A stretch of DNA of 64,000 bases, taken from assembly GCF_000165425.1 (NCBI RefSeq), contig NW_001799020.1, positions 155,609 to 219,608 on the forward strand. The letters are read 5' to 3'. The stretch is from Paramecium tetraurelia (Eukaryota; Ciliophora; Oligohymenophorea; Peniculida; Parameciidae). A program made the translations under genes and the position numbers. The notes under the pieces were generated by a model, which did no database searches, was not told the DNA's origin, and worked only from the letters and a program-made list of their open reading frames with translations. Shown here in pieces: positions 1-64,000 of this stretch (its first letter is position 1; each line of letters starts with the position of its first letter).

Positions 1-3000
1 GTGGAAATAGATTTTAGTTACTGGAAACCATTTATTAGTTTAAACTAAATATAATGTAATTGAGAATGATTTTGATCGAGTTTATCAATAAGCAGAATAG
101 GCGCATTAATTTGTTTTATAAAATCAGTAAAAATATTTATTCTACATTATAGAGATATTTCTAAAATTGTTAATCTTTTCAATTATTGCTATTGGAAGAA
201 AAATATTTCATTATATGATGCCTATGTGAAAGTAAAATTGTCAACTTTGATAATATCAATTAAATTGCTCCTATATAAATGTGTGAGGCTATATACAGCG
301 AGTACTGAATTATTTTAAGAATCAAAAGCAGCAATTATAAGAAAAAAACTATTTATGCTATGCTTCAACGGGTAAGCGTAATTTAAATTTTCATTGAATA
401 TTTATGTTATGGGAATCAATTGGAAATTAAAATACGAATAAAGAATAGCGAGAGTTTTATTTCCTATGGTTGAAATCACTAAAAATGAATTTTTATTAAA
501 GTAAAATTAATGCAAACTATGAATAGTTTGGTTTTAATATCTAATAGTATTTGTAAGATTTTCGCTTTTGAAAATGAAAACTTGACGTGAAAAATCTATC
601 TCCAAAAAGTCTGAATAAATTATCCTCTCTTAAATACATTAGCCATTTGAATTTAATTTATAGATTTATTATTCAATAATCTTTTCATTGGATAATATTA
701 AATAACTCACACAAGATTTTAAAACGATTTAATGACCAAGGTTTTGATAACTAATGTTAATGACTTCATCTTTAAATTCATAGATACCTTTCCATAAAGT
801 AGGTCTTCTCAAATTTAACCTTAAAACTTTCTTCCTTTAATTAGTCAACAGAAAGACATCACTGTTAAATACATAAACATTTTCTTTTTCGATTTCTCCA
901 AAATACCCTAAATTAAGATTTGTATTTTAGTAGCACATTATTACTATTATTTATAAACTTTATTTTAGTTAAATAACTTTTACAACCTAGCGATTCTAAA
1001 ATACATCAACCTGCCATAAAATCTCGAGTTTTTATTCATTTAAACAATCTTGCATAACCTCATATTATTATTCTTCACAATAAATAGCATCATTTTTTAA
1101 GAATTAGATATTAAATGGCAGAAAATCACTTTTGAATTCTTACGGCTAAAAAGTAAACTAAAAACTTTCTTCTTCAATTACCTTTTTGATAGATAGGAGT
1201 CGTAATCCATACATCGAAAAATCGTTAAATATTATTTCCATTTAAAGAAATTCAGCGTTTTAAAATAAATTGCTTGAGGCCAAATCTACAAGTGTTTAAT
1301 TTGAATAATCGTTGCAATTAAAAAAGGGAGAATACTCATTTTTCTTAAAGACAATAAATTGATTATTTTATTTACCTATAAAAAATGGATAAAATGAAAT
1401 GGTTTGAATTGATTATAATTAAACCTGGAATATATATATCATATCTTCTCTAACAATGCATTCAAGATGTGATTCACTAATTAAAACAATGGAATCTGAA
1501 AACATTAGAATTTATCTAGGTTTTATATATTTTGTAATTATTATGAACGTACTTAAATTTTGCTCAACCATTCTTTAAATGCTACTTTTCTATTCATAAA
1601 TTGATTGTAAAACAATTACTTATCTTCCAAGCTTAATTTCGAAATCTAAAATTGTAGATTCATAATTTTAATAGATCTTATTGTAAGTCTACCCCTAAAA
1701 TGAAACAATCCAATGATCAAATTGGAAAAAGTAATTATTATCAAAAGTAACTTTCCTTAATATTAGTTAGTCAATAAAATAGTGATTGTTTACAAACAAT
1801 CTAAAATTTAGAGCACCATCATTGTTAAATTCTATCATAAATATTTCCCAATTCAAACAATTCAAAAATATAACTAAGAATTAAGAAGAATTTTCATTAA
1901 AATATACATCAAATTAGCATTTTGACTATTTTTTTACATCAAAGGACTATTGTATTTGAACTGTTGATTCATTAATTTTGATTATGTTAATTTAATAATT
2001 CTCAATTTATTCGCAACAAATAATGAACTTTTATTTAATTAGATAATAGACATGAGTGATCTTATCACAATTTTCAATATTAAATTTTAGTGAATAGATT
2101 AACTCCATTTGAACATTATACTCCTTAGAATCAAAAATGCTTAACCTTAGCTCCTTCATTTACAATAAATAACGTTTTTCTCTTTGATAAATTTAAATTA
2201 ATCTATATTCCTAAATGCTTGAGAAAATTAATATATAATCATCTTCCTATAACAATTCTTCATCAAAAGAAATAATTTATTCTAAAAATTATGGATTTTC
2301 TTTATATACATAATCAGATTTCTCATTACTTTAAAAAATTATAGGAAAGAATTTAGTTTAGAATTCTTGAATCTAATTTTTATTGCAAAAAACCTTCGGT
2401 TTATCACAGCTAATTTCAGGCAACATTAGTAGAGTAAGAAGATAAGGAGTGATAAATTAGAGAATAATCGATTTCATAAATTAATATTATTTTAAATATA
2501 AATAATATCGCTATGAATTTACATCAATTTAAAAAAAATCATTCAAATATTCTAATCACTATTCAATTATTAAATCTACGTATATCCACAAACATGATCT
2601 TATTTTGTACAAGGAAACTCTTTAATTAAAAATATGCTTCATTAATATATTTATTATTGACTATGATTTAAAAGCAAAATTAATTAATGTTGCACTTTTT
2701 ATAGAAAATTTTAATTAAAAGGAATTAATATCAAATTAATTTATGGGCATATTTGGTTAATAATATGAATCCTGAATTTGAGCTATTTTAATTCTATTTT
2801 TATATATGTTTAATATTCTGAATAGAATTTAGTTGGCAGAAAACTCTATTAATATTAACGGTAATATGTCTATAATATTAAACATTTAATCATTATTAAA
2901 CTGAGGAAAGCATATGTGTTATTAAACTAATATAATTTAACAAAATTTGAATTTTATTAATTACTCAAATCTTTTAATAATAACTGTATATATTCATTTA

Positions 3001-3163
3001 AAAGTATTTCTTTTTTATGAATACTTTTCCAAACTTATTACAATATATAAAATACTAGTTAATTGAAAATTTAATTCCCAAAAAACTTATATTAATTAAG
3101 TATAATATTGACAAAGGAAATGATAATTATTTTAAAAACTAATTTTAATCTCTCAATAAAATC
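1..3163. other. AT-rich stretch without a supported gene
   Basis: I read both strands with TGA as the only stop and found no reading frame with coding character (no recognisable domain, no clear GT-AG introns joining frames). Base composition is very AT-rich, unlike the denser gene space that follows. It could be a long spacer, a decayed region or an untranslated RNA locus; nothing in the sequence decides this. Confidence 0.5.
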
Positions 3164-4484
3164 TCAAGCACAAACAGTTGTCCAAGTCTTGTAAGCCAAG
3201 ATACATTATGCTCTTTTTTTGTCACCTTATGATGCATCATAGTTAACATGGGCTATAAAATAATTTTATCCTTTTCCATCAGAAGGAACAGGAGAGGGTG
3301 AATAAGTTCCAGTATTTGTACATGTTCTTGAAGCAGGTACACAAGTAAAGACAACACCAGTGTCTACAATAGTTTGGGTGTCATCGCTTATTTTAAATAA
3401 TTTAACTTGTGAATCGGTGATAGTTAGAGTAGTATCTGACCAATAATAAGTAAATTTAAGTGAAGCAAATAAATTATCATAGTTATTTTCTGTAGGTGAA
3501 TAGGCGACAGTACTTCCGAGGAATGGGCGAATGCAAAAAACATCAGTATAAGCTTTAATAATTCCAAATTACTCTGGTGCATAGGAATAAACCATCACAT
3601 AGCCTTTATCAGTATAGCTGTAAGCACTCCAATCAATGGTCAAAGTATGTAATTGACCTGAAATTTTGAGGGAGTTTCTAAAATAAGGAATGATAGCAAA
3701 GTTGATAAAATAATAGTTGGTCTGATAATAATTGGGTTGAAATGTCGTCATTCTAGTTAAAGCAACAAGAGCTAAACTCCAAATCTTAGGCAGAATTGCA
3801 TTTCTAAGAGCAATAGTAGACCTATGAATGACAGTCCAATCCCTGAGTAATTATAGGGATTGGTAGACTGTTCTCTCTAAGTAGAAGGGGTGAGATCTTG
3901 ATTACGAAAGTAGAACATCTCGAGTTGCTGTCTCTAAATATTTATTTAAGATAGCAAGAAGTTTGCTTTGGAAATTGGCCTCAGTTGTTTCCTGAGAAAC
4001 AATCCAAGGGTTGATTGTATACAATTTAAACATTTCTTTGACACTGGTAGCAACATTCAAAGATGCCATAGGAATTGGAGTGGCATCATTGGTTTAATCG
4101 ACAAATCCATCAAAATTCATAGTGAATCTTACGAAGGCATAGTTCATTTTTCCAAAATTCTTATCACAGCAAACATTGTCATATTAAAGACTAAATGTCT
4201 CCAAGGAATCACACTCTGTATTTGCACCGCCTGTTTATAATGATCCTCCTGTTCGACAGGCTGCTACTTCATCAATAAGATAGCAAGGTAGGGTTACACA
4301 AGCAGGAGTACCTAGAGTACTAATTTAATACTGTCACAATTTACCTATCCCAAAAGCACCAGCCTTTACCATTAATCGCATCTGATCCACAAGTTGCCTA
4401 TGTTGTTAATGCTGAACAGGTATTTTATCCAACATATGTTTAGGCATACGTAGTTATTAAGAAGACAAAAATTAATGAGATCAT
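3164..4484 (-). CDS. Secreted Cys-rich protein, member 1 of a tandem pair (function unknown)
   Basis: Reading TAA/TAG as Gln gives 431 residues with one 25-nt intron (4320-4344, GT-AG). The N terminus MISLIFVFLITTYAQ is a typical signal peptide. It is followed by a Cys-rich segment (residues ~20-110 with about ten Cys, including CC) and a longer domain rich in Tyr, Phe and Thr. The motif HPFYLER and the later YYQTNYYFINFA recur nearly unchanged in the next gene, so the two are paralogues. I do not recognise the family. A secreted or surface protein is the reasonable inference. The stop of the upstream gene lies only 12 nt before this ATG. Confidence 0.8.
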
Positions 4485-4496
4485 AATTTTATTAAT

Positions 4497-5585
4497 TCAT
4501 TTCTATATATAAAAAATAAATTAAGAATCTGTTAAAGGTGACGGAAGGATAAATTTACAAGTTCTTTCTACATCATCGCATATTGTTGATGTTATTGAGG
4601 AGGATTTTATATGAGGAATCTAGGATTTATCAGCTATGAAGTGTAATTGTCTTGGACTATTAGTCATGGTTCCTGAGGTTTGAGTGTAGACTATTTCCAT
4701 ATTCTCAATATTAACAAAATTGGATCCATCTTAAGCAATTACATTCACATAAACAACATCTGTCAAGGCATCAGTGATGCCAAAGAATTTCGGAGTGTAA
4801 GATATTGCCTACACGAAACCATTCCTTTCATATTTGACCCAAGTCAACGAGGTGGTGTGATCTTGTCCCTCAATTGAAATATACAATCTGGAGAATGTTG
4901 TTTAAGCAAAATTCAAAAAGTAGTAGTTTGTTTGATAATGCTTACTGTAAATTGCCATCTTCTTCTAATAAACCGAAGCAACACCCCAGAACTTGATTAA
5001 TGTATTTTATTTTTCGGGTGTACTTAAAGTAGTGGTGTCATCTCTTAAATTTTGTAGGGTTTAGAACAAGCACTTCTCCAAATAAAAGGGGTGCACTGTA
5101 ATGTTCAGAAAGGCACTCTCGTATTCTTTATATAAGTCCAATATATCTTATAATTCTTTATTTTGAGCCACTTGAATATTCACAGTCAGAATTTGATATA
5201 GAAAATTCATTTGTGGTTTGGCAATCTTTAACTAAGCCACAGTCAACCCAGAAATTGAGTATGTTGCATAACCAGTTGTCACTATGGGGTATCTAACATA
5301 ATTAAAGTCTATAGTAGCACTTGTTCCACACACGTTCTTATATTCAATGCTCACCAAATCCAAAGGCACACAAAGAGTCTAATATTTTCCATTAACTCGA
5401 CAAGACCCTATCTCATCAATCCTGTAGCAATCTTGACTTTACGTGTAAAGGCCACAAGAAGACCCACTCCATTTACAATACCCAGAGCTTAAGCAATCAG
5501 CTTCTGCAGTATAAACGTTACATTCTCCTGTTCCCGGCGCCGGTGTACTATAAACATAGCCTACTAAAAACAAAATCAATATCAT
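4497..5585 (-). CDS. Secreted Cys-rich protein, member 2 of a tandem pair (function unknown)
   Basis: An uninterrupted 363-codon frame (362 residues), no intron needed. A hydrophobic N terminus (MILILFLVGYVYS) predicts a signal peptide. A compact Cys-rich module follows, with the spacing pattern of small disulphide domains (CNVYTAEADCLSSGYCKW). The C-terminal domain shares HPFYLEK and YQTNYYFLNFA with the gene immediately downstream, which shows a tandem duplication. Asn-X-Ser/Thr sites fit a secretory protein. The family is not one I recognise. The copies have diverged: only the downstream one has an intron. Confidence 0.8.
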
Positions 5586-6348
5586 AAAGAAATTATATTT
5601 ATAAATTCAAGGTTTATTATTCAGGCAGCTTGAGCATCCCCATACTCGTTGAGACTATTAAATAAGGATCAATTTCAACTATAAATTCAACATATCCTAA
5701 ATGCGCAACTGTTTAACACTTTTCCTATTAAGCATTTGTTAATGACTATTAATAGATACGTTTTATAGGTAATATTTACTTATTAATATACTTTTAAATT
5801 GAAAATACTTAGGAGAGAAAATATAATATATATATATTTGAATCTATTAATCAAATACACAAAACTCTCGATACAGACTTTTATTATCTAATACTATAAT
5901 ATAATAATTAATCCTCTAATTTGTTTAGCCTTTAGAATAAGTTATTAACTTTATAAGGTTCTTTTTGAATAAATAAAATAGTAGCAATATTTATTAAAAT
6001 GAACTAAAATATTAATAGTATACTTAATACCCTGTGAATATACTAAAATATTGTATAAATTGTTATAATAGATTTGACAATTAGACTGCATTTTATAAGC
6101 TATTCAAATTCTTTAATAAGTTAAGTCTTTTTATATATAGTTTATAGTTCTATTTACATATTATAATGAATAAATTATTTACAGATTTTAGCAGGCATTC
6201 AATTGATATCTTATATTCGCATCAAATTAAACTAAGTTTTAAGTAATTTGATCATCCATATTTTTGTCATATCTCTTATAGAATTTATCATTTATAGAAG
6301 CGTATTAGATAAAACAATAATTAACATAATTAACATAACCGTAAAAAT
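5586..6348. other. Intergenic, AT-rich
   Basis: This 760-bp stretch lies between the start of the minus-strand secreted gene and the 3' end of the minus-strand Sel1 gene. No open frame with coding character was found on either strand. It should contain the promoter of the 4497-5585 gene, but no specific element can be named. Confidence 0.5.
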
Positions 6349-8716
6349 TCATTTAACTACATTTTCAAATTGATTGCTTGGGAAGTTGCTTTATCGAATT
6401 TTGTTGAGATTGAATCTTTTTTTGGTAGTCGAATTCGTAATTTGTGATCCAGCCTAAGATTACTAAGATGCCAATCTTGGAGACCAAAACTAAGAATGTT
6501 AATGAGGTTTTTCGGGAGATTTCATTTATGATAAGAGAATGCTTCTCCCCATATCTTACAGTGGCAATTCAGAAGCCGATACTCCCCTCTTTCTATCGTC
6601 GGTTTGATTCTTTGGTCTAGTAATACTAACAGTCAATCTTGTATATCGATCTTGACTAACATAAATAAATAGATAGTTATACATTGTAGACTAAACATCA
6701 TTATCGCCAAGGCTAAAGATTTATTAGACATTGCCAATAGAGAATTGCCTCTACTTTTAAAATGGTTTTCTCCATTCAGATTGTCTAACTTGCTCTATGA
6801 ATCCATTAATGGTTTGTCTTTGATTTAAGGAAGATTGCTAAGAATTGGTAGGATTGTTGTCTGTTGGAATAGTATCCCTTTAATATTTCTCTAATTGAAC
6901 TCTGCATCTTTAGCATCCCTTCATGTAACCTAATCTGTATTATTCATGAGCCTTCTTTAAGTTTTTCTCCACTTGAACTCCCTTTTCGTAAACCTTTCCT
7001 CTCATGTAATAGGTAATGGTCCAATCCTTATTATTTTCCTCAATTTGATCAAGCAAGGAGAGGAAATCATCAATCGCCACTTCAACTTTAGTTAAAGCTT
7101 AAAATCTCAAACTGAGTAACTTCTAAGCACATTTTAGATCCCCCTTCAAACATCCCTATTCAAAAATCAAATCAGCCATCACTTAATTCGATTCAACCTC
7201 ATCTTGTAATCCCTATTACAGAAGCAAACCTAAATCATAAAAGGCAGGTAAATAATCTTGATTTTTGGCCTAATTCAAAAGTGGCTAGATCAATTAGCTT
7301 CTATTCTAGAAGACTTTAAATAAATAAAATACTTTGTATAGTGGTTATTTGCACATGGTTTGATAAAGAAGAGCCAATTTGTGCATGGCTTTTGTAGAAT
7401 TCTTATTTTTGGCCTACTTGTAATAGAATTCAGCATTTGAGTAATCTTTCTCTAAGGTATCTAATGTATTATTATTAATATTCTACAATCCTATAATTGA
7501 AGTCCATTGCTGTAAAGATCTCCCAAATAGATCATGGATTCCAAGTGATCTAATTCTGCAGCTCTTTTAAGGAGAGTCAAGGCAAAATTGCAATCATAAT
7601 TCCGATTATATGCATCACTGCTGGCTATAGTGTGATTGCTTTCCTTATCAGAGAACTTATCAAATACTCTTCCTTCCTTAAATGATTAGCATAATAAATA
7701 CCAAAACCAATTTCGATGTGTGATACAAACTGAATGTGTTCCTTTAATCTGCACTCTTTTTAAAGTAACTGAAAGCCTAGAATAAACTAATAATTAGAAT
7801 GTACTTAATCATAATCTTTTGGACCTGTAATTCCTTCTAAACAAATTTATCCCATTATTGCTTATGCTGTTGCATTATTTTCCTCTGCTAATTTGGTGTA
7901 CAATTACAGAGCTGCTATCTAGTCCTTCTCTCTGCCAAGTCCTGCAAATAATTCGTGTGCATTTCTTAATCTATGATCAACTTGAGGTTAGGCCTTTGAA
8001 GATTAAATAGAAGCAGCTTAGTATTTTTGCTAGAGCCTTTGCGAGGTCTATTTAAAATCAAACCTCTGGATCAAAGTTTCCACCCATTGATCCAAAAACT
8101 ATGAAATTTCAGAAGATATAGTTTCCTTATTTATAGTTATAGTTCTATTTTCTAGAGTAGGTAATTATTCCCAAAAGAAACCCAATTAATCCAATTATCT
8201 GATATATTTATCGTATTGTTTGAAAGAGGCATCTTTGCCGCATAATTAGACTTTATCAACCTACTAACAAGCCTCAAATGCCTCTTAAATTGTACGTATC
8301 GTATCCCTTGCTAAATAGTGCAATTGTTAATTGATTTTAATACTAACCTTGTATTACTGTGTGCTGTAACTTTTCAGTATTTGAGACATTTTAGTGAAAA
8401 CCTAATTAGAAAATGCTTTTCTAGGTTAATCAATATTGGAACTCATTGAGACCTACGACTTCATGTCAGCTAAAATATATATTTCTATCTACATATCTAT
8501 TAATGAGCAATCACGTATTTGAACCCATCGTAGAATTGCTAATCTCCCTCAATTGGCTGCTATCAATACAAACATACATACCTAGTTTGAGTTCGACATT
8601 AACAGTTGCACTTGCTCTATAATCTTTTGCAGCAATTTGTCTTTATGCAGAAGCATTTTCTCATCCCCAATCTCCGTTGATATGCGAGAGGAATGAATAA
8701 ATTGTTATTAATTCAT
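6349..8716 (-). CDS. Sel1-repeat (TPR-like) protein
   Basis: Seven GT-AG introns of 22-33 nt join eight exons into 727 codons ending in TGA; the exon sum is an exact multiple of three. The N-terminal ~200 residues are polar and likely coiled coil. From about residue 230 there are Sel1-like repeats, for example ALQLYTKLAEENNATAQAIM, LLKRAAELDHLESMIYLGDLY and KKAHEQYRLGYMKGC, the helix-turn-helix pattern of SEL1/HRD3 and bacterial Sel1 scaffold proteins. The C-terminal ~120 residues are Ser/Gln-rich and basic. Sel1 proteins act as scaffolds for protein complexes; the partner is not inferable. The start is uncertain: the frame stays open to an ATG at 8848. Confidence 0.75.
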
Positions 8717-10153
8717 ATTTTAACTTTTTTTTTATAATAGTCCAAATATTTGATTTTCTTTTTCTGATTGCGCATTACACAACTTAAATTCTACCAGTAC
8801 TCCTCTAATTTACTTCAAATCGAAATCAACATATTTTACCCAAGTCATCCATTGCATCCTCTTTTAACATAATCGTCTATTGTAGTGAATTTCCTATTTG
8901 ATTGAATATCTGTTAATAGTAGTATTTATTATAAACATCATATAAAATATATCACAAATCTATCCCAAAATCTGTTTAATATAATTAATCTTCTGTTAAT
9001 TTATTTTATCTTCACTGTTAAGAATCAATTTTATTAATTATGGCAACTGAACCAAATGATATTCTCATTTTCTTTACCTATCGAATGAAAATGTTAAATT
9101 GTTTTATTGTGGTATATTGAGTATCATTTTTTTATAATATTTATTACTAAACTGAATTATTAAAGTAAGATTCCTAAATCTTTTATGATTAATTGTAAAT
9201 TTAGTTATTCTACTTTAAGTGTCTAATATTCTCATGGGAAGTAACAATGAATGTAACATTTAAAAAAGCATAGTTTTCCATTTTGAATAACTTGTATCTT
9301 GTGTGCATTGAACCATCACTTAATAACTATACAATTTATATAAGCATCATAGGTTTAAAAATTAATATATGAGGAAATTCTGTTAAAAAAATACAATTTT
9401 CAAAAAGATTTTAAGGTTTGTTAATACTTATTTTAAGACAGGAATGCAATCACGCGAACAATTCTACTAAAAAAAATTTGGATACTTAGAATTGTAATTA
9501 ATAATCAACTGAGTGTTTTTGGATTATTACTATGTTTATTTTTGAATTGACAAATAAAACTATAGAACTGACTAATAATGAATAATTGAAATTTTTATAT
9601 AGTATTTCATTCATAACCGTTAGTTAAATTACATTTTCAGCCTATCAAACATAAATTTATCTAAAATTCTAAAAGAATTATTCTTTAAATATGCTCATAG
9701 CTTAAATAAATTATTGGTGACAATCTTCCATGGTTAATTCAATTTTATAGTATTTTAAACATTGAATTACATTATTTTGAATTTTCCAATTACAAAACGC
9801 TATTGAAATAATCATATATACATAATAAATCATCATTACTCAATATGTATTTTTATCTCATCGTCTTTATCCTTATTTACAATCATCTTTGTTGGATAAT
9901 AAAGAGGAACGATTCACATTCATATAATTAGATTATATTTAATTAACTAAAATTGCATTATGTATATACAATCAATAAATAAATTCAAATAATTCTTATA
10001 TTAATAGGTCTTGTAATTACAAATAATAATTAAAGTAATTTTGATGAGATAAGTGATTCCTCTCCTTCTTTCCATTCACTTAGTAAATCGTATAATTTTC
10101 AACATTATTACATATGTAAATTAATCATACATTTCATTATTATTTTATTATTA
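8717..10153. other. Intergenic, AT-rich
   Basis: About 1.4 kb between divergent genes. Apart from a possible upstream extension of the Sel1 gene to 8848, I see no frame with coding character on either strand. It holds the divergent promoters of the Sel1 gene and the trichocyst matrix gene. Confidence 0.5.
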
Positions 10154-11303
10154 ATGTACAAACTCGTAGCTTTGGCATTGATTATTTCATCTGTATTTGC
10201 CGTTCAAAAGGATACTAAAACTATTTTGGCAGAAATAGACGCTGACAACTTTGGTAATACTATTCTTTCAACTGTCCAAATGTATTTACAATCAAAAGGA
10301 AATGCTGAAGAAATCTTAGTTTTGCTTAATCAAGTCTTGGCTGGATTGGTCGACGATTAAAACAAGCATGACAACGTGATTAGAGTTGACAGATCAGCAT
10401 GCACTCGTATTGTTACAGATTTAGAAAACTCTATTGCTTATCATACAGCTTAAGTAGCTGCAAATGCTTAGATGAGAGAAGATAACGAAAAGGCTTTGGC
10501 TGAAGCTGAGAACGATGTTAGACAAACTATCTAAGTAATAACATAATATAATGAAAGGACATTGAAAGCAATGAAAGAACCTTTGCTTAAGAGGAAGCAA
10601 ACAGAAATAAGGCTCATGAAACTTGGGTTAGAAAGAATGAAGAACACGATGATGCAATTGCAGCAGTTGATGAAGCAACCAAATTAGTCTAACATCTTTC
10701 TTTGGGTGCCACATTTGCTGAGCTTAAGCCCAAATTCGAAGCTGTATAAAAGAGATTAATCGAAAATGAAAGCCACGGTGCTCTCTTTTAACCAATTGTC
10801 ACTGCCTTGACTGAATTAGCCACAAAGGTTGACCAAAAGGCAATCCAAAGAATTCTTTAATTACTTTCATAACTCAGATAACAATTGATAGAAGCTAGAT
10901 CAGTTTTAGAAGTAATGAGATGTCATATACATAGGATACCGAAAACAGATAAGCTTAAAGATGGGTTGAGTTTTCTACTCATTTGAGTAATGAGCACAAT
11001 AGATTGGTTGATAGAAAGAATCAATTGGAGTAAGCAATCCAATCATTCAAGACCAATATTGATACTGCCACTCATTTCTATGAAGTTCACCAAGTAAGAA
11101 GATAATATATTGAATTCTAGTTGGAATTAGAACAGGCTCAAGAAACTTTGGATGCTGAGCATGAGTGGTGCGACCTCCAAGAGAACACTTATAGTGTTTA
11201 ATCTTCAGAGAGAACAAGACAATAGGAAATTGTGGAGAGAATATTGGAACACTTGACTGAGAAATTGACTGCAACATCCCAATACCTTGGTGGCAGATTT
11301 TGA
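10154..11303 (+). CDS. Trichocyst matrix protein (TMP family)
   Basis: 367 residues from three exons with two 23-nt introns (10535-10557, 10912-10934). The N terminus MYKLVALALIISSVFA is a signal peptide. The rest is long amphipathic helix, rich in Glu, Gln, Ala and Lys. It includes the pattern PIVTALTELATKVDQ followed by a long Gln/Arg-rich helix, typical of Paramecium trichocyst matrix proteins, the small processed acidic proteins that crystallise in the secretory core. Precursors of this family are cleaved in transit into two mature polypeptides; a site is not certain here. A second, diverged family member lies 3 kb downstream at 14520. Confidence 0.8.
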
Positions 11304-11331
11304 GATTAATACATAAATATTAAATATAATT

Positions 11332-11903
11332 ATGGGACAACAATAAACTTAGGAACCCAGACCATTAAATGTGCTAGTCAAAGATGTGGCTACATTTAAT
11401 CTGTTGACTAAGTATTCAAATGTTGTAATTCAAGATCTCCAACAATTAAATAATGCTTAGGTAAATAATTGCTGGCAGAAGTAACAAAAAAGAAATAAGA
11501 TTTATTTGAATCCTTCCCCTTTTTTAAAAAGTAAGATGACTTATGGATTGGAGTATTTGTGGACAAGGAATATTTTGTAATTACTTAGCAGAAATTCTAA
11601 TATTGTAGACAATTGTTGGAGGATTTGTAATCAATTTTAATGTTTGATTTTTAAAATGAAGAAGGCACTTGTCAAATATGTTTTGCAAAAAAGATAGATA
11701 AATTACTCCCTTGTGGACATAGTTATTGTTAAGATTGTATTGATGGATGGTTTACAACCAAAGAACAAGACTCCTGTCCAATGTGTAGATCCCAAATAAC
11801 CAAATTAAAAATGAAGAATGAATCCTATATTGTACCAAATGAGGCAGAACTGATAGAATCCTTTAAAGAGTAGCTCTTTATGCAATTAACCTAGTAGAAA
11901 TGA
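11332..11903 (+). CDS. RING-finger E3 ubiquitin ligase, RNF141-like
   Basis: 179 residues with one 32-nt intron (11461-11492). The C-terminal half carries a C3HC4 RING: CQIC-x12-CGHSYC-QDC-x13-CPMC, the zinc ligands of ubiquitin E3 ligases. The N terminus MGQQQTQ has Gly2 and matches the Met-Gly-Gln-Gln start of RNF141-type proteins, which suggests N-myristoylation (family knowledge plus inference). The middle part (DDLWIGVFVDKEYF) fits the same family. It lies 28 bp after the trichocyst gene and 32 bp before the next start, so its promoter must be very short. Confidence 0.85.
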
Positions 11904-11935
11904 AATGAATTAATTAATATTTTTTTAATTATATT

Positions 11936-12575
11936 ATGGATTTCGAGCAATCAGACTAATTTACTTAGAGAGTAGAACAAATTATCAGGAATGTAATATA
12001 TGCATCTTGACTATATGTAGTTCTTACATATTCCAGGAGAGGACAATCCGAACTGGAAGGAGATCGGTTAAAAATTAGATCAATTTTAAAGTTAATTGGA
12101 AGAAGCACAAATGTATGAAATGATTATCTATTAAAAGGAGGATCCTCCAATATCTAAAGTCTAGTTTTGAAGCAATCCTAGAGCAATTATAATGTGATTT
12201 AGGAGGCACTTAAATATAGAATCTATCAACGAGTTCAATAAACCAATAAAACCATCCTCTGAAGACTGATGACTTAAAGGTGAATGAGAGAATAAATCAA
12301 ATTGGGTTGAATGTGTACGAGATTGAGAAAAACTTAGACATTAAAATTGATTTGCTCGGCAACAAGGTAGAGAGCATAAAGATAGAGAGAGAGGAATTGC
12401 AAGAGCAGATTAAATCTATTGATGGTATACTTAAAAGTTTATCGAAGCTCGTATGGAATCGTAATGGCAAGGGTTGGCCAATGTCTCTGATCAATTCTGG
12501 CAATTCAAGAAGCAATTTGAGCCTCTTTTAATTGGAACGTAACAACAGAAAAAAAAATTCTCGCTATTTACATGA
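11936..12575 (+). CDS. Coiled-coil protein (unknown)
   Basis: 187 residues assembled with three GT-AG introns (11993-12020, 12113-12137, 12425-12447). The protein is almost entirely charged amphipathic helix with heptads, for example EIEKNLDIKIDLLGNKVESI, and ends with an aromatic-rich tail (QFWQFKKQFEPLL). No enzyme motif is visible. Its stop lies 54 bp from the convergent stop of ribosomal protein S13. The intron choice is supported because all other frames run into the S13 gene. Confidence 0.7.
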
Positions 12576-12629
12576 GGATTTATTTTATTTATATTATTAA
12601 TAATGTACTATATTGATTAAATTGTTTGC

Positions 12630-13167
12630 TCATTAACCGATTAAGGCAGATGCAGTCTTTGATACACTATATGTTTAGAGATTTATGTTTACTATTTCCA
12701 ATTGGATGGCAATTTTTGGGTTCTTCTATAATATCTGCTGAGTCTATGAATTCTGCTTTCAACCAAAATCAATCTGAATTTGCTTGTAATATCTCCTCTG
12801 TTCTTTTCTAAATGCTTTCTGATTTGGACAGCCTTTTTGATCAAAGCATATAAGTCTTCAGGGATTTTTGGTGCACAACCTTTATTAAATAGCACATCCT
12901 TACCTCTCTTCTTCAAGATTCTCAAGATCTTTTGACCAGTCAAGAATCTGGTTTATGGGATTCCTTATTGATCTCTCAAGTAAACACCGATTTATGATCC
13001 ATTAAGTCCTGAATTTACATTATTCTTGTACCCTTCTTCGCCAAATTTACAATCTAGTCAACGATGGACTTTGATGAGAGTGTCAACCACTTTGGTGCTT
13101 TTCTCTTGTATGGAAGGGCTGATCCGGAGATACCCTTTCCTTTTCCCTTAGCTTGCATACGTCCCAT
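12630..13167 (-). CDS. RPS13: 40S ribosomal protein S13 (uS15)
   Basis: 162 residues with two introns (13009-13031 and 12667-12692). It begins [10 protein letters not shown], continues [13 protein letters not shown] and contains the conserved [12 protein letters not shown] and [11 protein letters not shown] blocks. It ends [15 protein letters not shown], matching the eukaryotic S13 tail. Slightly longer than the usual 151 residues. It is a component of the small ribosomal subunit, equivalent to bacterial S15, and binds 18S rRNA in the central domain. The second intron falls only 12 codons before the C terminus; without it the conserved tail is lost. Confidence 0.96.
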
Positions 13168-13221
13168 AATTTATTTAAAGATTTAATTTTATTTTAAATT
13201 TTATCCATTAAATGATTAAAA

Positions 13222-13715
13222 TCACTCATGCTTGTAGAATACCTTGGGCTTCTCGATCGAATTGCTTTTACAATTAATAATTTCATACATTCCGTGATGC
13301 CATAATGAAGGTTCGAAATTGTTATCGTCATCAATGAAGAAGAATTTCTTATCCAACTCAGGCACATCAAACTTATTTTCCCAAATTGGGGCACCGTCCA
13401 ATAATTTGCCAATCTCTGATTATGTGCTTCTTTGATAAAAAGACCCTGCTGCAATTCTTTAATTAGTCACTCTCCATACCTTGTTCCAAAGAACGTAGCT
13501 CCCACTGCTGCAGCCTTGAAATAAATAGCCAATTTCTTGGCAGCAGGAATCCTGTTAACTGCTTCCAAACTCAAATAGGTGGAGATCAAAGTTGCCTTGT
13601 TTTGGAAACTGTCCACTCCATTTACAATATCCAACACCTTCTGATGAGTCTAAGTTGGCACCAATGAAGTATGAGTCCACCAAGTCTTGTTCTAAGAGTT
13701 AAGACTAATATACAT
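13222..13715 (-). CDS. Conserved-looking protein of unknown function
   Basis: 156 residues with one 23-nt intron (13457-13479). The sequence is globular rather than repetitive, with segments such as NGVDSFQNKATLISTYLSLE, an Ala-rich stretch, and an acidic aromatic part (KKFFFIDDDNNFEPSLWHHG). No signal peptide or membrane helix. I do not recognise the family. It is read in the same direction as S13, 54 bp upstream of the S13 ATG. Confidence 0.65.
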
Positions 13716-14519
13716 TTTATTTAATATTAATATTGTATTGTAAAAGTACTAGTGTAAATTCTTTGATAAAGTGTTAATCTTTTAGAATGAATCCTAGATA
13801 CAAAATTATCTTCATTTAGAGATTAAGTCCTTTAATGAAATGATACTAAATATGATAGATTAAGAATGCCAATTTTAAGTCGTTTCTGATACTGAAATAA
13901 ACTCCTATAAAACAATCTTGATGATTTAATTATTAGAATTAAACATTAGATTTCAAATATATAATGTAATAGGAATTACAATTATGTAAGGTGTTAGAAA
14001 GTGAATTAATTTTGATTTAAAAATCTAAATTATATACTATGATCTATAGTTAGACTGTAGTTAATGAAATAAAGGAAGGAAGGAATCAGATATGCAGAAA
14101 TCAAAAAGAAAACTAATCCATATTAATATATATAATAGAACTAATCAATAAGAATGAGATTGCTATGACAGCATGTTTGTTAATTGTATGTTTCTAAGAT
14201 ATTATTATTTAATGAGAAATTTTAGTCTATTTAGAGAATATTTAATATATACATAATAGAATCATTGTAATTAAGTGAGTAAAGGAAGATATATGTATTT
14301 AGATTTAATTTACTTTATAGGATATTTTAAGTACGAATTGATGAATCTCTTATTGTTTCTCGAGCTATATAGGGGAGAATTCCTTAAGAATATAGTGTTG
14401 GTCAGAGGATGATTGTGAGAGTGATTAAGAAGATAGTGATAGAGGGGATATTGATTATAGTGATAGTGATTTAATTAATATGAATAAAAACGGTATTTGT
14501 AGTAATAATAAAATAAATA
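13716..14519. other. Intergenic, AT-rich
   Basis: About 800 bp between the divergent unknown gene and the second trichocyst matrix gene. No supported coding frame. Promoters of both neighbours must lie here; no specific element recognised. Confidence 0.5.
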
Positions 14520-15792
14520 ATGAAGAGTGTAGCAGGAGTGCTAGTGATTTTACTGTTGAGCCAAGGGGTTTTGTGCAGTCCAAAGAAGATCAACACAGAT
14601 TTTTTGAATTTGCTTAGTTCTAAGACAAATGTGATGAGCTCGTAGGATGCCATACAATCAGTTTTAACACTCTTGGAGGATTTGCAGGGTGCCAATGTTG
14701 AAGCCTAAGACAAGGCGGATCTCACCTTCTAGAGATTTGAGAATGCTATCTTATCTGATATCAATGAGTTCTCAGGAATTGTGAATGTTAACTCAAAGAG
14801 TGCTGCAGCTGCCTCACAAGACCTCGAAGCTGTTGAGTAATTCTTTATCTAACTTAATCAAGTTTGAAAATTCAACAAACCACAGATTACTTGAATTGGA
14901 ATAATAAGAGATACAAGGCAAATGAACTCAAATTAGAGAATTTGGCTGAGTAACCACATATTCATTACACTCTAGGTAACGTTGTGAAGCCAATGCTTTG
15001 TTCATTGACACCTTAAGGGAGTACAAAAATGCACTTTCAGTCCTCGATTGGGTGAGAAGTGATGCTCAAAGCAAATAAACTAATTTGGTTGAAAAGAGTC
15101 ACGTTGGAGATTATGCTGAGAAATTGAGCAAGTATGCCAATCTCTTTGAGGAACAAGCAGTCTAAGACTTTGTGAAATTAGGAGATGATGAGACATCATT
15201 CTCACAATAAAGTATAATTGATGATTCATTGAATAGGACAGAGAGGAAACAGCGAATAGTTGGTGTAATTGATGACAAAGGATGTGGTGGGTGTGATTTA
15301 GTAATTGATTGACAAATTGAGAGAAACAATCAAGGGATTGGAAGAGTAGGAAATTCAATCAGCCAACGATTTCGCTGATTTCAAGACAAATCTATTGGCA
15401 GAATAGGAATCCTTGAAACAAGAGTATGATGCTAAGGCCAAGTTCTTGAATTCACTATAGAATGACAAAGAATTAGCTTCTGATATTTTAACCAAAAAGA
15501 AGGAGTTATAAGATTAAAGCATGAGAATTCTCAGTTTGACTCAAGGTATCACATGCATCTACAGGTTTTTATAGAGGAATACAATTACAAGAAGAAGTTG
15601 TATAATGCAGAGAAGGCAAAGAGACACGAGGAGAATCAATTGTTGGAGGAGTCTTTGTTGATTTACAGAGAGAAGATTGCAACTGTCAATGAGTATCTCA
15701 AGAAACGAGTAAATGAATATGTTGGTGATTCTTTGATTGAAGAACATGCCGTCACTAAATAGTAACCAGTTTCAACAAGAAAAGGATAATGA
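14520..15792 (+). CDS. Trichocyst matrix protein-like secretory protein
   Basis: 388 residues with four introns (14837-14862, 14950-14975, 15212-15236, 15546-15574). A signal peptide is clear (MKSVAGVLVILLLSQGVLCS). The mature protein is all-helical and strongly charged, with the pattern DVVGVIQQLIDKLRETI in the middle that resembles the conserved helix of trichocyst matrix proteins, and a long Glu/Lys/Tyr C-terminal coiled coil. It fits the TMP superfamily but is more diverged than the gene at 10154, so the family call is an inference from fold and composition. Confidence 0.65.
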
Positions 15793-15854
15793 AACAATAT
15801 TCAAAAAATACAAATTAATATTAACTAATCAAATATATATATATATTATAGATT

Positions 15855-17680
15855 TCATTTTTTGTCAGGTGATTATTAGAATCTTCTCTATGAGTTTTTT
15901 TGAGTTTATTGATGTTATAATTTAGAGAGTTCGGCATCATATTGATACCCATCAAATAGTGCTATTGAAATAGTGCAATACTAAATACCTTAGACAGTAT
16001 CTCTACGTAACATCACTTGATTTTCGAGTACTTACTCTTCATTCAATTGTGTCTCTTCTGATATCTAATTTTGGAAATCAAAATTGTTGTCTACAGACTA
16101 CTATTAGATAAATGAAATTACTCCTGGAGTGTAAAGAGCTGTCAACTTCTTTTTTAAGAGATCATCCCATGGAAATCCTTTGAGCCAAGGATGATGGAGA
16201 ATCTCTTCAATCCCATTGGCTCCCAATCTTCTCTCCGGTTTCCGTTAGATTAACTGTATATGATTGAATCTATACTGTATTAACAAAATCCATAGCACTC
16301 TCACTCCAATAATTAGGCATTTCTTCTCTCCTTACTTAAACTTATTTAGCCAAGATCTATTCACGAATGTCTTGTCTGGTTCTACCATTATATGGTCTAC
16401 GTCCAAGCATTAATTCATATGTAATGACACCTAATGCATAATAGTCAGCCACAATGGAGTGATCCATTCTACACATTACTTCAGGTGCCATATATCCTGG
16501 AGTGCCAGAAGTATCTCCAGCATTATTGCCCTTGTTTATGCGTGCAATTCCAAGATCAGTCAATCTCATGTAGCCATCTTCTTCCAGGACTAGATTCTCT
16601 GGCTTTAGATCTCGATGGATGATGCCGTGTTGATGTAGATATGTAAGGGAGAGTAGAATGCAGGCAACGAAGAATTCTAAACAACTTAGATGATCAATAA
16701 GTACTTGTTTAAGCTTCACTGAATTTTCTCATCTTGCCTAGATGGAAACGCAAATCACCTCCTGTTAAGAGATCGATGATAAGGTAGAGATTGTCTCTAT
16801 CTTAGAATGCATATGACATATTAACAAGGAAGGGGTGATGAAGATGTTCTAACAAGTATTTCTCATTTAGCACAGAATTTACACTACGTTTCTGAATGAT
16901 CTTAGCCTTCGCCATTTCCTTTAGAGCGTACATCTTTTTATTCTTCTTCATTTCCACCTTCCAGACTCTACCAAATCCTCCCTTACCAATCACGTAGAGA
17001 AATTTAAAATGTTAACGTCCCACTATCTCTGGGGGAAGACTCTCCACCTATTGTGCTACCAATTGAGTTTTGTCATTCAACTCTGATTTGCGACTATAAG
17101 ATGGCTTGTCTTTCTTGGGAGAATTCGGAGCTGATTCAGATATCGAGTTCAATATCTGTTCAGAACGAGATTGCGAATTGATTGAATTTGCTGAATTCGC
17201 AGAACTGTATTTGCTAGCCAATTTCAATTTAAATGACATCTATGTGCTACTCAACATACTTTTGCTCTCCACTTTTTTTGGTACTACTTTACTTTTCAAT
17301 TGATAACTATGTTCGTACACTTACGAATTGCTGACATTGCTTTTGTGATAGATAACATTGTCTGGATACAGTGGTTTCTTCGCAGATGGTTGTCTATTCA
17401 TTAATATTTGACTTTGTTTCTCCCTGTTCGGTGATTGATGGGCTGAGATTGAACTCCCAACCTTGACGTCTCTTCGTGAATCCTATTGTCTGATCATGGG
17501 ACTCTGATTCACCTTCTTGCGAGCACAGATTGCACAATGCTTGAGATTGCATTAGCATTCCCAAGTGCTTGACTGTTTTCTAAGTGGGACTTTAATTGGT
17601 TCACCCTTGAAATGAATCTTAGAATTCAATTATTGTTTAATGAGCAAGTCCCTCAGATTTTTGGCTGTAGATTGTTACAT
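15855..17680 (-). CDS. AGC-group Ser/Thr protein kinase (STK32/YANK-like)
   Basis: 582 residues with three introns (16677-16704, 16254-16275, 15962-15988). The first ~225 residues are a Ser-rich regulatory region with a small Cys cluster (CQCNLKHCAIC). The kinase domain follows: Gly loop GKGGFGRVW, VAIK-equivalent Lys in YALKEM, HRDLKPEN, then DLG where most kinases have DFG, and APE. The C-terminal extension fits AGC kinases, and LGGDLRFHL-type sequence points to the STK32/YANK branch. It is a paralogue of the gene at 25423. The GTAAGTGTACGAACATAG segment near residue 120 might be an 18-nt intron. Confidence 0.85.
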
Positions 17681-17836
17681 ATATTTATTTCGTTAATTAT
17701 TTTTTTTTCATCAAACTACTATTTATTATTGCCATTCTCAAATTGTCTCTTTCGCTTCGATATCCTCTCCTCGATACACATCCTTATATGCAAAATTAAT
17801 CATTCTCAAATCAATATTATAACTAATTTTTATTTA
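17681..17836. promoter_or_regulatory. Short divergent promoter region
   Basis: 156 bp separate the ATG of the minus-strand AGC kinase and the ATG of the plus-strand RSL1D1-like gene. Both promoters must sit in or near it. It is T-rich on the plus strand; no defined motif can be named. Confidence 0.4.
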
Positions 17837-18697
17837 ATGGGCTTGCGAAAATCCAAGGTCATCAAGAAGATCAAAATGGATATGCAATAAAAAGCACTCA
17901 GCAAGGCTCCAACCACTCAGCAAAAGGTGACCATCAAGAAAGCAGAGAAAAGATCAGATGCACTCAAAAGCACCAATTCTCAATTTAGAAAACATCAATA
18001 CATTACAGAAAAGAAGGTCCAATTGGATTAATCTAAAATATAATCCGTTATCGATTCACTAAACAAGTACTACCACACTAATAATGATGGCGATCGCAAA
18101 ATTTATTTAATTGCTGAATTGCAATAAATACCAGAATTAAGTGAAGCACCCATAATTTAAATGTAACCATTTTTTCTATTCAGTCCTCTTAAAGAAGCCA
18201 TACACTTCAAAGTAGCATTCGTAGTTCATGGTAATATACTAGAAGATTTCTAAAAAAAATACCCACAGTATAATGTTATGAGTTAAAATGCTTTCATAGC
18301 TGGCAAATCGTTTCCCAACCTTGATTTGATCCTCATTGACTACACACTCTATAATAAGATCATTGAAAAGAAACCCAGCAAGTAATTTATCTATTTAGTT
18401 CTTAGGAAAATATACCCTTTTCATCCATCCAAAGTGCCTTTTGATTACAAGAAACATTACAATATTGGCGAATATTAGGAATACATTAATCATTTAATTG
18501 GAAGTACTTTCAGCGTAATGAAAAACCAAGTTAAACAAATAATTCCAATAGGAAAAGTAGGTCAGAGTGGGACAATCGATAATGTATTGAAGGGAGCAAT
18601 TGATTTTATTGCCAAATTACTTACTCAGAGTAAGGGGAACAACGTAGAACACTTATATTTGAAAACTAGCAAATCGATTGAGTTATTAATATATTGA
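17837..18697 (+). CDS. Ribosomal L1 domain protein, RSL1D1/Utp30-like
   Basis: An uninterrupted frame of 286 residues. The N terminus is very basic (GLRKSKVIKKIKMDMQQ). The body has the L1-like fold pattern. The C-terminal part (IGKVGQSGTIDNVLKGAIDF followed by HLYLKTSKSIELLIY) matches the eukaryotic RSL1D1/Utp30/Cic1 family that acts in nucleolar ribosome assembly. Family assignment is from motif memory, without a search. No intron is required. Confidence 0.7.
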
Positions 18698-18783
18698 ATG
18701 TTTAAATAATGAGTATAAATGATGAGTGTGAATAAAACGAGTATTGGGTGTTAATTTGTACATGTAATAATGTTGATCATGAC

Positions 18784-18994
18784 TCAATTGATATTTAGCT
18801 TAGTTCTTCTCCAGTGTCTTCTCTTTGAATTATATCTAAACATTGCAATTTCAATTACCTGATTGTATTGTCAGTTCTATATCTGAACCAATTTGGTAAT
18901 GGTCTGTTTTATTTATTGGCTTTAATTAATCTTTTCTTCATTCTCAAGGATTTGTGAGCTCCCTATTAAACAATAAGTGTGAAGCTATTACCAT
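18784..18994 (-). CDS. RPL39: 60S ribosomal protein L39 (eL39)
   Basis: 52 residues from three exons. The first exon is just the ATG: a 29-nt intron (18963-18991) starts directly after it. The second intron is 18836-18858 (23 nt). The product begins MGAHKSLRMKKRL, contains KQNRPLPNWFRYRTDNTIRY and ends SKRRHWRRTKLNIN, an unmistakable L39. It lines the peptide exit tunnel of the large ribosomal subunit. Too short and too interrupted to appear in a simple ORF search. Confidence 0.95.
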
Positions 18995-19036
18995 TTTTAA
19001 ATCTTTTTTAATTTATTTAATATATGAATCAAATAA

Positions 19037-19699
19037 TCAATTATACTCAGTCAGCAACGATACCAAATGTTCTTCCGATTGATGAGCACCCGACTGCTTC
19101 ACAAAGTCAAACAACCAATTCTCAGGGTATTGGGTGAACATCTAGGATAGCTTTTTGGCCTTCTACGTGATGATAATCGTCTCTTAATCCTTTGCGTTCA
19201 AAAGATTGTAGTGATTCAATCGTTCATCGATGATTTAAACTATAGCTTACTTTAATTTCTCATCCTTCTTGTAATCGATTACTTGTTTTTAAGGCACTTT
19301 GCTGTTTTGCTCTAACACCTACTTATTGTTATTGGGCTGATCTTGGTAATTGGATTTGTCCAAAATAATTTAACTCTGATTTAGTAAATCCATGGAATTT
19401 CGAAGTTGGGTTTCATCATTTAAATTCTCCACAACAAGCAATTTGATAGTCGGCCATTTCATCTATTTATACATTTTCTTCAGGAACGTTAGAGCCAAAT
19501 CGCAATTGATTTCCTCAATTCCATCAGGTTCACCTAGGAGATATGTTAATTTTCTACTTGGATTGATAATGGTGAATAAATGAACCTCCTTGATTTGAGG
19601 GTAAAGGGTCTTGATAGTCTCTACGATTTCCTAAAAGGTCGTCACCTTTGGGGGCAACTTATGGACTTTTCTCTGATACACGATTTTTATATTAGACAT
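19037..19699 (-). CDS. Unknown protein, possible PB1-like N terminus
   Basis: 220 residues, no intron. The N terminus (MSNIKIVYQRKVHKLPP, then FQEIVETIKTLYP) has the length and beta-beta-helix pattern of a ubiquitin-like PB1 fold, but no diagnostic acidic cluster is obvious, so this is only a possibility. The C-terminal half is charged helix with a tail FDFVKQSGAHQSEEHL. It shares the ~40-bp upstream stop/start spacing typical of this region. Function unknown. Confidence 0.6.
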
Positions 19700-19849
19700 T
19701 TTCTTTTATTATTATTTTATATCTAATTTTCATTAATATATACTCCTTTACTAATAAGAGATACAATGCATTTTTAATTGCATTTTGCATTCTCCATTCC
19801 TACAAATAGAAGATCACTTAGATATTTAAAACATAATTATAAATTATTA

Positions 19850-20532
19850 ATGAAATAAGTGCCATCAGCAAGTGAGTATTCTATATTACGAAAAGTTCAA
19901 AACCTCCACACTCACACTCAACCCAAAGAATCCAATTTAACATTGGGACGCACTACTAGTTATGAGTCTGGTCAATTCTGCAAGAGTTTCGACATTATGG
20001 CATTTCGAAGAGCCTCCACTAAAGAAGATATTAACAATGCTCTACAAGGAAAGAACTAAGGGAGTCCCATAGAAACACATGCGATCAGTAACCTCAATTC
20101 AATTAAGTAATCCGAATTGCCAATTACATTAGTCCTTCGTCCCACATTGAGATGGATCAATTGCAGACCAAAGTGTGGAAATCCCTGCAAAAACAGTCCT
20201 TGGTATTTGATTGTAATATTATCAAGTAAAAGGCATATTTGATCGACATAATTGTGTTATTGCAAAACCAAAATGAATACGAATTTAAATTTGACATAAG
20301 CCAGCTTTCGTGTTTTCTCATGGTTAAAGACTTATCTAACATAATTTCATAAGCCTACTGGGATAGAGTGAACAAATCTCATTTGAAATTTGCTCTTCCT
20401 TATTTATCTATCTTAGTGGGCAAAGTGAAAACCCAGAAACTCGATGGCAACATGAGGCTCTTTGAACTAGTACACATATTGCTGAACGGTCAAAAGACTC
20501 TTATTTTATCAGAATCAACTCAACAAATTTGA
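19850..20532 (+). CDS. Unknown protein
   Basis: 220 residues with a single 20-nt intron (20132-20151), about the shortest size Paramecium uses. The N-terminal ~95 residues are Ser/Thr/Asn-rich and probably disordered. The C-terminal ~125 residues form a compact helical, hydrophobic domain (AYLIDIIVLLQNQNEYEF, LPYLSILVGKVKTQKL). I do not recognise a family. Reading without the intron hits TGA shortly after, which supports the intron. Confidence 0.65.
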
Positions 20533-20747
20533 TTCTTAGAAATAGATTTTGTACTTGATTATTATCTATAATTATTGATTATGAGATTTTTGTTATGCAA
20601 TATTTAAATTATTAAAAATCACACTATGTAATAATCTATTCACTAATAAAAAATAGTCGAATTTACGAATCAAGGTACAACTTCATTTGCACATTAGGTG
20701 AATATGTTTAATTGGAAGATTATATACGAGTAAATCAAACAGTGCAG

Positions 20748-22763
20748 ATGAATTTTTCATAAGCCTTAGTCGAATGCATCCAATATACAAGGGATAGCGA
20801 AGAACACTTGCAATGCATTCAATAAATTCTGAAGTAACTCTTTTCCAAAAATATCAAGATAATAAATTGATTTCAATTATAAGGATAACCAAGGAAACAC
20901 TGCCTTGATCTAAGCAGCGAAAAGCGGCAAAATCAGTATATTGAATGAAATCATTAAATACAAAGAAAGGTTTGAGAAAAGACAATTTAAGCTCGCACTT
21001 GATATTGCAATACAATCAGAACAAGATAATTGGGATATCGTTGAGACTTTGCTTCAATTAACTTCACTAGAAAAGCCTCAACATTTGATTAAATCTATGC
21101 GCAAAGGCAATTTTAAAACTGCACAAAAGATTATTGAATAATATGGTGCTTCTGGATAAGATGAAAATGGAGACACAGCCTTACATGTGGCTTCTCGATT
21201 GGGCAATCTATAAATTATTAAAAGCATCTGTCAAAAGGAAAATCTCTATAAAAAAAAAAATTAATAACATCAAACTCCATTAGATGTGGCTTGCAATCAA
21301 GAAACCAGAAATCAACTAATAGAAGAAGAAATCCAATTCCAAAAATCACCAAATAGAAAAAGAAGATAAGATGATCTCAATGAAAATAATTAGATTTCTT
21401 AGAAACCTTAAAAATATGAGGATTTTAATGAAATATTTTAGAACCCCCCCAAGGTATTACATGATCAAGCAATCCAAACTGAAAACAAAGAAAAGAAAGA
21501 CTCTGAATCATAAATTCCAGAGCATAATTACATCAATCAACCATTCTATGATTAATTAATCTCTGAAGCCCTAGTTACTCTACCTCAACATAGAATTAGT
21601 CTAGATGACATTGTGAAGTAATTTCTCAATAATATCAAGGTAATTGTCCTTTGAAATCAATACATTCTCTTAAGAGTTGAATAAATTGTTGGAGGAACAA
21701 AGACCCATTATTGACAAGATAGTTTAGATGGTTGATGAAGTATGATTCAGTTCTTATGCAATTATTAGACTGTTCAATCTGTATGTTCTAAGTCTCGCGC
21801 CTTTCTATACGGTTCTTGCTAAACTGGTCTAAATTTACTCGATTCTGATATTGATATTGTGATCGAAACAAACGAGTAAGAAAGGATCTCGTTATATAAG
21901 ATTGCTGAATAATTTAAAGTATTATGGTATATAGTTTTAGACACAAGGCTTTATTAAGGAGGTGAAGGTTATTGATAATGCGAGGAAACCTGTTTTGAAA
22001 ATGCAATGTTCACAAGAATTTCAAAATAAACTTATCGATATTACCATTAGTAAGAATGATCACTCTGGGAGAAAGACTGCTAATTCGATGATTGAATTCC
22101 AGAAGGAATTTAAATAGTTTAAAAGTCTTGCTTTAATCTTGAAATTTTACTTTAAATCTATTAATCTTTTAAATGCTTATCAAGTATCTCAATCATTTGT
22201 AACAAGGGTGGTTTGAATAGCTATTGCATTCTGACTATGATCTTAGCCTTACTATAAATTAAACGTGTACGAGATCTTGAAAACGAAGAGATTGGTAAGA
22301 CCTTTATGGACTTTTTCGATCTATATAGTTAAGATATCGATTACTTTAATAAAATTATAAATATTGTTCCGTCCCAATCAGAGAATATGTAAGTTGATGA
22401 ACCTAATATTTACTAATAACAATTTCCTTAGTTGTAAAGATTCATCTAATTTTAGTGATCAAGGATAGTAAGAATTAGTTATATTGGATTTACATAATAA
22501 AGGCAATAACATTGCAAGCAGCACCTTCAAAGTCAAGCACATCAAAGTAAGTATTCCTATTCACATCTAAGAATGCCTTGACACTCGCTTATAGTACTAT
22601 ACTGAATTCTCAAAAATGCGAAGAACCATGCTTTTTCTCCAGATACAATAAACCTGTTTGTTGTATACTCAAATAAATCATCTAACAATCAAAGAACCAT
22701 CACTTGACTGGTGCATATAAATCAAAATAGCCATTTTATTTCTTTAATTTTAATACTTATTGA
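20748..22763 (+). CDS. Ankyrin-repeat / TRF4-type noncanonical poly(A) polymerase fusion
   Basis: 610 residues from eight exons (introns 20834-20858, 21640-21676, 21740-21768, 21919-21940, 22184-22206, 22434-22455, 22547-22571). Residues ~30-200 hold ankyrin repeats (DNQGNTALIQAAKSGK; DENGDTALHVASRLGN; TPLDVACNQE). Around residue 325 the nucleotidyltransferase motif appears: GSCQTGLNLLDSDIDIV with the catalytic Asp pair. The PAP-associated signature GGLNSYCILTMILALLQ is near 442, and NKGNNIASSTF near the end fits TENT4/TRF4 enzymes, which add A tails to nuclear RNAs. No stop separates the two parts. The second intron (37 nt) is the least certain. Confidence 0.82.
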
Positions 22764-22903
22764 CACATGTAATATCATTTTCTAATTATATTCCAACTAA
22801 TTATCTATAAATATTGTTTAAACACTAAAATAAAACTCATATGTTAACATCTTAATTGATTAGACAGCATACAAATATAAAATTACATATTTATAAACAA
22901 ATA

Positions 22904-23813
22904 TCATTTCATCTTATCTAATTAGTTTAAATACTTTAGATGTTCTCTTTCAAGTCTAGCAATTTCATCATCAAAAGGATCCTAGTTCATATTACTTACG
23001 GGTTTATTCGACATGACCTTCATAGGAGCATCCTCCTTTTTTTTGGCCACAGGTTTTGGTATATTTCTGGCAAATTCCATAGCCTTTTGTCTCGATATGT
23101 TTGTAATAATACCTTGCATTAATTTCAGGTTGCTTAGTCTCTTTGCTCTTGATAGTTATTATATTGGTTGAATTAAACTGTCTGACTTATTCTGCAAATT
23201 CTTGTCTTTTTTGTACTTTTTCTTTTTCTTTTGCCCATTCATCCCCACTAATATTAGGCCCTAAACCTCCTAATTTGGCATTCGCAGTCTTTTTCATTAT
23301 CTCGTAATCCTTGATGGTGTATGGTTTGTACCGTTACGAATCACCTACTTGTTGTTATTATTATTTTGCGGATTGGGATCTTTGTTCCATTTTCTTTTGA
23401 GGTTCAGTGACCGTTTGCCTTACTTGATAGTCGTAAGTGGGTTGAAAATATTGCTATTGACTCAAGTATTATAGAGAATCTTGGATCTACTACTCTGGTA
23501 TGTATGGGTTGTGTTAATATAAGGGTTAATGGTATTGTTGTTGGTTGTATTGAATTTGAGTAAGTACAGGTTGAACATTAACTTACTATTGCAAAGGTTA
23601 TTGAATCTGGGGAATTCTATTTTGATCTGAGATAAGTGACATATGATACATTCGAAGTCTTTCTTGATTGGCTGTTAACAAGAATTGAGAACAGACTCTA
23701 GGCCATTCCTACCCATGACTGTTGTTTTGCCCTTGAACCTTTCCTAGAAAGTTGACATTATAAATAATTATATGTATAATAATAACCCTTCTAAATGCAC
23801 AATCCATTTGCAT
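22904..23813 (-). CDS. Gln-rich charged protein of unknown function
   Basis: About 295 residues with one clear 22-nt intron (23091-23112); an 18-nt segment at 22982-22999 may be another. The N-terminal half is Gln/Tyr-rich low complexity. The C-terminal half has a charged helix with a conserved-looking motif LGGLGPNISGDEWAKEKEKV and ends with DDEIARLEREHLKYLNQL. I do not recognise the family. The start is uncertain (ATG at 23813, 23807 or internal 23648), and the first 40 codons include an AT-rich stretch that might hide an intron. Confidence 0.55.
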
Positions 23814-24107
23814 GAATTCTTTGAATAGCTCAGTCAGTCAGGCTGTTTTAATTCATAATGGTATTTGAGTTCTCTCAAATAATCTTTAACACCATACTTT
23901 TGGCTTTTTGTTCAATTTATGGAAGTGAACACTGAAGTGGATAAAGCTATTCCTAGTATTTTATTATTCATTTAAGATGGTTACGAAGATTTTTGAATTT
24001 GTTTGCAATTCAAAATTATTAATAGAATAATTTTATTACATATATTTATAAGTTTTCAGCAATGGAAGACTTAATAATTATTTTTGTAAGTGTATATTTC
24101 ATTGATC

Positions 24108-24962
24108 ATGCCCAGGAATAAGAAGAAATGTGGGAGGCCATCCAAATCTGAGAACTCTGAGGAGATAGAATATTAGGATGAGGGATACATTGCTACCAAT
24201 TAATTTGCCTTGGAACTTCTATAATTGATCACAGAAATGGCTAATTATAAATTACTAACAATAACAGGGCCAGCTCCAGGTAAAAAGGATGAGGAGAAGA
24301 AAAAATATAAGAAAAAGTGTCTAAAGAGTAGAAAGGAGATTGAAAAAGAATAAAAATGGTTAAGAAGTAAGTTAAATATCAAGGAGGACTAGGTGTTCTT
24401 CTTGAGGAATCAAGATGATAATCCCAGGAAATATCGATTAGTAGATGGCAAGTTGGTGGAGTGTGGAGGTGAATCATCTAATAATATATTTTAATTCCAA
24501 AATGAGAATTATGAAGTCAACGATTTTATGAGGAACATCCTAAGAGTTTGTAATGAGTTAAATACGGAGAATTAAAAGTTTATAAAACAACTAGTGATGA
24601 TATTCTTTCGATCTAACAAATCAATCAATGAGTTTTAAGAACAATTTTTTTTATCTTTTAATTCATAATCTGAGTAAGAATATAAAGAACTAAGATAATG
24701 GGATGAATTATTTGAAATCTCATTCGACGAAAAGTTATCATTGATGTAAAGTGAGATTGATTAATTCAAAGAGAAATATTCTCTGAATTTGAATCTTGAG
24801 CAAAGTCAATTGAAAGTTGAATAAAAAAGAATGGATGTCTTAAAAAACCAACAGTTGAACCTTGAGGTATTTAAAAGTATAGAAGGACCCAATCGACCCT
24901 TAAAACTATTCACAAGGAGGATACATAGTTTATTCTATAAACATTTTGATGTAGAAGAATGA
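24108..24962 (+). CDS. Charged coiled-coil protein with an AT-hook-like start
   Basis: 284 residues, no intron. The N terminus MPRNKKKCGRPSKSENS has the Gly-Arg-Pro core flanked by basic residues seen in AT-hook DNA-binding peptides, which suggests a nuclear role, but a single core is weak evidence. The rest is Lys/Glu/Gln-rich helix with a poorly ordered Asn/Gln segment. No catalytic motif. Function unknown. Confidence 0.6.
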
Positions 24963-25422
24963 TATAAGTTTAATTTTATCACTATTAATTTATCTCTTCT
25001 TTTAATGTTTATATTCTTATCTTATAATTAAATTTATGTCTCGGAACAACCAGAAAGAATACAGACTTCTTTGATGTGTTGAATTTATTCAATTAAATTA
25101 GGTCAAATAATTCAAATACATTATGTATTCTATTTAAATAATGTTTTGTGATTGGAATAGGTTATATTAATATCTTTAAAATAACAAATCAAGGGGTCAA
25201 ATAGAATTAAATAAAGCTAATATTTAAGATTACTGAATAATGAATATTTGCACTTGAATTATTTTTCATCCTCTGTATTTTAGAATAGAAGGGTTATTTT
25301 TTAGATTAAATGCGGTTATGATCACATCAACTGGTTTAAGTTTATAACCGTATAAGGTTGAATTTTGGATCATGTGAAGTTAGTACAGTCGATAATTAAA
25401 AGCTGTTTATTAATTTAATATA
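24963..25422. other. Intergenic, AT-rich
   Basis: 460 bp between two plus-strand genes; no supported coding frame on either strand. It should include the promoter of the AGC kinase that starts at 25423. Confidence 0.45.
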
Positions 25423-26924
25423 ATGAAGCAACCTCCTAAGATGAGTTAGGCAAGCAGTCCAAACAACAAACTCATCCATACTCTATTACTGAAACAAAAG
25501 AGTCCTTCATAGTATGCAATTCAGAGTCCAGCAGTCTCTCCTACTCAAGTGAGTTTGCCGAAAGGTCTGTATCAAAGCAAGAACACATCAATTGATTTGA
25601 CCAAATTGGCCACTCTGATGAAACAATAGAAAGTAAAGTAACCGTCCGACGGACAGAAAGACTCAATGAACTAGTTGATAGCAAAGGCTCGTGCAATTGC
25701 AATTTCTGCAAAGACACCAACAGGCCCAATTCATATTCGTAATGATTCGACGCAGGTTCGGAAGGAGAACAAGGAGCCAGAGGTGGTGAGTCCAAAGGTT
25801 GCGGATACGAAATAGATGGGGAAGGCAGCATTTACATTTGAATATGTAATAGGAATTGGAGGATTTGGGAAGGTATGGAAGGTGAAGAGAGTGGGATAGC
25901 AATATGCTATGAAGGAGATGTCTAAGGCTTTGGTGATAACAAAGAAGAGTGTGAATTCAGTGATGAACGAGCGTATGCTGCTCAGTCAACTGAAGCACAC
26001 ATTCTTGATCAATATGTACTATGCATTTCAAGATCGAGAGAACCTGTACCTGGTGATGGACTACATGTGTGGAGGGGACTTGCGATTTCACATTGGACGA
26101 ATGCGACGATTCAATGAGGAACAGACTAGTAATAGTATTCGATGATAATAAGAGTTTTTTGTGGCCTCTATTTTTATTGGTCTTGAGTACCTACATACAA
26201 ACAACATCATACACAGAGACATCAAACCAGAAAACCTGGTGCTTGATGAAAAGGGCTTTGTGCACATTACCGATTTAGGTATTGCTCGTGTTATGAAGCC
26301 TGAAAACTCTAGCGATACGAGTGGCACTCCTGGTTATATGGGTAAGCAGTTTATCATTTAATAAGCAATTAGCTCCTGAGGTGATGTGTAGATAGAACCA
26401 CACTTTTGCAGTTGATTACTATGCTTTGGGTGTTATTGCTTATGAGTTTATGTTGGGCAGAGTATGAATTAAGATTTAATCAAATATAGCGACCCTACGT
26501 TGGTCGATCTAGACAGGAGATCCGTGATCAAATACTAGCCAGATAGGTGTAAATAAGAGCAAGTGAAGTACCTCCCAATTGGAGTGCCGAGGCAGTTGAT
26601 TTTGTGAATCGTTTATTACAACGTAAACCCAATAGTCGACTTGGATATAATGGAGGACATGAAATCAAATTGCATCCTTGGTTCAAGAGTTTCCCATGGT
26701 CAAAATTATAAAACAGAGAATTCACTGCTCCATTCATTCCAAATCCGAGTGATGATAATTTTGATCAACGTCAAATAGTGATCGAGGATGAAGAGAATGC
26801 TGAATTGATCAGTTAGAATATGCAATTGTTAAGAGATCCAAATGTTCAGCAACAGTTTGTTGGCTACGAATATCAAGCGCATAATAATGAGAGGGTCTTC
26901 GTCTTTGATTAATAAAAATAATGA
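25423..26924 (+). CDS. AGC-group Ser/Thr protein kinase (STK32/YANK-like), paralogue 2
   Basis: 472 residues with introns at 26129-26152, 26342-26372 and 26462-26489. A Ser/Gln-rich N-terminal region (~145 residues) precedes the kinase domain: GIGGFGKVWK, YAMKEM Lys, MCGGDLRFHIG, HRDIKPEN, then TDLGIAR (DLG instead of DFG) and APEVM. The C-terminal AGC tail has FPWSKL-type sequence. It is closely similar to the gene at 15855, including two of three intron positions, so the two are paralogues. Its TGA overlaps the ATG of the following ERdj3-like gene (ATGA at 26921-26924). Confidence 0.88.
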
Positions 26925-28117
26925 AGCTATCACTCACATTATTTACACTTCTAATATCTATTTATTGTGCCGTGCATAGAGAATATTACGATATCTTGGG
27001 AGTCTCCCCAAATGCTTCAGTCTAAGACATCAAAAAGGCCTATCGTAAACTATCCCAGCAATACCATCCCGATAGAAATCAAGGGGATCCAGATGCAAAT
27101 GAAAAATTCTCGAAAATCAACGTGGGTATTTGAGAATCCTATGATTTTAGCCTATGAGGTGCTATAAGACCCGGAGTAGAGGAAAAAGTATGATAAGGGA
27201 GGAGTTGACGGTCTCAATAATCAAGGAATGTAGCATCATGATCCATTTGACATATTCGGATCATTTTTTGGAAGAGAATAGTAGGGAGAACGAAAGGGCC
27301 CAGAATTGAAGGTTAAGGTTAGAGTCACATTGGAGGATATTTACAATGGCAAAGAGATTCCAGTTTATTTGACTAAATAAATATTATGTCCACATTGTAG
27401 AGGATCTGGTGCTGATGACCCAGATCTAGTAGAAACATGTCCTACTTGTAAAGGTGTTGGAAGTGTATAGAAAAGACAATAAGTGGGTTTTGGATGTAAG
27501 CTAATTTATCGACATTTAAGTCTTTTAAACATTCCAAGCCACGTGTGAAAGATGTTATGGAACAGGAAAGATCATCAAAAAAAAGTGCCATCTTTGTAAA
27601 GGTGATAAGGTATTAGAATATTAGTGATTCCTAGATCATTCCTGGTGCTGATAACATCAGTTTGTATATAGAAAAAGGAATCTAGGACAAACAAACTATT
27701 GTAATCATATACATAGATATACTATATAGAAATATGAGAATATGGCTGATGAACGTAATGATTCTGGCACTTCAGATCTCATCTTTTAAATTGAACAAAT
27801 ACCACATGCATTCTTTTAGAGACAAGGAACTGATTTAAGATGCAAGGTGGAGATTACTTTGAAGGAAGCCTTACTTGGATTCAAGAAGAAGATCAAACAT
27901 CTTGATAATCATTTTGTGAGAATTGATAAGGAAGGCATTACAAAGCCTGGAGAAGTGCAAATCATAAAAGGAGAAGGAATGCCATAACACGAGTTTTCAT
28001 CTCAACACGGAGATTTATATGTAGAATACAAAGTGGTAATTCCAGATTTCAATGGAGAATAACTTAGATGTAAATATAATTTATTATCACTTAGAATGGT
28101 AAAAATTCTTTTAATGA
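26921..28117 (+). CDS. ER-resident Hsp40 co-chaperone (ERdj3/DNAJB11-like)
   Basis: 355 residues, five introns (27126-27150, 27496-27520, 27610-27634, 27701-27729, 28070-28094). A signal peptide ([17 protein letters not shown]) is followed at once by a J domain with the HPD motif (QYHPDRNQ). Next come a Gly/His-rich linker, a substrate-binding domain with paired CxxCxGxG-type zinc motifs ([30 protein letters not shown]) and a C-terminal domain. This layout with a signal peptide is that of ERdj3, which delivers unfolded proteins to BiP. No KDEL-type tail: it ends RQWQKFFQ. The start overlaps the upstream kinase stop. Confidence 0.9.
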
Positions 28118-28212
28118 ATATAATATAAATGTATAATTTATATGTTTTTGTTTATTTATGTGCTTCATAATAAGGGATTATGCCTATTATTTATTATAAT
28201 ATTAATAAATTA

Positions 28213-28811
28213 ATGTATTCAAGTTATCAGATAGTGATTGAAAGCGAACCTGAATGTGTGAATTTGTAGGACATACCCATACTGTATGTGAATTCAATAG
28301 CATTGTAATTTAAGGATGAATAGATGACGGAGTTTAAAGTCATCGAATTTGCATTGATAATACTCTCAATGTTGATTAGTATGATTTGTGGTGCACGTTA
28401 CTTGATGTGAGCATGAAATTAGTTAATGTTAGTGTGTCGATGACTTACATGTGTTAGACAACAATCAGCATATTGGCACTCCTATCATTGATGTTAATGA
28501 TATTGCCTTCACTCACTCTATGTTCTAAGACTTTCAAGATGAGTTTGCACATGCAGAGAATAGCACAATTGTTATATTTATCGTTATTGATCATGGGAGC
28601 AGTAGTATTTTTTTTTTTCAAACTCAAACTTATCAAGAATGTAGACTGTAAGGGAAGGTAATAGTGGAGGAAGTAGGAATGTTGCCTTTCCTATTGGAAA
28701 TTCTTTGTTGTCTGATGAATCTAGCCTATGTAAGTTACTTGCATTATGTCACAGTGCAATATTGCAACAAGGAGTAACCAATCAGAATGTAGATAGTGCA
28801 GAAGATTATGA
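28213..28811 (+). CDS. Small four-helix membrane protein (unknown)
   Basis: 173 residues with introns at 28407-28432, 28648-28673 and 28730-28754. Four hydrophobic segments are visible: IEFALIILSMLISMI, ILALLSLMLMILPSL, LLYLSLLIMGAVVFFFF and MLPFLLEILCCLMNLAY. Cys and Met are frequent and the tail is basic and Cys-rich. The third intron is a textbook GTAAGT...CACAG. The topology resembles tetraspan proteins, but no tetraspanin CCG motif is seen, so I leave the function open. An 11-T run at 28608-28618 lies inside helix three. Confidence 0.6.
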
Positions 28812-28856
28812 ACACAATAGTACCAATAATTTGATATTATATTATAATTTATAAAC

Positions 28857-29102
28857 ATGGGATGCGCAATTACAAACGAGAAAGTTGCTCTCTAGAAAAC
28901 CATGATGATGGAGTCCACATTCAACAAGGAACAACGAGAGAAAGAGTAGCGGATCAAAGCACATCTTATTTTAGACGAATACCGTCAAACCAAAACAATT
29001 AGAAAGTAAATCAAACTGCAATCCGACGTCAAGGATGCTTTGCTAGAGTAACTCACAAGGAATAAAACTGTAACTCCTCAAAAGTCCTCGATTGCCAATT
29101 GA
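28857..29102 (+). CDS. Small Met-Gly-Cys protein, probable membrane-anchored adaptor
   Basis: 81 residues, no intron. MGCAITNEK places Gly2 and Cys3 for possible dual N-myristoylation and palmitoylation (general rule, inferred here). The rest is a single charged helix (QREKEQRIKAHLILDEYRQT). No known domain. Three other small genes in this window start MGN or MGC. The stop is 30 bp from the convergent kinase stop. Confidence 0.6.
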
Positions 29103-29131
29103 ATTATATATATATATATAGATGTTTTCAT

Positions 29132-30201
29132 TCATTTAATTAAGTAACCCCTTACTGTTTCATACCAGTAGTGAGTCAGACTTTCCAATTTGCTTTAAAC
29201 GCAATCCTTTATCTAGCCAAAGAGTGTCTTCTAGTCATCAGAGTCAATGGCAATTTAATATTTACGAATCCGATGTTGCAGAGCTTCTTTTATGGTCATT
29301 CTTTTGTCTTCCTCAGTCAAACACTTGTCGATGAAATCATTAACTACTTCATCCTCTTCTTCTCGAGTGTCTCTCCTCTTATTCTCCCTTTGCTGATATT
29401 GAATACACTTACAAAAGACACTCCAATGATTCAAATGGATGGATTTTATAAAATAATTAGTGCAAAATAATTCCCAAAGCCCAAACATCCTACTTGTCAC
29501 TGTAGATTGTTCGCTTATTGCTTTTGTGGACTTCTGGTGCCATTGTCTCAGGAGTTCCACACTTGACTGACTCAGTTCCCAATCCATTGTCTGAAATGCT
29601 CTTGGCAAATCCAAAATCAATGATCTTTATCTAATCAACATTTGTACAATCATTACTTATCTCTTTTTCAATAGGATGTTGTCTAATTTCAAATCCCTGT
29701 GGATAATTTTGTGTTTCTGCAACTCTTCTAGACCATTAAGAATTTGCTAAAAATATTAAATGGCCTCATTTCTACTAAACTCTTGATACCGCTTGCTTAG
29801 AGACTCTCATTTTATACACACTTATTTACCATCGCACAATTCCATTATTATGTAATGTTTGTCATCAATCTTTACATCATCATAAATCTTAGCAATATTC
29901 TTTGATTTTAAACTTTTCTACAATTCTATTTCCGAGCTTACTCTCTCGTTCCCAAGCATCACTCTTATTGCCACCTTCTTGTTCCTATTCTAGCACTAAA
30001 TCATTAACTGAAGCTCCTTACTTTCCATCCCGCATATACCTAACAATAAGAACCCTTCCCCAATAAATTATCAGAATTATAGCAGTATTCTCCTATAGTA
30101 ATTATTGCACCCTAATCTAAGATTTCTCTTTTTTATTTAAAGCATCTTTCAAGATCGTTTCTTCGAGTTTCAATCCTAAACTTCTCCCTCTTCTTTTACA
30201 T
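29132..30201 (-). CDS. Ser/Thr protein kinase, ULK-like, with Arg for the VAIK lysine
   Basis: 322 residues with introns at 29996-30021, 29806-29829, 29631-29656 and 29388-29412. The Gly loop is GKGSYCQVYAG, followed by KKVAIRVML: the usual ATP-binding Lys of VAIK is Arg. The catalytic loop HRDLKLDN, IDFGFAKS (normal DFG), CGTPETMAPE and DVWALGIIL are all intact. The domain is close in style to ULK/unc-51 kinases. With the Lys replaced the enzyme may be weak or use a neighbouring Lys, as in WNK-type kinases. The short C-terminal tail has no recognised domain. Confidence 0.82.
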
Positions 30202-30417
30202 CTACTTCAAAATTATATATATATATAAATTAATATTAATGACACTCATATATATAATAATTATTGTATACTCTTCTAGTTATCTCCATTCACTAAAATT
30301 GTTGATAATCAGTATAAATACTGCGTAGAAATATTTCATTTAAAATGTTATATATGATGAATTATCAATTGCTCAATTATCCTAAAATTTAATACAAACC
30401 TAAATAAATAAATTTAA

Positions 30418-30741
30418 ATGGATTTAGAAGACAACGACTTCTTGGCAGATGGCGACAATCGCAATGTGAGATCTCGGAATAAGAACAATAATAATAAGAG
30501 AAACAATATGGTAGAGACAGTGCAAAGAGATTAATAAAAATAAAAAAGGCAGGAACAATAACATAAAGACGAAGAATGGTCAGATGAAGAAGAGAAGAAG
30601 AATAATGCCAAGAGGTTGTAACAGTAGGAAAAGAAATTAAAGCAAGCCTAGAAGCAATTAGAATTTAAGAAAGACGAGGAAGAAATGTAACCAAAATTAA
30701 AGGGCAAAGAAAAAAGACAAGCTCATATACACGATCTATGA
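30418..30741 (+). CDS. Small acidic-basic low-complexity protein
   Basis: 107 residues, no intron. It starts MDLEDNDFLADGDNRN and then becomes Asn, Gln, Lys and Glu-rich (RNKNNNNKRNNM, DEEWSDEEEKKN), probably disordered and perhaps RNA-associated. No domain recognised. Its TGA at 30739-30741 abuts the stop of the convergent gene, giving the palindrome TGATCA with no base between them. Confidence 0.6.
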
Positions 30742-33412
30742 TCATTATTTTAATAATATCAATTCCTTAATTTACTTTACAATGCCTTAAACTGCCAGAC
30801 CATGCTCTTCCTGCTCTATCAATTGCTATAGAATGGAATTCTTAAACATGTCTTTAATTTTTATCGAGTCGGACTCTAATAGATAATATAGTATCTGTAA
30901 CAAATGTTTGAGGTTCAACTGACTTTAATCCTTCTGAATCAAGAGTTCCAATAGTTATTTCCTAAACAATAGACTAAGTCCAAATTCTTTTGGTAATACT
31001 TTAACTAGTGTTGGGTACATGGGAACAGTGTTATTTTTAAAATAAGCCACAAGAATGTCAATGTTTTTGCTTAGAGGGATGCGTTGAGTTTAATCTAATT
31101 CTATTAATTTAACAATTGTATCAAGTAACTTTGTGATATTTAGATTTGTTGTTAATAATCCAACATAAATGCTAATACCTCCATTTTCTTGTAATTTTTA
31201 TTTGCATCTTTCAGAAGATGTAGCTAATGAGCATAATATGCTAATAGCTGCCTTTTTCATAGAGATTTGGTTTTCTTATTCACTTGGCAATTTAAATAAT
31301 TCTAGCAATAAAGGAACGCCTTCATAAAGACACAATTCTTCTTATTTATCATGATTCAATTTGGTAAGATAAAATATAATTCTTAGAATATCTGCAATCA
31401 TCGGCCCTTAACTTGGTAAGTCCTTCTTTAACAGGGTTAAGGCTCTAGGGATGATAGCGAATCCATCTAAATGTGGTTAAAGATTGGGTTCAGTGGAGAG
31501 ATATCTAAATATTTTTATTGTTTTTAGAAGTGCTTATTCCTAATTTTAATTAAGGAAAGTGGCCAATCTGGTAATAACTTCTTTTTCGCAAAGGGATTGT
31601 TTAACTATTTTGTCGTCGCACTTTGCTAAGATCACTAAAATATTCAATGATTTGATCATTAAATTAACATCTATATTTTGAATTTGTTCAGCAATAAGCA
31701 CTAGTCTATAAGTGATGAATTTGCTAGTTAAGAGTCTACTAAGATTTCTTTAACTTATAGTATTAAGATCGTATAGTAATATGATAGTGTCTAATGCTAA
31801 ACCAATTAAGTCAATGTTATCAGAGATGTCTGATGTGTCAATTAATTCTAGGAGGTTATCCAATCCTCCAATTGAGAGAAGGTATCCTTCTTTGAAGTAG
31901 GTTAACTATCCCAAAAAATAGGCAGCTTCAACTCTTAGTTCTTTATGAAATTCAGATGAAGTGATTTATTGATAAAAGTTAGCTGCTCCCAAATAACATG
32001 ACAATTCTAATAATTAAGGATTCTAATCAACAACAATATTTATTAATTCAAATATCAATTTTAAAATTTATAAAGATTAGGATTAATCTTATGAATTATT
32101 TTCACAATATAGTGGCATATATTTCTCAATAATTTCCAATAATGATGTTAAACCAGTATGAATGAAATATTCTTTACATTTATCATTGGGAATAGTATCT
32201 TTTAACTATTCTAAAATTTTAATAATCTAAGAATTATCACTTTGTTCTGTTAATTAAGTGATTAGTTCATTAATTTCTCTCATACTTTTGCCATCTTCAT
32301 TCTAGCCCCAAAATCCATTTTACTTAATTTGATGACTGGTTCTTAATTTAAGCTATCTTAGTGAATCCAATTAAGAATCTCTCACAGCACTGCTTTTATC
32401 TATTTTTCTAGGTGATTAACATTGAACTAATTATGGTACTTACTCAATGAATGAGTCTGTAATAAATGTTCCGAAATTGGATTGATCTACAATGTGATTT
32501 CTTATAGTATTTGTTACTTCTTCAGGTAGATTGGGGCCTTGAACTATATGCCAACTTTTAGTGATCCATGGATGTTTGAGCATAGTAGTGGCATCATCCC
32601 TTAAAGTGGGATCCTTTTGGAAACATTGGATTAGAAAGTCTCTGCATTCGTTAGAGATTCCTTCAGGCAAGGGAGGACAATCTCTTTGGACTATTTAAAA
32701 CATTGCAGCATATTATAATCTATCGAAATAGGGTGGATTGCCTGTCAATAACTCTATGACTGTGCATCCAAGTGACCAGATATCACAGGATGTAGATAGA
32801 TGTCCTGACATTTCTATTACTTCAGGTGCCATCCAATATGGAGTACCAACTATGTTATTACTTTGTGTCGTATCTTCAGATAAAGTTGTGGCCACTCCAA
32901 AGTCTGCCAATTTAACAGTACTTGATTATCTTATGATTAAAATTACCCATCTTTGGGAGTCAAAATATTGGCACCCTTTATGTCTCTATGGACAATTCCT
33001 TATTAATGCAAATACTCCAAGCCTTTCAATACTTGTTTAACATAAATGGCTACCAAAGACTCTGGAAATGATCCAAACTTCTTTAGAATGCTTGCCAAAC
33101 TGCCACTTTCGATGTATTCAAGAATGATATTTAAAAATTGATCAGTCTCTATACAATCGATGTATTTGACAATATTTTCATGTTTCAACTTCTTCAATAG
33201 ATAGATTTCTTGTTGTAATGCTTTATACTGATCTTCTTTCAGTGTGGCTCTTGACACTTGCTTTATTGCCACAAGTGTTCCCTCTATTATTGTGTGTTTA
33301 TTACTAATTCCAAATTCAATCCTTTGTACACAGTACCAATCGAACCTCTACCTAGCAAATCGCCTAGCTAGTAATTACCGATCTTCTTCATCTATCTAGA
33401 CAATTGAGACAT
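30742..33412 (-). CDS. STE-type kinase with C-terminal helical repeats (Cdc7/MAP3K-epsilon-like)
   Basis: 873 residues; introns at 33282-33304 and 32921-32946. The kinase domain occupies the first ~280 residues: [45 protein letters not shown] and [12 protein letters not shown]. These match the SIN-pathway Cdc7 / plant MAP3K-epsilon group, which controls septation and growth. The remaining ~590 residues are uninterrupted leucine-rich helices in an ARM/HEAT style, as this group carries. The tail has no TGA for over 560 codons. The C terminus abuts the small plus-strand gene at 30741. Confidence 0.85.
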
Positions 33413-33595
33413 TTAATATTATTTAATATATATATATATATAGAAGTGATTGTAAAGAAGCGTGCAGATACAAGATGCATGTAAGCTATCTTATATTGAA
33501 TAATGCCATTACATTAATGTGGCAAACGTAAAAAGGGGCACAAATATTGTAGATTGTGTGTCCAGAGTGTTATTTGCCATTTATTAATTTAATTA
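33413..33595. promoter_or_regulatory. Divergent promoter region with a TATATA tract
   Basis: 183 bp between the ATGs of the minus-strand kinase and the plus-strand unknown gene. An alternating AT tract lies at about 33428-33442. Both promoters must be here; the tract could act as a TATA-like element, which is only a guess. Confidence 0.4.
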
Positions 33596-33967
33596 ATGAA
33601 TTTAATCCCTAACGAGCGCCAGGCTATAGAGCAGCTGAGAGAGGTCAGTGAATTGGAGCCCACTCAATTGAATTGGGGGAAAGACATACTGCTCTTCAAT
33701 AGGAATCCCAATAGAAAGCGACGATCCACTACCAGAGAAGGGGAACAGAGGTAACGTCTGCCCCAAGTGAATAAGGTTCCCCTTAAGATGCCGCTACAGG
33801 AGATCTCGCTTAATCAAGACCAATCTACTCCCAATTATTCCAAACTACCACCCCTAATCAAATCAATCAAACCTCATACTGCGAAACCCAATTACAATGG
33901 CATAATTCTTGGTGCCAATTTTGCACATTTTGAAAGACGGATACTTAAAAAAATCAATTTATCTTGA
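33596..33967 (+). CDS. Small basic protein (unknown)
   Basis: 123 residues, no intron. GC content is clearly higher than its neighbours in the first 100 bp (CGAGCGCCAGGC). The protein has a short helical N terminus, a basic Arg-rich stretch (NPNRKRRSTTREG) and a Pro-rich disordered middle. No domain recognised. Confidence 0.6.
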
Positions 33968-34031
33968 ATTTTATACTACTAAATTATGTGTTTATAAATC
34001 CCACATTATATTTTAAAAATTAAACATAAAA

Positions 34032-36779
34032 ATGCAGCCACAATAATTCTTGGATTTGGTTTAATGTGCATTCTTCGAGAGCAATACACAAAGAAGTTAG
34101 GCAGAATAAGTACTACTCAAGTACAAGGATGAATGTCCTGATGAATTCATGGTCTATTGTGCCTAAGCATTCTCTAATCGCGGCATTTAGAATCGCATTA
34201 GAATAGCTTGCAGTACTTTGGTAAAACGACTAGTGGGATTGATTGTAATAGTCAACTTCTATTGTAGCATCCTCCATCTAATTAAATTACTTGGTTGGCC
34301 TGTTCTTAACAAACTAAGAATGATGTGAAAATGAAGTTCATGGAATAGTTGATTGACCCTGAAAATGAAATTAGAAGATCTGCAGCCAATGTGAGTCTAT
34401 CAAACTATCTATTAGACTATAAGTGAAATATGTGCCATAGAATTACCAAGACAAGAATGGCCAGATCTAATTGAACGATTGACAACAAACTCAAAGCACA
34501 CTGATATCTTGATTAAGGTGTCAGCCATCATGACATTAGGTTACATTTGCGAAGCATTAGTACGAATCCTAATATCATTTAGAAAACTCATCAATCTTCA
34601 GGTATCTCTAAGAAAGACTCGGAAGTCATATTAATGGGAATTTGTGTAGGAATGGATTTGAATGAGTAGACTTTAGAAATTAGATTGACTGCAATAAAAG
34701 CCTTACAGGATTCATTATATTTTATGAACAACTTGTTTAAATAATAAGTATTTGCACTCACATTTAATTTAGGAAATCTTTTCTTTCGTGAAGAATTTGA
34801 TATTGTCCAATGCTGTATGCAACATTCAGGAGATTAAACACAAAGCACTTTAATGTTTGATTGATTTTGTTAAGCAACTCTTCACATATTTACCTGTCTA
34901 CATAAATGAATTATTTTAAGCAACTTAGGCTTCATTTGAAAATCAAGGAGAAATTTCAATAGCAGCAATTGAAATCTGGAATACTATTTGTGCAGAAATG
35001 AAAGAAGAAATCATGTAGAATGGCAATCAATCGACACCTGAAAGTAATGCAGTAGATTGTTGTGTATAATTTTTTAAGAACAATTATGAAGGATTCTTAC
35101 TGCCATTCATGAGAAACCTCTTATTGGATTGTGGAGATGTGGATGATGAATATCAAGGATTGTCAGTCCCTGATTCATCTTGCAAAGGATTAGCATTTAT
35201 AATTGATTTTGCTGGAGTCAAAACCTACGAATTAGTCAAAAACTTCATTTAAAACACTCTCTCACACTAGCAATGGGAATACAGAAAAGCCAGCGTTATG
35301 GCATTTGGTGCTTTGGCTGAAGTTCAAACCAAAGAAATAGAAATGCTCATTAAATCTGCTCTGAGTAATCTCTTCTCTTGTTTGGTTGATCAGAATTTCA
35401 AAGTCAAGAAGGCCACAGCTCAAACCTTGAGTAGAGTGGCTGAAAATTACCCATAATGCTTCCATGAACATGATTAAGCTAACCACATGTTGGCAACCTT
35501 ATTGGATTAATTGAATAACAAAATACCGATTGTTTAACATCTGATATGGGTCTTTGTTTACCTCACAGAACAACTACAACTCTTTTCCATGAGTATATTT
35601 AACAGAGAGAAATTTAACATATTGTAACATTTGGCAAGCACATCAGTAAGAGCAGATATCAAGAATTCAGAAATAGCAATAATTGACACAGCTTTCATGG
35701 CTATTCTCAATATTATCTATAGTATCACTGATACAAAATCATGCAATGATTACTTGATTGAATTCTTTTAATAAATCTAACGATTAGAGAGTGGTACATA
35801 AGTACCTGTTGAAATTAAATTTCATTTAGAGATGGGATTGATGAGTGCCATGCATGGTTGTGTAGTGAGATTGGATGACTCAACAACTCCAGAATCTGTA
35901 TTTGAATCAATCATGAAAACTCTATCAAATGTAGACTCGAGAGTTAAGAATGACTATTTTTATGTACTCTCAGGAATAGCATATGCTTTTAAAAAGAAAT
36001 TATCCAAATATTCGTCTTAATTAATAGCGGAACTAAATAAACCCCTTTCTGAACCAGATGACATGGAGAGCTTTAAGACAGCATTGTTCTGTTTAGCAGA
36101 TATTGCAAGAGCTATGGAAGAAGAGTTTGTGCCTTATATGAAGATTTTAAATTATTTCTTTGGCTTGATTTAGGTATAAAAAGTATACTAACAATTAGAA
36201 TCCCAATTTTAATAGAGAATTAAAATTATAAGTGTATAATGCCATTGCAGACATAATTTTAGGATTGAAGGATAAGTCTTTCCAATTTTTAGGTGATCTG
36301 AAAGAGATTCTCAAACTAGGATTTGCTGCGAGTATGGATTTGACTAAGAGTTAATAGAATGTGGATTAAGATTATGCAGAGAGATTAAAAGAGACGATGA
36401 CTTCATTCTATACTTGTATTTTACACGCTTATTGTGAACCTAATGTGCCTAACTTTGATTTGAGAGACACAGTAGATTGGTTCATAATATTTTGTACTGA
36501 TATGTGCAATCTAAAACTAAAACCCACAATTGTATAGACATATAAATTAAATGATAGGAATATGTTAGATTGACTTTGTGTTGTATATTTGATTGTTCGC
36601 ATTTCTTTTAGACAGTGCCAGAGATGAAAATAAAGTTGAAAGACTTCATTACAAGTGATTTTGTGATTGAATTGATCAGGAAGATGAGTCAATACAATGA
36701 CAAAGATTATCAGGAATGTGTTTCATTTGCCAAATAGTTACTAAATGACGTTTATGGATTTTAATTGAAATTGTATTGA
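34032..36779 (+). CDS. KPNB1: Importin subunit beta-1 (karyopherin beta)
   Basis: 862 residues from seven exons (introns 34233-34267, 34391-34415, 34560-34582, 34748-34772, 36174-36198, 36532-36557). The N terminus has the importin-beta N-terminal helix pattern (FFESNTQRSQAEQVLL). HEAT repeats follow, including IRLTAIKALQDSLYFM, EIWNTICAEMKEE, SVPDSSCKGLAF and EYRKASVMAFGALAE, the order and spacing of importin beta. It carries cargo/importin-alpha complexes through nuclear pores and is released by Ran-GTP. Length matches the usual ~870. The last intron restores the C-terminal helices. Confidence 0.93.
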
Positions 36780-36800
36780 ATTAAATTAATTTGAATATTA

Positions 36801-37289
36801 ATGGGTAATGTATGTGAACCAAGAGAAGAACTTGAGTGGAATGATAGAACTATTTAACTTCAAAGACGTCTCGAACCAAGAATGTCAATATCGAGTCCTT
36901 ATTATGCAAAACTGAAACAAATAGAATCTACATAACATTGTTTGTCTCAATCAGCTCAAGAAAAACAAATTCTCAATCTAGTAGATATTCGTTAATAAAT
37001 TGTGTAAGAAATGCTTAATCATGTGGAAACTTGTGGTCATTAAGAATTAGTATCAGCATAAATAATGACTGAAACTCACAATTTCTCATCCTTTAATTGG
37101 ATCAATGATTCGAATAGTCATTATGAAAGTTGGAATCCCCAAGATTGTCACACACTCTAAGAAACTACTTGTGATAGAGGAATCCATTTGAATGAGTGTA
37201 TGCGATTATGTTGTCTAAATTTGGAAGCATTTAAATATACAGAATAAGGTAGTGATTATATTTATGTTGCTTTTATTATGAAATATTGA
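36801..37289 (+). CDS. Met-Gly-Asn protein of unknown function
   Basis: 162 residues without an intron. MGNVCEPREE has Gly2 and Cys5, so N-terminal acylation is possible. The middle is Gln/His-rich and helical (QIVQEMLNHVETCGHQ) and a Cys-rich part follows (CMRLCCLNLE). I do not recognise the family. It starts 21 bp after the importin stop and ends 11 bp from the convergent lyase gene. Confidence 0.55.
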
Positions 37290-37300
37290 TTATACAATTA

Positions 37301-38280
37301 TCATTGCTTCTTTGAATTTGGAAAATACCATTCCTTACCAGGTGTGTAACCCAAAGTAGAATACAACTCTTTGCGTGTTTACATACTATAAATCACTATA
37401 TTTAATAATTTTACTTTTCAACTGAATTAACCTAAGACTCATCCTTCTTCAATTACTTCAAAAATCCATCAATAGCTTTACTGGCAATTCTTAATGTGGA
37501 AACAGGATAGATAACACAATTATAACCCATCTACTCAAATTCTTTTAATGAAATGTACGGAGTCTTTCCAAATTCTGTCATGTTAGCCAATAAGTAAATG
37601 TTTGGATTCTTCGACTTCAATTCCTTTGCCACAACAGCCATTTCTTCTTTTGTGTGTAATCCTTCAGGGAATATCATATCAGCTCCTGCATCCATATATG
37701 CCTTGCTTCTTTTGATACATTCATCCAATCCATGTGTTCCTCTAGCATCAGTACGTGCTATATTGGGGTTAAATCGATGCTTTACCACAAATGACAAACT
37801 CTCCTCCACTGCATTAGATACTTGCATTTTTGGCTATTTAGATCTTCTTCTCCATAACATCAGATGGAACCAATTCCTTTCCATCCAAATGTCCACAACG
37901 TTTTGGGAACACCTAATCCTCAATATGAAGACCTGAAGCTCCATGTATGAAATATTCCCATACTGTTTTAGAACACATTTCTCCTTCTCCGAATCCTGTG
38001 TCTGCATCTGCCAGAATCGGTAATCCTGAAGCTAGAGCCACATCCTTGATTGTCTTACAGAATCCATCCAAAGTTACCATACTTAAATACTAATAACTAA
38101 ATTGTACCCAATATCTGGAACTCCACTGGATGCAGTCACAGCAGCACCTGAAATGTACAGGGCCTCAAAACCATTATCTGCACATTGTCTACCAGCCATA
38201 CCATTGTATGCTCCTGGCATCATTAGACATTTCTAAGCTAATAGCTTTCTAAACAATGAGCAATTTTATTTAAATAACAT
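37301..38280 (-). CDS. 2-methylisocitrate lyase / PEP mutase family enzyme, probably mitochondrial
   Basis: 297 residues with introns at 38082-38107, 37758-37788 and 37386-37414. A basic hydrophobic leader (MLFKQNCSLFRKLLAQ) suggests mitochondrial import. The core has GAYNGMAGRQ, YISGAAV, DADTGFGEG for metal binding, HIEDQVFPKRCGH with the KRCGH lyase signature, ISRTDARG and ANMTEFGKTP. The C terminus MQTRKELYSTLGY matches PrpB-type proteins. PrpB cleaves 2-methylisocitrate to pyruvate and succinate in propionate breakdown; the substrate here is inferred. The second intron is needed to reach the ISRTDARG block. Confidence 0.88.
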
Positions 38281-38420
38281 AATAATTTATTATTCCAAAT
38301 GAATTACCACTTATAAATTATAAAATATAATAAATTCTTCTTTAATTTTATATTAATCAATAACTTCTCCCCTAATAACATAATCTATATAACGCTTTTT
38401 ATTAATATTTAATTAACTTA

Positions 38421-38684
38421 ATGGGCTGTTCTGAATCTGTTCCCTTTAAATCATCTCTCACACAAAAATCACAATCAACCATAGATACACCCTCAACACT
38501 TGCTAAATATGTCGTTCCTCTCTCCTCATCTGCCTCCTTTGATAATTTTGACACTTACGAACTCGATGATTAAACCACATCCCATTATTATGATGAAATT
38601 CAACAGAAAGTCATCACCATACCAAAATTACATTCCATAGATAAATCGATCATTTTTTAAAGAAGAAAGATGCTCAGCTTTTGA
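38421..38684 (+). CDS. Small Met-Gly-Cys Ser/Thr-rich protein
   Basis: 87 residues, no intron. MGCSESVPFKSS is a candidate for myristoylation plus palmitoylation. The body is Ser/Thr-rich and acidic in the middle (FDNFDTYELDDQ), probably disordered. No domain recognised. The frame ends at TGA 38682. Confidence 0.5.
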
Positions 38685-40435
38685 TTTATTAGAATATATT
38701 GATTTTATTTATTAGGTAACCAAACCTCTTTACATATTTATTGGTTCTTACTTATAATACTACTTACTCTTCATATATATTACGCTCATGAGTTCCTTGT
38801 GTGGTTTTATGAATATTATCAAGTCATCTTTAGTATTTATTACTCTTTACACTTAAATGTATTTACAACTCTATTATTAAATTGAATTCTAGAACATGAT
38901 CTTTACTTAATACCTTTTATGGCTTTTTAATCATTGAATTAAAATTTACAGTACTTTTATAACACACATATAATATTAAAATCCATAATTTTACAATTGT
39001 TTACTAATATAGCATTCTAACTCTATTTTCGCAGATCAAGTTCATCAACTATTTAGCAATCTGTCTTTTAATGAGAGGGCATTATTTGTTTTATGATTTT
39101 TGACTCTCTATATCGTTTAAATCAATAGTAAATCATGAAAATAACTTAAATAATTCATTTATTGTTATGGAATGTTTACAATTATACACATCATAGGTCT
39201 TCTTTTTATTTAAGCCAAGAATCTCTCTAGAAACTTTCAGATCATCTCCAAACTAACCAAACTGAAGAAATATTTTAAATTTATATCACTTTGAAGATTT
39301 GATACAACATAATTGAACATAGACCAAACAAGTTTTCATTTTTATGATATTATTCTCTAAATGTCTGTGGCTGTTCAAAAATTTACATCAATTACTAAGA
39401 CAACTATTATTAAAAGAAGAAGGGATTAAATTATGATATTCTTTCTTAACTATTGCTCTCAATAATTTTACATTTATAAATATAATCAAATATCGACAAC
39501 TTTAAAAGAATAACCTTTTGAAATTCAACCCTTACAATAGAAATCAGATATCTTAACATAAGTTTAGAATTAATTAATAATTGTAACGTTTGTAAATCTA
39601 CGAAAGTTTTATAATTTAATTTATCAATTTTTTTACCCTGCCAACTACTTATGATTCTACTCATAACATATTATTTATGACTTCATCATCAATATTAAAT
39701 TGAATATACATGTTGTGAACATTTAAATGTTGAATGAATTAAGGAGCTCTAAAATCATTTGTAGTATTTGATAATCTATTTTCAAAAATTCATTCTATTG
39801 GTTCAATACCTAGTTTTATTGTCTGTTATTTATCATTTGAATTATGAGAATTTCTATTGATTAATTGTTTCTAAAAGTGCAATAGTGAATTTAATAAAAT
39901 AGAATATTATTTTTAATTTATGGTAATCAAGGATATTTTAAATTGGATACTCAATTAATTTAAGGCTCTAATTATTGGATGAAAAATGGAGGATTTCAAA
40001 TCTCAATCAAATAAATGAAATCAAATTTTTAATTGAGTTTTCCAAATGATTATTTTGATTATTAATATGTACTGAAACTTTAATTATATATCGATTTCTA
40101 CCTAAAAATTTGAAAAATGTGCTGTTTCGATGTCATCACAACTTATGAGTTGATATTTGTAAATACAATATGATAATTGAAGATGTTTAAAAAATGGAAG
40201 TGACAGACAAATTGATTAATTTATATTCAATTATGATAAAAATTAAACGAAAAAATTTATTGAGGGTATTGAAATCTATTTTGTATATTCACAGTTGAGA
40301 ATTGAATATATAAGTCTCATATAATAAATATTTTTTACCCATTAATTCTTAATTTAAGAATTGATTAATCTTATAATGATGATCATATATAGGATCACTC
40401 GTGAAAGTAACAAAGAAGTGGGATATTTAAAAAAA
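38685..40435. other. Long AT-rich stretch without a supported gene
   Basis: 1.75 kb. I tried all frames with TGA as stop; the only long frames are low-complexity Leu/Phe/Tyr strings without intron-exon logic. This is the first large gap after a gene-dense 28 kb and marks the change toward subtelomere-like sequence. Confidence 0.5.
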
Positions 40436-40756
40436 TCATATTTTTTTCAAGTTAAAGAATGTTGGGTTAACCCACATTAAGTTAGGCCTTGATGTAATGA
40501 GTTGTTTGGTTTGCTTTGAAATAGTAAGGGCGGGTTCATCCTTACTAAATTGGCATAGGACAATATCTAGATTGAATCTCACTCTTTTCTTAAGTTTTAG
40601 TTTATGATTGGGTTTGTGATAAATGAATTGGGAGGTTGATATGTCGTCTTTGGGCATAGATTCCGAATAGTAATCATCTAAGCATTCGAGATCATCATTT
40701 GTTTGATTCTGATAATCTGAAATCGGGATCTAAAATATTGACTTTGGACCTATCAT
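40436..40756 (-). CDS. Small protein of unknown function
   Basis: 106 residues without intron. The N-terminal third is acidic (NDDLECLDDYYSES), the middle basic (HKPNHKLKLKKRVRFNLD) and the tail ends VNPTFFNLKKI. The composition looks like real coding sequence compared with the flanks. No family recognised. A KKRVRFN-type motif resembles PP1-docking peptides (RVxF), which is only suggestive. Confidence 0.5.
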
Positions 40757-40923
40757 TTGAAAATGATATATTTTTTTATGTTTCCAAATATTTTCTTTTG
40801 CTCTATATTAGATAAAATGAATATCTGCGAATATCTGATTAATTATTTAGGTTGTTGATATATAATTGACAATAAAACATGCATTGCAGTATTTAAATAA
40901 TAATAGTTAATATAAATATAAAA

Positions 40924-42916
40924 ATGGGCAATTGCAATTCTTATGATAAAATAACCTTATTGAGTGGAAGACTTAAGCAGATGAAATTGCTTACTGACAG
41001 AGGAGACTACACTATCTATGAACACATCTAAGAGGAGAAATAATATGAATATTGGGTATGGAAGTCAGAACAAGACACTTTTGAAGAAGCTGAATTGACT
41101 GCTTAAGATTTTCAATCATGCGAATCAATAACCAAAATCTGTTATCACTCGAGAGGTTATATATCTGAAACCTTTACTAAACAATACATATTCGCCATGC
41201 TTATGGAACATCCTTCCTACAATTTATGGGAGTATTTAAATAGATAAAAAATACTCTCCTAAAATTAGATCATAAATATTGTAGTTAACATCATAGAAGC
41301 ATAAAGAATATTAAGAGATAGTTATTAATATTTGGGGTTCTAAAATATATATACGAAAGATGGGAATCACTGGATGCTTAAACCTTTCTAATAAAAAAAA
41401 TCTTTTGTGACCAATAATAAACAATTTGAAGGCTACCCAGCTCCAGAAGAGTTTATCAATACTAAATTTGATGTCGAAAGAGCTACTATTTTTGGTTTTG
41501 GGATGTTGTTGTTACATTTAATTTTAAGTACTTCTTTGCTCTAATTTAAACTTAGATAAAAGTAATCAGGATCTATATAAGGCATCTAGAATTGACGAGA
41601 ATGCTTTGAGCATTAGAATCCAAGAATTATTATAGAAGAAAAATTATGATCAAGAGTTCTTAAAAATAATTGTTTAGATGTTAAACATTGATCCGAATTA
41701 TAGACCTGATTATACAAAGTTAGTTATTTTATTAGCAATCAAAAACATTGGATTGTCCTCTCAATAATAGAATAAGTTGTCATAAGTTTTAAATCAAAGT
41801 TAAAGCAGCAAGAAAAGTGGAATCCTTAATGGATTGGTGTCAGTGCCTCTAGAAAAAGAGAAATATATCATCAAATTACTTAACAGTCAATAATAGATTT
41901 AAAAAATAGATGAAGAAATAGAGGAATCGATGAGTATTTATTTATTTTACTTATTTAGATTCTGCAAATAAATAAGTTGACGAAGTCATAAATGCATACT
42001 CTGTTATTTATTATAATAATCATTAAATTTTGAATGAAGCCTTTGATTACAATGATTTTACAAATGTTATGAATTATGCAACTAGATATGAGGGATAAGT
42101 TAAAAATAAAAAGTATAAATATATTTAAAATAAAGAAAACATGGTCCAGGAACATTGTATTTATCAAACAATGAATATTTTTAAGGGAACTTTGTAAATG
42201 ATTTGATAGAAGGTTAAGGGCAATTCTATACTCTCAATAAGAGTACAATAAGAGGAGTATGGAAGGCTCACAGACTTTAAGAGAGGCTATCGATTTCTAG
42301 ATTCAAACCCTTATTCTAGTAACATTAATAAATGAGTGATAAATGTAATGTGAGAACACAGGTTTAAAGTGTAGTAGATGATGTAGCTGAGGAAATATGT
42401 TATTCAAATGTTGCTCCGATATTTGATGCATCTACTTAGTTTCATTATGATAATAAATAATATAAATCACAATCGAGTGATCAAATTACATTTCATTCAA
42501 CTGTAGATTTAAATAATCGCAGATAAGGTAAATCTCATAACTAATCTTAGGTTACATATCAAATGAAGAAGGAATGGTCATATATGCTGGCCTGTTTTGT
42601 GGTGATCTATATGATGGTTATGGAGTACTCAAGAATCTTAATCACGAATAGATTGATCTTGTAGATCATATGGATTTAAATGTAGCTGGAAAAGCATGGG
42701 TTAAATATGATGGCTAATTCAAAATGGGAAAGTACATAATTATAAATATAATTTAGAAAAAATGGGAATGGTACTCTACACTTTTCTGATAAGAGTATCT
42801 TTTAGGGAAAATTTTAAGATGATTAAATTTCTGGAATGGGATAATTTATTAATTCAAAAAATGAGGTGATAAATGGTAGATGGATAAATGGATTATATCA
42901 ATAAGAATCTAAATGA
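40924..42916 (+). CDS. Pseudokinase-like protein with C-terminal MORN repeats
   Basis: 622 residues, introns 41528-41555, 41934-41958, 42113-42135, 42528-42550 and 42732-42756. MGNCNSYDK suggests N-terminal acylation. Residues ~25-290 have the size and hydrophobic pattern of a protein kinase (MLMEHPSYNLWEYL as hinge, IFGFGMLLLHLIL as helix F, NIDPNYRPDYTKL at the end), but no Gly loop, HRD or DFG can be found, so it is called a pseudokinase by inference. The C-terminal ~260 residues carry MORN repeats such as KHGPGTLYLSNNEYFQGNF and GNGTLHFSDKSIFQGKF, which bind membranes. A decayed copy lies at ~46740. Confidence 0.75.
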
Positions 42917-43461
42917 TTTTTTTGACTCAATTTTGGATTTTATACTCTATATATAACATTTATTAAGATAATTAAGATATTTAACACAACAATTGAAATC
43001 TAAGGGAAAGCGAAAATTAAAAATAAACTATTTTCTATCAAATTTGGAGATCTAGGGTAACCTTCTTGTTAAAGAATGCAGTTTATACGTTAGATTAATA
43101 CCCTGTTTAGTTCGCTATCTAGAGACTTTAGAAGCAAAACTTTGATATCCATTTTGATATTATAATATTTAAATATATTTACACAGTTATAAATTGATTT
43201 AATAGAACTCCTCTATAGAGTAATTCTAATAATTCAATTAATGGATTTTTGTTCATTTTTTCATTGATCCATTATTAGCAATTATTATTTAGTATTTTTG
43301 TAAATTGATTAATTTTATTCACTCTTAAATTGTATGGATCAATATAAGCCTGAATTTTAATCTTGAATTTTGATAAGATTTTCACATAAAAATAATTTAA
43401 AAATGAAGTATTAAAGCTATACATTATATTTAAATCAATTCAATTTTATTTCTATTTATTG
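42917..43461. other. Intergenic, AT-rich
   Basis: About 545 bp between the MORN gene and a broken minus-strand frame. Nothing recognisable on either strand. Confidence 0.45.
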
Positions 43462-43980
43462 TCAATTAGCTTGCAAGAACCTAGAATTAGTTGAATCAAT
43501 GTACAAGCTTAGGGAGTCTATATTTTCATACAACAATACTTTAAATTATAATTCTTCATTAATAATGTAAAAGTTTTTCATCTTTCTCTATTTCTGTTAC
43601 AAAGGAATTTTATAAATACTATTTTTTTGAGTTCTTAAGAGCATTTCATTATTAGAATTTAAATAACCTTATCTTCCAACTGATAAATTATGGCTAATCG
43701 GTTAATTCTTTCATTTATAATTAAAATAAATTCAGGATTTGGTTCATCATATATATTTTACAATAATTCTTTGTCATTTTCAAAAATACATATCTTAGGA
43801 TAATATTGAATAATTGATAATAGATTATTCAATAGTAGGTCTGAGATCAATTTTTAATTTCCTTTATAAAAAATAAAGAAGTATCAGTAATTGAAGAAAC
43901 AACTTATAATTTATAAAAATAAGGAAAATAATAAGATTTTTCTTCAGACTAATTAAAAGGAATTGATATTTCATTAGGTT
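43462..43980 (-). pseudogene. Frame-shifted minus-strand gene fragment
   Basis: Reading with code 6 gives a coding-looking stretch with ICIFENDKELLQNIYDEPNP and INERINRLAIIYQLEDKV, a probable 26-nt GT-AG intron and a TGA at 43462-43464. The N-terminal part (NEISIPFNQSEEKSYYFPY) lies in another frame, and the two meet at a run of A near 43850 where a single-base change would join them. No ATG was found upstream. It is a decayed gene or carries an assembly error. Family unknown. Confidence 0.4.
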
Positions 43981-44125
43981 TTCAATAAATTATTCAATTA
44001 TTATTGTCTAATCTTATTTGTTTGAACAAGAAAAGATTATAATGCAAGTCAATTTAAATCTAAAATTTAAACGTAAAATCATTTATCTTATTTTATGATT
44101 AGAAATATAAAGAAAGTGAATGTTT

Positions 44126-44323
44126 ATGGGTAATAGTTCTGAAGTCAAATTGCTCTTCTTAAAACATGGTGAATTTCCTCCTCTTAAACAAAGAATAAAA
44201 TAAGTTATCGAGTAAACTAGAGTAAATTTGACTCATTTTAAGCATAATGAAATTTTCTAATCCAAAAACAGAAAAAATAATCTTTACAATTTCGCTTATT
44301 TATCAAATCAATAACACAAATGA
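44126..44323 (+). CDS. Possible short Met-Gly-Asn ORF
   Basis: 65 residues starting MGNSSEVKLLFLKHGEF and ending at TGA. The start resembles the Met-Gly-Asn proteins elsewhere in the window, and the first residues loosely echo the N terminus of the pseudokinase gene at 40924. It could be the 5' remnant of another copy. Weak case. Confidence 0.3.
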
Positions 44324-44429
44324 AAATAATATCATTTAAGGAAATACTAAATGAAATTTAATAGTTCTAAAGAAAAGAGAATTGAGAATTCCAGAATAAT
44401 CATCAAGTTATAAAAAAATTATTATCATT

Positions 44430-46030
44430 CATAAATTTTTTAATTCACTATCAATTAAGATATTAATCCAAGTTTCATCTTTATTTTAATAATAAGTCCT
44501 CATAATATGTTTAGATTTATAATGCTTTGAGGAATCCAATTTCATTATCCTATAAAATACTCTTTTCCTTTAGAATTTAAACTAAATGAAACCATTTTCT
44601 GTGTTATATGTGGTTGAAAAAATCTATAAGTAGAATATCTGAATTATTCTTTTTATCCATTGAGTTTATTGGTCTGATTAAAGATAATATTTTAAGTTGT
44701 ATTCCTCCCTTTTTAACAAATCCATTTTATTTATTTGAGACGTTTTCAATTAGAAATTAATCTATTTTATCATTAAGTCTAAACTCTGTAAATTTATATA
44801 ATGCACTAAATATAATAATAGGTCTCAATTGAGTATATTTGGAATTAATCTTGCTTCAAAAGTTTATTGTTAATATCCAAAGTACTTTGAAATCATAAAT
44901 TTTGAAACAATTGACATTTCCTGCATTTTCTTATTGCTCTATAAGAGATTTCATCCACTTTTATAACGTATCCATTCGACATGAGTTTTTATAATTCTCA
45001 AACTGATATAATATTTAACTTTGGTAGCCTTGGTACCATAATTATATTATATGGAATCCTTTGAGATATGATATCCATCTATCTATAACATTGTCAAAGT
45101 ACTAATCTTCCACTTATTAGATCATCATTCTGATTCAAGCAAAATTTCATTATTCCTCCTTCTTTTGAATTTGGATTTATTATTCTAATTTATTTTAGCA
45201 TTCTGTAGACCTATTTTTTATCTTTGCTTTCGAAATTTTAGGCTAAATATTGCATCATATCTCCTATAGTCTATTTCTTATATTTATTACTGGTATCCTT
45301 ATTCTTTTTAAGTTATGACTCTTTTTTCCTTTAATTAATCTTAATATATTTATAAAAGTTTGTAAAATTATTCATCTTACTTTCCTCCTCTCTATAAAGT
45401 TCATATACTTTATTTATATCAGATTAAATTATATATTCTTTGTGATTATTAGTTTATTTAATATCAACTGTTAAAATTATTTTTGCATGATCAGATGTGT
45501 CTCTATGTAAGAGCTTATATGATTAACCAAATCTTGGAAATATATTTGTAGTTCATCAGTTTATAATTATTGTCATCTTTTCTTCTAAATATTATATCAT
45601 GGTCTTTAAGGACTTATAGAAAATTGTTAATACTGCCTTTCTATTATTGAAGTCACCACAAATAACAATTATCTAATTTCCTTTTAAGTTTAATACATTG
45701 ATATTTAGAGGTTATGTTATTAGAACAAAAACATTTAAATATTCCAAACACAACTCCTCCTGTCTTTATGTTTTTCCATAGTATTAATAATATGTATAAT
45801 TTGGACTATCATTTCATTTTCTTCCTTCTTGTTTCTTATAAACAAACAATGTGGCATTCTTCTTTCGTTATTTATTATTAAGTTTCATCTTTCATAGCAC
45901 TTACATTCCAACTTAATATTTTTATTGTATGTTTAGTATGAATGCGGTTCCCATCAAATTTCATTTCATTCTCAATGTTTTAGGGACGGTAAATTTGCCC
46001 CAGAATGTCGTGAGTACAACCCTGGCTCAC
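44430..46030 (-). mobile_element. Degenerate LINE-type (non-LTR) retrotransposon
   Basis: On the minus strand, broken frames show the order of a LINE polyprotein. First come endonuclease motifs: TIKILSWNVSA near 45930, VCLQETR near 45850, ICGDFNN near 45640 and RDTSDHAKI near 45500. A reverse-transcriptase-like segment follows (GFVKKGG, then ILLIDFF at about 44630-44730). These match the APE endonuclease signatures (N, QET, GDFN, SDH) and RT core positions of LINE elements. Many shifts and stops break it, so it is inactive. Its borders are approximate; no poly(A) tail or target duplication was identified. Confidence 0.65.
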
Positions 46031-46311
46031 TCATACTTATTCATCATTCCATCTATTAAAATATTACCTCTTTTATTAATATTCTTGATAAATATTAAGA
46101 TTATTATTATTTCTAATAAAAGGTCGATTTCCTTAGTTTTGCCTATTAGGATTTTGGTAGTTCTTTAAGGTCTCTATTATTAGTGATAATTCTGTTTATA
46201 TTTATTCCTTTTGGCACTGACTCTTTTAATTGTTATCTCTTTGGATGATTTCTATATTTATTTAAAAAATTTGAAAAAAATTTTTTCATAGCAATTCATT
46301 CTGTATGAGCG
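46031..46311. other. AT-rich flank of the LINE remnant up to the gap
   Basis: Short stretch upstream of the endonuclease part and before the assembly gap. A somewhat GC-richer patch (~45975-46030) may be the LINE 5' region. No gene supported. Confidence 0.35.
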
Positions 46312-46461
46312 NNNNNNNNNNNNNNNNNNNNNNNNNNNNNNNNNNNNNNNNNNNNNNNNNNNNNNNNNNNNNNNNNNNNNNNNNNNNNNNNNNNNNNNNN
46401 NNNNNNNNNNNNNNNNNNNNNNNNNNNNNNNNNNNNNNNNNNNNNNNNNNNNNNNNNNNNN
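46312..46461. other. Assembly gap (150 N)
   Basis: A run of 150 undetermined bases. It lies between the LINE remnant and the decayed MORN copy, so the true junction of these two is unknown and may be longer or shorter than shown. Confidence 0.99.
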
Positions 46462-46739
46462 GACCTAGAACATTCAAAGATATTCTTTCTTTTTATATGT
46501 CCATAAATTTATCTAGGTTAATTATATTTCTTGTCTGTTCAAGTGTAATTCTTGTGTAATTATTGGTATTATTTCACTTCTTCTTTCAATTTCGCTTCAA
46601 TTTATTGATCTGGCTCGGCAACATGACTGCTATTTTCTTATTCTTCTTCTTCATCCTGAATTTCTCTTATTATTATACCTATGTTTTCATATATGTCTTA
46701 TATTTCCTCTATTTTTTTCTCAGCCAGTTAATATTTCTC

Positions 46740-47150
46740 AATTTATTGTATTTATCAAACAATGAATATTATGAAGGGAACGTTATAAATGATTAAATGT
46801 AATTCTTAATTTTCATAAAGCGTACTCTGAATATGACAAATTTTCGAAAAAGGACCAAATTCAACAACAAATAATTTCTAATATGTATTTAAGTCTCCTC
46901 ATAATTTTTCATGAAGTAATCAAAATTTATGTCAAATCAACCTGAGGAGAACTAATAAATGAGCGATAAATGAGATACAAGAGAATAGATTTTAGTTGAA
47001 GTAGATGATGTAGCTTAGGATTGCATATATATGGGATTTTAATTTCACTCCAAAGGTTGATGCATCTACTATATCTCAACATCGTCATGATCTCAATAAT
47101 GGAATACCCAAGAATTTTAATTATAAAAGAAGATTCAATAAAATCTTCTA
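46740..47150 (+). pseudogene. Decayed partial copy of the MORN pseudokinase gene
   Basis: Several blocks repeat the gene at 40924-42916 in the same order. TTGTATTTATCAAACAATGA at ~46746 matches ~42151. AGTAGATGATGTAGCT at ~46999 matches ~42372, followed by TTGATGCATCTAC. Near 47100 GGAATACCCAAGAATTTTAA matches the GGAGTACTCAAGAATCTTAA of the gene near 42620. Between blocks there are deletions and frame breaks, and the introns are not preserved as such. It is therefore a degenerate partial duplicate of the second half of that gene. Confidence 0.75.
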
Positions 47151-47539
47151 TTTGCTTTAGTTGTAAATGTATAAAATCCTCACTACTTTATTTATTTACT
47201 TAAAATTTATAAATGCCAATTAATTTGATTATAATGTACTTTTCATTATAAGAATTCTACTATTTAAATAAATACAGAGTCTATGCTTTTAAAATGCAGT
47301 TGTTATAATGAATAACTAAATATTAGATTTATTGGAGTGTCATTTTTCAACTAGTGAATAATATTTTATATGGAATCAGTTCTAATTTAGTATTTTAACT
47401 TTGTAGAATTGGTTATTTAAAAATAAAAATTTAAGGCTTCCTATTTGCATTTAATCATGTCCTCAGATAGTTTATTTATCATTTTTCATTATTATTAAAA
47501 TAACAAGATTATATAAATTAATTTATAATATATATTATA
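47151..47539. other. Intergenic upstream of the ubiquitin/intein-like gene
   Basis: About 390 bp, AT-rich. It must contain the promoter and 5' end of the 47540 gene. Nothing else recognisable. Confidence 0.4.
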
Positions 47540-50128
47540 ATGCTTGAATATTTTAATAAATGGAAGAAGATAGATGACCTTCCTCCAATTGCTGATGAAA
47601 TTAATTTCCAAGAAAATCAAAATATTTAACTATGTCAATAAAATATGAATCAAGTAATTAAGTAATAAGGCTAGGAGGAAAACGAAAATAATTTAATATT
47701 TCTTGATCTAAAGGAGTTTGGAATTTAGGAATTACAAACAGAAGTCATAGAAATGTCTTAAATCATTGAAGAGTTCATGCAAAGGATATTCTAAAAATAT
47801 TTGACATCTATAGATACCAATAATATTTATATGATAAATGAGGGAGGACTATTGGATAAAAAACACTAACTTAATTTTTATCATATTAAAAACAATTCAA
47901 TCATTAAATTCATAAAAATGAAATAGACCTATCCTGAAAAATGGATTATCATTATTAAAACTTTGACTGGAAAAACCTTAACGTTAGAAATAAATAATAA
48001 AGATATGTCTATTGAATAGTTGAAGATGTTAATACAAAATAGAGAAGGTATACCACCCGATTAATAAAGATTGATATTTGAAGGGATACTCTTATAAGAT
48101 GGAAAAATGCTATGGGAATATAACATAGGACCTGAAAGTACTCTGTATCTAACCTTACGTTTAAGAGGTGGTTGTTTTCCTGGAAATGCTCCAATAAAAC
48201 TTTTTAATGGAAGAACAAAAATAATAAAAGAGATTGAATTAGGTGATATTGTTATGTGTTATGATTTTGAATAAAAATAGTTTAAGTCGTCAATAGTAGT
48301 TTTTAAGAAAATATCATCAGAAAAATAATAATTAATAGAAATTATAAGTGAGAATGGAAGTATTATTTGTACTCCTAATCATCCTATTTATACTTAAACA
48401 GGATGGAAAGCGTTAGAACCACATCCAAATTTTTTTATTGAGAAATTAACTGTTACTGATCTTATATTTGATTCTAATGAAAGATTAGTAAACATCCTCT
48501 AAATTAATTAACTAAAAGACACAGAAATTGTTTATAATATTACAACTTCATATCCAAATAACTTCATTGCTTTTGACTTCTTAGTACACAATATGAATAA
48601 AATATTCATTTAAATTAATGGGTTTAACGAAGAATTTGAAATACTACCTTATTTTTTAGTTTAAAATTTAAAAGTTATTATTGAAAAGAAAAAAGGAATA
48701 CCTATGATTGATTAATAATTATATTATTAAGGAATACTAATGAAAGATCATTTTTCATTAGAAGATTATAAGCTATTACAAAATGGGACTGAACCAGATC
48801 TGTTAATATTAAAAGTAATAAAATAATCTTAGAAATTGTAATATGAAATTAATTAGAATACAAATAGTGAAACATGTGTTTCAATAATAACACATAATTC
48901 TTAATATCAATTATAAATTAAGAAGAATCAAAAAATAGGAAAGATAAAAAAAATATTAGAGTTTGTAGAATCTAGAGAATAAATAGAAAGATCATTTATA
49001 TTATGTAATGGAAAACCTTTACGGTCTAAAAATATAGACGAAAATAAAACAGATCTAGCAAATGTTTAAAGTATTTTCTTAATTGATTAACAATCTGGAG
49101 GGATTTCTATGAGATTTACTTAAGAGATAAATGATCAGTAAGTTTAGACTGCATCTTAGCTAAAAGATTCTTTGTAGTGGTTAGGTAATCCATAAATTAA
49201 TGAATTTATTTAAGCAAATCTAGAAGAGATTAATGGGAATTAATAAAAAAAATATTATTATCAATAAATCCCCCTTCCCTGTATGATTGCAGTTAGATTA
49301 TATACGTGTGACTTAATCTATAGAAAATTAAATAATGATTTAAGAACATCTGATTATAGAAGATGGAAGTAATACTTAAGATATTTAATGGAAGGTTTTC
49401 GACTTATGAAATATTATAAAGGAGTTGCATATCGTGGAATTAAAGATTATTAAAATACTACACTATATAAAAAGGGAAAGATTGTTTAATGGAGTGAAGT
49501 TACCAGTGTTTCATTAAATTATAAAATTGCATAACATTTCAGTAATAATAAAGGAATGATATTTAATATTTAACTAATAAGTGGCAAAGATATATCCAAA
49601 ATTTCAATTTATGAAGGAGAATAAGAATTAATAATGTATCCCTTTTCAACTTTTGTTGTTGATGAAGTTCAAATTAAACCAAATTAACCACATATTGTAA
49701 CAATGAGAGAATTACCTTTACCTAGATCGCATTGTGTGTTATTATGGGTCGATGACAATCCCGAAAACAATTTTAACTATGCTTACGAAGTAGAAAGATA
49801 AAACAACAATATTTCAGTTATATTTTGTACATCCACAAAAGATGCTATACTAATAATCTCAAAATATAACTGGATGATATATTTATCGGAATCTTAATTT
49901 AGAGTTATTAGTGATATGGTAAGAATAGAAGATGGTAAACTGAATTATAATGCAGGGATAGAATTATTAATTCATTTATATTAAAAAATGAAATACAAAA
50001 ATAGAACTATCATATTTTGTGGAGATCAAAAGAGAGCTTAGGAAGAGTGCAGAAGTAGAAATATACAAGGAAATTTTGAAATTACTAATAATGAACATGT
50101 TTTGAAATAGTTTCTTTAATTTAATTGA
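47540..50128 (+). CDS. Ubiquitin-like / intein-like (BIL) / ADP-ribosyltransferase / receiver-like fusion (BUBL-type)
   Basis: One uninterrupted frame of 862 codons, no intron. Residues 1-130 unknown. ~135-211: ubiquitin-like domain (IIKTLTGKTLTLEI) ending LRLRGG. 212-351: Hint/BIL domain that starts with Cys212 (CFPGNAPIKLFNG), has T278-P-N-H281 of block B and ends FLVHN with His350-Asn351; the next residue is Met. ~352-425 and ~445-521: two further ubiquitin-like domains, the second ending QQSGG. ~600-720: ADP-ribosyltransferase with VAYRG (Arg632), TSVS (Ser656), EGEQEL (Glu696) and YPFSTF. 735-862: LLWVDDNPENN receiver-like domain. BUBL genes are known in ciliates; autocleavage could release or attach the ubiquitin-like part. 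Confidence 0.9.
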
Positions 50129-50167
50129 TAAATTATAATCATTTATTATTATTAGGATAAAGAATAA

Positions 50168-51986
50168 TCATTCAATATTAACTAATTAAGTTCGCTTTTT
50201 CTTAGAATAATTAAAATGTAGTTATGGCATTATATTATTATTAAATGGTTAAAGAATTTCTTCATTAAGTTCAAGATTGATACCTAAATTTAATATTTAT
50301 ATAAAATAATACAATACTATTCTGCTTTTATTTCTTTGCATATGAGAAGCAAATAATTCTTAATTTTAAGAGTGAATTAATTTAGTTTCCTAATATTAAA
50401 AGTTCCTTGTATTTTAATGATCTTCAATTAATTTTCCATAGATTCACCTTTAATAATGATTAATTCACTTGTTGAACTATCTAGAATACAAGCTAATAAT
50501 AAATTAAATATTTTTGGAATTGTGTTTAAAAATATATCTGAGCCAACTAGTTAAATTTTTGATTTTGGATTACAAAAAGCTTAAATTTTAGATACAGATT
50601 TCTTTAAACTTAAAATTTTTGATATCATTTATTTATTCCACATTTAAGTAATTTTATCTTACAGTTATATCTTATTAGCTAAATTATGGAACTGATTATA
50701 ATTAAAAGGTATATCTTCCTTTATTATTTTAATAAAAACAGTTAATAATTTTAGATATAATTGACTAACTTTATTGGCTTCCTAATTTTAAATATGTAAT
50801 TTTGATTAACTGGTTTGAATTAGGATAGTTGGTTGATTTCCAAAAAAGATAGAAAAATCAACTTAAATTAATTATTTATCAAACTTAACATTTAATGAAT
50901 CATTCACAATTTCCAAATATTTTTAAGAGAATTCTTATAATTTATAAAATAAACACTGTTCTAAGGAGATATTGTCTACTTTGGCTTCTCTTAAAAAATT
51001 CATGACCTCAACTTATGATTGAATGGTTGGTGAAAATGTTGATGTTATACTTTAAAATTACAATTTTTCAACTTGATAATTGATTAAGATAAACTTTTAA
51101 TTGTGAAGAATCTATTTTAATATATTTTCCCATCTTTAATCCATTTTAGTTAACAGAAATTATGATCTTATTGCTTTATTATAAAAATAGACAATAATAA
51201 TTAATGATAAATTAGCTCCAAAGCCCAATATTATTGTAGTGATGTCAATACTAGGACTGTTTTATACTAGATGAAGTATTCTAAGTGAGTACAATAAAAT
51301 AATCGTCATTGTTGAATCTAAAAATTCAATTCCTAATATATTTATTATGTTAATGGCCATTTAATGTGCTCCTCTAAAATACATCGTTGGAGTATCTAAA
51401 AGTGGATCAAAGAAGATCACATAAATAGAAAAACAAATATTAATGTAAATAATTAATGCACGTTAGTGATATACGTTTTCGATATTAAAGAATTTTGAAA
51501 GAGCTGTGAAAGCTATCATTCCAAGTGAAGGGTAAATGACTGCATAATTTTACATTATTAGAGCAATAGTTAGCTTGATGGACTAAAGCACAGTAAAAAA
51601 TAGTAAGAATATTTTTAAATGAGTTCTTCTTCTTGGAGATTAATGCTCAAGTTAGTATTTCTATTCAATTGATTGATCTAGAAATTTTAATGTTACCTTA
51701 TGCATTCCTAATTATAAATATTTATTAAATTGTTCAATCAATTAGAAATTGTGAAATAAAATCAATTTAGTGATTTTAATTAAAATGATATATTCATTTT
51801 GATATAGCTATATATGATATTCACAAAAAGGTTTTTGTTTTTTGTATTTGTCTATTTTATTTTCATAAGTTAATCTAAGAATTTAATTATTTATTTTGCC
51901 TTAATTTCATCTAATGATTGTGAATAATTATATATAAATAATTTCGAAAACTTTTTAGTGTTTATTGAATATTTATTAGATTACAT
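50168..51986 (-). CDS. Multi-pass membrane protein resembling a degenerate sensor histidine kinase
   Basis: About 590 residues. One intron (50284-50312, 29 nt). The soluble N terminus (residues 1-55) is in a different frame and needs a 17-nt excision GTGAATATCATATATAG near 51800, shorter than usual, so it may be a frameshift. Four to five hydrophobic segments follow (LKIFLLFFTVLQ, ALIIYINICFSIYVIFF, TIILLYSL, TTIILGFGANLSLIIIVYF), then a PAS-like stretch (ILHNQKFILINYQ) and a region that recalls a histidine-kinase ATPase domain (IQLVGSDIFLNTIPKIFNLL), without a visible phospho-accepting His. Domain order parallels the intact kinase at 61108. Convergent with the BUBL-type gene, 39 bp apart. 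Confidence 0.55.
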
Positions 51987-53319
51987 ATTTCATAATAATT
52001 GAATTGACCAAATGAAAACATATTACACAATTAAGATGTCAACTTTATGTTAGGCCTTTAGGGAGCTAAATTACAGACAAGTAAGTGTATCATTTACCCT
52101 TCTATCATTTAAAAAAGTATCCACTTTTCCTTGCACTATGGATTTAATTTAATGAGAGATCAGCTTTCTTAATTTATGCAAGGTTCTCTTTTATTCAAAA
52201 GAATATGATAATTATTAAAGAATAACAATCTTGAGTGCTTTCTTCTCTATTTATCAAAATAATTTATCTAAATTATGATTACCCACCCATTTTATACAAA
52301 TTATACCTAAATTTGAGACTATCTTGCATTCAGATTTACAAGCATAGTTCCAAATTCCAAAATTTTCTTTTAGGCTACACTAATTAGAAAATTTTACAAA
52401 ATTAAAAAGTTGGAAACAGCCTCTTGATTTTGAATATATTTATTTTGGAAACAGCATCCAAAATACAGAAAAACCACAATTATAGTGAATCATAAATTAG
52501 ATACTAAACAAAGCCCTTATAAAATTATATAAAAATTAATTTCATAAATTACATATTTTGGTCCTTTATATAAGTTCTTAACTTTATTGAAGATTAGGCT
52601 TATTCAATTCTTGCGAAGCATAGTCACAAAAAATAATATCTTTAAGGAAGAGGCGACCTAATTTTTAAACAGTTATTACCAGTATTTTTGATGAAATACT
52701 GTATTTGAATTAGATTTGCTTTTAGTTAATATTACTATAAATTTATATTCATTAAAAGCAGATAAAATAAAAGGTCTAATTAATTGTTTCTCTTTTGACT
52801 TCTTAAAATTTTCCTGTTTTTTTAACAACTGAATTACATTTGGATTAAAATGAATTTTGATTATTAAATAATAATTATAAAAAATATCGCCTTTCCAAAC
52901 GAAACTAAACCTTAACTCAAATATTACATTAAACTAAGACTTGAAAGAGCCAGAGGCTTTCATAAGTAATATTTAGTTTTTAAATTCTTGTTTTCTTTTC
53001 TTATAATCATAAATAAAAAAGAAGAAAAGCACAATTTACTGAAGAGTAGAAAATGAAATTAGAATTAAGAACTGCAGATAAGTACTTAAAAGCTTATCAA
53101 AATTAAATCCTAAAGATACAGGACTAATGTAAAACCCGGAGCTATTTTGCATCTAAGTTAATATTAATTGGGGAAATAATATTAAGGATAAAATCAAATT
53201 AGTAATTAAATAGGATTAAAAATACAATAAAAGTATTTTAAGTAGGGATTAAAACTACATTTTCATAGTTAAGTATTTATAAATTCAAACATTAAAAGCC
53301 ATAATTAAAAAAAAAGTAA
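51987..53319. other. AT-rich stretch without a supported gene
   Basis: About 1.3 kb of very AT-rich sequence. No frame with coding character on either strand. Together with the following decayed ART fragment it looks like subtelomeric filler. Confidence 0.45.
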
Positions 53320-53420
53320 ACGATCTGTTTTTTCACAAAAATTATATTGAAATATAAAATTGCATAACGTTTCAGTAGTAATATAGGATTGGTATCTAAA
53401 GTTCAACTCATAGTTTCTTA
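53320..53420 (+). pseudogene. Decayed fragment similar to the ART part of the 47540 gene
   Basis: TATAAAATTGCATAACGTTT at ~53352 and the next ~45 bases repeat, with a few changes, the segment at ~49521-49575 of the BUBL-type gene that encodes the ADP-ribosyltransferase Ser motif (bases such as TATAAAATTGCATAACATTT). Similarity fades on both sides and the frame is broken. It is best read as the remnant of a former second copy. Confidence 0.5.
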
Positions 53421-53742
53421 TTATTGTTTCCCTCTCAATTATAGTATGAAATTTATCTGAAATCTGATCCATTTACAAATTTTTATGCTTGAATCTTTTT
53501 TTGAAAATCACTCTAATTGTTAAGACCATTTATTAGAGTTAATGTAGGATTCCTGTTTGAATAGGTATCAAATACGTAATAATCTGTTATTATTGATATG
53601 CGTGTGACCATTTTTGTACTATATTAATCAAGAATGATAATAAAAGTAATAAATTCAACATCTGAATAATTAGTTATCATATATAACTATTTTCTAATTG
53701 GAAATAAAAGATAAAATGTTTAAATATTAACTACTTAATTAA
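53421..53742. other. AT-rich, nothing recognisable
   Basis: About 320 bp between the ART-like fragment and the start of the next possible gene. No supported feature. Confidence 0.35.
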
Positions 53743-54633
53743 ATGAAGTAATATGAATAGTACTTGAAATGTTCATCAACAAGAAGTGCAAAAAAAAATA
53801 CAGCGAAAGTTGGTTTCACACACCCAGAGCCATTCAACCAACATAAACACTTTAACTGATAATAAAATTTAATTAGAAACACATTAGAAACCTAAATGAT
53901 AGATTAACCATGTACCTCCTTCAAAGAAGAGTTCAAAAAAATATCATCTAAAATTGGTAGTATTGTTACTCCTAGAAGTTATTTCCAATCTCCAATGCTA
54001 TAAATTTATGAACATTAAGTTAAAGAATAGAAAACCAATGATATGCAGAATGAAAACACTTCTTTATAAGTAAGTTTTACTACAATCTCTAGTAAGAAAT
54101 TGTAACTCTTCAACAGCAGATGCAAATTCAGAATGAATAAATTAAACATAAGGATATGGTTATTAAGAAATTAAACTTCACTATCTAATAGTATCAAAAA
54201 AATAAATATAAATTAAAATGCTAGAGAATGAGTTAGCTCATAAAACTAATTAGATTTAACAATTCTCTAAGGTATTTCATTTCAATGATACAGCTAATTT
54301 ATAATTTCTATCTCTCTAACTGCCATTACATACAGTATCCAAAATGAAATTTGATTTGTTATTTCAAAATAAGGAATTGTTAAATTATTAAATCCTGTTC
54401 AATCCATGAGTCAAATCGTTGTACTTTGTTCGCGACACGAAGAACTTCCGATTGATCTCCTATTTAAATATAAATAATATGGATTGTTTGAAGAAGAATA
54501 GAAGATTAATGAGAAAGTAGAAGTCTTTGAATTGACCAAAGAAAATGGAAACTTGTTATCGAAAATATTGGATGATATCAAGAAACCTTTGAGAAGAATT
54601 CTTATCATCTCGTTGAAGGGTTTTAATTATTGA
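53743..54633 (+). CDS. Probable coiled-coil protein; exon structure unresolved
   Basis: Coding-looking segments occur in successive frames: KKIQRKLVSHTQSHSTNINT, then KISSKIGSIVTPRSYFQSPM, then Gln-rich coiled coil (LQQQMQIQNEQIKHKD). The last exon is clear (SQIVVLCSRHEELPIDLLFK, later ILDDIKKPLRRILIISLKG) and ends with TGA at 54631. At least three short introns are needed. One is a good GTAAGT...CTCTAG at about 54070-54092; the others I could not place with confidence. It may be a real gene with several introns or a slightly damaged one. Family unknown. Confidence 0.4.
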
Positions 54634-54695
54634 ACAAACATTGAATAAATATATTTACATTAGTTTATGATTATAAAATATACATATATCCTTAT

Positions 54696-56002
54696 TCATT
54701 CTTAAATCAGACTATCTGATTCCCATATATTTGAATAATCAATAAATAGAGTAGACTTATTAACACATTGCATACTTCCATATATTTCCAATCCCAAAAA
54801 ATACATTAATATGGGATAGATTAAGGTTACACACAATCCTAATATGATATGTCCGACCACTATGATTACAAGGTATGATTCATATTATTGTGGTTCAAAG
54901 TACTCCATCCCATACTAAACTGAAAATACCATTAAGTAAAAGATCATGATTCTGATAAAGAGAGTCAATCTTGTTCTGAATTTAGACTGCACCTCATACA
55001 ATCCTTCTTCATAGACTCCTCTGAAAATAACCAGTCCTAATTAATAGTTCTCTTTTGCTTACCCAACAATGCTCCTATGACAATAAAATATTAGCCATAG
55101 GAATGAGAAGTCGATCTCTAGAGGATGAATCCGGTTTCATCATTTAATTTTTCCAATCCATTCCTTACCCTACATTCCTAAACAGCATCCATAAATTTAT
55201 AATATAAATCAGAATTCTATGCATAGTAATTGCGGGAGTAGAAATCAGCTGATAAAGATAGTGTTAAAAATGCTAAAAACAAAGTAGCTGTAAAGAAGGT
55301 TAATTTGTGACTAGAATATTTGATATGCTTATAAAGGAATCTTAATTGTATTGATAGAATAATTACTTCTTTAGGTATTAATGCACAACATTCAGGTAAA
55401 TCATATACATGCATAATGTAAATATGATGCCATAAACTACTTATCCAATAGAATGCACTCCTAGAATTACTCTGGATGAACAAACTATGAAAGCTATGAT
55501 TGTGTAGAGAATTGCTTTAAAAAGTGGCACCTTCATTTCTTCTTCATTCTCAAAACGGTCAGCCTTATAGAGGGATATCATATAAGAGACAATACAAATA
55601 GCATGACCTGAGGGTTTACCTAATTCTGCAATGCATTCTAAACTATAATAGAAGGGGAGATTACGTTTAAACATCTGTGTTGAACATATAGGGTCTGCCT
55701 TGATTATATACTTCTTTTAAAAACGCGTGTGTTCCTGTTAAAACACAACTGAATAAAATCAACAAAAGCACATCTAATTTCTTATTGAAACTCAGATATA
55801 GGTAGAGAAATATGATTTCGCATAGCAATAAAGAGGTACTCTTAATCAGATAGCTAAACTCAATAAACTAGGGATTCTTAATAGAAAAGATCAATTTGTA
55901 AGTGTATTAAAGTAATGTCTCATCGATGAAGAGATCCACTATTATGTAAATACCAAAAAGTATGATTCCTAGGATAGCGTTTTTCTTTGAATTAAATTTC
56001 AT
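54696..56002 (-). CDS. PAP2-superfamily lipid phosphatase, multi-pass membrane protein
   Basis: 410 residues, introns 55643-55664, 55341-55366 and 55037-55062. Six or more hydrophobic helices. The PAP2 signature is present: KEVYNQGRP (C1), KPSGHA (C2) and SRVILGVHSIGQ (C3). These enzymes dephosphorylate phosphatidic acid, sphingosine-1-phosphate or dolichyl pyrophosphate on the lumenal/outer face; the substrate cannot be told. The last position of C3, normally Asp, is Gln (a TAA codon), which would alter the catalytic relay. A long extra C-terminal membrane part (~170 residues) is unusual. Starts 12 bp from the divergent gene at 56015. Confidence 0.8.
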
Positions 56003-56014
56003 TAATTTTAATAT

Positions 56015-56591
56015 ATGCAAACATGTGAATATTCTAAAATAAGTTCAAACTCCACAGGAATGAATGTCACTCTTCGAGATTTATTAGATTAGCCAATTCA
56101 CACCAAAACAGTCAAAGTAATTGAAGTGTTCATTAGTAAAACTTGTGCACATCATATAAGATGAGGGTGATTATGTGTATAATTGTTATAGTGCTCTTAA
56201 TGTTTAAAATTAAGGAGAATTATTGGAACTTTATAATAGATGGCCTGGATAAATCGAGGAGGTGTATATAAAATAAAATGATTTGATTGGAATCGATAGT
56301 GTGCTCTACAATATTCGAAGTGATTTCAGGTAGGATCTACAGGTTGAATTGATTTAGTATGGAGTTTCTAATAAACGCACTTAGAACATAAGGATAAATA
56401 TTATAAAAAATAAGGAAGAGCAAATTGCTGAATAAGTGGAGAATATTCCATTAGATCCTAAAATAATAATTGGACACAAAGAGAATGTGTTTAAAGTAGA
56501 GATGAATGATGGAAGAGTGAATGATATAAATTTTTTGGTTATGAAAAATCAATACCCTCATTTAGTAGTCTAATATTTAGAAAAATTGTGA
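56015..56591 (+). CDS. Protein of unknown function
   Basis: 183 residues with one 25-nt intron (56136-56160). A beta-rich, Asn/Ile-rich sequence (ELLELYNRWPGQIEEVYIKQ, DLIGIDSVLYNIRSD) ending NQYPHLVVQYLEKL. No signal, no membrane helix, no motif I know. It starts 12 bp from the divergent phosphatase start and ends 56 bp from the convergent DENN gene stop. Confidence 0.6.
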
Positions 56592-56647
56592 ATAGCTATT
56601 ACCATTATTATATATGATGAATGCATTTATAAATAAAAATAATTATA

Positions 56648-58946
56648 TCATAAAGGATGGAATTTCTATTAGATGTAGTAAGAGAAATATTGGGTTTTTA
56701 TTATTTATTTGAAAATTTCATCCTCAGTTGAATTTAGTGTCTTCTCTTATATTTGATCTAGGTTGATTTCACCATCAACTTCCGGAATCAAAGAAAGTAA
56801 ATTCACCTAAATGTAAGTTTTAGTATCCTCTAAGATTTTTAAACTCAAATTCAATGTTGCTTCATTGTTATCTGCTAAATAATGTCCTGGAACACTTTAT
56901 TGACGTATTGATTAATAAGTTTGGAATAAATTATAAAATAAGGTAGTGTACATCTTACTCTCTGTTAGATTCTTAGCTAAATTAAAAAATCTGAGTTTGT
57001 TAGCATCAAAAAACAATACTTGAGGTTGTTCATCAAAAAATGTTTCATCATCATCAATACCCAGATTACGTAATCCATTATCGTGATCTTTGACAATCCC
57101 ACAAATAATTGGAACTGGAGAATCAAGGATTGGCATTAATTAGGCAGTCAAAGCATGAATAGTAGGGTGTATATGTTAAAAGGGTTGAATCATGTGTGGT
57201 AAAATCATTCTATTGAATATCTACTATATTTACAATAATGAACTTAGTAAAGTGCGGTTTTAACTAATTATGCAGATATTTTACTCCAACATCATATTGA
57301 TTAATAGTATTAAATAATGTGGTAATTCTATATGCGATAACGCATATGAGATTGCCCATTCGATTTCGTAATTTTGAACATTTGCACTATGAATGAGTTA
57401 TGATTTTATTGGAGTTTGTAAAAATTAATAATTGCATTCACTTATAAACTTGGAGTTCTGTAATTCTGTTAAAAAATTAAATAGTTCAGGTTTGAATGAC
57501 TATTATTGTTATAGAATTAATTTTTACTGTATAGAATGAATTATCAATATTTCCTAGAGTATCCTCAAATTCTGAAACCATTGAATAGATTTCTGCTTTT
57601 TTGTATTTTAATGTGTCTAGGTGTAAACAGCATAATTACTTATTATAATTTTGATGACTTCGATGAAGAAATCAATAATTGGAGCTTTAGTGATGAAACA
57701 ATAGGTTTTGGAGAGTGAATAAAAGTATTTCTTTTGTAATTTTGAGTTATTGTTGGAAACATTGTAATCATAAAAGTCAGGAACATCAACACAGACACAA
57801 TATAATTAATGGTGAATATTAGTAATTGAGATTAGATCACTGATATTATCTGTATTAATTTAAGTAGCATTATTAATAATTTTATTGTTATTAAATGTTT
57901 ATTCTGATTTCATAGTAATTACATATGCTCCTGCTAATCTATCATAACTTTAACCGCCCATCAGAATTCTAAAATATATGTTAGATAATGTACGAATTCA
58001 AATTACTCATGGATAGAGTCTTCTCTTCTAATTTGACTTTTAATCCATATGGATGTATTTATTAAGGCAATAATATTAATTATTCCTTATAGCAAGATGT
58101 AGCAGATGAATGTTGAAATAATATCTCAGGTTTTAAGTTGACTTCCCTCTTTTCTAAAATATTACTAGTGAGCCCATTTAAAGTTTGTTTAGAGACACTA
58201 ATAATGATAAATTCTTCAAATAATGAATATTATTATTGTTATTCCTATTACAATGATTATTTTTATGTTATTAATTATGATTCCATAGCAATAGGTTCCT
58301 AAAATAACTGCTATGAACTAAAATTTGATTCCTCTCCTTTACATTATTCCAATTTCTTCTTAGAGTATTTCTGTATTATCTAATCAACTTTAGATGCATT
58401 ATCATAATTGTATTCCTGCACTTAAATTTCTTAGACCACAACTTAATGTAATTCATCCTCACTATATTTTCTAAGTTCTACCACCTCAGGACTGATGACT
58501 TCATCCTGTTCGTTATTACATTTCTTGGGACTCAAGTTATTCATATGCAAAGTTGTCTTCTTTGTCTCAAAGATTCTTTTCCCTAATTTTGATATACATT
58601 CAGACTACTTTATGGTTAAATTGTTTAGGCCACCTTCTTATATCGATCTAATGACACCGCACTATAGAATTCATCTTATTTCAAAGCTAACTTTGATTTT
58701 TAATATGAAATACTTGCAATTCAAATCGCAATTATCCATTTTCTTTTTTCAACTAGTCTATTTATTAATCTTTGTCTTTTAATTGTATTTGGTAATGTGA
58801 TATTTCACGAACCAAATCGTAATTCTTTTAAACCAATCTTTCCTACTTATTAGAGTGTTGCTTACATTTTTGTCTTCTAACAACTTAATCTGCATTTTGT
58901 ACTCATCCATATCCAATATCTAAGACACATATTATTTCGATTTCAT
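56648..58946 (-). CDS. DENN-domain protein (probable Rab exchange factor)
   Basis: 707 residues with seven introns of 20-32 nt; the exon sum is a perfect multiple of three. The N-terminal ~110 residues are coiled coil (EISHYQIQLKDKDQQIDQLK). From about 200 the uDENN begins (FEEFIIISVS, LKPEILFQHSS, MSNLNS), then the linker. The core DENN has YCFITKAPIIDFFIEVIKII, HYLILLINMMLEQNICIIS and the hallmark MPILDSPVPIICGI. The dDENN part follows. DENN proteins are guanine-nucleotide exchange factors for Rab GTPases in vesicle traffic; which Rab is unknown. Confidence 0.85.
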
Positions 58947-59005
58947 AATTTATATATATTATATATATATACTTAATATTATATATTTATAATTTAACAG
59001 CTACA
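58947..59005. promoter_or_regulatory. Short AT-only divergent promoter region
   Basis: 59 bp between the ATGs of the DENN gene and the coiled-coil gene at 59006. It contains alternating TATATAT runs. Two start sites must share it. Confidence 0.4.
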
Positions 59006-59983
59006 ATGTTTGCATCCACTCCTAAAATTAAAACATATTAGTCATTACTCTAAAATTCTATCTAACATAAACCCATTCAATAACCAATTTTCGCAGAATT
59101 AACTCCCTCTACACCATAGAAGTTTAATATGTTGAAGAATGTGAAAGTGCTCAATGTCCCATCTCAACCAACTGAGAATAGTTTTAGATCCAGCAATGCT
59201 AAAAGAATATTAACACAAGATAGTCCATAAATAAATAAGGAGAATTCTAATTTTAGACTTGATTAATCCTCAAGCTAAATTGAAATTTAACTTAAACATT
59301 ACATGTAAGAGAACAAAAAACTCAATGATTTGGTTTCCAAATTAACAAAAGAAAAACAAGAATTACTTGATTAAATTAATAATACAGATTTTAATGTCAT
59401 CAAATAGAGAGTAGAAAGATTAGAATCTATCATTGATCATTAATCAGATGAAATTGAGGATTGGAAGAATAAATATAAAGATGTATGTTAAACTGATTAA
59501 ACCACATCTATCATCCAAAATATGGTATCTCAATTTTATTATCTTAGGAAACATAAATAGCATCATTGCTTAAGGAAAATGAAAAGCTAAATAACAATAA
59601 TTTAAGCGAAATTAAAAAAATTGGGAGTTTAGAATAGATTATCAAAGATCTAGAATACAAAGTGGCTGATTAAAACAATTAAATTATTGCCTATGAAGAA
59701 GAACGAATCATATACCACGAATAACCAAATAATACAATAAATTAAAATTTGTTAGAATATGTATAACTTATAGAAAAAGTATTATATATAAAATCATTGA
59801 TAGAATATCACAGATATGTCTTAATATGAACAGGATAATCAATAGAAATATGAAAATTTGAGGGAAGAATTTAACAATCTCAATTCCAAAATGAATTAGA
59901 TTAATTTTTAAACCAATAATGTAAATCAATTTGCTGAAATCTTAAAAGAATTGAGAAATAATATTAACAAATAGACCAAATGA
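59006..59983 (+). CDS. Coiled-coil protein (unknown)
   Basis: 309 residues, introns 59525-59547 and 59779-59803. The first ~90 residues are Ser/Pro/Asn-rich (ELTPSTPQKFNML, PSQPTENSFRSS), with possible phosphorylation sites. The rest is continuous heptad coiled coil (LKHYMQENKKLNDLVSKLTK and more) ending NNINKQTK. Typical of cytoskeletal or basal-body scaffold proteins in ciliates, but no specific family can be named. Confidence 0.7.
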
Positions 59984-60212
59984 TAATTATTATATAACAC
60001 TTACTTAGAAATCAAATTTAGTTAACATAAAGATTTATTGAATTCAATATATATAGAGGAAGCCTTTGATTACTTTATAAGTTCTTTGGTTTATTAGGGA
60101 TATATCCTTCTAAGCTGTAAATGTTATAGAAGAAGTTCTTTATTATTTGGAGTATCTGCATATCCGTGGATTTTATTTTATTCAATTTATGTCTCTTTTA
60201 TCCTATTTAATC

Positions 60213-60720
60213 TCAATAAATTTCTAATTACACAGACAATTGTGCTAAAATAGAAGCCCACCTCAAGAAAAATTATAATTGATTTAAAGTTGTCATACAG
60301 AGTTTTACTTCCTTTAAATTTGCCCCAATATTTAATCTTTAATTTTAAGCCCTTTGATTGATGTATTAAAAACAGAAGTTTGGTTTTATCCTTCTATTTC
60401 TCATAATCCTATTGATTTTGTGATTTTCTTACACAATTCTTGAATATATCATTTCTATTCTTCACTTTTTCAATACTCGACAAGAAAGTGTGAACTTATA
60501 TAATCTTGTTCAATTTCATCAATTTTTGATTGTGTTTCTTTCACATGAATACTTTTTATTGCAGCCCAATGACTTGTTGCAATAATTCAAATTTGATAGA
60601 TTTTTAGAAAGGTAAAGAACTATTAAAAATTAAGATAGATATACACAGAGGAATATTTATTAAAAAATAATTCCATAGTTCTCTAATTTTTCTAGGATTT
60701 TATCAAAATAGCTTAAAGAT
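60213..60720 (-). CDS. Possible minus-strand gene, frame unresolved
   Basis: Two coding-looking segments read on the minus strand: YFDKILEKLENYGIIF with NLSNLNYCNN joined through a 22-nt intron (GTCATTGG...AAAAAG) to IHVKETQSKIDEIEQDYI, and INQRAQNQRLNIGANLKE followed by LRWASILAQLSVQLEIY near the stop at 60213. A second frame in the same region also looks coding and has a hydrophobic helix. I could not decide between them, nor find the ATG. Treat as a locus that needs transcript data. Confidence 0.3.
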
Positions 60721-60770
60721 CTTTTATTTGGTGTTATAATAAAAATGATATAATAATACGACTAACTTTA

Positions 60771-61037
60771 TCAATTATAATTTTGATCATAATAAAGTTC
60801 TCTTCTTTCTCTACGCTCCTATCTCTCTTGATTCTTATTTCAATATCTATTAACTCTCTGTTTAAGCTAAATATTCTGAGATTCATCATTAGACTCCTTT
60901 ATATACTAAACTTATTATAATTTTATTGTATAATTCTCTTTGCTCTTTTTAGATTTAATCTAGCCAACTAATTGGATCGATAAGTAAATTTAATCATTAA
61001 ATTTAGATAAATTGAGTTGCTCCACTTTTAAATTCAT
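60771..61037 (-). CDS. Small charged protein (unknown)
   Basis: 81 residues with one 21-nt intron (60834-60854). N terminus MNLKVEQLNLSKFNDQ, then a beta-like segment IYLSIQLVGQIKSKKSKEN, and a very charged helical tail (NQERQERREREELYYDQ). It may be the first exon set of a longer gene continuing into 60213-60720. It starts 70 bp from the stop of the histidine kinase. Confidence 0.45.
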
Positions 61038-61107
61038 TCGGGGTAATCAAAATTTTATTTTTATCCTTTTATCTCCTTATTAATTATATAAAAATAATTT
61101 AATATAA

Positions 61108-63607
61108 TCAAATAAACAATAGTTTAAGATCTTAGGAGGTTGGTGGCTTTTACAGAATTTTATCGGCACCAGCGCTAAGGCAATTTTGTTGAGTCTTCAT
61201 ATCATTAAAAGCAGTCAACATATAGATTTTAGTAGTTGGACTTATCCGTTTGATTTCATTAATGCATTATAACCCATTCATTCCTGGCATATTGAAATCT
61301 AAAAATACAACGTCATAACGCTGTTTCAAAACCATATCTATTGCTATTTGCCCTCCAAAAGCAGTATCTACCTTATAGATTCCTATTTTTGATAACTATA
61401 TTTTTAATAACATATTATTAAACGACTCATCATCTACGATTAAGACTTATAATTTTTCTTTTTTATTAATTTTTTTATGGAATGGAGCAAGTTGGTTTGT
61501 ACTAATCATATTCTTATATGGAGAATGCACTGATACATCATAATCTATGGAATCGACACTAAACTAATCTTATTATTAGTGATGCTATTATTTATCATAA
61601 TTTTTATAAATGACGAATTAAAAAGTTGAACCAACTCCAACTTATGATTCTAGATAAATGTACTACAAAGGTCCTATGTACCCACACAGCTACTTGCAGA
61701 TGATCAATCCCAAACCAACACCATTTCTAACTTTTTATACTAATACTCTACTTGTTTGTGTTGTTATCATCATCATAAGTGGCAAAGTTTCTGAAAAGCC
61801 GTCTTTAAATTTCTTGGGTGATTCCACTTCCGCTGTCATAAACTGTACATAGAATTAACCTTTATTGATTTCGAATTAGAGGATCAACATCAACTACTGA
61901 TTTATTAATATTAATTTAATCCTTAACATTAATGCAAAATTTGCAAATATCCATAGGTTCATCAGAAAAGATAATGGATATTTTTCCTTTTGATGTGAAT
62001 TTGATGGCATTTGATAGTAAATTAAAGAGGACTTACTTTATTCTCAATGGATCATTATTTAAAATTTAAGTAGATTTTAGTATAGAGACAATCTCTAGCT
62101 GTAGGTTCTTCTTTTGTGTTTATATACGAAATACATTTTTTACATCTTGAATCAATTATAAAATATCAAACTCACTAATGGCTAGCTTTAACTTCTATTA
62201 TTTAATTTATGAGAAATCTTATAAATCATTAACAAAGGATTGTAGTATTTATACGTTTGTTTAGCACATCTCTAAATAGTTGCAACAAGATTGTATTTTC
62301 TCAAGTATTTCTGGGTTAGTTTTCATTTCAGACAATTCATATAAACTATCTTATACTAAAGTTATCATAGATTAAACAACACCTATTGGATTCTTCAAAT
62401 CATGACTAACAGTAGCCAAAACACTGTCTTTATATTGATCTAGCTTTTCAAGCTAAGATATTTTGATTCTATCTGTTATTTCAATCAAAGACACTACAAA
62501 ACTCTTTTAGTATTTCCAAATACATGGAGATACTAAAATATCATAAGTTTAATGATGATTATTATACATTAATCCCGTTAATTTTAACGGCAGACTTTCT
62601 TGAAGTTCTTTGTCTTAAGAGTTACTCATATATTAATAGAGAATGTAATTTAAAGACTAAGGATTGTCAATCATATTGATTTACTCTCCTGTTGCTTTTA
62701 AATTATTTAAAATGAGTTCTTGAGTTAAATTAACTTTTAAATTGCATAAAGAAATATTGGATTCATTACAATTGATAATCTAAATTTGATTAATTTTTTA
62801 GTAAATGCTTTCAATAGTAGCAAACTCCTTGTTACAAGCCTAATTGACAAATAGGACTTCAAATTAATCTTGCATATTTTAATCTGAATTCAACTTAATA
62901 ACAAACAAGTTCTATTGTAGGCTATGGTTAAGCACTACCTCTTAATATGAAAGATCATGACTGAAATTAAATTTCTCAAAAAAACAGATCAATTTCCTTC
63001 TCTCTCTCAAATAAATACTAATGGATATTGCAAGAATAAATATCCATTCAAAAGGTAATAGGATCCAATCAAAAATATTATCAAAATACAAATAAGTAAA
63101 TTACATTATTGTAAAGTAACATATTAGGTATTTCTTGTTGTTTAAACTTTGAGTAACATACATATAATATAATTACACATATCCGTTAATCATGAATTAA
63201 TCAACATACAAACTTAAATAGATCAAAATTGTTACAACATGAATGATTTTCCAATAATCATTACATGTTGAGTTCCTTTAAATACTCCATATCTATAGCA
63301 GACTTGACAATGGAAAAACTATCAGGATTTATGATTCAACAGACTAATTGTCTTTAAATATTGCTGAAATAGTCAAAGCTAATTCCAAAAACATTTTAAA
63401 GGTTTCTATGAAAATCATTGGGCATTTATTTAACTTTTTCTGGAAAGTTTTAAAACTGTTCTGAACATCCTAATCTCGGAAGTTTAGAGTTGCATTCAAA
63501 AATGCATTTTCAGGTTAGAGATTTCTTGATATTTACAATAAATACTTCATCTGAGAGTGATTATATATTACTTAATTATAAATTATTTTTATTTCATGTA
63601 ATACCAT
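61108..63607 (-). CDS. Membrane hybrid histidine kinase with C-terminal receiver domain
   Basis: 824 residues, one 25-nt intron (61727-61751). About five N-terminal hydrophobic segments (MFLELALTISAIF, ILIVFPLSSLLQIW, IIHVVTILIYLSLYV, LICYFTIMQFTYLYF, WILLPFEWIFILAISISIYL). A PAS-like region follows. The kinase core has H box VSHDLKNPIG, N box RIKQVLFNLLSNAIKFT, DSGSGI and GVGLGLIICK. The receiver has VLIVDDESFN, phospho-acceptor FLDFNMPGMNG, LTAFND and KILQKP. It autophosphorylates on His and passes the phosphate to its own Asp. The start is ATG 63607 or 63550. All hallmark residues are intact. Confidence 0.9.
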
Positions 63608-63642
63608 AACTTTGAAGATATATTTACGTAATGCTTATTTGT

Positions 63643-63908
63643 TCAATATTAATCAATTTGAACTCCAAAAAATTTATAAATTTCATCATCATTTCTATCA
63701 AATAAAAATGTTTGCTCTTTTTTTTGCTTCACTATTTTGCAGCATATCTTAACTTATTCTGGATAACGCCAGAAAGAGTCGATAATTTGGAGATTTGAAT
63801 TTATCAGTTTAGAATTTTATAATGGGTAATCTTTTGAATCATATATTTTTTAATCAAATTATCTAAAACTTTGTAATAAGTTGATGATTATCGAAGCCTA
63901 ATTTCAAA
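63643..63908 (-). CDS. 3' end of a gene truncated by the telomere
   Basis: An open minus-strand frame runs from the first non-telomeric base to a TGA at 63643-63645 with no ATG. It reads in part FEIRLRQSSTYYKVLDNLI and IIDSFWRYPEQVKICCKIVK, ending EIYKFFGVQIDQY. Composition and lack of TGA for ~85 codons favour real coding sequence, though this length alone could occur by chance. The 5' part is missing because the telomeric repeats start here. Family unknown. Confidence 0.5.
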
Positions 63909-64000
63909 GGGGGTTGGGGTTTGGGTTTGGGGTTGGGGTTGGGGTTGGGGTTGGGTTTGGGTTTGGGTTTGGGTTTGGGGTTGGGTTTGGGGTTGGTTTC
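63909..64000 (+). repeat. Telomere (mixed GGGGTT and GGGTTT repeats)
   Basis: About 92 bases of irregularly mixed TTGGGG and TTTGGG hexamers reaching the end of the window, G-rich strand toward the 3' end, as expected for a right chromosome end. This mixture is characteristic of Paramecium macronuclear telomeres, where one telomerase makes both repeats. Confidence 0.98.

Follow-up and report, generated by a model that had tools for sequence, protein, structure and literature searches.

The closest described relative of the protein analysed here is BUBL1 of Tetrahymena thermophila, in which the intein-like domain BIL2 lies between the ubiquitin-like (UBL) domains ubl4 and ubl5. According to excerpts of the published accounts, the BUBL1 locus carries two BIL domains (PMC9200820), and BIL2 transfers the UBL upstream of it through an isopeptide bond in an ATP-independent manner (PMC8616854, section 2.4). 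The zinc ligands of BIL2 are reported there as coupled to its activation (PMC8616854; PMC9200820); they are H48 and H125 in PMC9200820 and are given as H125 and H148 in a figure legend of PMC8616854. A title cited in PMC8616854 describes a ubl of the BUBL1 locus as 'ADP-ribosylation associated', and the BIL2 chain is deposited in the PDB under the name NAD(P)(+)--arginine ADP-ribosyltransferase, so that the combination of UBL, BIL and ADP-ribosyltransferase domains is already known at BUBL1. In the portions of the wider BIL literature drawn on here, BIL domains without a nucleophilic next residue mostly cleave (PMC7664689; PMC7765530), and A-type BIL domains splice in some instances (PMC5874633).

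In this study, we describe a gene of Paramecium tetraurelia located in a stretch of 64,000 nucleotides, the whole of which is referred to as the window. Dassa 2004 is said to cover Paramecium too. Judged from its sequence, the encoded protein is a member of the BUBL kind, and it appears to depart from the published accounts of BIL2, as excerpted above, in the absence of the zinc ligands, in the finding of one Hint domain and in a receiver-like domain that follows the ADP-ribosyltransferase (ART).

The gene and its domain order

Frame and domain evidence together establish that this is a real gene (Table 1). Its coordinates in the first-pass annotation are right: a single ATG frame of 862 codons runs without TGA under code 6, an event with a chance of 1.7e-8 at the base composition of the gene, and the other two frames of the plus strand contain 19 and 41 TGA codons across the same stretch. 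The G+C content at the three codon positions is 0.31/0.24/0.18, the largest frame under the bacterial code is 121 amino acids or less, and the QQ of the ubiquitin stretch PDQQRLIF is encoded as TAA TAA.

Table 1. Features of the gene and the encoded protein, in window positions.
Feature	Residues	Window positions	Strand	Evidence or remark
Single-exon coding sequence	862 aa	47540..50128	+	Ciliate code: TAA/TAG = Gln, TGA stop
Weak N-terminal ubiquitin-like region	71-124	47750..47911	+	Pfam ubiquitin 0.0038, no Gly-Gly end
UBL2, end LRLRGG	137-211	47948..48172	+	Pfam PF00240 (137-209); alignment with the genome's own ubiquitin
Hint/BIL domain	212-351	48173..48592	+	PF01079, PF14623, PF14890; 6y75/6tmm E 6e-12
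UBL3, no Gly-Gly	355-415	48602..48784	+	Pfam PF00240 3.8e-10 on segment
Region claimed as further UBL, SGG at 519-521	439-524	48854..49111	+	No test in favour
Arginine-type ART domain	582-718	49283..49693	+	PF01129; two phage ARTs; Vis 4xzj
Receiver-like domain	732-860	49733..50119	+	Bacterial relatives, predicted model, Foldseek, VIA

The surroundings of the gene show several further features. The G+C content of the window falls from about 30-37 percent at 10-38 kb to about 22-24 percent at 42-54 kb, the region of the gene, and a run of 150 N, possibly an assembly gap, lies upstream at window 46312-46461. A long code-6 frame on the minus strand (window 50026-51906), parts of which seem hydrophobic on visual inspection, converges on the gene with a small overlap; it gave no Pfam match and no similarity to the histidine kinase of the window. 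A neighbouring protein kinase gene has a candidate 28-base intron with GTA...TAG ends; of the joins compared, it gave the third-longest open frame, and its ends were the reason for preferring it. Introns of such small size are in keeping with a Paramecium-like ciliate.

From the N-terminus, the chain comprises a weak UBL, UBL2, the Hint domain, UBL3, a stretch reaching to approximately residue 524, the ART and the receiver-like C-terminal domain; a Pfam search with the 862-residue protein finds the ubiquitin, Hint and ART domains. The full-length AlphaFold model, calculated without an alignment, had a pLDDT of 33.8 and gave no usable structure. The weak N-terminal UBL was missed in the first-pass annotation, as was the ExE signature E694-Q-E696 of the ART; its Pfam match on the segment is below the cut-off, and its hhalign score against a ubiquitin profile was equalled by 15 of 100 shuffles. 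UBL2, the Gly-Gly-ended UBL said to abut the Hint domain without a linker, does so, G211 being followed directly by C212. Its tail (206-211) is identical to that of the genome's own ubiquitin, and alignment with that ubiquitin shows K6, K11 and K27 kept and L, R, I and P at positions 29, 33, 48 and 63. Two more UBLs had been proposed downstream. UBL3 stands on its Pfam match, whereas the region at about 439-524 was dropped, since Pfam, PDB and hhalign searches all gave it no support: no Pfam family was matched at E up to 10, the PDB sequences returned two Argonaute chains alone (E 2.3-2.4), and the score in an hhalign comparison with a three-row ubiquitin profile, run with no positive control, was reached by 22 of 100 shuffles.

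The Hint domain and the possible fate of UBL2

Profile searches recover the Hint fold from the whole protein (PF01079, E 1.9e-9; PF14623, E 6.7e-8) and from the segment (PF14890, E 4.4e-9), and the annotated Cys1, TxxH and C-terminal His-Asn are present as C212, TPNH (278-281) and HN (350-351). The assignment to the BUBL/BIL family likewise holds. The junction residues fit, and among PDB sequences, that is, among solved relatives, the best matches of the domain are four chains of T. thermophila BUBL1 BIL2 (6y75 and 6tmm; E 5.9e-12 to 8.1e-12), the next match having an E of 0.0014. The protein thus combines a Gly-Gly-ended UBL before Cys1, a BIL2-like Hint domain and a UBL after it, and it resembles BUBL1 in having one UBL directly before the Hint domain and another behind it, in the association with an ADP-ribosyltransferase and in the block B and terminal histidines. 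The residues T278xxH281 and H350-N351, followed by M352 rather than Cys, Ser or Thr, are those of an A-type BIL domain, which shares the terminal His-Asn and the non-nucleophilic next residue in the excerpted descriptions (PMC7765530; PMC7664689); unlike A-type domains, which occur in variable bacterial proteins, the present domain is eukaryotic and set between ubiquitin-like domains.

In the alignment with BIL2, 41 of 140 aligned residues are identical; it begins at F213 and leaves C212 one residue outside. With the published numbering matched to the crystal chain by setting chain residue 6 as Cys1, H281 faces H69, the block B His of BIL2, and H350 is also aligned with a BIL2 His. The crystal chain has Ala opposite N351, which places the terminal Asn outside the comparison with BIL2. 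Unlike in BIL2, whose zinc ligands are H48 and H125 in the relevant part of PMC9200820, these positions are occupied by S260 and N333, and two more BIL2 histidines are replaced (62 by S274 and 132 by N340). The aligned domain contains three histidines only, 281, 295 and 350, and because each already faces a BIL2 His, the zinc site is beyond rescue by a small shift of the alignment. A zinc-switched copy of BIL2 was therefore rejected, with S260 and N333 at the ligand positions; the loss of the ligands and of the two other histidines implies that control must differ or that activity may be weaker. The same losses, together with the intact signature of the ART, could speak for a dead Hint domain in a single-chain ART whose ubiquitin-like domains hold it to its targets and whose receiver regulates it. 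We regard this as decidedly unlikely, given that C212, T278, H281, H350 and N351 are all kept, which is not what one would expect under drift.

By analogy with BIL2, we consider it moderately probable that this is a BUBL-type protein whose Hint domain transfers UBL2 independently of E1 and releases the ART and receiver part. C212 would attack the G211-C212 peptide bond in an N-to-S acyl shift, and UBL2 would become a thioester on the Hint domain. With M352 after N351, there is no acceptor for the usual class 1 transesterification, and the amine of a lysine, either K354 (the third residue past the Hint domain), another lysine of UBL3 or one of an outside protein, could accept UBL2 in an isopeptide bond. 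Such a transfer would require neither ATP nor E1, E2 or E3 enzymes. Cyclisation of N351 would free the C-terminal part, which consists of the predicted arginine ADP-ribosyltransferase and the receiver-like domain. As UBL2 is without K48 and K63, it would cap rather than extend chains built through these lysines. Enzyme-free transfer by the Paramecium protein was the proposal of the first-pass annotation, and as an analogy it is sound; the idea itself is not new, having been published for BIL2 in the part of PMC8616854 cited above.

The residue after N351 also bears on two other outcomes. Ordinary class 1 splicing is thought unlikely with Met at this position. Splicing by an alternative A-type BIL route, in which UBL2 would be joined end to end to UBL3 and the Hint domain would leave, has a precedent in the instances of A-type splicing mentioned in PMC5874633; with Met as the next residue, and with the Tetrahymena relative reported to form an isopeptide bond (PMC8616854, same section), it seems highly improbable. 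Simple cutting is the more serious competitor, a possibility that we judge unlikely and yet well worth keeping in mind. Thioester hydrolysis and Asn cyclisation would free UBL2 with an intact LRLRGG for charging by the ordinary E1, E2 and E3 enzymes, and the protein would be a self-maturing ubiquitin precursor with the ART as cargo. The cleavage described for most BIL domains without a nucleophilic next residue (in the excerpts of PMC7664689 and PMC7765530) is in line with this, as is the identity of LRLRGG with the tail of the genome's ubiquitin next to 49-59% identity for the top ten ubiquitin matches at other genomic loci; what argues against cutting alone is that BIL2, the nearest characterized relative, yields isopeptide products in that section of PMC8616854.

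The ADP-ribosyltransferase and receiver-like domains

The signature R, S-x-S, E-x-E is a mark of arginine-type ADP-ribosyltransferases. The Arg-Ser-Glu ART of the first-pass annotation is found as an ART fold by profile search (PF01129, E 1.2e-9) with R632, S656 and E696, and R632, S656, S658, E694 and E696 are invariant in an alignment of the Paramecium sequence with ARTs of Variovorax phage VBv52 (36 percent identity) and Xanthomonas phage Mallos (33 percent). The phage matches comprise three records, the third being a second Mallos entry that was left out of the alignment. Among PDB sequences, Vis (4xzj) is matched weakly, at E 0.0047, and in register, with a designed helix bundle ahead of it at 0.0037. 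The predicted activity of the C-terminal part is thus that of an arginine ADP-ribosyltransferase. In its signature the domain resembles the arginine-specific mono-ADP-ribosyltransferases (PF01129, such as Vis 4xzj and the ART of a phage head protein), from which it differs in being fused behind UBL-Hint-UBL and ahead of a receiver-like domain.

The C-terminal domain, named in the first-pass annotation for its WVDDNPENN motif and called receiver-like, deserves this description on the evidence of its bacterial relatives, their PF00072 matches, a predicted model and structural searches. A scan of bacterial genomes gave 27 stretches with a pattern match, six of which were confirmed as relatives; all six carry WVDDNPENN and are 31 to 45 percent identical in their best segments. 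Exact words were the basis on which these were chosen, and they are therefore evidence that the domain is homologous and not of where the ciliate obtained it. In the seven-row alignment, D738, D739 and D792, which are the acidic pair and the phospho-acceptor Asp, are invariant in all rows. With E values of up to 1 admitted, PF00072 is matched by each of the six bacterial rows and not by the Paramecium domain alone; of five bacterial relatives submitted whole to Pfam, two (L039 and L041) pass the curated cut-off of this family. The model of the domain has the five-stranded receiver fold (pLDDT 85.6, pTM 0.82), and its leading structural matches in Foldseek and VIA are receivers. The VIA list also holds two rows with titles from the ubiquitin pathway (8oyp and 9ckx) amid the receivers. 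In the bacterial proteins (L037-L042), the WVDDNPENN domain follows stretches that look membrane-like by eye, and L041 also carries Trans_reg_C. When four of the six bacterial relatives were given to PADLOC, three were matched weakly, at E no better than 0.0016, and the fourth not at all.

The fold, the acidic pair and the phospho-acceptor aspartate are therefore those of PF00072 receivers with WVDDNPENN ... DMxR ... AGxxL. The Paramecium domain differs from these in having no PF00072 match of its own and an eight-residue insert before strand 3. The usual Lys after strand 5 was not seen at the aligned place, where the alignment is loose and one of the seven rows ends earlier, and phosphorylation may for this reason not occur. 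A retained intron as the source of the insert was rejected, as no in-frame GTA...TAG stretch of 18-36 bases covers residues 781-788. The position of the domain after the ART would set the protein apart from BUBL1 as described in the excerpted accounts. The domain probably regulates or localizes the ART, a role that we put forward speculatively.

Two-component parts are present in the genome. Of 229 receiver candidates, 50 were scored and all 50 matched, which puts the number of receiver domains at 50 or more, and the window contains a histidine kinase. The kinase (HisKA and HATPase; window 61598-63652, minus strand) is adjoined by a receiver at about 61126-61446 with the top score among the 50 scored in the genome, and the two probably form one hybrid kinase gene (61126-63652, minus strand). 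Any link between these parts and the BUBL-type protein is conjecture. An extended proposal, in which the receiver replaces the control by zinc and two-component signals gate both the E1-free attachment of a UBL without K48 and K63 and the release of the ART, seems to us rather unlikely.

Relatives elsewhere and biological meaning

Searched against the genome, the whole protein has 28 matches elsewhere, through its ubiquitin part only. One ubiquitin sequence occurs in many loci, as judged with a pattern limited to close copies, and a polyubiquitin array lies at G000 C183:101083-103602. Searches with the Hint, the ART or the receiver part lead to this locus alone, and so does a genome scan with PF01079; unlike the BUBL1 locus with its two BIL domains (in the relevant part of PMC9200820), the genome searches thus gave one Hint domain. 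Scans with PF01129 and PF14890 returned nothing, and as they missed even their own locus they are uninformative on absence. Paralogues were rejected on these searches, in which the protein, beyond its ubiquitin part, is single copy, with no expansion.

The first-pass annotation had also raised the prospect of a conflict system, in which the protein would act as a weapon or defence effector that tags and ADP-ribosylates the proteins of an invader or rival. The relatives of the ART lend this some colour, since the three phage records matched include a minor head protein and the domain weakly matches the profile of NF041404, a family of secreted effectors (E 1e-4; 21.6 bits, where the cut-off is 300). 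The phage matches are to the ART part only, however, and the whole protein has no PADLOC match at E up to 0.1. Four exact-word scans of viral_contigs, covering the whole protein and three of its parts, gave 2, 1, 34 and 2 stretches with the word, none of them confirmed as a relative; distant relatives are missed by such scans, which need an exact peptide word. Among plasmids, the whole protein has one match, a Ruminococcus ubiquitin-family gene, to the UBL part, and the receiver part has none. The PADLOC and viral_contigs results, with the single copy and lack of expansion, count against a conflict role, which we regard as very unlikely.

A BUBL-type protein that transfers its own UBL2 stays our preferred reading. 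One chain unites ubiquitin-like tagging, ADP-ribosylation and a two-component-type domain. In the excerpted published accounts, E1-free ubiquitin-like transfer by an intein is characterized in one ciliate protein. A divergent second protein, with no zinc ligands and with a receiver added, would test which parts of the mechanism are general, and the same comparison would test whether the switch is exchangeable.
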